A DNA stretch of 33,042 nucleotides, taken from the NCBI RefSeq assembly GCF_001435995.1, contig NZ_AYYQ01000008.1, positions 1 through 33,042 of the forward strand. The letters are read 5' to 3'. Position 1 is the first letter of the stretch. Each line of letters begins with the position of its first letter. The stretch is from Apilactobacillus ozensis DSM 23829 = JCM 17196. Its GTDB lineage: Bacteria; Bacillota; Bacilli; Lactobacillales; Lactobacillaceae. Shown here piece by piece: positions 1 to 33,042 of the stretch. A program made the position numbers and the translations under genes. Under the pieces are notes generated by a model that was not told the DNA's origin, did not search any database, and saw only the letters and a program-made list of their open reading frames with translations.

Positions 1-56
1 CAATATTTAGGATTAATATCCTAGTAAAAGTTGTCTAACTTTTGGGGTTCACATCA
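1..56 (+). mobile_element. Right end of an IS3-family (IS150-like) insertion sequence, partial
   Basis: Read on the minus strand, the segment ending at position 56 begins TGATGTGAACCCC and continues AAAAGTTAGACA. This resembles the terminal inverted repeats of IS150-group IS3 elements, which begin with TG and carry an ACCC-A-rich-GTTAGACA core. On the plus strand, frame 1 reads QYLGLIS and stops at 22-24, a plausible end of the OrfB transposase. The rest of the element would lie left of the window. The other end and the target duplication cannot be seen, so this rests on motif recall alone. Confidence 0.5.
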
Positions 57-81
57 CGTTCGTTAGAACGAGCCTTTTTTT
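57..81 (+). terminator. Rho-independent terminator-like hairpin
   Basis: A perfect 5-bp stem (CGTTC at 57-61, GAACG at 66-70) with loop GTTA is followed, after AGCC, by seven Ts at 75-81. Its orientation would stop plus-strand transcription coming from the insertion element on the left. It does not serve the minus-strand VOC gene, for which no clear terminator is visible. The four-base gap before the T-run makes it a weak terminator. Confidence 0.4.
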
Positions 82-89
82 ATATTGAA

Positions 90-482
90 TTATTTAACAA
101 TTTGGCAAAATTCAATGGTTTCGTGGTTAGGTCCTTGAATGTTAAAGAATCTAATACCATTATCCCAGAATGAAGGAATTGATTGAATTTCATCGTTTAA
201 AACATTTAAGCCTTGTTCCTTAGCAGCTGCAAATGCTTTATCAACATCAGTACAGTTCATAGAAATATGGTTAATAGCACCATTTTCCATTGCAACAGGG
301 TCGCCTTCCCATGTTTCAACAATAAGATTGCCGAATTTCATGAATGCACAACGGTTTTCACCATTATGGAACAAACCAGCTTGTTCGAAACCTAAAGATT
401 TGTAGAAATCAATTGTAACGTCTAAATCTTTTGATGGGATTCCAACGTGTTGAAGTCCTGTAAAGTAATCGTTTAAAGCCAT
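90..482 (-). CDS. VOC (glyoxalase/bleomycin resistance) family protein, 130 aa
   Basis: This is a small single-domain vicinal-oxygen-chelate protein, whose family members are metal-dependent lyases, isomerases or dioxygenases, or binding proteins. It has two beta-alpha-beta-beta-beta modules. The first begins LQHVGIPSKDL near residue 10, and the second begins INHISMNCTDVDKAF near residue 75. Candidate metal ligands are the His of LQHV, the Glu of VETWE, the His of INHIS and the Glu of ETIEF. The ATG at 482 was chosen because GGAGG lies 8 nt upstream; a TTG further upstream at 497 would place that ribosome binding site inside the gene. It follows the zinc dehydrogenase by 27 nt on the same strand, so the two probably form an operon. 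The substrate is unknown. Confidence 0.85.
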   Translation of the reverse strand: MALNDYFTGLQHVGIPSKDLDVTIDFYKSLGFEQAGLFHNGENRCAFMKFGNLIVETWEGDPVAMENGAINHISMNCTDVDKAFAAAKEQGLNVLNDEIQSIPSFWDNGIRFFNIQGPNHETIEFCQIVK

Positions 483-509
483 AATTGTTACCTCCAATAA
501 TTTTAAATA

Positions 510-1511
510 TTAATCAGAAATTTTAACTACTGATTTACCTTTAAGGTTTGATGTACCGTTCAATACGCTTTCAACATCTTCTAATGAGATAACGTTGTCG
601 ATAATCTTGTTAACATCAACTTTACCACTTTGTAGAAGGGCAATAGCACCTTCGAATGAGTTAGGGTTAATGAAAGCACCTTTGATAGTTAGTTGTTTTT
701 GGAATACTTCGTATGTGTTCATGCTGAATTTTTGATCAGGAGCACCCACACCAAACATTAATACTTGAGCACCTTTTACAGTAGCTTCAACAGCTTGTTC
801 TTGAGTAGCAGGTTGACCAACAGCTTCGATAACAACATCGTATTCTGCAGGGATTTTTTCTTTAGTAGTGTTGATAACACGGTCAACACCTAATTTTTCT
901 TTTTCTTCAGCTAATTTGTCGTCATGACGACCAGTTAAATCTACTGATTTAACACCGTATGATTTAAGCATTTGTGCGAAGATAAGACCCATGAAACCAT
1001 CACCAATAACTAAAGCTTTTTGGTAAGGTTTGATGTCTAATAATTCCATACCGTGAACGGCACATGAAATTGGTTCACAAGTAGCAGCTGATTTTAAATC
1101 AACGTTTTCTGGTAATTTGTAAACAACTGTTTCAGGGGCAGTAAAGTATTCTTCTAGACCACCATTTCTTGTAACACCAACAGCTGATAAGCTTTCACAT
1201 AATTCTGGACGTGAAGTACGGCAGTAGTCACACTTGCCACAGTAGATGTTAGGGTCAACTGTAACTTTGTCACCAACTTTAAGGTCTTTAACATCTGAAC
1301 CTACAGCTGCAACAACACCTGAGTTTTCGTGACCTAATACGATTGGGGGAACAGCTGGAGCTGAACCTGGAAGTCCATTGTATAATGCGTAATCAGTACC
1401 ACAAATACCAGCGTATTTGGCGTTAACCAATACTTCGTTTGCTTTTGGTTCTGGTTGATCTAAGTTTTGAATTTCTAATTGTTTCTTGCCAGTTAAAACT
1501 AATGCTTTCAT
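510..1511 (-). CDS. Zinc-dependent alcohol/polyol dehydrogenase (MDR superfamily), 333 aa
   Basis: This medium-chain dehydrogenase should oxidise an alcohol or polyol, or reduce a carbonyl, with NAD(P). The catalytic zinc site is visible in GICGTD (Cys near residue 36), GHENSGVV (His-Glu near 60) and CEPISCAVHG. The structural zinc lobe is the four-Cys segment YCGKCDYCRTSRPELC. The Rossmann loop is VIGDGFMGL. The strand after it ends in LTGRHDD rather than the acidic residue usual for NAD, which hints at NADP preference (inference). The ATG at 1511 is preceded by GAAAGGA; the reading frame upstream to 1556 has no such signal. The sequence is closest in style to sorbitol or threonine dehydrogenases, and the substrate is not assignable. 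It is the first gene of a two-gene minus-strand unit with the VOC gene. Confidence 0.9.
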   Translation of the reverse strand: MKALVLTGKKQLEIQNLDQPEPKANEVLVNAKYAGICGTDYALYNGLPGSAPAVPPIVLGHENSGVVAAVGSDVKDLKVGDKVTVDPNIYCGKCDYCRTSRPELCESLSAVGVTRNGGLEEYFTAPETVVYKLPENVDLKSAATCEPISCAVHGMELLDIKPYQKALVIGDGFMGLIFAQMLKSYGVKSVDLTGRHDDKLAEEKEKLGVDRVINTTKEKIPAEYDVVIEAVGQPATQEQAVEATVKGAQVLMFGVGAPDQKFSMNTYEVFQKQLTIKGAFINPNSFEGAIALLQSGKVDVNKIIDNVISLEDVESVLNGTSNLKGKSVVKISD

Positions 1512-1652
1512 AAATTTAACTATCCTTTCGAGTTTAATTTGAATAATTAATTTCATAAATTAATATATTCACAAACTTCATAAGTAATGATAACTCATTT
1601 CTGCAAAAATTAAAAGATTTAATATCAAATATTATTGCATTTAAGTAAATAT

Positions 1653-1704
1653 TAAAAAAAAATCTTCTAACAAAACCGAACTAACGGTAATTTTGTTAAA
1701 AGAT
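1653..1704 (-). terminator. Rho-independent terminator of the ROK kinase gene
   Basis: A long hairpin (arms 1661-1678 and 1685-1704, six-base loop, small bulge) is followed on the minus strand by an uninterrupted T-run (As at 1654-1662 on the plus strand). It lies about 50 nt beyond the kinase stop codon. The rest of the 1512-1753 interval contains only AT-rich DNA upstream of the dehydrogenase. Confidence 0.85.
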
Positions 1705-1753
1705 CTCATATTATTTCTTTAAATTTATAAAAAACATATAGATTGTGCTAACT

Positions 1754-2626
1754 TTAACTAAGTAGGCTTTTGGCTAATGCAAAATTACCAATTGTAGCAG
1801 ATCCGTTTTCACTAATGGAAGGTTTTCGAATATACTTATTAACGTTGCCCACATTAACATATCCATTCATCATTTTAGTAAATTCAAATCTAATTTTGTC
1901 TAAAAACTTTTCATTGACTACTCCACCACCAAAAATAATACAATTAGGTCTAATAGTAAGAGTGGCTTGTAAGGCAGCTTGTGCTACATAATAAGCCATT
2001 ATATCCCAAACATGATTAGTAATTGGGACTTCAAAGCCTTTTTTGCCTAAGCGAGCTTCAAAAGTTGGTCCAGATACTAATCCCTCTAAACAGTCTTTAT
2101 GATATGGACAAATCCCATCAAAATCTAAGTCATCTGGGTGACGTTTTAACTTTATATGTCCCATTTCAGGGTGGCCTAAGTCGCCGAGAAATTTACCATT
2201 GAAGATAATCCCAGCACCTACGCCAGTACCAACCGTATAGTAGACAATAGAATTTATTTTACTGTTTTGCTTTTTTAAATTGATATATTCTCCATAAACT
2301 GAACCATTTACATCGGTAGTCCAGTAGATAGGCAAATCAAAATGTTGTTTCATTGTTCCTAGAAAATTAACATCAGACCAACCAATCTTAGGGGTTTCTG
2401 TGATATATCCATATTTTTTAGCATCTTTTCTAAGTTCAATTGGTCCAAAAGATGAAATACTAATAGATTCTAAGTCTTTAAATTGCTTAAAATATTTAAC
2501 TGCCTTTTCTAAGGTTTCGTCTGGAGTGGTGGTAGGAATTCTTTCACAGTCTATAGTTTCGTATTTTTTATTTCCTACAGCGCATATGAATTTAGTTCCA
2601 CCAGCTTCAATACTTCCTAATAACAT
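1754..2626 (-). CDS. ROK-family sugar kinase, fructokinase (YdhR/ScrK type), 290 aa
   Basis: This cytoplasmic enzyme probably phosphorylates fructose to fructose 6-phosphate with ATP. The N-terminal ATP-binding signature is GSIEAGGTKF at residues 4-13. The catalytic Asp is D105 in TTDVNGS, and GTGVGAG lies at 133-139. The ROK zinc module has the His-containing HPEMGH at 152-157 and the C173/H176/C179 cluster CPYHKDC, followed by EGLVSGP. This CPYHxDC arrangement is the one found in Bacillus YdhR and lactic ScrK fructokinases rather than in typical glucokinases. AAGGAG precedes the ATG by about 10 nt. It is a single gene with its own terminator, divergent from the fluoride-channel genes. Specificity for fructose over mannose or glucose is inferred from the family. 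Confidence 0.9.
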   Translation of the reverse strand: MLLGSIEAGGTKFICAVGNKKYETIDCERIPTTTPDETLEKAVKYFKQFKDLESISISSFGPIELRKDAKKYGYITETPKIGWSDVNFLGTMKQHFDLPIYWTTDVNGSVYGEYINLKKQNSKINSIVYYTVGTGVGAGIIFNGKFLGDLGHPEMGHIKLKRHPDDLDFDGICPYHKDCLEGLVSGPTFEARLGKKGFEVPITNHVWDIMAYYVAQAALQATLTIRPNCIIFGGGVVNEKFLDKIRFEFTKMMNGYVNVGNVNKYIRKPSISENGSATIGNFALAKSLLS

Positions 2627-2715
2627 ATTTTGGGAACTCCTTATTAACGTTGCTTTTTTATTTTTTTCTTTAAATTATATAAACAAAATTTAATGATAAG
2701 TTTTATTAATATAAA

Positions 2716-2744
2716 TGTCAAAGATATTTTAAAATTGGTATAGT
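2716..2744 (+). promoter_or_regulatory. Candidate promoter for the crcB pair
   Basis: TATAGT at 2739-2744 is preceded by TGTCAA at 2716-2721 with a 17-bp spacer. It lies 70 bp upstream of the first crcB start. The -35 match is weak. The roughly 70-nt leader shows no recognisable fluoride riboswitch. Confidence 0.3.
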
Positions 2745-2814
2745 AAAAAAGTTATTTTACATATGGTAACATGTACTGATATTAATAATAAAGTAGGTAA
2801 GGAAGTAAAATGCT

Positions 2815-3192
2815 ATGAGAAAAACTATCTATATATTCATATTCGCTTTTTTAGGTGGTAGTGCACGTGGATTACTAAGCTACTGCTTTAGTGATAATTT
2901 ATTTGTTACGATTATCTTTATAAACTTACTCGGCTCGTTTTTATTGGCTTTTATAACGGGGCTGATTCCTAGACTATCTAAATTTTCAGCAGAATTTTTA
3001 GCTGGGCTTAGTACAGGCTTAATCGGTGGCTTTACAACTTTTTCTACTTTTTCAATGCAATTTGTAACGTTATTTAAAAATAGTGAAATTGGTCTAGCTT
3101 TTATATATCTAATTACAAGCTTATTTTTAGGATTAGGATTCGCATTGATTGGTTATCAACTAGGCACAAAATTTTTAGGACGGAAAGGTTAG
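2815..3192 (+). CDS. crcB: CrcB/FluC family fluoride channel subunit, 125 aa
   Basis: This small integral membrane protein should form half of a dual-topology fluoride channel that lets cytoplasmic fluoride leak out. Four hydrophobic segments are visible. The family signatures are GGSARGLLSY near residue 15, INLLGSFLLAF near 37 and GGFTTFSTFS near 71, which includes the pore Phe and polar-track residues. Length is normal for the family. AAGGAAG lies 8 nt before the ATG. The second crcB starts 9 nt after this stop, so the two are co-transcribed. In Gram-positive bacteria such adjacent pairs often assemble as heterodimers. The symbol is at family level, because which paralogue is called crcB1 or crcB2 cannot be decided here. 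Confidence 0.93.
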   Translation: MRKTIYIFIFAFLGGSARGLLSYCFSDNLFVTIIFINLLGSFLLAFITGLIPRLSKFSAEFLAGLSTGLIGGFTTFSTFSMQFVTLFKNSEIGLAFIYLITSLFLGLGFALIGYQLGTKFLGRKG

Positions 3193-3201
3193 GTTAATTG
3201 T

Positions 3202-3552
3202 ATGCTTAAATACGTTATTCTAGTAGGATTAGGAGCGGCCATTGGTTCAGTTATTAGATATTTATTAACCGAAATTTTTAATTATTGTTTTTGTAAATTT
3301 AAAATACCTTTTTCTACCATTATTATTAATGTTACTGGATCGTTTTTGTTAGGCTTACTGACTAGTAACATGGTTAATAATAGTATTTGTTTTTTATTTT
3401 TGAGTTCAATTATTGGTGGATATACTACTTTTTCTACTTATATGAATGAAACAGTTCAACTTTCGAATGAAAAAATATATATTTCAGTATTTTACTACCT
3501 TATTACTGCTGTTTTAGGTATATTGGCAGCTTTTGTGGGTTTTTACATTTAA
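3202..3552 (+). CDS. crcB: CrcB/FluC family fluoride channel subunit, 116 aa
   Basis: This is the second fluoride channel subunit. Signatures are GAAIGSVIRYLL near residue 11, INVTGSFLLGLLT near 42 and GGYTTFSTYMNE near 72. The hydrophobic pattern fits four membrane helices. The paired arrangement with the preceding gene suggests both are needed for one antiparallel channel, although each could in principle dimerise with itself. The ribosome binding site is GGTTAGG about 8 nt upstream, overlapping the previous stop. Its stop codon abuts the stop of the convergent secreted-protein gene with no base between and no terminator hairpin, so the two transcripts must overlap. Confidence 0.93.
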   Translation: MLKYVILVGLGAAIGSVIRYLLTEIFNYCFCKFKIPFSTIIINVTGSFLLGLLTSNMVNNSICFLFLSSIIGGYTTFSTYMNETVQLSNEKIYISVFYYLITAVLGILAAFVGFYI

Positions 3553-4554
3553 TTATAAGGGACGAGTACTACGGAAAATTTGATATCTAGTAGCTAAATA
3601 TGCATATCCTTTACTATCAAAGGTTAGACCTTCAAATTCTTTATTTGTATTAAAAACTGTATCTTGAATATCTTTTCTCTTTAAATGTCCTAGTTTGTGA
3701 CTAGAAACTGACATAATTTCACCATTAGCTACAAAATATATGCGGCCACTGCGTTGATTATATGCCATAGATTGAGGAATGTTAGCTGGATAATTATTGG
3801 AACCGGGAGCATGCTTAATAACTTGCTTTAAGTTTAATTTAGAATGCTTTTTATTAACTTTACCTTTATAGATACGTAAGCAGTTTTTTCCATTGATATT
3901 ATTGGATGACTTAGTATAACTATAAGCATTATTATATTTGTCAAATATTAATTGGTCGCTGATTAAGTATGATTTAGATTTAACCTTAGTTAAGCTTATT
4001 TTTTTTAAATTATTTGGATTGATTCGCATAATTTTAGCGTGCTTACTAGCGTTTCGACCTAATACAATTAAATAAAGTATTTTTTCATGTCGGTTATATG
4101 AAAGTGACTGTCCATGACCAAATTCCATTTCGGGACTTTCTTTGATTAATTTTTTAGTTTTTAAATCGAATTTAGCAATTTTGCCTAGCATTGAATTATC
4201 AGTAGAAGAAATTTCATGATACTCAACGAATAAATATCTATTATCTGGTGACATGGTAATGTTTTGAACCGTTCCATAGTGTTTTTTATAAACCATTTCA
4301 GACATTTTTGAATCGTTAAGTAAAGTTATATGCTTATTTCCCCTTTGAAACTCTAATTTAGAAGATTTAGTTTGATAACTATCGTTTGATTGGTTGTGGT
4401 TGGGGTAAACCTTATTATGTACACATGCCACTTTTTTATAATTTCCCATAAAAGAAGAATGCTGTTTTATATTTTTAGCATTAGCAATGTTTTCGAAGCT
4501 AATAAGGCATATGAACGAAATTAATCCAATTAATACTTTTGACTTTTTTTTCAT
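3553..4554 (-). CDS. Secreted protein of unknown function, possible beta-propeller, 333 aa
   Basis: The N-terminus is a classical signal peptide: a lysine cluster (MKKKSK), a hydrophobic core (VLIGLISFICLISF), and a probable cut after NANA-like residues near 27. The mature part is rich in Lys, Asn and Ser. It shows recurring short strands of the kind seen in YncE-like or TolB-like propellers, for example NITMSPDNRYLFVEYHE, IAKFDLKTKKL, IYFVANGEIMSV and GLTFDSKGYAYLATR. There is no catalytic motif, LPXTG or transmembrane tail, so it is probably released or loosely held at the wall. The ATG at 4554 follows GTGAGGAAAATC. I do not recognise the family, and the propeller fold is inference from the pattern of repeated strands. 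It stands alone, convergent with crcB. Confidence 0.8.
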   Translation of the reverse strand: MKKKSKVLIGLISFICLISFENIANAKNIKQHSSFMGNYKKVACVHNKVYPNHNQSNDSYQTKSSKLEFQRGNKHITLLNDSKMSEMVYKKHYGTVQNITMSPDNRYLFVEYHEISSTDNSMLGKIAKFDLKTKKLIKESPEMEFGHGQSLSYNRHEKILYLIVLGRNASKHAKIMRINPNNLKKISLTKVKSKSYLISDQLIFDKYNNAYSYTKSSNNINGKNCLRIYKGKVNKKHSKLNLKQVIKHAPGSNNYPANIPQSMAYNQRSGRIYFVANGEIMSVSSHKLGHLKRKDIQDTVFNTNKEFEGLTFDSKGYAYLATRYQIFRSTRPL

Positions 4555-4584
4555 GATTTTCCTCACTTTTTAAATATTTGCAAT

Positions 4585-4616
4585 TAAAAAGCTAGCCAAT
4601 TAATGACTAGCTTTTT
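4585..4616 (-). terminator. Terminator after the nicotinamidase-like gene
   Basis: AAAAAGCTAG and CTAGCTTTTT form a perfect stem around an 11-nt loop, with T-runs on both strands. It lies just beyond the stop at 4634 and just before the start region of the secreted-protein gene, so it insulates the two. Confidence 0.8.
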
Positions 4617-4633
4617 TATTTTAATTAATCTAA

Positions 4634-5188
4634 TTATACAACAGTTGCACCTAAACAATTTTTAAAATGATTAATTGCCCAATTATTTCCAGATGTAGTT
4701 AGTGCAGCGACTCCTTTTTCATGTACGACAATTTCATAACCTAGATTATATGCAGATATAGCTGTGTGTAAAATACAAATATCCGTACAAACCCCTACTA
4801 AATGAATTTTCTTAATGTTTCGCTCGCGCAGTTTTATATCTAAGTCAGTGCCGGCAAATGAACTATATCTAGTCTTATCGTACATATATACTTTGTCATC
4901 ATTTAGATGTTCTTCAAACCAAGGCTGAAGGTTACCATAAAACTTTCTTCCCCATGTATTGGCTAAATTATGTGGTGGAAATAATTTTGTTTCCGGATGA
5001 AAGGGGTCGTCTTTTTCGTGTAAATCAGTTGGTAAAATTACCCATTGATTATTTTCATTAAATTGTTTTGCTAAATTTACAATGTATGGTTCAATCTTTT
5101 GACCAGGTTTACCAACTGTTAAAGCACCATTGGAATCCACAAAATCATTAGTATAATCGATTATTAATAGAGCTTCTGGTTCTTTCAT
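4634..5188 (-). CDS. pncA: Isochorismatase-family cysteine hydrolase, probable nicotinamidase, 184 aa
   Basis: It probably converts nicotinamide to nicotinate and ammonia, the first step of NAD salvage in the cytoplasm. The catalytic triad is visible as D11 (LIIDYTNDFV), K105 (DKTRYSSFAGTDLD) and C138 (GVCTDICIL). The metal-binding set PTDLHEKDDPFH supplies D55, H57 and H64. The cis-peptide-associated segment VGVCTDIC is typical for nicotinamidases. Length matches Firmicute PncA. AGAGGTAG precedes the ATG. It is monocistronic, with its own terminator. Other isochorismatase-like hydrolases share the triad, so substrate assignment rests on the metal site and on overall resemblance. Confidence 0.82.
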   Translation of the reverse strand: MKEPEALLIIDYTNDFVDSNGALTVGKPGQKIEPYIVNLAKQFNENNQWVILPTDLHEKDDPFHPETKLFPPHNLANTWGRKFYGNLQPWFEEHLNDDKVYMYDKTRYSSFAGTDLDIKLRERNIKKIHLVGVCTDICILHTAISAYNLGYEIVVHEKGVAALTTSGNNWAINHFKNCLGATVV

Positions 5189-5320
5189 ATTGCTACCTCT
5201 TTGCTTTTTAAATTATTATAATTGAAAAACGCAAGCCTATGTTTATTTTAATTATTTTTAAAGTTAATTTAATTAATTACCTTTAAATGTTATTGTATTA
5301 AAAGAAAGGTTGTGTTATTT

Positions 5321-6841
5321 ATGTCTAAAAAAATATGTTTGTTTTTAATAACTGTATTTTCAGGAATAATGTTTTTTAGCAATTTTAATAATTTTAGTCA
5401 TCCAATTTATTATAATGTGAAGGCTGATGATAAAGTTGTAACGGAAGGAACAAATGGTACATGTCATTGGAAACTAGATAGTGATGGTACTTTAACGATT
5501 GAAAGTGGCACATTATCTAAAGGAATAGCGGATACTTTAGATAGTGATAATGTAAGTAAAATAAAGCATATTATATTATCGGGAAAAGTTTATGCTCCTA
5601 CAGACTCTAGTTATTTATTTTCTGATATGGATAATCTAGAAAGTATTGAAAATATGGAGAATTTAGATACATCCAACGTTGTTAATATGACATCTATTTT
5701 TCAGTCTAATCCTAAATTGGAAAATTTAGATTTAAGCAAATTGGATGTTACAAAAGTTACTAGTATGAGCCGAGCTTTTGCAGATTTGCCAAAAGTTAAG
5801 CATTTAGATGTGTCTAAATTTAATACTAGTAATGTTACCAATATGAATGAATTGTTTTCTGCAGATTCTAGTTTAGAATCAATTGATGTTGGTGGTTGGG
5901 ATACTAGTAATGTTACTAATATGAATACAATTTTTTTAGGTACTAATATTTCCAAATTAGACTTAAGTAATTGGAATATGGACAAGGTAACAGTAGCTCC
6001 TTATATGTTCGCCTATAGTGGTATAAAATATATTAATATTAGCAATAAGTTTTCAATTCCTAATAATGCCGATTCCGGCATTTTTGAGGGATCCAATAGT
6101 TTATGGAAAATAAAAATCAGTAACAATACTTTCGGTAATAATAACGAGCTATTAAAGAATAATAAAATTAAACTGCCAGATGTTCCTGGTGATAATAAAG
6201 AGTTTACAGATGGTGATATAACTTTTGTTTCTACACAAAAGTACTGGAAAGAAATAGGCCAAGGTTCAGATCATAATCCTCTAGGAGATATCTTAGATAC
6301 TAACTCTCCGATAAAAGCTGGTACCTATGTTTGGGATAATTATGCTAAGCCAACAACACCAACAACACCAACAACACCAACAACACCAACAACACCAACA
6401 ACACCAAAAAAGTTTAGACCCTTTTATGTTTACAATTTAAAGAAAATAGGTTTGCACAAGAATACAAAATTTTCTAAAAATAAATTTGTTAAGTATTATA
6501 AAAAGGGAAATTATTTTAAAGTTTTAGGATATTCTAAATCTAAAACTGGATTATTAAGATATCATGTTAAATCTAATAATTCTAAAGGATACATTACCGC
6601 AAACGATAGCTATGTAAGAAAACTATATTACACTAAAATTAAATTAGGTAGTAGTAATGTCATAGCTTTAAAAAATGTTAATTTAAGTAAGAATTTAAAC
6701 AAACATAGTTATAAAACATTTAAAAAGGGTAAAATTGTTTCAGTAAATAAATTAATAGAAAAAGACTATAAATATTTTTTCAGAACTATTAACGGATATT
6801 ACTTTGAAGCAAATAAGAAATTAGTTAAATTAATTAAATAA
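5321..6841 (+). CDS. BspA-like leucine-rich-repeat surface protein with (PTT) linker, 506 aa
   Basis: This is a secreted adhesin-type protein. The signal peptide runs from MSKK to about NVKA (residue 35). Residues 75-250 contain BspA/DUF285-type repeats with the core LDTSNVVNMTSIF, recurring as FNTSNVTNMNELF and WDTSNVTNMNTIF. A linker of six PTT units at residues 344-362 follows. The Lys- and Tyr-rich C-terminal region (363-506) ends in a DUF5776-like domain that resembles the end of the 1519-residue protein at 17765-22324. There is no LPXTG motif, so the C-terminal domain probably binds the wall non-covalently. The ATG at 5321 sits 11 nt after GAAAGG; the upstream in-frame GTG is too close to that site. 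The function as an adhesin is inferred from architecture. Confidence 0.85.
   Translation: MSKKICLFLITVFSGIMFFSNFNNFSHPIYYNVKADDKVVTEGTNGTCHWKLDSDGTLTIESGTLSKGIADTLDSDNVSKIKHIILSGKVYAPTDSSYLFSDMDNLESIENMENLDTSNVVNMTSIFQSNPKLENLDLSKLDVTKVTSMSRAFADLPKVKHLDVSKFNTSNVTNMNELFSADSSLESIDVGGWDTSNVTNMNTIFLGTNISKLDLSNWNMDKVTVAPYMFAYSGIKYINISNKFSIPNNADSGIFEGSNSLWKIKISNNTFGNNNELLKNNKIKLPDVPGDNKEFTDGDITFVSTQKYWKEIGQGSDHNPLGDILDTNSPIKAGTYVWDNYAKPTTPTTPTTPTTPTTPTTPKKFRPFYVYNLKKIGLHKNTKFSKNKFVKYYKKGNYFKVLGYSKSKTGLLRYHVKSNNSKGYITANDSYVRKLYYTKIKLGSSNVIALKNVNLSKNLNKHSYKTFKKGKIVSVNKLIEKDYKYFFRTINGYYFEANKKLVKLIK
6350..6406 (+). repeat. Six tandem copies of a 9-bp unit (CCAACAACA) encoding PTT
   Basis: The copies are identical at the nucleotide level with one extra CCA at the end. 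They encode the proline-threonine linker of the surface protein. Because the unit is a multiple of three, copy-number change would lengthen or shorten the linker without shifting frame. Confidence 0.95.
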
Positions 6842-6856
6842 AATATTTTTAGTTAT

Positions 6857-6891
6857 AAAAAAAGCTTAGACTAATAATCTAAGCTTTTTTT
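6857..6891. terminator. Bidirectional terminator between the surface protein and the purine permease
   Basis: AAAAAAAGCTTAGA and TCTAAGCTTTTTTT form a perfect 14-bp stem around a seven-base loop. T-runs occur in both orientations, and the hairpin lies between the stops of two convergent genes. Confidence 0.9.
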
Positions 6892-6909
6892 ATCAATTAT
6901 TAAATTTAA

Positions 6910-8220
6910 TTATTCATTTAATACCCAGAAGAAGATAATAAAGATAACTCCTAGTGCGTACATAAATGGATTAACGTCTTTACCACGTTTAGCAGCAATC
7001 ATTGAAATTGGGTAAGCAACAAATCCTAAAGCAATTCCATCGGAAATGCTGTAAGTCAAAGGCATTCCTAAGACAATTAAGAAAGCTGGCGCAGCAATTT
7101 CAAATTTTTCCCAATGAATATTTTTAAGTGATTGGGCCATTAACATTCCAATTAAAATTAATGCAGGTGCAGTAACTTGGTCGGTGATAACGCCTAATAG
7201 TGGTGAGAAGAATGTACCTAAAATGAATAAAATACCAGTAACAATAACTGTAAAACCAGATCTTCCACCTACGGCAATTCCAGCAGATGATTCAACGAAA
7301 GCACCCATTGGAGAAGTTCCCATTAAAGAACCAGTAAGCATTGAAGCTGAATCGGCAGTTAATGCTTTACCAACACTTGGAATTTTATTATCTTTAACAA
7401 AGCCAGCTTGTTCAGCCAAACCAACTAAAGTTCCGGCAGTATCAAAGAATGAAACTAATAAGAATGTAAATACAACGACCCACATTTGTAAAGTATTGAT
7501 TTCACCAATGTGAGTTAAACCAGCTAAGAAAACAGGTTTAACGCTAGGAATACTTGCTACCCATTGTGATGGAACTGGAATTAGGTGGGTAAACATTCCT
7601 AAAATTGCTGTAGCTACCATACTAATAAAAATAGATCCAGGAACTTTGGCACTCATTAAAATAATTGCAACAATCAAACCAAAAATAGTTAACCAAGTAG
7701 TTCCAACATGGAATGAACCTAAAGTTACAAGAGTACTTTTATCCGCAACAACTAAACCACCTTGATTTAAACCTAGGAATGCAATGAATAAACCAATCCC
7801 TCCGGCAATTGCACTCTTTAAATCACTAGGAATAGCATCAATAATCATTTCACGCAACTTAAATGCAGTAATGATAATAAAAATAATTGCAGCTACAAAA
7901 GTTCCGGCTAATGCTGTTTGCCAAGGGATTTTCATTCCCACACAAACTGAATATGCGAAGAAAGCGTTCATTCCTAAACTAGTAGAAATAGCAATTGGAT
8001 AATTAGCAATAATTCCCATTAAGAAACATCCGATTGCGGTAGCGAATGCAGTAGCTGTAAACACAGCTCCTTTATCCATACCTGAAGCACTTAAAACGTT
8101 CGGATTTACAAATAAAATGTAAACCATAGATACGAATGTAGTTAAACCAGCTAAAGTTTCACGCTTATAGTTGGTTCCTAATTCGTCAAACTTGAAAAAA
8201 CTAGCAATTTTTGACCCCAT
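6910..8220 (-). CDS. NCS2 (AzgA-type) purine permease, 436 aa
   Basis: This polytopic membrane transporter should import hypoxanthine, guanine or adenine with protons. The N-terminus FKFDELGTNYKRETLAGLTTFVSMVYILFVNP is characteristic of the AzgA/PbuG/PbuO branch. Other signatures are ATAIGCFLMGIIANYPIA, STSLGMNAFFAY, LVSFFDTAGTLVGLAEQAG and the substrate-site region MGTSPMGAFVESSAGIAVGGRSG. About 12-14 hydrophobic segments are present and the length is normal. AGAGGTAT lies before the ATG. Two inverted CGAAC boxes upstream suggest purine-responsive control by a PurR-type regulator. It is a single gene closed by a shared terminator. Guanine/hypoxanthine versus adenine specificity cannot be decided from sequence. 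Confidence 0.92.
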   Translation of the reverse strand: MGSKIASFFKFDELGTNYKRETLAGLTTFVSMVYILFVNPNVLSASGMDKGAVFTATAFATAIGCFLMGIIANYPIAISTSLGMNAFFAYSVCVGMKIPWQTALAGTFVAAIIFIIITAFKLREMIIDAIPSDLKSAIAGGIGLFIAFLGLNQGGLVVADKSTLVTLGSFHVGTTWLTIFGLIVAIILMSAKVPGSIFISMVATAILGMFTHLIPVPSQWVASIPSVKPVFLAGLTHIGEINTLQMWVVVFTFLLVSFFDTAGTLVGLAEQAGFVKDNKIPSVGKALTADSASMLTGSLMGTSPMGAFVESSAGIAVGGRSGFTVIVTGILFILGTFFSPLLGVITDQVTAPALILIGMLMAQSLKNIHWEKFEIAAPAFLIVLGMPLTYSISDGIALGFVAYPISMIAAKRGKDVNPFMYALGVIFIIFFWVLNE

Positions 8221-8237
8221 TAGTAGATACCTCTTTC

Positions 8238-8320
8238 AAAAATAGTTCGTATTTTGTTAAAAAGCAACAAATTTATTTTAACATAATAGGTTATATTAAA
8301 TCAATAAACGAACTATTTTT
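8238..8320 (-). promoter_or_regulatory. Inverted PurBox-like pair flanking the purine permease promoter
   Basis: The 12-mer AAAAATAGTTCG occurs at 8237-8248 and its exact complement CGAACTATTTTT at 8309-8320. Both boxes read AAAWACGAACTAT outward, one base off the lactococcal PurBox consensus AWWWCCGAACWWT. A candidate -10 (TATTAT) lies between them on the minus strand, with the distal box over the -35 region. The boxes are about 64 bp apart centre to centre, wider than the classical Bacillus spacing. In RNA they could also pair with each other. Regulation by PurR is inferred from the permease context. Confidence 0.4.
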
Positions 8321-8358
8321 ATTTTAAAATAAAAAAAGATAGCAATTTAGCTATCTTT
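8321..8358 (-). terminator. Terminator of the aldo/keto reductase pseudogene
   Basis: AAAGATAGC (8335-8343) and GCTATCTTT (8350-8358) pair around a six-base loop. On the minus strand the stem is followed by a long T-rich tract. It lies 14 nt beyond the stop at 8373. Confidence 0.85.
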
Positions 8359-8372
8359 TATGTGTGAAATTA

Positions 8373-9299
8373 TTATTCAAAAATTGCGTTGATCTTATCA
8401 TATTCATCATTTGATAAAATTACTTGCATTGCTTTTGCATTACTTGCAACTTGTTCAGCTTTCTTAGCACCTGGAATTACAACTGTAATATCAGGGTTCT
8501 TCATGTACCAAGCTAAAACTAATTGAGCGGTACTTACATCATGTGTTTTGGCAATTTTAGAAACTTCATTTACTTTATCTATAATTCGTTCGAAACGTTC
8601 ACCTTTAAAATCAGGGTTTTCACTGCGAATGTCACCCTCAGGGAATGATAATTCCTTAGTGTATTTACCAGTCAATAAACCTGATGCTAATGGGAAGAAA
8701 GGCACAAATGAAATGTTGTTTTCTCTTAAGTAAGGGAATAATTCTTGCTCAGCTTCACGATGAATTAAACTATATTGATCTTCTACAACGTCCACTAAAC
8801 CATCTTGATTAGCTTATTTAATTTGATCTAGTGAGAAGTTTGAAACCCCAATGGCCTTTATTTTACCAGCTTTTTTCATTTCATTTAAAGCTGCTACAGC
8901 TTCGTTTTTAGGTGTGTGGTCATCAGGAAAATGTATATAGAAAATATCGATATAATCGGTTTGTAATCTTTCTAATGCTTCATCAACACTCTGTTTTAAA
9001 AATTCAGGTGAGTTATTAATTTGAACTTCACCATTTTTAACGTCTTGAGCAGCTTTAGTGGCAATTACAAATTTACTACGGTCATAGTCTTGAATAGCTT
9101 GACCAATTAATTCTTCAGAATGTCCCATACCATATGCAAAAGCTGTATCTAACATGGTAATTCCGCTATCTAATGCTTTTTTTACAATATCAATACCGTC
9201 TGTATCTTTTAATCCAGTGAATAGGTTGTAGCCACCAACTGCATTAGTGCCTAAGCCTAGACTTGTAGTTGATACTTCTGATTTTCCAATTTTAACCAT
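8373..9299 (-). pseudogene. Aldo/keto reductase interrupted by one in-frame stop codon
   Basis: The full frame would encode a roughly 308-residue NADPH-dependent aldo/keto reductase. The N-terminal half has [11 protein letters not shown], the catalytic Asp and Tyr in [14 protein letters not shown], Lys in IATKAA and His in IFYIHFPDD, and it ends LDQIK. A TAA at 8814-8816 then interrupts the same frame. The frame resumes with ANQDGLVDVVEDQYSLIHREAE and runs through FPLASGLLTGKYT and the cofactor-binding WYMKNPDITVVIPGAKK to the normal end. No base is inserted or lost, so a single substitution (for example GAA or CAA to TAA) explains it. AGGAGG precedes the ATG at 9299. The N-terminal product would lack the cofactor-binding half. 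Readthrough, internal restart at a GTG near 8795, or sequencing error are alternatives. Confidence 0.88.
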
Positions 9300-9411
9300 A
9301 ATTAACCTCCTAAAATTTTAATAACACAATTATGCAACAAATAAATTATTATTTAAAATGATTAGCATAATAATTAACCGCTTGATAATATTAATGTATG
9401 GAGTTGATATT

Positions 9412-9969
9412 GTGGAAAAAATATTAGTTTTAGGTAAAAACAATTTAATAGCTAGAAAACTGATTATAATGTTAGAAAGAAACAATTTTGATGTTGTTAC
9501 CATAGACGAAAAGAATTTATCTGATAAAAATAGTTATACAAAATACTTATCAAATGTTGAAATAATATATTCTTTTTTGGGACCAATGGATGTAGATTTA
9601 TATTTTGAAGCTCTTTTTGAGTCAATTAATGATTGTCGAATTAATCTTCGTAAGTTTATAATGTGTTCTACTGCCGGCGTTGATAAAGAATTGGAAAATC
9701 CAATCGACTATCCAAAAGTAAAAGATGTGAAAGAATATTTAAATGAACAAAGATACGCTATCAAAATAGTCGATGAATATGAAATTCCATATACAATTTT
9801 AAGACCGGTAGAATTAGTAGAAAATACTTTTGGAAAAACTTATTTATATGAAGAAGGACAATTAATGCCTGCTGGAAAAGTCTCAACTGCTGCAGTCGCC
9901 AAAGTGGCATACGATGCTTTGCAACATCATAAATACAACAATGCTTCTATTGGCATAGTTGAAAAATAA
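9412..9969 (+). CDS. NAD(P)-binding SDR/NmrA-like protein, 185 aa
   Basis: This is a short atypical Rossmann-fold protein, of a kind often annotated as NAD(P)H-binding oxidoreductase in lactobacilli. It opens with a beta strand and degenerate nucleotide loop (KILVLGKNNLIARKL). It then has VEIIYSFLGP, IMCSTAGVD where SDRs have the catalytic Ser strand, and YTILRPVEL near residue 130, the usual NmrA-type motif. The glycine-rich loop has lost most glycines, so cofactor binding is uncertain. I place the start at GTG 9412, because GGAG lies 8 nt upstream; the same frame is open further upstream to 9358 without a ribosome site. The next gene follows directly, so they are co-transcribed. The substrate is unknown. 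Confidence 0.75.
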   Translation: MEKILVLGKNNLIARKLIIMLERNNFDVVTIDEKNLSDKNSYTKYLSNVEIIYSFLGPMDVDLYFEALFESINDCRINLRKFIMCSTAGVDKELENPIDYPKVKDVKEYLNEQRYAIKIVDEYEIPYTILRPVELVENTFGKTYLYEEGQLMPAGKVSTAAVAKVAYDALQHHKYNNASIGIVEK

Positions 9970-9983
9970 TTGGAGTGGTTATA

Positions 9984-10337
9984 TTGGAAATACAAATTAC
10001 AGATGAAGAAATTAAAAACGTTAAAAATGATTTAAATAACGCTAAACAAAGGGTCCACTTAGTTATTTTTCGAACTAATCATTCGATTGATGACAAACCT
10101 AGTATGAGTTTAATCACTGATTACCAAACATTTTTAAATGCTAAAAATAAATTCGACCATTCAGATTTGAAAATTATTAGAGATATTTTACCAGTCACAG
10201 ATAATCTAGCTTGTTGGGCGATTATGCAGCATAAGTTAGCTACACATGATTATGAAGAGAAGGCTGTGATAATTAATAAATTAGCATTTTTCACGAACCA
10301 AGTTTTATTGGAAAATAAATTACCATCTAATAGTTAG
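9984..10337 (+). CDS. Conserved-looking protein of unknown function, 117 aa
   Basis: I do not recognise this family. The product is soluble and mixed alpha/beta. It begins MEIQITDEEIKNVKNDL, then has a strand RVHLVIFRTNHS, and ends in two likely helices. No signal peptide, membrane segment or catalytic motif is visible. The start is probably TTG at 9984, because GGAG (9972-9975) lies 8 nt upstream; the in-frame GTG at 9975 overlaps that site. The ribosome site starts 2 nt after the previous stop, suggesting translational coupling. It lies 38 nt before rexB and may share its transcript, but the context does not define a role. Confidence 0.65.
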   Translation: MEIQITDEEIKNVKNDLNNAKQRVHLVIFRTNHSIDDKPSMSLITDYQTFLNAKNKFDHSDLKIIRDILPVTDNLACWAIMQHKLATHDYEEKAVIINKLAFFTNQVLLENKLPSNS

Positions 10338-10375
10338 TTGTCATTTTTGAATTATAAAGATTAAGAGGTAGTTAC

Positions 10376-13300
10376 ATGTCATTACAATTTATTATCGGAA
10401 CCGCTGGATACGACCACAACGATAAAATAATCGAAAGTATGCAAGCAAGACTAGATAATCACTCTGATGAACAGAATTTTTATATCGTTCCCAACCATAT
10501 TAAGTTTGAGTCAGAAGTGGATACTTTAAAGCATTTAAATATTGAAAATAATCCTTTTTTTGCTAGCAATAACCTACAAGTCTTTTCAATGACTCGATTG
10601 GTTTGGTATTACTTGAAAAATCATCCAGAATACCAAAAACCACAATTAAGTGAATCTGGAATTAACATGTTGATTTACCAAATCATCTTGGACCATCAAG
10701 CTGACTTAACGATTTTTAATGGTGAACTTGGTCAAACTGGGTTCGTTGCTAAAATAGCTAAACAAATTGCAGAGATGCAAGCAGGCTGTATTTCAGCAGA
10801 TGACTTAGACCAGTTAACCAATATGGATCATCATTTTAAGTCAGAATTAAATGATAAATTAAAAGATTTTGCAATTATATACCGTGAATTTGAAGCACGG
10901 ACTTTAGGTAAATATTTGCATAAATCCGATATGCTAGATATTTTAAATAGTTATTTAAACCAAGCTGATACCAAGCTGGATAAAACTAATTTTTACATCA
11001 GTGGATTCTCACAACTTACGGCTCAAGAACGTGCGATAGTTGAAACCATGATAAAAAAAGCCAACCTAGTGGTTATTGACTTAACTTTGGATAAACCGTA
11101 TCCTAGCCAATTACCAGAAGAACCAGATTTATTTTATAAGTCTGCTCGTTTATATCATGAACTCTACCAATTAGCACGCATGCATAATAAGCATGTATTA
11201 ACTGATATCTATGCCAACCGTCCTAGAGTAAATGCAGACCTATTAAAGTTAGATAATTATTGGAAAGAATCAGCTAAGATGGGTCAAATCAGGGATGCTA
11301 AGTTGGAAAATAATTCGGTTGAAGTTTGGCAAACTGATAATAATTATGCGGAAGTTTCGTATATAGCCAATCAGATTCGGCAAATGGTAGCTACTAAAAA
11401 TTATAAATATTCGGATTTCTTAGTTATGACTAGACATTTGGATAGCTATAAAAACATTATTAAACCGATATTTGATATGGAAGACATTCCCTTTTTTAAT
11501 GATGTTCAAAAAAACATGGCCGACCATCCGTTAGTAGAACTACTGAATGCGTTATTTAGCATTGACAGCCAGCATGGCAAAAGTTACCAATATGCTGACG
11601 TGATGCGTTTATTAAAAACTGAAATGTTAATTCCTAAAGATTCCAATGGTGATTACCTTGATATCAACGATTATCGTAATCGAATTGATTTGACTGAGAA
11701 TTTAGTTTTACGCAATGGCTATGAAGGTAATAAATGGTTACAAAAGGAAGATTGGCAGTATGCCTGGAGCGATGATGCCGATTTTGGTGTGCAATTTGAT
11801 AAGAACGATGCCATAACTACACAAATAAATAGTATTCGTCATTTTATAAAAGATACGTTACCACCATTTTATAAAAAAATAAGGGCAGCTAAAAATGGAT
11901 TACAGGCAGCTACTATTTTGTACCAATTTATGGTGGATATTGGGGTTTCCGACCAGCTGAATACGTGGCGCAATAATTTAATTAATGCAGGAAAATTAGA
12001 AGCATCCACACGTCCAGAACAAGTGTGGAATACATTCTGTAGCTTATTAGACGATTATGTAACGGTATTGGGTGATACTGAATTTAAGGAAGAAGATTTT
12101 TTAGCACTATTACAAGCTGGATTTGAAGGTGCTAGTTATAACCAAATTCCTTCAACTCTAGACCAAGTGGCAATTTCTGAAAGTGGAATTGTACAAATGA
12201 ATAATCGAAAAGTTGTCTTTATGATGGGTTCAACTGACGATGTAATGCCTGACCATATTGTTAATGACAACTTATTCAACGATGCTGATCGCGATGATTT
12301 AAGTGACTACTTAACTGATGAGCAGTACTTAAGTGATACCTCCGAACGTCAAATGGCTGATGACCAATATTTGAACTATTTATCGTTTTTAGTTGGTTCA
12401 CAAAAATTAATTTTTAGTTTTAGTGCTAGTCAAGACGTAGATACGGTAGTTAATATTTCACCATATGTGGCTAGAATTGCCGACCATTTCAACATTGAAA
12501 TTAAACATTTACCAGCTACCGCAGATGCTAAATCATCTAATATTGATAAATTTTTGGGAACAAAGCGCTCAACGTTAAGACGTTTAGTACAAGCTAGTCA
12601 AGATAGTAAAAATAGTAACGTTGAACTATCAGCTTCTTGGAAATATGTTTATCAAAAATTAGGGCATGACCTTAACTTTAAAGCATTGACTCAAAAATTA
12701 TTGGGTGGTTTAAAATATCAAAATATTCCTACACAATTATCTCCGGAAATTATTACGAAATTATACGGAAACCAATTGAGTACTTCGATTTCAAAATTAG
12801 AACAATTTTATAGTAATCCCTATGAGTACTTCTTAAAATATGGTTTAAAACTTCAAGAAAGAAACGTATTTGATTTATCACCAGCGAACACTGGTCAGTT
12901 CTACCATGAAGCAATGGATAAAATCATGCGTAAAATTAATGCCGAAAAGATTGATTTATCAAGCTTAGAAATTAAAGACGTAAGAGCTTTAGTCGGTGAA
13001 GTTACTCAAAAAATGTTGGAAGATGCGCAAGATTTCCAATATGCCATTTTACAAAGTTCTTATCGAATGCAATATATTAAAAAGCAATTAGTCGAAACTG
13101 TTCAACGAACCTTGTTAACAATGCATGAACAAAGTAAATATACGCCAATGCGTCCACGCAATACTGAAATCTCATTTGGTCAAGTTGGACAAAAAAACGA
13201 TTTGAATCCTTTAAAATTTGTTCTTTCGCCAGACCAGGTTATTCAAGAACCTAAACTTATCAACGTTCGGGGCCGAATTGACCGAGTTGATGTTATGAAC

Positions 13301-13942
13301 GTTAATGGTCGCGATTATGTTGGAATCGTGGATTATAAATCTAGCCAACATAAATTAGAGTTTGGCAAGATATATGATGGAACTTCCATGCAAATGCTGA
13401 CTTATTTGGATGTATTGGCTAAGAACTTAGATTTATGGACAGAAACTGAAAAAGCAGCTTTAGCTGGGGCGGTATACATGCATATCAACAATCCAAAACT
13501 AACGATTAAAGAAATTAATAAAAGTATTGAAGATGCCTTTTTAAATAAGCAAAAATATTCAGGCATTTTAGTTAATAATGATGAATTGCTAAATAAAATT
13601 GATCGTGCACTTAGTGATGAAAATTATGGAAGCTCAAAAGTATTCCCACTTCGGAAAAATAAAAATGGTAGTTTTTCAAAGACTAGCCCAATCGTGGAAC
13701 CAGCAGATTTAGAATTGATGATTGCTCATAATGAAGATTTAATTAAGCATGCCGGACACGAGATCTTTTCAGGTAACATTGATATAGCACCTGCCAAATG
13801 GGCACCAAACAGTAATGCAATGAAGTACACACCTTATAAATCAATTATGCAGTTCGATCCATTGTTAACTGAAAATAATTATCGTGAAGTTGATTCGATG
13901 GGACTATCAGAATTTATTAAAAGATTAAAGACGGAGGACTAA
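10376..13942 (+). CDS. rexB: ATP-dependent helicase/nuclease subunit B (RexB/AddB), 1188 aa
   Basis: This is the second subunit of the RexAB (AddAB) complex, which resects double-strand breaks up to Chi-like sites for RecA loading. The N-terminus FIIGTAGYDHND sits where AddB has a Walker A loop, but GxxGxGKS is absent, as in other RexB proteins. The body is helicase-like. The RecB-type nuclease domain shows GQFYHEAMD near residue 844, GRIDRVDV near 972, and the catalytic D986-Y987-K988 in GIVDYKSS followed by QMLTYLD. The segments that carry the iron-sulfur cysteines in Bacillus AddB are present as SNPYEYF near 812 and KYTPYKSIMQFD near 1150, and they contain no cysteine. AGAGGTAG precedes the ATG. 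The stop is 1 nt from the rexA start. Confidence 0.95.
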   Translation: MSLQFIIGTAGYDHNDKIIESMQARLDNHSDEQNFYIVPNHIKFESEVDTLKHLNIENNPFFASNNLQVFSMTRLVWYYLKNHPEYQKPQLSESGINMLIYQIILDHQADLTIFNGELGQTGFVAKIAKQIAEMQAGCISADDLDQLTNMDHHFKSELNDKLKDFAIIYREFEARTLGKYLHKSDMLDILNSYLNQADTKLDKTNFYISGFSQLTAQERAIVETMIKKANLVVIDLTLDKPYPSQLPEEPDLFYKSARLYHELYQLARMHNKHVLTDIYANRPRVNADLLKLDNYWKESAKMGQIRDAKLENNSVEVWQTDNNYAEVSYIANQIRQMVATKNYKYSDFLVMTRHLDSYKNIIKPIFDMEDIPFFNDVQKNMADHPLVELLNALFSIDSQHGKSYQYADVMRLLKTEMLIPKDSNGDYLDINDYRNRIDLTENLVLRNGYEGNKWLQKEDWQYAWSDDADFGVQFDKNDAITTQINSIRHFIKDTLPPFYKKIRAAKNGLQAATILYQFMVDIGVSDQLNTWRNNLINAGKLEASTRPEQVWNTFCSLLDDYVTVLGDTEFKEEDFLALLQAGFEGASYNQIPSTLDQVAISESGIVQMNNRKVVFMMGSTDDVMPDHIVNDNLFNDADRDDLSDYLTDEQYLSDTSERQMADDQYLNYLSFLVGSQKLIFSFSASQDVDTVVNISPYVARIADHFNIEIKHLPATADAKSSNIDKFLGTKRSTLRRLVQASQDSKNSNVELSASWKYVYQKLGHDLNFKALTQKLLGGLKYQNIPTQLSPEIITKLYGNQLSTSISKLEQFYSNPYEYFLKYGLKLQERNVFDLSPANTGQFYHEAMDKIMRKINAEKIDLSSLEIKDVRALVGEVTQKMLEDAQDFQYAILQSSYRMQYIKKQLVETVQRTLLTMHEQSKYTPMRPRNTEISFGQVGQKNDLNPLKFVLSPDQVIQEPKLINVRGRIDRVDVMNVNGRDYVGIVDYKSSQHKLEFGKIYDGTSMQMLTYLDVLAKNLDLWTETEKAALAGAVYMHINNPKLTIKEINKSIEDAFLNKQKYSGILVNNDELLNKIDRALSDENYGSSKVFPLRKNKNGSFSKTSPIVEPADLELMIAHNEDLIKHAGHEIFSGNIDIAPAKWAPNSNAMKYTPYKSIMQFDPLLTENNYREVDSMGLSEFIKRLKTED

Positions 13943-13943
13943 T

Positions 13944-16900
13944 ATGCAATATACTGATTCGCAAAAAAAAGCTGTTTATAATCAATACGATGGCAATGTT
14001 TTAGTTTCAGCATCTGCTGGTTCAGGTAAGACCCGTGTATTAGTGGATCGTGTAATTAATAAATTAATAAAGCAAAATATCAGTATTGATGAGTTACTAA
14101 TTGTAACTTTTACGCGTGCAGCTGCTAAAGAAATGCGTGAACGAATTCAAACAGCTTTAAGAACCGAATTGAATAATTCTAAAGATAACCAGGAAAAATT
14201 ATTCCTATTAAAGCAGTTACGCAAATTACCCGTAGCCAATATCTCAACTTTAGATTCATTTTGTCAGACTATTTTGCAAAGATATTACTATATTATTAAC
14301 CTAGACCCTGAATTTAGAGTTATGGCGGACCAAACAGAGATTGCGATGCTCAGAGAGCAGGTTTGGGAACAAGTACGTGAAAACTTTTATGCTAATGATA
14401 GTGATGAATCATTTGCCCAATTGACGGCTAATTTTTCTAGTGACCGTTCTGATGATGGTTTAACGGACTTAGTATTTAAAGTTTATGATTATGCGAATGT
14501 TAATAAAGACCCACATGCCTGGTTAGTTTCTACGATTAATCAATATGAAATTAACAACCATTCCATTGTCGAAAGTGACTTTTATCGTAAACACTTGTTA
14601 AATTTAATTCAGACTGAATTAAAACAAATTCAATTAACCTTACAAAGTGCGATGAACATTACTAAAAATAATGGATTAGCTAAAGCATCTGAAGTGATTA
14701 ATGATGATATTTTGAAATTAAATGCTTTTGATATAGCTTTAAGCACTGATAGTTGGGACGAAATTAGAAACATTTTTTATGGAATTAAGTTCGCAACTTT
14801 CCCTAGAACTAACAAAACCTATTCCGATGTTGAAAAAGATGCTCATGACCGGGCTAAAAATCTCCGGGATGCTGCTAAAAAAGATTTAATTAAAATGGGA
14901 AATGATTATTTTACGCTCACGGAAGCTGATAATCTTTCGATTATGCAACATTCTAAAAAACTAGTTACTAAACTAGTGCAAGTTATTGAAAAATTTAGTC
15001 ATGAATATAAAATTGCGAAAATTCGCCGCCATGCCTTTGAATTTATCGACATTGAGCATTATGCGTTAGATATTTTATCTGACCAAAGTGAAATTGCTCA
15101 AAATGTTCGACAAAATTTAATTGACCAATTTAACGAAATTATGGTGGATGAGTATCAAGATAATAACAACTTACAGGATGCAATATTAAGAACTGTTGCG
15201 AAAAATAACCCTAGTAATATGTTCATGGTGGGAGATGTAAAACAATCAATATATCGTTTTAGATTAGCGGACCCCAGCATGTTCATTGATAAAATGAGTA
15301 AATATCAAGATGCCGATAATCAAGATGCCGAAATAACTTTATCCGAAAACTTTCGTTCAACCAAAGAAATTGATCGATTTATTAATTTAATTTTTGAACA
15401 AATTATGGATAATCAAGTGGGAGAAATTGATTATACTGGGCCTGCTAAATTGATTGCGGGAGCCGATTATTATCCAAAGGAACTTAAATCAACCGTGGAT
15501 GTACTTATATATGAAAGCGACAGTGAAGATGAAGATAAAGCAGATGTAGAAGATAATCAATTCCAGGTTAGTGATAGTGCACATGGGCAAATTGAGTTAA
15601 TTGCCCAGAAAATTAATCAGCTGGTAGGTAAGCAATCTATATATGATCGTGATCAAAAACAAACGCGTCCCATCAAATATTCAGATATAGCAATATTATC
15701 CGCCACGCGAAACAACAATTTAATTATGTCGGATGTATTTGACCGTTATAATATTCCGGTGCAAATTAATGGAGCACAAAGCTATTTCAAAACGACTGAG
15801 ATTCAAATTATGATTTCATTGTTGAGTATTATTGATAATCCTTACCAAGATATTCCACTAGTGGCAGTTTTACGTTCGCCAATCGTGGGATTAGACGAAA
15901 ATCAATTAGCATATTTAAGAATTAATAGTAAGACTGGTGACTACTATTCAGCGGTGCTTAATTTTTACGATAAATATGATGATATGCAACATACAGATTT
16001 TTCAGACCATGTATTTGAAAAAATAAAAATATTTTTAGAAGATTTGAAACATTTTCGTGACATGGCGCAACAGCATGAATTAGTAGATTTAATATGGGAC
16101 GTTTATTTGAGGACTGGATTTTTAGATTATGTAGGTGGGATGCCAGGTGGTAAACAACGCCAAGCCAATCTACATGCTTTATACGACCGTGCAGAGGTTT
16201 ATGAACAATCTAATTTTAAAGGGTTATTTCAATTCATTAGGTTCGTTAAAAGAATGCAAGCCCAAAATAACGATTTAGATGAAGCCAACGCTACTTCCGA
16301 TGATGATATGGTATCAGTGATGACCATTCATGGTAGTAAAGGGCTTGAGTTTCCAGTCGTCTTTTTAGCAGATGTTTCACATGGTTTTAACTTACAAGAT
16401 ACTTATAAACCATACGTATTAAATGACCATTTAGGGCTAGGCATTACCTATTTAGACCCCGCAAGTCGAGTAAAAAAAGATACTTTACAACGCCAAATGA
16501 TTGTAAAAGTAGAAAACCGTAGTACTTTAGCCGAAGAAATGCGTAAACTATATGTGGCACTAACACGAGCGGAACAGAAATTATATATTGTGGGTGCAAC
16601 TAAAGAGCGTAATACCCGTAAAAAAGTATTAGATTTGTGGGGGAAAGCTAAAGATGAATCTAATATCGTTTTAGATGCCTCCCTACGAAGTGATGCTAAA
16701 AGTTATTTAGACTGGATAGGGCCAGCGTTATTTAGACATAACTGTTTTACCGTAGATGAATCTAAGTTCCATATTTTAGATAGTGATAAGGCTGAATTTA
16801 ATTTTGCGTTCGTTACTAAGGCAGATTTAGGCAAGTATACAAATGTATCAGGAGACGATGAAGACAGTAGTGAATGGTTAAATCAATTGAATGGTGAATC

Positions 16901-17654
16901 TGATTCGACAATCGCGCCTATCGAAGATATTGATAAAGTCATGGATTTTAATTATTCTAATCGAATTGCTACGCTAACCACGGCTTATCAATCAGTTTCT
17001 GAAATAAAACGTGTTTTTGAAGATCCAGATAATATTCGTTTAGGTAATTATGTGGATGAACAAAATAGTAATCAAGCAAACCGTTATGTTAAAAATAATT
17101 TTAAGCAACCTGATTTTTTGCAGTCTAATGTAAAGCCTCAAGCAACTGAAATTGGGACGGCAACACATTTAGTTTTACAAAAAATTAATCTAAATGCTCC
17201 TGTTGATTTTGACATGGTTAATCAATTAATTAATGATTTAGTCCATGACAAACTTATTCTAAGCGAAGTTGCTAAGAAGATTAATGTGTCTAGCATTGTA
17301 GAATTTTTTAATGGGAAATTGGGACAATTTACTATTAAAAATAAATGCAATTTTCATCGTGAAGTACCTTTCTCGCTATTAATAAATGCTAACCAAATTT
17401 TTGATGGATTTAATAATGATGCTGATGAAAAGATTCTCATTCATGGGATTATTGATGGTTACGTAGAATTAGAAAATCAAGTTATATTATTTGATTACAA
17501 AACTGACTTTGTAAAAAATAATGTTAATGAAATTTTAGATAAGTATCGAGGACAACTCAATCTTTATGGAATTGCTTTAGAAAAAATGTTGAATAAAAAA
17601 GTAAGTCATAAATTCATACATTTACTAAACATAAATAAAACTGAAGAGATATGA
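13944..17654 (+). CDS. rexA: ATP-dependent helicase/nuclease subunit A (RexA/AddA), 1236 aa
   Basis: This is the 3'-5' UvrD-like helicase and nuclease subunit of the RexAB recombination complex. Visible helicase motifs are Walker A ASAGSGKT (23-30), TFTRAAAKEM (Ia), VDEYQD with D402-E403 (II), GDVKQSIYRFR (III), TIHGSKGLEFPVVFL near 794 (V) and KLYVALTRAEQKLYI (VI). The C-terminal RecB-like nuclease has GTATHLVLQ, HGIIDGYVE and the catalytic D1184-Y1185-K1186 in LFDYKTDF. Length is normal for AddA. ACGGAGG lies inside the end of rexB, 6 nt before the ATG, so translation is coupled. A strong terminator 10 nt after the stop ends the unit. Confidence 0.97.
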   Translation: MQYTDSQKKAVYNQYDGNVLVSASAGSGKTRVLVDRVINKLIKQNISIDELLIVTFTRAAAKEMRERIQTALRTELNNSKDNQEKLFLLKQLRKLPVANISTLDSFCQTILQRYYYIINLDPEFRVMADQTEIAMLREQVWEQVRENFYANDSDESFAQLTANFSSDRSDDGLTDLVFKVYDYANVNKDPHAWLVSTINQYEINNHSIVESDFYRKHLLNLIQTELKQIQLTLQSAMNITKNNGLAKASEVINDDILKLNAFDIALSTDSWDEIRNIFYGIKFATFPRTNKTYSDVEKDAHDRAKNLRDAAKKDLIKMGNDYFTLTEADNLSIMQHSKKLVTKLVQVIEKFSHEYKIAKIRRHAFEFIDIEHYALDILSDQSEIAQNVRQNLIDQFNEIMVDEYQDNNNLQDAILRTVAKNNPSNMFMVGDVKQSIYRFRLADPSMFIDKMSKYQDADNQDAEITLSENFRSTKEIDRFINLIFEQIMDNQVGEIDYTGPAKLIAGADYYPKELKSTVDVLIYESDSEDEDKADVEDNQFQVSDSAHGQIELIAQKINQLVGKQSIYDRDQKQTRPIKYSDIAILSATRNNNLIMSDVFDRYNIPVQINGAQSYFKTTEIQIMISLLSIIDNPYQDIPLVAVLRSPIVGLDENQLAYLRINSKTGDYYSAVLNFYDKYDDMQHTDFSDHVFEKIKIFLEDLKHFRDMAQQHELVDLIWDVYLRTGFLDYVGGMPGGKQRQANLHALYDRAEVYEQSNFKGLFQFIRFVKRMQAQNNDLDEANATSDDDMVSVMTIHGSKGLEFPVVFLADVSHGFNLQDTYKPYVLNDHLGLGITYLDPASRVKKDTLQRQMIVKVENRSTLAEEMRKLYVALTRAEQKLYIVGATKERNTRKKVLDLWGKAKDESNIVLDASLRSDAKSYLDWIGPALFRHNCFTVDESKFHILDSDKAEFNFAFVTKADLGKYTNVSGDDEDSSEWLNQLNGESDSTIAPIEDIDKVMDFNYSNRIATLTTAYQSVSEIKRVFEDPDNIRLGNYVDEQNSNQANRYVKNNFKQPDFLQSNVKPQATEIGTATHLVLQKINLNAPVDFDMVNQLINDLVHDKLILSEVAKKINVSSIVEFFNGKLGQFTIKNKCNFHREVPFSLLINANQIFDGFNNDADEKILIHGIIDGYVELENQVILFDYKTDFVKNNVNEILDKYRGQLNLYGIALEKMLNKKVSHKFIHLLNINKTEEI

Positions 17655-17663
17655 AAATAACAG

Positions 17664-17693
17664 AGCTAATCCGATATCGGATTAGCTTTTTTT
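17664..17693 (+). terminator. Terminator of the rexBA transcript
   Basis: A perfect 24-bp palindrome (17664-17687, AGCTAATCCGAT and its complement) runs directly into seven Ts. It begins 10 nt after the rexA stop. It also shows that the reading frame continuing into the next gene from 17651 is not the true gene start. Confidence 0.93.
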
Positions 17694-17764
17694 GTGCAAA
17701 AAAATTTATTTATTCTATTATTAGTTTTAGAATATATTTATATACAAAAGTGGGGGAATTAGAA

Positions 17765-20700
17765 ATGATTATAAATAAAAAAGTAAAATTATATGGATCA
17801 TTATTATCAGTTTTAGTAGCCTCAACCGGAGCAATGGCTTTTGCCCCCCAGGCTATTAATGCGGATAGTTCAGGAAATTTAAGTGGCAATGTTAGCAATA
17901 GTACTTTTGCTATTCGTAGAGTTGATGGTTTAACTGTCGGTTCCAACACCATTAGTTTGTATGTTCCAGGTGCTAAAAACTATCCAGGTACAATTTATGC
18001 AATTGGAGTTCAAAGACCAGACCAATCCAGCTATATGTGGTGGAGCAAAGGTATAAATGAGAGTAACAATGGCACTTTATTTACAGTCTCATTTACCAAT
18101 CCAATGAACCAAGCATTTGTAGCTAATCCATTAAATGTTGGTAAAAAAATGACGTTTGTTGTTCAGTTCAAAGTCAATGGCAAACAATATGACAGTGATG
18201 CTTATAGCAAGCCATTAGACAGTACTGCTCTTATGGTTTCTAAAGCTTCTGCAAAGAAATTATTGGATGTCTTAAGTCCTTTGATTGGTGACGATGCTGT
18301 TCAAGATGGTAAAAATGATATCGAAGATAGTAATACAGTTTCAGGAGTTGCTAGTGCTACCATTAATGCTATTTTTAGGTCTTTTGATAAAATGACTGAT
18401 GATTTTAATACCAAAGTTGATGCAATGAATAACCTTAGCCAATCTGATAAGGATAATCTAAAGAAGCAATTTGCTGCTAAAGTTAAAGCTGCTAAAGATA
18501 ATTTAAATGGTAATAACGACATAGCTGCTATTACTAATGCATTTAATTCTGTTAAGAGTAGTTATGATGATTTATTGAATCAAGGTCAAAAAAATGGCGA
18601 TTCTAATTTAAATGATCAAAAGTCTAAACAAATAAATGCTTTAGATAATGATTTAAAGGATAAATTCGATAAGATTGATAAAATGAGTGGCTTGTCTGAT
18701 GACTTAAAAGCGGCTGCCAAACAAGATTTGCAAGCTATTCATGATAAAGCAGTTACTAATGTTAACAATTCTAATAATTTAAAAGATATTGATTCAGCTA
18801 CTACCGGTGGATTAAACGACTTAGACACAGCCTTTAATAAAATTAGTAGCAAGCACGATAGTATCAGAGCCAACAAAGATTTATACAAAAAGACATTGGC
18901 TAATAAAGCGGCTGCTTTAAATACTCAAATTGATAATTTGACTAACCTTAGTGAAACTAAAAAAGCCGAGTATAAAAACCAAATTAATAAGGAATTATCC
19001 GTTGGTACTAATGAAATTGATAAAGCAACTGACGAAAGTAAATTTACTGGCATTGTCTCTACATATTCTGATGATATGCAGAAATTATATGATGGTATTC
19101 AGAAAAACCATGATGATGGTTTAAAGAATGAGCAAACTGCAGCTACTGATTCAAATTCTCAATTGCAAAAAACGCATGATGCTTTAGTTAAACAACTTGA
19201 TGGCTTAGGAAATCTAAGTGTTGATGATAAGAAGGCTTTAGTTACTAAATTAGATGCTGCTTTGAAAAAAGCAAACGATAATGTAAATAATTCCAATAAT
19301 AGCAATCAAATTAAAAATTCTGTTAATAATGGTATTGATGATATGAATAGCATTTTCAAAGATGCTAAAACTAATCATGATACTGATTTACAAGCTTATA
19401 AAGATAAAAAGATTGATGACTTAAATAATTCTGCTAACGCCGATAAAAAAGTTATTGATGGTTTAACTAATCTTACCGATGCCGAAAAAAATACTATGAA
19501 AGCAACGATTGACGCTAAATTAAATACAGCAATTGCTCAATTAGAAGCTGCTAACAGCAATGCTGCAGCTGATAGTGCAACTGCCAATGGTCAACAGGAT
19601 ATGGACAGTTACACTAACCAACAAAAATCTAATCATGATACAGGTTTGCAAAAAGCTAAAAACTTGGCTAATCAACAAATTGATAGTCAAGGAGCTGCGA
19701 TTAAAGCGCAGATTGACGGGTTAACTAATCTGTCTGATGATGCTAAAACAGCTGCAAAAGCTTCGGTTGATAAGCAAATAGCTGCTGCAAATGATGCTAT
19801 TAATGCAGCTAACAACCAAAGTGATATTTCTAAAAATTTAGCTGATAATGCTAAAACATTGAATGATCAATTTACCACTTTAAAGAATAATCATGACCAA
19901 GAATTAGCTGCTGCGAAAGTATCAGCGATTGCTGAAGTTAATACTAAACGTGATAACACAATTAAAATGCTTGAAGATTTAACTAACTTATCCAGCGATG
20001 CTAAGCAAAAAATTATTGACCAACTAAACAGTGATGCTACAGCGGCTGAGGATAATATTAATAATGCGAACAATAATTCTGGCATAGTCACTGCCAAAAA
20101 CAATGGAATTCAAGCATTGGAAAATTATTATAAGACTCACAAAGATAGTCATGATACAGCTTTAGCTAGTGATAAAAGTTCAGCAATTAAAGATTTACAA
20201 GATGATGCTCAAAAACAAATCGATAAAGTTAATGGCATGACTAACTTAAGCGACTTGGATAAAAAATCGATGGTAGATCGTATTAATGCGGATGTAGATG
20301 ATGCAACGTTAAAAATTAATCAAGCACTTACTACTAAGGATGCACAAAGTGAGTCTGCAAATACGCAAAAAATGATTCAAAAATATGTAGCTGATAAGGA
20401 TAAGATTCAAAAAGACAACTTACGTCAGGCTAAAGCTCTCGCTAACAAAGCTTTAGATGCCCAACTAAAGAACTTACAAGATCAAGTTGATGATTTGAGC
20501 AACTTAAGTGCGGGTGATAAAAGTAAAATTAAATCCATATTAGCTAAACAAGTTGCTGAAAATCAAGATAATATTAATCAACAAAATAATGAAAAAGATG
20601 TTGATACTTCTTATGATAATCAAAAACAATTGTTAAACAATATGTTTAATAACGTTAAAGATGATCATGATAAAACCTTACAAAAATCTAAAGATAACGC

Positions 20701-22324
20701 CATTGACAAACTACAAAATGAGTATGATAGTCTAAATGATGAAATTGATACTCTAACTAATCTTTCAGAACAGCAACGTGATGATTTAAGGAATCAATTA
20801 ACTGATAAGTTTAAATCAGCTCAAGATAAAGTTAATCAAGATGCAACCGATGACGCCATAAATTCAGATACTAATCAAAGTATTTCCGACATGGATAATA
20901 TTTTTAACAATGTAAAATCAGCCCATGATACGGACTTGAGCAATGATAAAACTAGTGATAAAAGTAAGGTTGACGATGCAGTTAAAAATGCTAAAAATAT
21001 CATTAACGGACTGACTAATTTAAGTGATGAAACTAAGCAATCATTATTCAATGCCCTTGATGATATTGCTAGTGAAACTGGCAATATGATTGATAGTTCT
21101 TTGACCACTGGTGATGCTGATGAATCTATGCAAAACGCCATTGACAATATTAATCAATACGTCAATGATCAAAAACAAGCTCATGACGATGACTTAAACA
21201 ATGTTAAGAATGATACTAATGACGAATTATCTAACCAAGTTCATGATATTAATCTTAGAATTGGTCAACTAACTAACTTATCACCTAGTCAAAGACAATT
21301 AGCTTTAAATACTTTAAATAGTATGTTGGTTGATTCAAAGTCTATCATTAATAATTTGGGCACAAACAAGAGTATCAATGATGCTTCGGATATATCTACT
21401 CAAAAAATGAACGATTTCTTTAACAAGTTGAAACTAGACCATGACAATGGTTTGGATAATGATCGTAAAGTAGCAACTGATTCATTAAATTCGGACTTAA
21501 TGATGTTACAAGCTGACGTTGATAAACTACCAAATCTTACTGATGCTCAAAAACAACAAGCTAAAACTGACTTTGGTAATATACTTAATAAATATAAAGA
21601 TATGTTCAGTAACGGCCAAACTACTTCTGACATTCAGGGTGCTTTAGACAATGCTTTAAATGAAATGTCTAATTTATTCAAAAATAATAACGATTTAAAT
21701 AATTCTCAAAATTATTACTACTACGGTGATTTTAATAATAGCGGTAACAATGATAAGACTAACAAATCTAACGCAAACCAAAGTAGTAGTAACTTGAAGA
21801 TTGCATGTACGAACCGTCGAATTAATAAATCCAATATCTTTATGTCCAAACCAGTAGCCATTTATACAGGTAAATCGGTTAAGTTATATTACGATCCATC
21901 ATTTAAGAATCGTCTTAACTGGAAATATTCCGATAAGGATTCCTTGAACTTAGGTCGCCCTGCATTCATTGTTAAAAGAGTTATGTATGGTATAAATGGT
22001 AAACCAGTTGCTTACTATGTTCAAAATATGGATTATAAAACTTACAATAGTAACTCATATAAAAAATTTGGTTGGATTAGAGCGACTGGTAATGCAATTA
22101 GAGGTTTATACTACAGAAACGCAAGTAGTAAGACTTTAGTTGTAACTTCAAAGGGTGGTATTAATTACTACAATAATGCTAGTTTAAGTGGTAAATCCGG
22201 TCACTATAAAAATGGTAAAAAGTTACACTTTAAGAAAATAATTAAGAATGGAATTACAACTAGAATTTTATTATCAAATGGTAAATACATTTCTGGTAAT
22301 AAATTATTAGTTAAAGTTATGTAA
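17765..22324 (+). CDS. Giant secreted surface protein with 13 helical repeats, 1519 aa
   Basis: This is a fibrous cell-surface protein. The signal peptide has a hydrophobic core (LLSVLVASTGAMAF) and a probable cut after NA near residue 35. Residues 40-165 form a unique strand-rich domain with no recognised family. Residues 190-1310 hold 13 repeats of about 86 residues, each with a core such as IDGLTNLSDDAK, a helix, and a closing segment ending in HD near a DLxxxK helix start. These resemble DUF1542/Ebh-type three-helix spacers. A Asn/Ser/Tyr-rich linker leads to a DUF5776-like C-terminal region (about 1335-1519) shared with the 5321-6841 protein. There is no LPXTG motif or membrane tail. The ATG at 17765 follows GTGGGGG by 8 nt. 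The likely role in adhesion, aggregation or wall spanning is inference. Confidence 0.88.
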   Translation: MIINKKVKLYGSLLSVLVASTGAMAFAPQAINADSSGNLSGNVSNSTFAIRRVDGLTVGSNTISLYVPGAKNYPGTIYAIGVQRPDQSSYMWWSKGINESNNGTLFTVSFTNPMNQAFVANPLNVGKKMTFVVQFKVNGKQYDSDAYSKPLDSTALMVSKASAKKLLDVLSPLIGDDAVQDGKNDIEDSNTVSGVASATINAIFRSFDKMTDDFNTKVDAMNNLSQSDKDNLKKQFAAKVKAAKDNLNGNNDIAAITNAFNSVKSSYDDLLNQGQKNGDSNLNDQKSKQINALDNDLKDKFDKIDKMSGLSDDLKAAAKQDLQAIHDKAVTNVNNSNNLKDIDSATTGGLNDLDTAFNKISSKHDSIRANKDLYKKTLANKAAALNTQIDNLTNLSETKKAEYKNQINKELSVGTNEIDKATDESKFTGIVSTYSDDMQKLYDGIQKNHDDGLKNEQTAATDSNSQLQKTHDALVKQLDGLGNLSVDDKKALVTKLDAALKKANDNVNNSNNSNQIKNSVNNGIDDMNSIFKDAKTNHDTDLQAYKDKKIDDLNNSANADKKVIDGLTNLTDAEKNTMKATIDAKLNTAIAQLEAANSNAAADSATANGQQDMDSYTNQQKSNHDTGLQKAKNLANQQIDSQGAAIKAQIDGLTNLSDDAKTAAKASVDKQIAAANDAINAANNQSDISKNLADNAKTLNDQFTTLKNNHDQELAAAKVSAIAEVNTKRDNTIKMLEDLTNLSSDAKQKIIDQLNSDATAAEDNINNANNNSGIVTAKNNGIQALENYYKTHKDSHDTALASDKSSAIKDLQDDAQKQIDKVNGMTNLSDLDKKSMVDRINADVDDATLKINQALTTKDAQSESANTQKMIQKYVADKDKIQKDNLRQAKALANKALDAQLKNLQDQVDDLSNLSAGDKSKIKSILAKQVAENQDNINQQNNEKDVDTSYDNQKQLLNNMFNNVKDDHDKTLQKSKDNAIDKLQNEYDSLNDEIDTLTNLSEQQRDDLRNQLTDKFKSAQDKVNQDATDDAINSDTNQSISDMDNIFNNVKSAHDTDLSNDKTSDKSKVDDAVKNAKNIINGLTNLSDETKQSLFNALDDIASETGNMIDSSLTTGDADESMQNAIDNINQYVNDQKQAHDDDLNNVKNDTNDELSNQVHDINLRIGQLTNLSPSQRQLALNTLNSMLVDSKSIINNLGTNKSINDASDISTQKMNDFFNKLKLDHDNGLDNDRKVATDSLNSDLMMLQADVDKLPNLTDAQKQQAKTDFGNILNKYKDMFSNGQTTSDIQGALDNALNEMSNLFKNNNDLNNSQNYYYYGDFNNSGNNDKTNKSNANQSSSNLKIACTNRRINKSNIFMSKPVAIYTGKSVKLYYDPSFKNRLNWKYSDKDSLNLGRPAFIVKRVMYGINGKPVAYYVQNMDYKTYNSNSYKKFGWIRATGNAIRGLYYRNASSKTLVVTSKGGINYYNNASLSGKSGHYKNGKKLHFKKIIKNGITTRILLSNGKYISGNKLLVKVM
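18340..21690 (+). repeat. Thirteen diverged repeats of about 258 bp inside the giant surface protein
   Basis: The conserved L-T-N-L-S-like core recurs near 18428, 18685, 18940, 19205, 19460, 19720, 19980, 20240, 20498, 20755, 21012, 21273 and 21528, giving a period of about 254-266 bp. The copies are well diverged at DNA level, so the array is old and is not prone to simple slippage. Copies 5 and 13 carry NLT instead of NLS, and copy 2 carries GLS. Confidence 0.85.
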
Positions 22325-22330
22325 TCTCTA

Positions 22331-22373
22331 AAACAAATAAAGACTCTGCAAAATGCAGGGTCTTTATTTGTTT
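22331..22373. terminator. Bidirectional terminator overlapping the end of the HTH regulator gene
   Basis: AAACAAATAAAGACTCTGCA and its near-perfect complement (one wobble pair) flank a three-base loop, 20 bp of stem. It lies 7 nt after the giant-protein stop. The last codons of the convergent regulator gene are inside its right arm. Confidence 0.9.
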
Positions 22374-23141
22374 TCTTCAGGCGTTAATAATACCTTAGTA
22401 TTTTCTTTTGAAATTCTAATTCCAGATTCACTGGTTATGATTATTTTCTTACCAATGTTGTATGGTGAATCTGCATCATATTTAGGATTAAATCCTGTCG
22501 AAAAAGCTGGTATTTCCAATTTTAGAAATTTATTTTTTTGAATGTTTTTAAAAATATTAAGTGACTTTTTAGCTTGAAACGAACCTATCACAGTTTGTGA
22601 TTTTTTATTTGGGCATCCTAAAAAATATTTATTTACCTTATCGTTATACATCATTCCAGCCATGTTATTATTCTTATCCCATGTATACCATGGTGTATTC
22701 AATTTGGCATAAACATAATATTTATAATCTTTCTTGATATATTTTCCATGAATTTTTTTGTTTATGGTAACAGGAACTTTAGTTACTTTTATAATTTTTA
22801 GTTTAGTTGGATTTATTGATGAAGGCTCAGCGTAATATAAAAATAATGTAAATGCTACAACAATAAAAATGATTAATCCAATTATTGAACCTACTAATGT
22901 TTTTTTTCTTTCGACTATCTAAACTTATCTTTCTTACAATCTTTTCATCATTCCTCAATATATAATCTAGACTCACATTGAAAAAATCACAAATACGAAC
23001 AATCATTTCTAAATCTGGATAGCTACGCCCAGTTTCCCAACTAGAAATAGTTGATCTAGAAACTTGTAAATTATTAGCTAATTGTTCTTGGGTTAGATTT
23101 TTTTGATTCCTCAAATGTATAATTTTTTCAGATAAATTCAT
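22364..23141 (-). pseudogene. Membrane-anchored XRE-family HTH regulator, frameshifted at an A8 tract
   Basis: The N-terminal 65 residues are a Cro/C1-type helix-turn-helix: KIIHLRNQKNLTQEQLANNLQVSRSTISSWETG, then YPDLEMIVRICDFFNVSLDYIL. After DSRKKK the frame runs into eight As (22900-22907 read on the minus strand) and soon stops at 22827. Removing one A gives a continuous product: a transmembrane helix (TLVGSIIGLIIFIVVAFTLF), then an extracellular part of about 155 residues with PVTINKKIHGKY and NTPWYTWDKNNN, ending at 22364. The total is 778 nt, one more than a multiple of three, and the restored protein would be 258 aa. GAAAGGAG precedes the ATG at 23141. It is divergent from the CPBP protease gene. 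The tract may be a phase-variable or slippery site rather than decay. Confidence 0.85.
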
Positions 23142-23378
23142 TCTTAGCTCCTTTCTATATTGCATGTTACAGATGAATTTAGAAATAACCTAGATAATTA
23201 ACTACACATTCGTTAAATTATCCATGATAAGATTCTTGCCAATTAATAAGACGGTAAAAAATTAGGTAAAAACGGTAAATTATTATTTATTAGTAAATAT
23301 TGTGCCAATCAATATGTCATTTTAAAAATAAAAATTATAATAAAGTTGTTATAAAAAAATTTGATTGGAGATATGATT

Positions 23379-24044
23379 ATGAACAAACAATTTTATAAAT
23401 TTACGTGTTTGCCAATTTTAATGTTTATAGTTTTATTGTACGTTACGCCAATGCTAACTAATGTTTTTCATGCTAGCATTTCAACATATTTAGTGGTGTA
23501 CATGTTAATGCAAGTTTTATTACTAGCTGTTGGGCCAATGTGTTTGTATAAAAATGAATATCTAGATTCATTGAAATTATTTAAAAAGCATATTTTTAAA
23601 TATGTTATGTTAGCAATTATTCTATGGATTATTATAGCCGTAGCTCAAGTTATTGCAGCTAAAATGACTGGTGTTAGTGCAAGTAACCAGACATTTATAA
23701 ACAGTGTGACTGATAAGGGAACCTTACTATCATTTGCTTTATCAATTGTTTTAACTTTCGTTGCTCCCATTAATGAAGAGATGATTTTTAGACGAATCTT
23801 AATTGGTAACTTTAAAAATCACATCCCAGTTTGGTCCTTAGTAATTATTTCTTCAATTCTATTTGGTTTAATTCATATGCACACAGTTCAAGATTTACAA
23901 GTCATTTTTCCATATATAATAATTGGATTCTTATTTGCTGGTGCTTATATTAAAAATCAATACAACATTGTAGTTTCAACTTTTTGTCATATATTTTTAA
24001 ATTTAGTAGTGGCCGTAATCGGTTTAATTGCTGCTAGTCGATAA
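23379..24044 (+). CDS. CPBP (Abi) family intramembrane metalloprotease, 221 aa
   Basis: This multi-spanning membrane protein has the three CAAX-protease/bacteriocin-processing signatures: NEEMIFRRIL near residue 132 (EExxxR), FGLIHMH near 166 (FxxxH), and CHIFLNLV near 205. About six or seven hydrophobic segments surround them. In lactobacilli relatives act in bacteriocin immunity or in processing membrane proteins; the substrate here is unknown. The ATG at 23379 is 8 nt from TTGGAG, whereas an in-frame ATG at 23373 is too close to it. It is divergent from the HTH regulator. The 237-bp gap between them holds three short GGTAAA direct repeats but no clear gene. Confidence 0.87.
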   Translation: MNKQFYKFTCLPILMFIVLLYVTPMLTNVFHASISTYLVVYMLMQVLLLAVGPMCLYKNEYLDSLKLFKKHIFKYVMLAIILWIIIAVAQVIAAKMTGVSASNQTFINSVTDKGTLLSFALSIVLTFVAPINEEMIFRRILIGNFKNHIPVWSLVIISSILFGLIHMHTVQDLQVIFPYIIIGFLFAGAYIKNQYNIVVSTFCHIFLNLVVAVIGLIAASR

Positions 24045-24051
24045 TAATAAT

Positions 24052-24079
24052 TTGCACGTTGCCCTATTTTTGATAGAAT
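24052..24079 (+). promoter_or_regulatory. Candidate promoter for the acetaldehyde dehydrogenase gene
   Basis: TTGCAC (24052-24057) and TAGAAT (24074-24079) are separated by 16 bp and lie 43 bp upstream of the start codon. No terminator separates it from the CPBP gene, so readthrough is also possible. Confidence 0.5.
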
Positions 24080-24121
24080 TTATATTAGTAACAAATTTTA
24101 TTGAAAAGTGGGAGGATTATA

Positions 24122-25498
24122 ATGACTGAAGTTAATGAAATGATTAATAATTTAGTTAAAAAAGCTAACGTTGCTTTAAAAGAAATGTCAGCTTTTGATC
24201 AAGAAAAAGTTGATAAAATTGTCGACGCTATGGTTCAAGCTGGTTTAGAGCATAGTGTTGAGTTAGGTAATTTAGCTTATTCAGAAACCGGTCGAGGAGT
24301 TGCTCATGATAAAGCTATCAAGAACGTCTTCGCTGCTGGACAAGTAGGCGAAAGCATTAAAAATCATAAGACTGTTGGGATTATTGATGAAAATAAGGAA
24401 GATAAGACCATCACAGTCGCCGAGCCTCTAGGAGTACTAGCTGGGATTACACCAGTAACTAACCCCACTTCTACCACTATTTTCAAATCAATCCTTTCTA
24501 TGAAAACTAGAAATGCAATTGTTTTTAGTTTCCATCCACAAGCGATGAAATCATCTGCTAAGGCAGCTGAAATTGTCAGAGATGCTGCAGTTGCTGCAGG
24601 AGCACCTAAAGATTGTATTCAATGGATTACTGAACCTAGTATTGAAGCTACTAACCAATTAATAAATAATCCAGGCATTGCTAGCACTTTAGCTACTGGT
24701 GGACCTGCGATGGTTAAAGCAGCATATTCTACCGGAAAACCAGCTTTAGGAGTTGGTCCAGGTAATGGTCCATTGTATATTGAAAAATCTGCTGATGTTG
24801 ATGCAGCCGTTAAAGACGTTGTAGCTTCCAAAACTTTCGATAACGGAATGATTTGTGCTACTGAAAATAGTTTGATTATTGATAATGATATTTATGAAGA
24901 AATAAAACAAAAATTACAAGCTAGCGGAGTATTCTTCGTTAAATCAGCCGACCAAGCTGCATTAGCTGAAGCAATGTTTAATCCAGAAACTGGTGGTGTT
25001 AAAGGACCAATCGCCGGAGCTAAGGCTACTAAGATTGCTAAAATGGCTGGAATTGAAGTTCCCGAAGATACCAAAGTTTTAGCCGCTGAATTAGATGGTA
25101 TTGGCCATGACTACCTATTGTCAGGTGAAAAATTATCACCAGTGGTTTCGGTTTACAAGGCTAATGACCAAGCTGATGCCTTTGATATTGCTACTAGATT
25201 ACTAGAATATGGTGGTTTAGGTCACACTGCAGCTATTAGAACTGAAGATCGTGATGTAGCAATTAAATTTGGTGAAGAAATGCAAGCTTGTCGTATCCTA
25301 GTTAATACACCTTGTGGATTAGGTGGGGTAGGTGCTATCAATGGCTTAGCTCCTTCACTTACTTTAGGGACTGGAACTTGGGGTGCCAACTCAATTGACC
25401 ATAACGTTAACGATTATGATTTGATTAATCGTAAGGTCATTGCCGGTTGCTTAAAGAATGATTATTTAGATAGTTTAATTGCAAAATATGCAGATTAA
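24122..25498 (+). CDS. Acetylating acetaldehyde dehydrogenase (AdhE N-terminal domain only), 458 aa
   Basis: It should interconvert acetyl-CoA plus NADH with acetaldehyde, CoA and NAD. The sequence follows the aldehyde dehydrogenase half of AdhE throughout: YSETGRGVAHDKAIKN, VAEPLGVLAGITPVTNPTST, VVRDAAVAAGAPKDCIQWI, GVGPGNGPLYIE, the catalytic Cys C245 in FDNGMICATENS, and GGLGHTAAI. It ends soon after LGTGTWGANSIDHNVNDYDLINRK, where AdhE continues through a linker into the iron alcohol dehydrogenase domain. Here that domain is missing and a terminator follows at once. The downstream 450 bp contain no relic of it. Fructophilic lactobacilli are known for lost or altered adhE, so this may be such a reduction (inference). 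GGGAGG lies before the ATG. Confidence 0.92.
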   Translation: MTEVNEMINNLVKKANVALKEMSAFDQEKVDKIVDAMVQAGLEHSVELGNLAYSETGRGVAHDKAIKNVFAAGQVGESIKNHKTVGIIDENKEDKTITVAEPLGVLAGITPVTNPTSTTIFKSILSMKTRNAIVFSFHPQAMKSSAKAAEIVRDAAVAAGAPKDCIQWITEPSIEATNQLINNPGIASTLATGGPAMVKAAYSTGKPALGVGPGNGPLYIEKSADVDAAVKDVVASKTFDNGMICATENSLIIDNDIYEEIKQKLQASGVFFVKSADQAALAEAMFNPETGGVKGPIAGAKATKIAKMAGIEVPEDTKVLAAELDGIGHDYLLSGEKLSPVVSVYKANDQADAFDIATRLLEYGGLGHTAAIRTEDRDVAIKFGEEMQACRILVNTPCGLGGVGAINGLAPSLTLGTGTWGANSIDHNVNDYDLINRKVIAGCLKNDYLDSLIAKYAD

Positions 25499-25504
25499 AA
25501 AAAG

Positions 25505-25541
25505 AAAAAGCATCGATGATTTAATCATCGATGCTTTTTTA
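25505..25541. terminator. Bidirectional terminator between acetaldehyde dehydrogenase and the tRNA-like RNA
   Basis: AAAAAGCATCGATGAT and ATCATCGATGCTTTTTT form a perfect stem with loop TTA. T-runs exist on both strands. On the plus strand it ends the dehydrogenase gene. On the minus strand it begins within 5 nt of the 3' end of the tRNA-like element. Confidence 0.93.
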
Positions 25542-25545
25542 TTAG

Positions 25546-25614
25546 TGAGCTGTGATGTTCCGCACACCATCTTCTCAACAAAGGATTGAGTGCTCTACCT
25601 TGAGCTAACAGCTC
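25546..25614 (-). tRNA. tRNA-like gene with intact cloverleaf stems but abnormal T and anticodon loops
   Basis: On the minus strand 69 nt fold as a cloverleaf. The acceptor GAGCTGT/ACAGCTC is 7 of 7 paired. Positions 8-9 are TA. The D stem is GCTC/GAGC with loop AAGGTA, and the anticodon stem is CTCAA/TTGAG with loop TCCTTTG. The variable region is AAGAT, the T stem is GGTGT/ACATC (one G-U pair), and the discriminator is A. Conserved U8, A14, purine 15, G18, G19, A21, purine 26 and pyrimidine 48 are kept. The T loop is only five bases (GCGGA) with no TTC, and base 33 is C instead of U. By position the anticodon is CTT. CCA is not encoded. It is either a decayed tRNA or a specialised tRNA-like RNA; the intact stems favour function. 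Confidence 0.6.
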
Positions 25615-25634
25615 ATAACTTAACAACAGATACC

Positions 25635-25663
25635 ATTTAACCATAATTTGCTAAAAATTTCAA
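25635..25663 (-). promoter_or_regulatory. Candidate promoter of the tRNA-like RNA
   Basis: On the minus strand TTGAAA (25658-25663) and TTAAAT (25635-25640) are separated by exactly 17 bp. A start about 7 nt downstream would leave a leader of roughly 14 nt before the cloverleaf, typical for a tRNA gene. Confidence 0.45.
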
Positions 25664-25668
25664 ATAAA

Positions 25669-25702
25669 ATTTCAAAAAAATTGATAAAACATATATAATA
25701 CT
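25669..25702 (+). promoter_or_regulatory. Candidate promoter of the two small membrane-peptide ORFs
   Basis: A perfect TATAAT lies near 25694-25699, preceded at 17 bp by TTCAAA. It is about 40 bp upstream of the first micro-ORF and faces away from the tRNA-like RNA, so the two promoters are divergent. Confidence 0.4.
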
Positions 25703-25737
25703 AATCAATAAGCAAATTCATAAAGGAGTTTTCTATT

Positions 25738-25815
25738 TTGTTTTATATATTAGAGTTTATAATTATCTTTGTAATTGTTAGTATAATTACGGTCTTTATC
25801 AGAAGACATAAATAG
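25738..25815 (+). CDS. Micro-ORF 1: 25-residue single-span membrane peptide
   Basis: This is a TTG-initiated ORF with an excellent ribosome site, AAAGGAG, 9 nt upstream. The product starts MFYILEF, continues through IIIFVIVSIITVF, and ends with the basic tail IRRHK, so it is a single transmembrane helix with a positive C-terminus. Size, hydrophobicity and charged tail resemble type I toxins or small membrane regulators, but no family member is recognised and no antisense RNA is proven. It has the same length as the following micro-ORF. Confidence 0.5.
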   Translation: MFYILEFIIIFVIVSIITVFIRRHK

Positions 25816-25847
25816 TTGAATATTAAAAATAAAGAAGGCATTATTTT

Positions 25848-25925
25848 ATGTTTGAAAAACTGTGTTACACGTTAATTATTATTGCAATCATTATTGTTTT
25901 ATCTGTTTGCTTTATTTGTTATTAA
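25848..25925 (+). CDS. Micro-ORF 2: 25-residue single-span membrane peptide
   Basis: This ATG-initiated ORF has AAGAAGG 9 nt upstream. The peptide starts MFEKLCYT, runs through LIIIAIIIVLSV, and ends CFICY, so it is one hydrophobic helix with three cysteines. It starts 32 nt after micro-ORF 1 and ends 31 nt before the L,D-transpeptidase start, so all three could be on one transcript. It is not recognised as a known family. Confidence 0.5.
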   Translation: MFEKLCYTLIIIAIIIVLSVCFICY

Positions 25926-25956
25926 GAAAAATATGCGTATTAAAAAGGTGATTGTT

Positions 25957-26532
25957 TTGAAGAAAAAGTTATTATTTTTAGTTTGGAGTTTTACATTAAT
26001 CATGACGCTAACTGCTTGCGGTAGTAAGGCTAACGCTAATAGCAAGAGTCATGGTAGTGATGTGAAAAAGACTAGTTCGGTTCAGACGACAACAATTAAT
26101 TGGAAAAAGCCATCTGAAAATAAACCATATCCCAATATGAACGTAAAAAAACAAAATTGGTTATCGGTTTCCATTAGTCAACAACGTGTATATGTAATGA
26201 GTAAACAAAACAAAGTTTTATATACCATGAATTGTTCCACAGGTGCTAACAATGCAACTCCTCGTGGAACATATCATATTCAAGCTGAGCGCGGTAATCA
26301 TTTCTATAATGCTGCTTCTAAAGAAGGGGCTAATTATTGGACTTCCTGGAAAGATCATGGCATCTATTTATTCCACAGCGTTCCAGTTGATAAACACGGA
26401 AAATACGTCGTTTCTCAGGCTGAAGAATTAGGTAAAAAGGCTAATTCACATGGTTGCATTAGATTATCCATTGCTGATGCTAAGTGGGTCAACCAAAAAG
26501 TTCCTTTCGGGACTAAAGTTGTTATCAAATAA
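25957..26532 (+). CDS. L,D-transpeptidase (YkuD) lipoprotein, 191 aa
   Basis: This membrane-anchored enzyme of the L,D-transpeptidase family acts on peptidoglycan cross-links outside the cell. The N-terminus is a lipoprotein signal, MKKKLLFLVWSFTLIMTLTAC, with lipobox LTAC. A Ser/Lys/Thr-rich spacer follows. The YkuD domain begins near residue 65 (LSVSISQQRVYVM), continues with TPRGTYHI, and carries the catalytic motif HGIYLFHS followed by ANSHGCIRLSIADAKWV with the active-site Cys. The start is TTG 25957, 8 nt after AAAAAGG. The same frame is open upstream to 25882, but that part overlaps micro-ORF 2 and would bury the signal peptide. A terminator follows. Confidence 0.88.
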   Translation: MKKKLLFLVWSFTLIMTLTACGSKANANSKSHGSDVKKTSSVQTTTINWKKPSENKPYPNMNVKKQNWLSVSISQQRVYVMSKQNKVLYTMNCSTGANNATPRGTYHIQAERGNHFYNAASKEGANYWTSWKDHGIYLFHSVPVDKHGKYVVSQAEELGKKANSHGCIRLSIADAKWVNQKVPFGTKVVIK

Positions 26533-26563
26533 AAAGCAATGTGCATTTTGCACATTGCTTTTT
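26531..26563. terminator. Bidirectional terminator between L,D-transpeptidase and nucleoside phosphorylase
   Basis: AAAAAGCAATGTGCA and TGCACATTGCTTTTT form a perfect 15-bp stem with loop TTT between two convergent genes. Confidence 0.93.
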
Positions 26564-26574
26564 ATTTAGTTTTA

Positions 26575-27330
26575 TTACATATCAGCTAAGGCTCTTAAGC
26601 CAACTTGCAACACTTTAATGTGTGAAGAAAGACCATAATCTCGAGGGTCCCAATTGTCACTATCAGCTAATGTATCAGCTGTAAATAGTATTTGTGCAAA
26701 GGAAACCCCACGGAATTTAGCACATGCAGTTAAAGCAGCACATTCCATTTCGACAACGTCATAGCCTTCATCGGTGTACTCTTTAACTAATTTTTCAGTT
26801 TCACGGAAAAAGGCATCGGTTGTCCAAGTATTAACTTTTTGGATTTCAATATCATTTTTTTGAAGAGCATTAATTAATTTATTTACAAATGCGGCATCTA
26901 AGTCAATCGATCTTTCGGCGGGAAGATAGTGATAAGATGTTCCTTCATCCCTAAGGGCTTTAACTGGAATGATGAAACGATTTTCAGGGATTTCTTTTAA
27001 AGCACCACATGAGCCTACAGCTAAGATTTCTTTAGAACCATTAGCAATTAAAAACTCAATGAATTGAGTAGCGGCTGGCGCTCCCATAGGACCTTGGCAC
27101 ACTCCAATTTCCTCACCATTTACAGTAATTTGATATACGTAAAAATGATTTAGTGAGCGTTTATATTCACCAATAATTTTAGCTTGATTATCGGCAATGA
27201 ATTTATTGAATTTTTCAGTCATTGTAAAAGCGAAGAGCAATTTATCAGGAAAACTAAATTTCTTTTTCTTAAAAGGGTTAATTACAGCATTTTTATTATC
27301 ATCATAGTTTAAAATTGGTAAATTTTTCAT
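26575..27330 (-). CDS. Nucleoside phosphorylase (PNP/UDP family), 251 aa
   Basis: This cytoplasmic enzyme cleaves a nucleoside with phosphate to the free base and ribose 1-phosphate. Family motifs are the phosphate and base site region GPMGAPAATQFIEFLI, VGSCGALKEI, the loop DEGTSYHYLP, and VVEMECAALTACA with the ribose-binding Met-Glu. The Asp of FTADTLAD lies where purine-acting enzymes place their base-contacting residue. The sequence style is between uridine phosphorylase and purine phosphorylase, so the base is left open. GAGGAG is 7 nt from the ATG. It has its own promoter and terminator. With the purine permease elsewhere in the window it would serve nucleobase salvage. Confidence 0.87.
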   Translation of the reverse strand: MKNLPILNYDDNKNAVINPFKKKKFSFPDKLLFAFTMTEKFNKFIADNQAKIIGEYKRSLNHFYVYQITVNGEEIGVCQGPMGAPAATQFIEFLIANGSKEILAVGSCGALKEIPENRFIIPVKALRDEGTSYHYLPAERSIDLDAAFVNKLINALQKNDIEIQKVNTWTTDAFFRETEKLVKEYTDEGYDVVEMECAALTACAKFRGVSFAQILFTADTLADSDNWDPRDYGLSSHIKVLQVGLRALADM

Positions 27331-27362
27331 ATTGGCACTCCTCGCAAAATTTTTTATCCTCC

Positions 27363-27391
27363 ATTATAGCTTTATTCCATCCGTATATCAA
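27363..27391 (-). promoter_or_regulatory. Promoter of the nucleoside phosphorylase gene
   Basis: On the minus strand TTGATA (27386-27391) and a perfect TATAAT (27363-27368) are separated by 17 bp, 33 bp upstream of the start codon. Confidence 0.7.
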
Positions 27392-27403
27392 TTTAAGTGC
27401 AAT

Positions 27404-27436
27404 AAAAAAGACATTCCATTTTAGAATGTCTTTTTT
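27404..27436 (-). terminator. Terminator of the GNAT and small membrane protein transcript
   Basis: AAAAAAGACATTC and GAATGTCTTTTTT pair around a seven-base loop. It overlaps the last bases of the small membrane protein gene and is symmetrical enough to work both ways. Confidence 0.85.
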
Positions 27437-27623
27437 AAAGGGTTACTACTATAAATAATATAATTGCAATTATTATAGCAACCGCAGATATTATGATTGC
27501 ATTTTTATTAAAATCTTTTTTATGTCGAATATAAAACGTAATTAATAAACTAATTACTGAAATTAAACCAATTGCATACATCACGATTAGCTTAATTTGT
27601 ACTGACCAATCATTAGCTAACAT
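27435..27623 (-). CDS. Small two-helix membrane protein of unknown function, 62 aa
   Basis: The product has two hydrophobic segments, YAIGLISVISLLITFYI near residue 16 and AIIISAVAIIIAIILFIVV near 42. They are joined by a basic loop, RHKKDFNKN, which should face the cytoplasm. AGGAAGT lies 4 nt before the ATG. It starts 18 nt after the stop of the GNAT gene, so the two form an operon. No family is recognised. Confidence 0.7.
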   Translation of the reverse strand: MLANDWSVQIKLIVMYAIGLISVISLLITFYIRHKKDFNKNAIIISAVAIIIAIILFIVVTL

Positions 27624-27641
27624 AATAACTTCCTATGATTT

Positions 27642-28175
27642 TTAGTCAATTAGCATTTGATATGCGTATCTAGCTGTCCATGGGTGGTTATTTTCACGCA
27701 TGTGGATAATTCCACGTTTCTCAAATCCATTGCTTGTAATAACATGTTGCATGGCCATGTTTTCAGGATGCGTATCAATACGGATATCTTTGTATCCTAG
27801 GATGCTAGAAACCGTAACTAATCCACTAACTAGTTTTTGAGATAAGTGTTGGCCACGGAATTTGTTGGAAATCGCAACACGATGAATTGCTGCATAATGA
27901 TTTTCAGCACCGTTTAACCATTCTCCATCATCAATTTTTAAATAATTAGGATCAATTCCTTGATGAATGGTGGCAGTACCAGCGACTTTACCATCAACTA
28001 TCAATACATAATTGATTCCATTTTGAACATCTTTTTCTAAGTCTGAATCTGCAGGATAACCATGTTGCCATTGGTCGATTCCTTGTTCATGTAAATAGGC
28101 AATCGCTGAATGAATAACTTCCAAAATGTCTGGTAAATCCTTTTCAGTAGACTTTCTTAAGTATGTTGCAGGCAT
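27642..28175 (-). CDS. GNAT-family N-acetyltransferase, 177 aa
   Basis: This acetyl-CoA-dependent acetyltransferase has an unknown substrate. The fold is visible from LRKSTEKDLPDILEVI at the N-terminus, VLIVDGKVAGTATI (strands 2-4), and motif A, HRVAISNKFRGQHLSQKLV, in place of the usual RGxGxG/A pyrophosphate loop. It ends with IRIDTHPENMAMQHVITSNGFEKRG, the typical GNAT end helix with N-x-x-M-x-x-x. GAGGAAG precedes the ATG. A promoter about 110 bp upstream on the minus strand serves it together with the small membrane protein. Confidence 0.88.
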   Translation of the reverse strand: MPATYLRKSTEKDLPDILEVIHSAIAYLHEQGIDQWQHGYPADSDLEKDVQNGINYVLIVDGKVAGTATIHQGIDPNYLKIDDGEWLNGAENHYAAIHRVAISNKFRGQHLSQKLVSGLVTVSSILGYKDIRIDTHPENMAMQHVITSNGFEKRGIIHMRENNHPWTARYAYQMLID

Positions 28176-28289
28176 TATAACACTTCCTCATATCGATATT
28201 TTTATTAAAACTACAAGAGTATACCTAAATAATCCAATAATTTCAATAACTTATTAATTAAGCTGTGTGCAATAAGCACTCCGAAACGT

Positions 28290-28319
28290 ATTCTACTCTT
28301 ATATATTTATTTTAGTCAA
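28290..28319 (-). promoter_or_regulatory. Promoter of the GNAT operon
   Basis: On the minus strand TTGACT (28314-28319) and TAGAAT (28290-28295) are separated by 18 bp. The leader of about 110 nt contains a small GTGC/GCAC hairpin and nothing else obvious. The promoter lies just beyond the ppx stop, and no ppx terminator is evident. Confidence 0.55.
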
Positions 28320-28332
28320 AGATAATGAATAT

Positions 28333-29259
28333 TTAGTTCAAATTGTTGGATAAATATTCACTTAAAATACCGTTTCTGAGTCCGGCAGTTGAAAACATGA
28401 TACTTTGCGAATCAATCAAGTTCATAAGCGTGATGATGGGATTTAATCCACCAATGATAATATCAGCACGTTCCTTTGATACTCCAGGAATTGCACGTCG
28501 TTGCTTTAAATCACACTGTAGTAAGTTTTCATAAATAGTTTGTGCTTCTGACAAACTCATTCTTAAACTTTGAATATCCACTTCAGCTTGTTTAAGGACT
28601 TTCTTGCGAATTATTTTAGCTAAAGTGCGGTTAGAGCCACCTAAAGCCACAATGGGGAGGTGTCGACCCTTGTTTAACCACATAATATTATTAAAGATAT
28701 TTTGCATTTTAGCGGTTAAACAGAATAATTCATACGCACTAACTTTATCGGCATCTAAAAATGTTTCAGTTAAATTTACTGCTCCGTATGGAATTGAAAT
28801 CATGTGTTCGGCAATATGGTTGTGAACTAGGATAAGTTCAGTACTAGCACCACCCGTATCCATAATAATACAATTAGCTACAGGCATTTTAGCCATTACT
28901 CCCAGATAATCATATCGGGCCTCAGTCTCTCCAGAAATAACTTCTAAGTTGATGCCAGTTTCACTTTTAACTAAGTTGATAAATTCTTTTTGGTTTTTAG
29001 CAATGCGAGTTGCAGCGGTCGCTACCGCCTTAACTTCCACATTTTCATATTGTGCATATATATCATGAAATGCTTTCAACGACTCAATAGTTCTGTCGAT
29101 GGCAGGTTGTTTTAAGATATTTTCTTTCCCCATGTTTTCTGATAGTCTAACGGGGTCTTTTTTCTCGACTACGTTTTCGTAGGCACCATTATCTTGAATT
29201 CTAGTTACAGTTAGGCGCGCTGAATTAGAACCTAAGTCAATTACAGCTAAATGTTTCAT
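28333..29259 (-). CDS. ppx: Exopolyphosphatase, Ppx/GppA family, 308 aa
   Basis: It degrades inorganic polyphosphate from the end, or pppGpp, as a member of the ASKHA ATPase-like superfamily. Motifs are the first phosphate loop AVIDLGSNSARL (residues 5-16), TAATRIAKN near 80, the acidic ISGETEARYDYLG, the second phosphate loop MDTGGASTEL near 134, and GGSNRTLAKI near 206. It is about 308 residues, the short form without the C-terminal HD domain of enterobacterial Ppx. AAGGAGG lies 7 nt from the ATG and overlaps the end of the upstream ppk gene (12-nt gap). Operon pairing with ppk favours polyphosphate over pppGpp as substrate. Confidence 0.93.
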   Translation of the reverse strand: MKHLAVIDLGSNSARLTVTRIQDNGAYENVVEKKDPVRLSENMGKENILKQPAIDRTIESLKAFHDIYAQYENVEVKAVATAATRIAKNQKEFINLVKSETGINLEVISGETEARYDYLGVMAKMPVANCIIMDTGGASTELILVHNHIAEHMISIPYGAVNLTETFLDADKVSAYELFCLTAKMQNIFNNIMWLNKGRHLPIVALGGSNRTLAKIIRKKVLKQAEVDIQSLRMSLSEAQTIYENLLQCDLKQRRAIPGVSKERADIIIGGLNPIITLMNLIDSQSIMFSTAGLRNGILSEYLSNNLN

Positions 29260-29271
29260 AAATTATCCTCC

Positions 29272-31362
29272 TTATTTTTTAAAAGGGTTAATTAAACTGT
29301 CTAAGAGGTTATCAGCTAGCCTTTGACGGTTTTGCAATAAGTATGCTTGAGAATCTAAAGCGCTCATTTTACTATTTGGTTCAGCATGTTGCCAAGTACT
29401 ATCTGGCATCATAACTCTAGTCTTAACATTATCATTCCACATCTGTTTGTAAATCCATAAAATGTGTTGCTTTATTTTATCATTTAAAATTGGAAATAAT
29501 AGTTCAACTCGGCGACTAAGGTTACGATTCATTAAGTCAGCACTTGATAAGAACACATGATTATTTCCGTTATCGTAAAAACAATATATTCGACTATGTT
29601 CGAGAAATTGTCCAACAATTGAATGTACAGAAATGTTTTCAGATATTTTAGGAATGCCAACTTTAAGGTTACAAATTCCACGGACTATTAGATTGATTTT
29701 CACACCAGCAGCACTAGCTTCGTAAAGCTTACGAATCATACGGGGGTCAGAAAGTGAGTTCATTTTCATTTGAACAAAACCTTTGTGACCATTTTTAACG
29801 TTGTTAATTTCGTTATCTAGCATCTCCATTAACTTATTTCGAATGCCATTGGGTGAAATGGTTAGTTTATGAAACTTAGGTGGCTGTGAAAATCCAGATA
29901 ACATATTAAAGATGTTAGTGGCGTCCATGCCCATTTCTTGATGTTTAGTAAATATACACATGTCAGTGTAGTGTTTAGCGGTCGATTCATTGTAGTTACC
30001 AGTTGCCATATGCATATAACGACTAATTTTATTGCCTTCCTTGCGAATAACTAGGGCGAGTTTACAATGAGTTTTTAAACCAACTAAACCATAGATTACG
30101 TGGCAACCAGCTTTTTCTAATTCATGGGCCCAATGAACATTGTTTTCTTCGTCAAAACGTGCTTTTAGTTCGACTAATACGGTGACTTGTTTACCGTTAG
30201 CAGCAGCTTTCTTTAAATATTTTATAATAGGTGATTTTGATGAAACTCGATATAGAGTGATTTTAATGGCTAGTGAGTTCTCATCTTCCGCAGCTTGTTG
30301 AATGAACTTTGTGACGATATCAAATGAATCATAGGGATGATTGAAAAAGAGGTCACTTCGAGAAATTAAATTAAAAATATTACCGTTTCTAACGATTTTA
30401 GGCAAATATGGTTCAAATTTAGGGTACAAAAGATCTGCATGACCACTAACTTGGCTAATTAAACCATTAACGAACGTTAAATCAACGGGACCATGGATAG
30501 CATAGCAGTCATCTTCATGTAAATTTATTTTTTTAGTTATATATTTTTTTAATGTTGATGACATATCTGCTTCGAATTCAATGCGCATGGCTTTTCCATG
30601 TTGTCTTTTTTTAAGTTCTTGTTCAATTTCTTTCATTAAGTCTGAAGTATCTGACTCAGCGACATCCATATCCATATCTCGAGTAATGGTGAAACATGCC
30701 ATTTCACGAATAGTAGATCCAACGAATAACTTTCTAATGTTGCTTTTTATAATGTCTTCTTGCATGACAAAGCTATTTTCCGCAAAGGGGAGTTTAATGA
30801 CACGCGGGAATACGTCGGGGACTTGAACAAAAGCGATGGCCTTTTTCTTTTCGGTACCCGGTTTATAAATTCTTAAAGCGATGTTTAAAGTATCGTTGGC
30901 TATAAATGGAAATGGTCGCGATACATCAACTGCCATGGGAGTTAAGACTGGGTATAACTTTTGATCAAAAAAACTATCTACATAACTTTTTTGTTGAGGA
31001 CTTAAATCATTAATTTTCAATATTTTAATTTTATGTCGATTTAAGGCTGGCATAATTTGATTTTTAAAAATGTCATATTGCTTTTTGACTAGTTTATGAG
31101 TTTTTGATGAAATCTTTTGTAGCTGTTCTTTAGCAGTTAAGCCAGCGGCATCAGAACCTTTATAACCTACTGAAATCATTTTGTGCAATGATGCTACACG
31201 AATATTTACGAACTCATCCAAATTATTTTGTGATATTCCAACGAATCGAAGCCGCTCTAATAAAGGGTTTCTCTTATCAGAGGCTTCATCTAAAACCCGA
31301 TCATCAAAGTCTATCCAACTCAATTCTCTACTATTGAATAAACTACTATCTTTAAATGCCAA
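29272..31362 (-). CDS. ppk: Polyphosphate kinase 1, 696 aa
   Basis: It transfers the gamma phosphate of ATP reversibly onto polyphosphate. Family landmarks in order are the N-terminal FNSRELSWIDFDDRVL, LTPMAVDVSRPFPFI, the phosphorylated His in LKTHCKLALVIR, RYMHMATGNYNE, the second conserved His in FLEHSRIYCFYDNG, and SSADLMNRNLSRRVELLFP near the end. Length is normal. I choose TTG 31362 as start, because AAAGGGTGG lies a few bases upstream and the product then begins MAFKDSS. The in-frame ATG at 31386 has no ribosome site and precedes that signal. The first gene of a ppk-ppx operon lets the same transcript make and break polyphosphate. Confidence 0.95.
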   Translation of the reverse strand: MAFKDSSLFNSRELSWIDFDDRVLDEASDKRNPLLERLRFVGISQNNLDEFVNIRVASLHKMISVGYKGSDAAGLTAKEQLQKISSKTHKLVKKQYDIFKNQIMPALNRHKIKILKINDLSPQQKSYVDSFFDQKLYPVLTPMAVDVSRPFPFIANDTLNIALRIYKPGTEKKKAIAFVQVPDVFPRVIKLPFAENSFVMQEDIIKSNIRKLFVGSTIREMACFTITRDMDMDVAESDTSDLMKEIEQELKKRQHGKAMRIEFEADMSSTLKKYITKKINLHEDDCYAIHGPVDLTFVNGLISQVSGHADLLYPKFEPYLPKIVRNGNIFNLISRSDLFFNHPYDSFDIVTKFIQQAAEDENSLAIKITLYRVSSKSPIIKYLKKAAANGKQVTVLVELKARFDEENNVHWAHELEKAGCHVIYGLVGLKTHCKLALVIRKEGNKISRYMHMATGNYNESTAKHYTDMCIFTKHQEMGMDATNIFNMLSGFSQPPKFHKLTISPNGIRNKLMEMLDNEINNVKNGHKGFVQMKMNSLSDPRMIRKLYEASAAGVKINLIVRGICNLKVGIPKISENISVHSIVGQFLEHSRIYCFYDNGNNHVFLSSADLMNRNLSRRVELLFPILNDKIKQHILWIYKQMWNDNVKTRVMMPDSTWQHAEPNSKMSALDSQAYLLQNRQRLADNLLDSLINPFKK

Positions 31363-31402
31363 TATGAACCACCCTTTCAGAATCATTACATTTATATAAT
31401 TA

Positions 31403-31431
31403 ATTATAAACCACTAGTTTATAACTATAAA
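31403..31431 (-). promoter_or_regulatory. Candidate ppk promoter overlapped by an 8-bp inverted repeat
   Basis: On the minus strand TATAAT (31403-31408) is preceded at 17 bp by TTTATA. A perfect inverted repeat, TTATAAAC-5 nt-GTTTATAA (31404-31424), covers the spacer and most of the -10. This arrangement fits a repressor operator, but the regulator is unknown. Confidence 0.35.
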
Positions 31432-31433
31432 TT

Positions 31434-31459
31434 AAAAAAGAGGAGAGAGCTCCTCTTTT
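31434..31459 (-). terminator. Terminator of the thiolase gene
   Basis: AAAAGAGGAG and CTCCTCTTTT pair around a four-base loop with a T-run on the minus strand. It overlaps the final stop of the thiolase gene by two bases. Confidence 0.85.
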
Positions 31460-32639
31460 AATCTACTGATATTTGCATAGCCATTCCCATACCGCCACCG
31501 ATACAAATTGAAGCGATACCAGAATGCTTATTGGTTCTTTTTAGGTTATTGATTAGGGTAGTAATGATACGGGCACCTGAATCGCCTAAGGGATGACCAA
31601 GTGCAATGGCCCCGCCAGCGATGTTTAGTTTGTCGGGTGTGATGTTTAAATTTTTAGACACTGCTAAGACTTGTGATGCAAAGGCCTCATTTAGTTCAAA
31701 TAAATCGATATCTTCAACGGTTAAATTATTTCGATTTAATATTTTTTGAATAGCATAATATGGTGCATATCCCATTATGTCTGGGTCAATACCGACTTCA
31801 GTATAATCTTCAATCGTCGCCAATGGTTTGAGATGTAAACTTTCAGCTTTAGCGGCGCTCATTAAGACTAAGGCGGATGCTCCATCATTAATGCTTGATG
31901 AGTTACCAGCAGTTACAGTTCCTTCTTCCATAAATACAGTTTTTAAGCTGCTAAGTTTTTCTAAACTAGTTTTTCTATATATACTTTCATCTTCACGCAT
32001 TATGAAATGATTTTTTGATTCATTTACTTCTATTGGAACGATTTCGTTTTGGAACCATCCATTATCTTGAGCAGCAATCGCTCTTTGGTTAGATAAGAAA
32101 GCCCATTCGTCTTGTTCTTTACGACTAATATTAAATTTTTTAGCTACATTTTCAGCTGTAATTCCCATATGTTTACCACTGAAAGCATCAGTTAACGCAT
32201 CATTTAGCATAGAATCAACAAGTGATATATTTCCTAACTTATGTTCAGTGCGAATGTTTTTATTTAAAAATGGTGCATTAGACATACTTTCGGTTCCACC
32301 AGCAATAATTATATCTGCGGTGCCCATTTGAATTTCCATCTGAGCATTACGAATGGCTTTCATTCCGGATCCACATACTTGATTAATGGTATTAGCAGTA
32401 CTAGAAAAATTTGCTCCAGTGTTTAATTCAATTTGCCTAGCTACGTTTTGACCGTTTCCTGCTTGTAGCACGTTGCCAAAAATAACTTGATCAATATTTT
32501 CTTCAGCTAGATTTAATTCTTGTATTGCAGATTTAGAAACGGCTGTTCCTAAATCGACAGCGCTTAAAGATTTTAAAGCTCCATTTAATTTTCCAATGGG
32601 AGTTCTTTTAGCAGATACGATTACTATTTTTTTATTCAT
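31458..32639 (-). CDS. Acetyl-CoA C-acetyltransferase (thiolase), 393 aa
   Basis: It condenses two acetyl-CoA to acetoacetyl-CoA, the entry step of the mevalonate route that lactobacilli use for isoprenoids. Thiolase signatures are the active-site Cys C89 in NQVCGSGMKAI, GGTESMSNAPF, NEAFASQ, the His motif GGAIALGHPLGDSGARI near 343-359, and the second catalytic Cys C379 in SICIGGGMGMA. The His motif has Asp where Ala is usual (GDSG for GASG), at a position that tolerates change. AAGGAAG precedes the ATG. It is stand-alone rather than fused to HMG-CoA reductase as in enterococcal MvaE. It is monocistronic, between ppk and the rRNA promoters. Confidence 0.93.
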   Translation of the reverse strand: MNKKIVIVSAKRTPIGKLNGALKSLSAVDLGTAVSKSAIQELNLAEENIDQVIFGNVLQAGNGQNVARQIELNTGANFSSTANTINQVCGSGMKAIRNAQMEIQMGTADIIIAGGTESMSNAPFLNKNIRTEHKLGNISLVDSMLNDALTDAFSGKHMGITAENVAKKFNISRKEQDEWAFLSNQRAIAAQDNGWFQNEIVPIEVNESKNHFIMREDESIYRKTSLEKLSSLKTVFMEEGTVTAGNSSSINDGASALVLMSAAKAESLHLKPLATIEDYTEVGIDPDIMGYAPYYAIQKILNRNNLTVEDIDLFELNEAFASQVLAVSKNLNITPDKLNIAGGAIALGHPLGDSGARIITTLINNLKRTNKHSGIASICIGGGMGMAMQISVD

Positions 32640-32671
32640 TTTAATCTTCCTTAAATATAATTTCTTTCTAA

Positions 32672-32700
32672 ATTATATATTCTGTATGATTTGATTTCTA
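32672..32700 (-). promoter_or_regulatory. Promoter of the thiolase gene
   Basis: On the minus strand TAGAAA (32695-32700) and a perfect TATAAT (32672-32677) are separated by 17 bp, about 30 bp upstream of the start codon. It is divergent from the rRNA promoters. Confidence 0.55.
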
Positions 32701-32737
32701 ATTATAAATTTTATTTAAAAAAACTTTAAAAAAATTG

Positions 32738-32937
32738 TTGACTTAAGATTGTTTAATTGATATGATATAAAACGTTGTCATTTGAGACAAACAACATATA
32801 CCAATTTAATAATTTTAAAAAAATAAAATTGGTTGTTGACATTCAAATAAAAAAATGTCATAATAGTTTTTGTTGTCAGATAGGCAATTAAGAAAAATAA
32901 ATTTGTTCTTGCAAAACTTGAAAAGTTCTGTTAGAAT
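32738..32937 (+). promoter_or_regulatory. Three tandem promoters of an rRNA operon
   Basis: P1 is TTGACT (32738-32743), 17 bp, TATGAT (32761-32766). P2 is TTGACA (32836-32841), 17 bp, CATAAT (32859-32864). P3 is TTGCAA (32909-32914), 17 bp, TAGAAT (32932-32937). P1 and P2 have A-tracts upstream that look like UP elements. Near-consensus boxes, exact 17-bp spacers and the leader that follows identify this as a stable-RNA promoter region. Confidence 0.8.
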
Positions 32938-33042
32938 AAAGAAGTTGGTTATATACCAATTTAGATTAGATCTTTGAAAACTGAATAAGATTTTGATAAT
33001 CGATGATGTGTAAGGAACTTACGGAAGTAAGTAATTAAACAT
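32938..33042 (+). other. Leader of a 16S rRNA operon (gene body lies beyond the window)
   Basis: The segment GATCTTTGAAAACTGAATAA (from 32969) is the boxA-like sequence typical of rRNA leaders in Lactobacillales. A hairpin follows, ACTTAC-GGAA-GTAAGT at 33017-33032, with a GNRA-type tetraloop, in the place of boxB or a processing stem. A palindrome TTGGTTATATACCAA lies at 32945-32959. No 16S sequence is inside the window, so a different stable RNA operon cannot be formally excluded. Confidence 0.7.

What the first reader, a model, noticed from the sequence alone, without database searches (positions are those of the whole stretch)
25505..25663. A complete transcription unit for a 69-nt tRNA-like RNA with a five-base T loop
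Seen directly: on the minus strand all four cloverleaf stems pair fully (7, 4, 5 and 5 bp, one G-U), and the tRNA core bases U8, A14, R15, G18, G19, A21, R26 and Y48 are present. The T loop is only GCGGA and base 33 is C. A TTGAAA-17-TTAAAT promoter lies about 20 nt upstream, and a strong terminator starts 5 nt after the 3' end. A decaying pseudogene should lose pairing at random; here loops are altered while every stem survives. It could be a tRNA withdrawn from elongation (for example serving peptidoglycan or another aminoacyl transfer), or an RNA mimic. Those roles are speculation.
Basis: partly seen in the sequence, partly recalled or inferred. Interest (0 to 1): 0.8.

Follow-up and report, generated by a model that had tools for sequence, protein, structure and literature searches.

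The report
Conserved lysine tRNA probably outside translation
Bee- and flower-associated lactobacilli keep an extra, oddly built lysine tRNA that looks unfit for protein synthesis and may instead supply lysine for modifying the cell membrane.

Summary
The cloverleaf at 25546-25614(-) is real and is not a decaying pseudogene. It is in 16 of 16 genomes of its genus, Apilactobacillus; the core is 88-98% identical between subclades while flanks are 50-71%. Homologues occur in four more Lactobacillaceae genera, with changes on both sides at 14 of 21 pairs.

The "five-base T loop" is not the key feature: relatives have a 7-nt TTC loop on a four-pair stem. The anticodon loop is: lysine identity bases (CUU, A73) are kept, but position 37 is always U and 33 is C in several lineages. 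The host's 41 ordinary tRNAs all have U33 and a purine at 37.

FemAB is absent from 16 of 16 genus genomes. MprF, the lysyl-phosphatidylglycerol synthase, is in 29 of 29 carriers tested. The one Fructilactobacillus without the RNA has a stop codon in mprF. In a Fibrobacteres MAG a tRNA of this type lies 183 nt from an LPG-synthase ORF.

Best reading: a lysine tRNA withdrawn from elongation, probably a lysyl donor for MprF. Transcription, charging and MprF use are inferred.

The parts
25546..25614 (-). extra tRNA-Lys(CUU)-like RNA: acceptor stem 25614-25608 with 25553-25547, discriminator A73 at 25546, D arm 25605-25592, anticodon arm 25590-25574, variable region 25573-25569, T arm 25568-25554
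   Evidence: Rfam tRNA 36.5 bits; models R1 96.3 bits and R2 75.5 bits, the window copy being a row of both models; 16 of 16 genus genomes
25579..25585 (-). anticodon loop UCCUUUG: C33, anticodon CUU, U37
   Evidence: invariant in the 16 genus copies; CUUU invariant in the 15 rows of A2
25554..25568 (-). T arm: 4-bp stem GGTG/CATC with 7-nt loop TGCGGAA, or 5-bp stem with loop GCGGA
25635..25663 (-). promoter-like site TTGAAA-17-TTAAAT with TG one base before the second hexamer
   Evidence: read directly; not listed by the scanner; function not shown
25505..25539 (-). terminator-like hairpin, T runs on both strands
   Evidence: hairpins with T runs also follow the RNA in relatives (read)

Best explanation
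An extra lysine tRNA that has been taken out of translation. Shown: a strongly conserved tRNA gene, additional to the ordinary tRNA-Lys genes, with promoter-like and terminator-like signals, a covarying cloverleaf, and unchanging C34-U35-U36, A73 and U37. Inferred: CCA addition and charging with lysine by the housekeeping LysRS through the kept anticodon and A73. Inferred: poor use in elongation, because U37 cannot carry the t6A37 of lysine tRNAs (recalled knowledge), C33 where present spoils the U-turn (recalled), and the T stem is weak, which should weaken EF-Tu binding. Inferred: the lysyl-tRNA is therefore free for a non-ribosomal acceptor, most likely MprF, which moves lysine onto phosphatidylglycerol. 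I put about 0.75 on withdrawal from elongation and about 0.5 on the MprF step.
For: Core 88-98% identical between subclades, flanks 50-71%, shuffled baseline 54% for one upstream block. 14 of 21 pairs with changes on both sides, 99.7% of 310 cells paired, covariation score reached in 0 of 500 shuffles, slid structures 37-43% paired. 41 of 41 ordinary host tRNAs have U33 and A or G at 37. A tRNA 93-100% identical to the host's ordinary tRNA-Lys(CTT) is present as well in 11 of 11 genomes tested. The 50-64 pair is a wobble in 15 of 15 rows of A2 against 3 of 41 ordinary tRNAs. MprF is found without stops in 16 of 16 genus genomes and 13 of 13 other carriers. G235, the one of 10 Fructilactobacillus genomes without the RNA, has an in-frame TAA in the MprF synthase domain. 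In Fibrobacteres MAG L108 a CUU-U37 tRNA lies 183 nt from a divergent LPG_synthase_C ORF (3e-37). FemAB is absent in 16 of 16 genus genomes.
Against: MprF also occurs in 12 of 25 tested genera without the RNA, so MprF does not need it; the genus-level association is weak (one-sided P 0.043, genera not independent). A review reports that MprF seems to read the amino acid rather than the tRNA (PMC4052509). In the Lactobacillaceae loci examined the RNA is not beside mprF. Neighbours examined of the other two MAG tRNAs showed no LPG synthase. One copy lies in an array of ordinary tRNAs (G119), which could also fit translation. Apilactobacillus keeps G18G19. No transcript or charging data.
Confidence: 0.5

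Rival explanations
1. A lysine tRNA outside elongation whose customer is not MprF: another aminoacyl-tRNA-using enzyme, or a regulatory or decoy role (binding LysRS, a T-box leader or an anticodon nuclease).
For: All evidence for withdrawal from elongation applies equally; many MprF-bearing genera do without it.
Against: MprF in 29 of 29 carriers, the broken mprF in the one Fructilactobacillus non-carrier, the LPG-synthase neighbour in another phylum. The only T box seen near an mprF (F. sanfranciscensis) precedes an ORF that looks like an amino-acid permease and one that looks like a homocysteine methyltransferase; I judged it a methionine T box by eye. No genome-wide T-box search was made.
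Confidence: 0.25
2. Still a translating tRNA: a slow or specialised decoder of AAG, or, through C34-U35-U36-U37, a natural reader of the quadruplet A-AAG that promotes frameshifting.
For: CUUU at 34-37 is the invariant of the anticodon loop and is complementary to AAAG; several members keep U33; one copy lies in an ordinary tRNA array.
Against: A normal tRNA-Lys(CTT) is present in the genomes tested; C33 in several lineages; weak T stem. Recalled: purine 37 and U33 are nearly universal in elongator tRNAs.
Confidence: 0.15
3. A small antisense RNA with a tRNA fold whose loop UCCUUU copies the anti-Shine-Dalgarno end of 16S rRNA and blocks ribosome-binding sites.
For: The loop UCCUUUG of Apilactobacillus, F. 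florum and F. lindneri contains UCCUUU; the anti-Shine-Dalgarno sequence is recalled.
Against: The second C is not conserved: F. sanfranciscensis, F. fructivorans, G048, G050 and the array copy of G119 have UUCUUU or CUCUUU. The lysine identity bases and the whole cloverleaf would not need to be kept.
Confidence: 0.07
4. A decaying tRNA-Lys pseudogene.
For: Missed by ARAGORN in the window; lowest of the 42 tRNA matches in its genome; T loop altered further in the window copy.
Against: One substitution in the core against A. xinyiensis while flanking blocks differ by 13-36%; presence in 16 of 16 genus genomes; covariation.
Confidence: 0.03

Closest known systems
Non-proteinogenic tRNA-Gly(UCC) isoacceptors of Staphylococcus aureus (pentaglycine bridge, FemXAB)
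   Same: Extra isoacceptor beside normal ones, amino-acid identity bases kept, weak T-stem pairs, G18G19 lost in the Lactobacillaceae members outside Apilactobacillus (staphylococcal traits from PMC4052509 and PMC8007984, passages seen).
   Different: Lysine instead of glycine; U37 (and C33 in several lineages); Apilactobacillus keeps G18G19; no FemAB in the genus; the proposed acceptor is a membrane lipid.
tRNA-Other of Bacillus cereus (pseudo-tRNA)
   Same: A pseudo-tRNA that is not used in translation; its deletion changes cell envelope traits (PMC3399842, abstract and introduction seen).
   Different: tRNA-Other has a Trp anticodon, is poorly charged in vitro and is reported as part of larger RNAs; the present RNA has a Lys anticodon and terminator-like and promoter-like signals close by.
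Ordinary tRNA-Lys(UUU) and tRNA-Lys(CUU) of the host
   Same: Best pairwise alignment among 41 host tRNAs is tRNA-Lys(UUU), with a compensatory C-G to U-A change in the acceptor stem. Fructilactobacillus copies share the ACGGA/TCCGT anticodon stem with tRNA-Lys(CUU), so one common origin is not proven.
   Different: The ordinary ones have U33, A37, G15-C48, an 8-nt D loop and a 5-bp Watson-Crick T stem.

Membership tests
tRNA (Rfam RF00005) | score at or above the curated gathering score | tested here: met
   36.5 against 29 bits; not reported with the fast filters over the whole window
Elongator tRNA-Lys | U33 and purine 37 | tested here: not met
   C33 and U37 in 16 of 16 genus copies; 41 of 41 ordinary host tRNAs have both
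Elongator tRNA-Lys | lysine identity bases (anticodon with U35, U36; A73) | tested here: met
   invariant in A1 and A2; determinants from PMC9976931 passages
Elongator tRNA-Lys | use on ribosomes | not testable with these tools
   needs polysome or tRNA sequencing
Staphylococcal-type non-proteinogenic tRNA | extra isoacceptor beside a normal one | tested here: met
   tRNA 93-100% identical to the ordinary tRNA-Lys(CTT) in 11 of 11 genomes
Staphylococcal-type non-proteinogenic tRNA | weak EF-Tu pairs in the T stem and altered G18G19 | tested here: inconclusive
   wobble at 50-64 in 15 of 15 rows, but for the 4-bp stem of Apilactobacillus the register is a choice; G18G19 kept in Apilactobacillus and lost in the other Lactobacillaceae members
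Staphylococcal-type non-proteinogenic tRNA | FemXAB enzyme present | tested here: not met
   0 of 16 genus genomes; other carriers not tested
tRNA serving MprF (proposed) | MprF present in carriers | tested here: met
   29 of 29 carriers; host protein 936 bits on NF033480, cut-off 600
tRNA serving MprF (proposed) | charged with lysine and accepted by MprF | not testable with these tools
   needs charging and transfer assays
B. cereus tRNA-Other | tRNA element inside a longer regulatory RNA | not tested
   a terminator-like hairpin begins 6 nt after A73 and a promoter-like site ends 20 nt upstream, which argues against a long RNA; no transcript was measured

The most novel reading that the evidence does not exclude
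A tRNA lineage dedicated to membrane-lipid lysylation: these bacteria have split off a lysine tRNA that keeps LysRS identity but is barred from the ribosome by U37 (often with C33) and a weak T arm, so that MprF has its own lysyl-tRNA supply. The same solution recurs in at least one distant phylum, where the tRNA gene lies beside the LPG synthase gene.
Probability: 0.42. Interest if true: 0.88.

Novelty: new variant of a known kind. Interest (0 to 1): 0.76.

Why it matters
Reviews state as an open question how MprF obtains aminoacyl-tRNA in competition with EF-Tu (PMC9976931, passage seen; PMC4052509, section 8 read). A lysine tRNA with apparent built-in barriers to translation, found in 16 of 16 Apilactobacillus genomes searched (all with MprF), makes that question testable by one gene deletion and one charging assay. 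It would add a second amino acid, after glycine in staphylococci, for which a bacterium keeps a separate tRNA for envelope work. A conserved tRNA with U37 is also a sharp natural case for anticodon-loop rules.

Tried and rejected
Chance or pseudogene: rejected by genus-wide conservation and covariation.

Five-base T loop as the key feature: rejected; relatives have a 7-nt loop.

Peptidoglycan role through FemX: no FemAB in 16 of 16 genus genomes.

Anti-Shine-Dalgarno antisense RNA: the needed C is not conserved.

Link to the neighbouring L,D-transpeptidase: adjacency does not hold. In 14 of the 15 other genus loci the gene upstream of the RNA is a membrane transporter (323-329 aa; PF03547 tested in one, L066), and in 13 of 15 a 257-aa short-chain dehydrogenase lies on the other side (PF00106 tested in L066). 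Other genera have other neighbours.

T box near mprF: one found, in F. sanfranciscensis, among five stretches around mprF genes of four genomes; judged a methionine T box by eye.

Plasmid records: no match. Viral contigs: 3 pattern hits, none a tRNA of this type.

Bacillota-wide pattern for CUU with pyrimidine 37: 7 of 398 genomes, none tRNA-like by eye; 5 genomes match the reversed control. That pattern is not fully sensitive: it does not match the window copy, whose T loop differs.

Pattern: 35 of 397 family genomes; 28 judged tRNA-like (16 Apilactobacillus, 9 Fructilactobacillus, G046, G119, G048) and 7 dropped as non-tRNA by eye (G028, G130, G211, G213, G353, G368, G374). It fixed CTTY at 34-37, so members found only by it (seven Fructilactobacillus genomes and G048) are not independent evidence for a pyrimidine at 37. 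Apilactobacillus, F. florum, F. sanfranciscensis and the Sy-1 group were found first by BLAST or model R1, but R1 was built from rows with UCCUUUG. The pattern missed G050, found later with R2.

Of the 25 stretches, 13 are Apilactobacillus (one titled uncultured Lactobacillus sp.), 4 Fructilactobacillus, 2 Sy-1 (one genome), 3 tRNAs of other phyla; L115, L119 and L123 were dropped as non-tRNA. The pattern fixed CTTT and AGAT.

Results against the reading: one of five measures, further pair types, does not exceed the shuffles (23 against a mean of 23.7). Genome G050 (not in A2) has two U-U mismatches in its T stem, and the second copy of G048 has C48 (both read). The Acidimicrobiia tRNA scores 63.9 on R2, below the host's ordinary tRNA-Lys(CTT) at 66.7. 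The Actinomycetota tRNA has a fully Watson-Crick T stem (read).

Full report
What was checked. The minus strand at 25614-25546 folds as a cloverleaf and reaches 36.5 bits on the Rfam tRNA model, cut-off 29. It is the lowest of 42 tRNA matches in its genome. ARAGORN does not see it in the window but calls tRNA-Lys(CTT) at the homologous place in 15 of 15 other genomes of the genus. The terminator palindrome has T runs on both strands, so it can serve the convergent aldehyde-dehydrogenase-family gene (24101-25498) too.

The T loop. In relatives the T arm has four pairs and a 7-nt loop, TTCRAAG or TTCGGAA. Against its sister A. xinyiensis (G014) the core has one substitution.

Distribution. BLAST of 25540-25640 matched 16 of 100 genomes: the own genome and 15 of 15 others of the genus, and none of the remaining 84. 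Titles name the genus Apilactobacillus; the species of the window was not determined. Model R1 over 397 family genomes added two Fructilactobacillus genomes (G040 F. florum, G170 F. sanfranciscensis) and the two genomes of the 'Lactobacillus sp. Sy-1' genus, G119 twice. A pattern search found the RNA in 9 of 10 Fructilactobacillus genomes and in a fourth genus, G048. Model R2 on 40 genomes (one per other genus, plus G235) gave G040 93.3, G048 90.2 and 84.3, G046 81.8 and a fifth genus, G050, 73.3 bits. All other listed matches were 67.4 bits or less, and those that I looked at are ordinary tRNA-Lys. Three MAGs of other phyla hold tRNAs with CUU-U37: Fibrobacteres 79.9, Actinomycetota 71.3 and Acidimicrobiia 63.9 bits. 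The last lies below the host's ordinary tRNA-Lys(CTT), 66.7.

Selection. Between Apilactobacillus subclades the core is 88-98% identical while the flanking 75-nt blocks are 50-71%, against a shuffled baseline of 54% for one upstream block. Across four genera in alignment A2 (Apilactobacillus, Fructilactobacillus, Sy-1 group, G048; 15 rows), 14 of 21 pairs changed on both sides, 99.7% of 310 cells pair, and no shuffle in 500 reached the covariation score; the count of further pair types did not exceed the shuffles. G050 was found after A2 was made. Its acceptor and anticodon stems pair, but its T stem has two U-U mismatches (read). Within Apilactobacillus alone only two pairs vary, both on both sides. 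A15-U48 replaces G15-C48 in the 15 rows of A2, so the tertiary core seems kept too.

What is odd. CUU at 34-36 and A73 do not change in any member seen, so lysine identity is kept (determinants: PMC9976931, passages seen). Position 37 is U in every member; position 33 is C in Apilactobacillus, F. florum, F. lindneri, one copy of the Sy-1 genus and the Acidimicrobiia tRNA, and U in the rest. All 41 ordinary host tRNAs have U33 and A or G at 37. Some of the search patterns fixed a pyrimidine at 37, see Tried and rejected. The 50-64 pair is a wobble in 15 of 15 rows against 3 of 41 ordinary tRNAs; for the 4-bp stem of Apilactobacillus the register is a choice. A tRNA 93-100% identical to the host's ordinary tRNA-Lys(CTT) is present in 11 of 11 genomes tested. 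These traits resemble the non-proteinogenic tRNA-Gly of S. aureus (PMC4052509 and PMC8007984, passages seen), but Apilactobacillus keeps G18G19.

Which acceptor. FemAB was found in 0 of 16 genus genomes. MprF was found in 16 of 16 and in 13 of 13 other carriers tested, none with a stop. Among one-per-genus genomes of genera without the RNA, 12 of 25 have MprF, against 5 of 5 carrier genera (one-sided Fisher P 0.043). MprF was one of two families tried, the genera are not independent, and ten further genera were not tested. Fructilactobacillus genome G235 has no member (best match 64.7 bits, an ordinary tRNA-Lys), and its mprF is cut by an in-frame TAA inside the synthase domain; a sequencing error is not excluded. 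In the Fibrobacteres MAG the tRNA at L108:5469-5542(-) lies 183 nt from a divergent ORF whose product matches LPG_synthase_C at 3e-37 and the C-terminal part of MprF (below that family's full-length cut-off). I judge the chance of such a neighbour at about 1% (a guess, not computed). The ORFs examined around the other two MAG tRNAs showed none. In the Lactobacillaceae loci examined the RNA is not beside mprF.

Interpretation. I conclude that this is a functional lysine tRNA taken out of elongation (about 0.75) and that MprF is its most likely customer (about 0.5). Reviews call the supply of aminoacyl-tRNA to MprF an open question. My nine searches of the open-licence PMC library listed no title or abstract opening that describes a dedicated tRNA for MprF or a U37 lysine tRNA. 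The lists were capped (for example 12 of 123 and 12 of 180), most listed papers were not opened, and the library lacks most subscription journals.

Limits. There are no expression, charging or phenotype data. The MprF association is correlative. A single origin of the RNA across genera is likely but not proven. The genera of G048 and G050 are unnamed here.

Noticed in passing
L108:5469-5542(-) and 5726-6748(+), Fibrobacteres MAG PLWQ01000010.1: CUU-U37 tRNA 183 nt from a divergent ORF with an LPG_synthase_C domain and no matched flippase part; used here as evidence, but the locus deserves study of its own.
   Followed up: partly
L117:1008-1078(-), Actinomycetota MAG; L122:4383-4458(-), Acidimicrobiia MAG: Other CUU-U37 tRNAs far from Lactobacillaceae, the second with C33; no LPG synthase among the nearby ORFs examined.
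   Followed up: partly
L235 1677-1750 and 3532-3605 (G048); L100 1501-1573 (G119): Two copies of the RNA 1.8 kb apart in G048; in G119 a second copy sits inside an array of ordinary tRNAs.
   Followed up: partly
L201 62-2314 (G235): mprF with an in-frame stop in the one Fructilactobacillus genome without the RNA; the frame goes on for another 110-aa ORF.
   Followed up: partly
window 25505-25539; G000 contig C2:47631-47670: A second place in the genome shares 85% identity over 40 nt with the terminator hairpin stretch.
   Followed up: no
window 23361-25498: The CAAX-protease and AldDH genes beside the RNA are shared with G014 (A. xinyiensis) only, among the 15 relatives' stretches searched; the others mostly have a short-chain dehydrogenase and a transporter at the place.
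   Followed up: partly
window 10376-22324: An AddB-like gene (1188 aa) is followed on the same strand by ORFs of 1236 and 1557 aa that were not examined.
   Followed up: no
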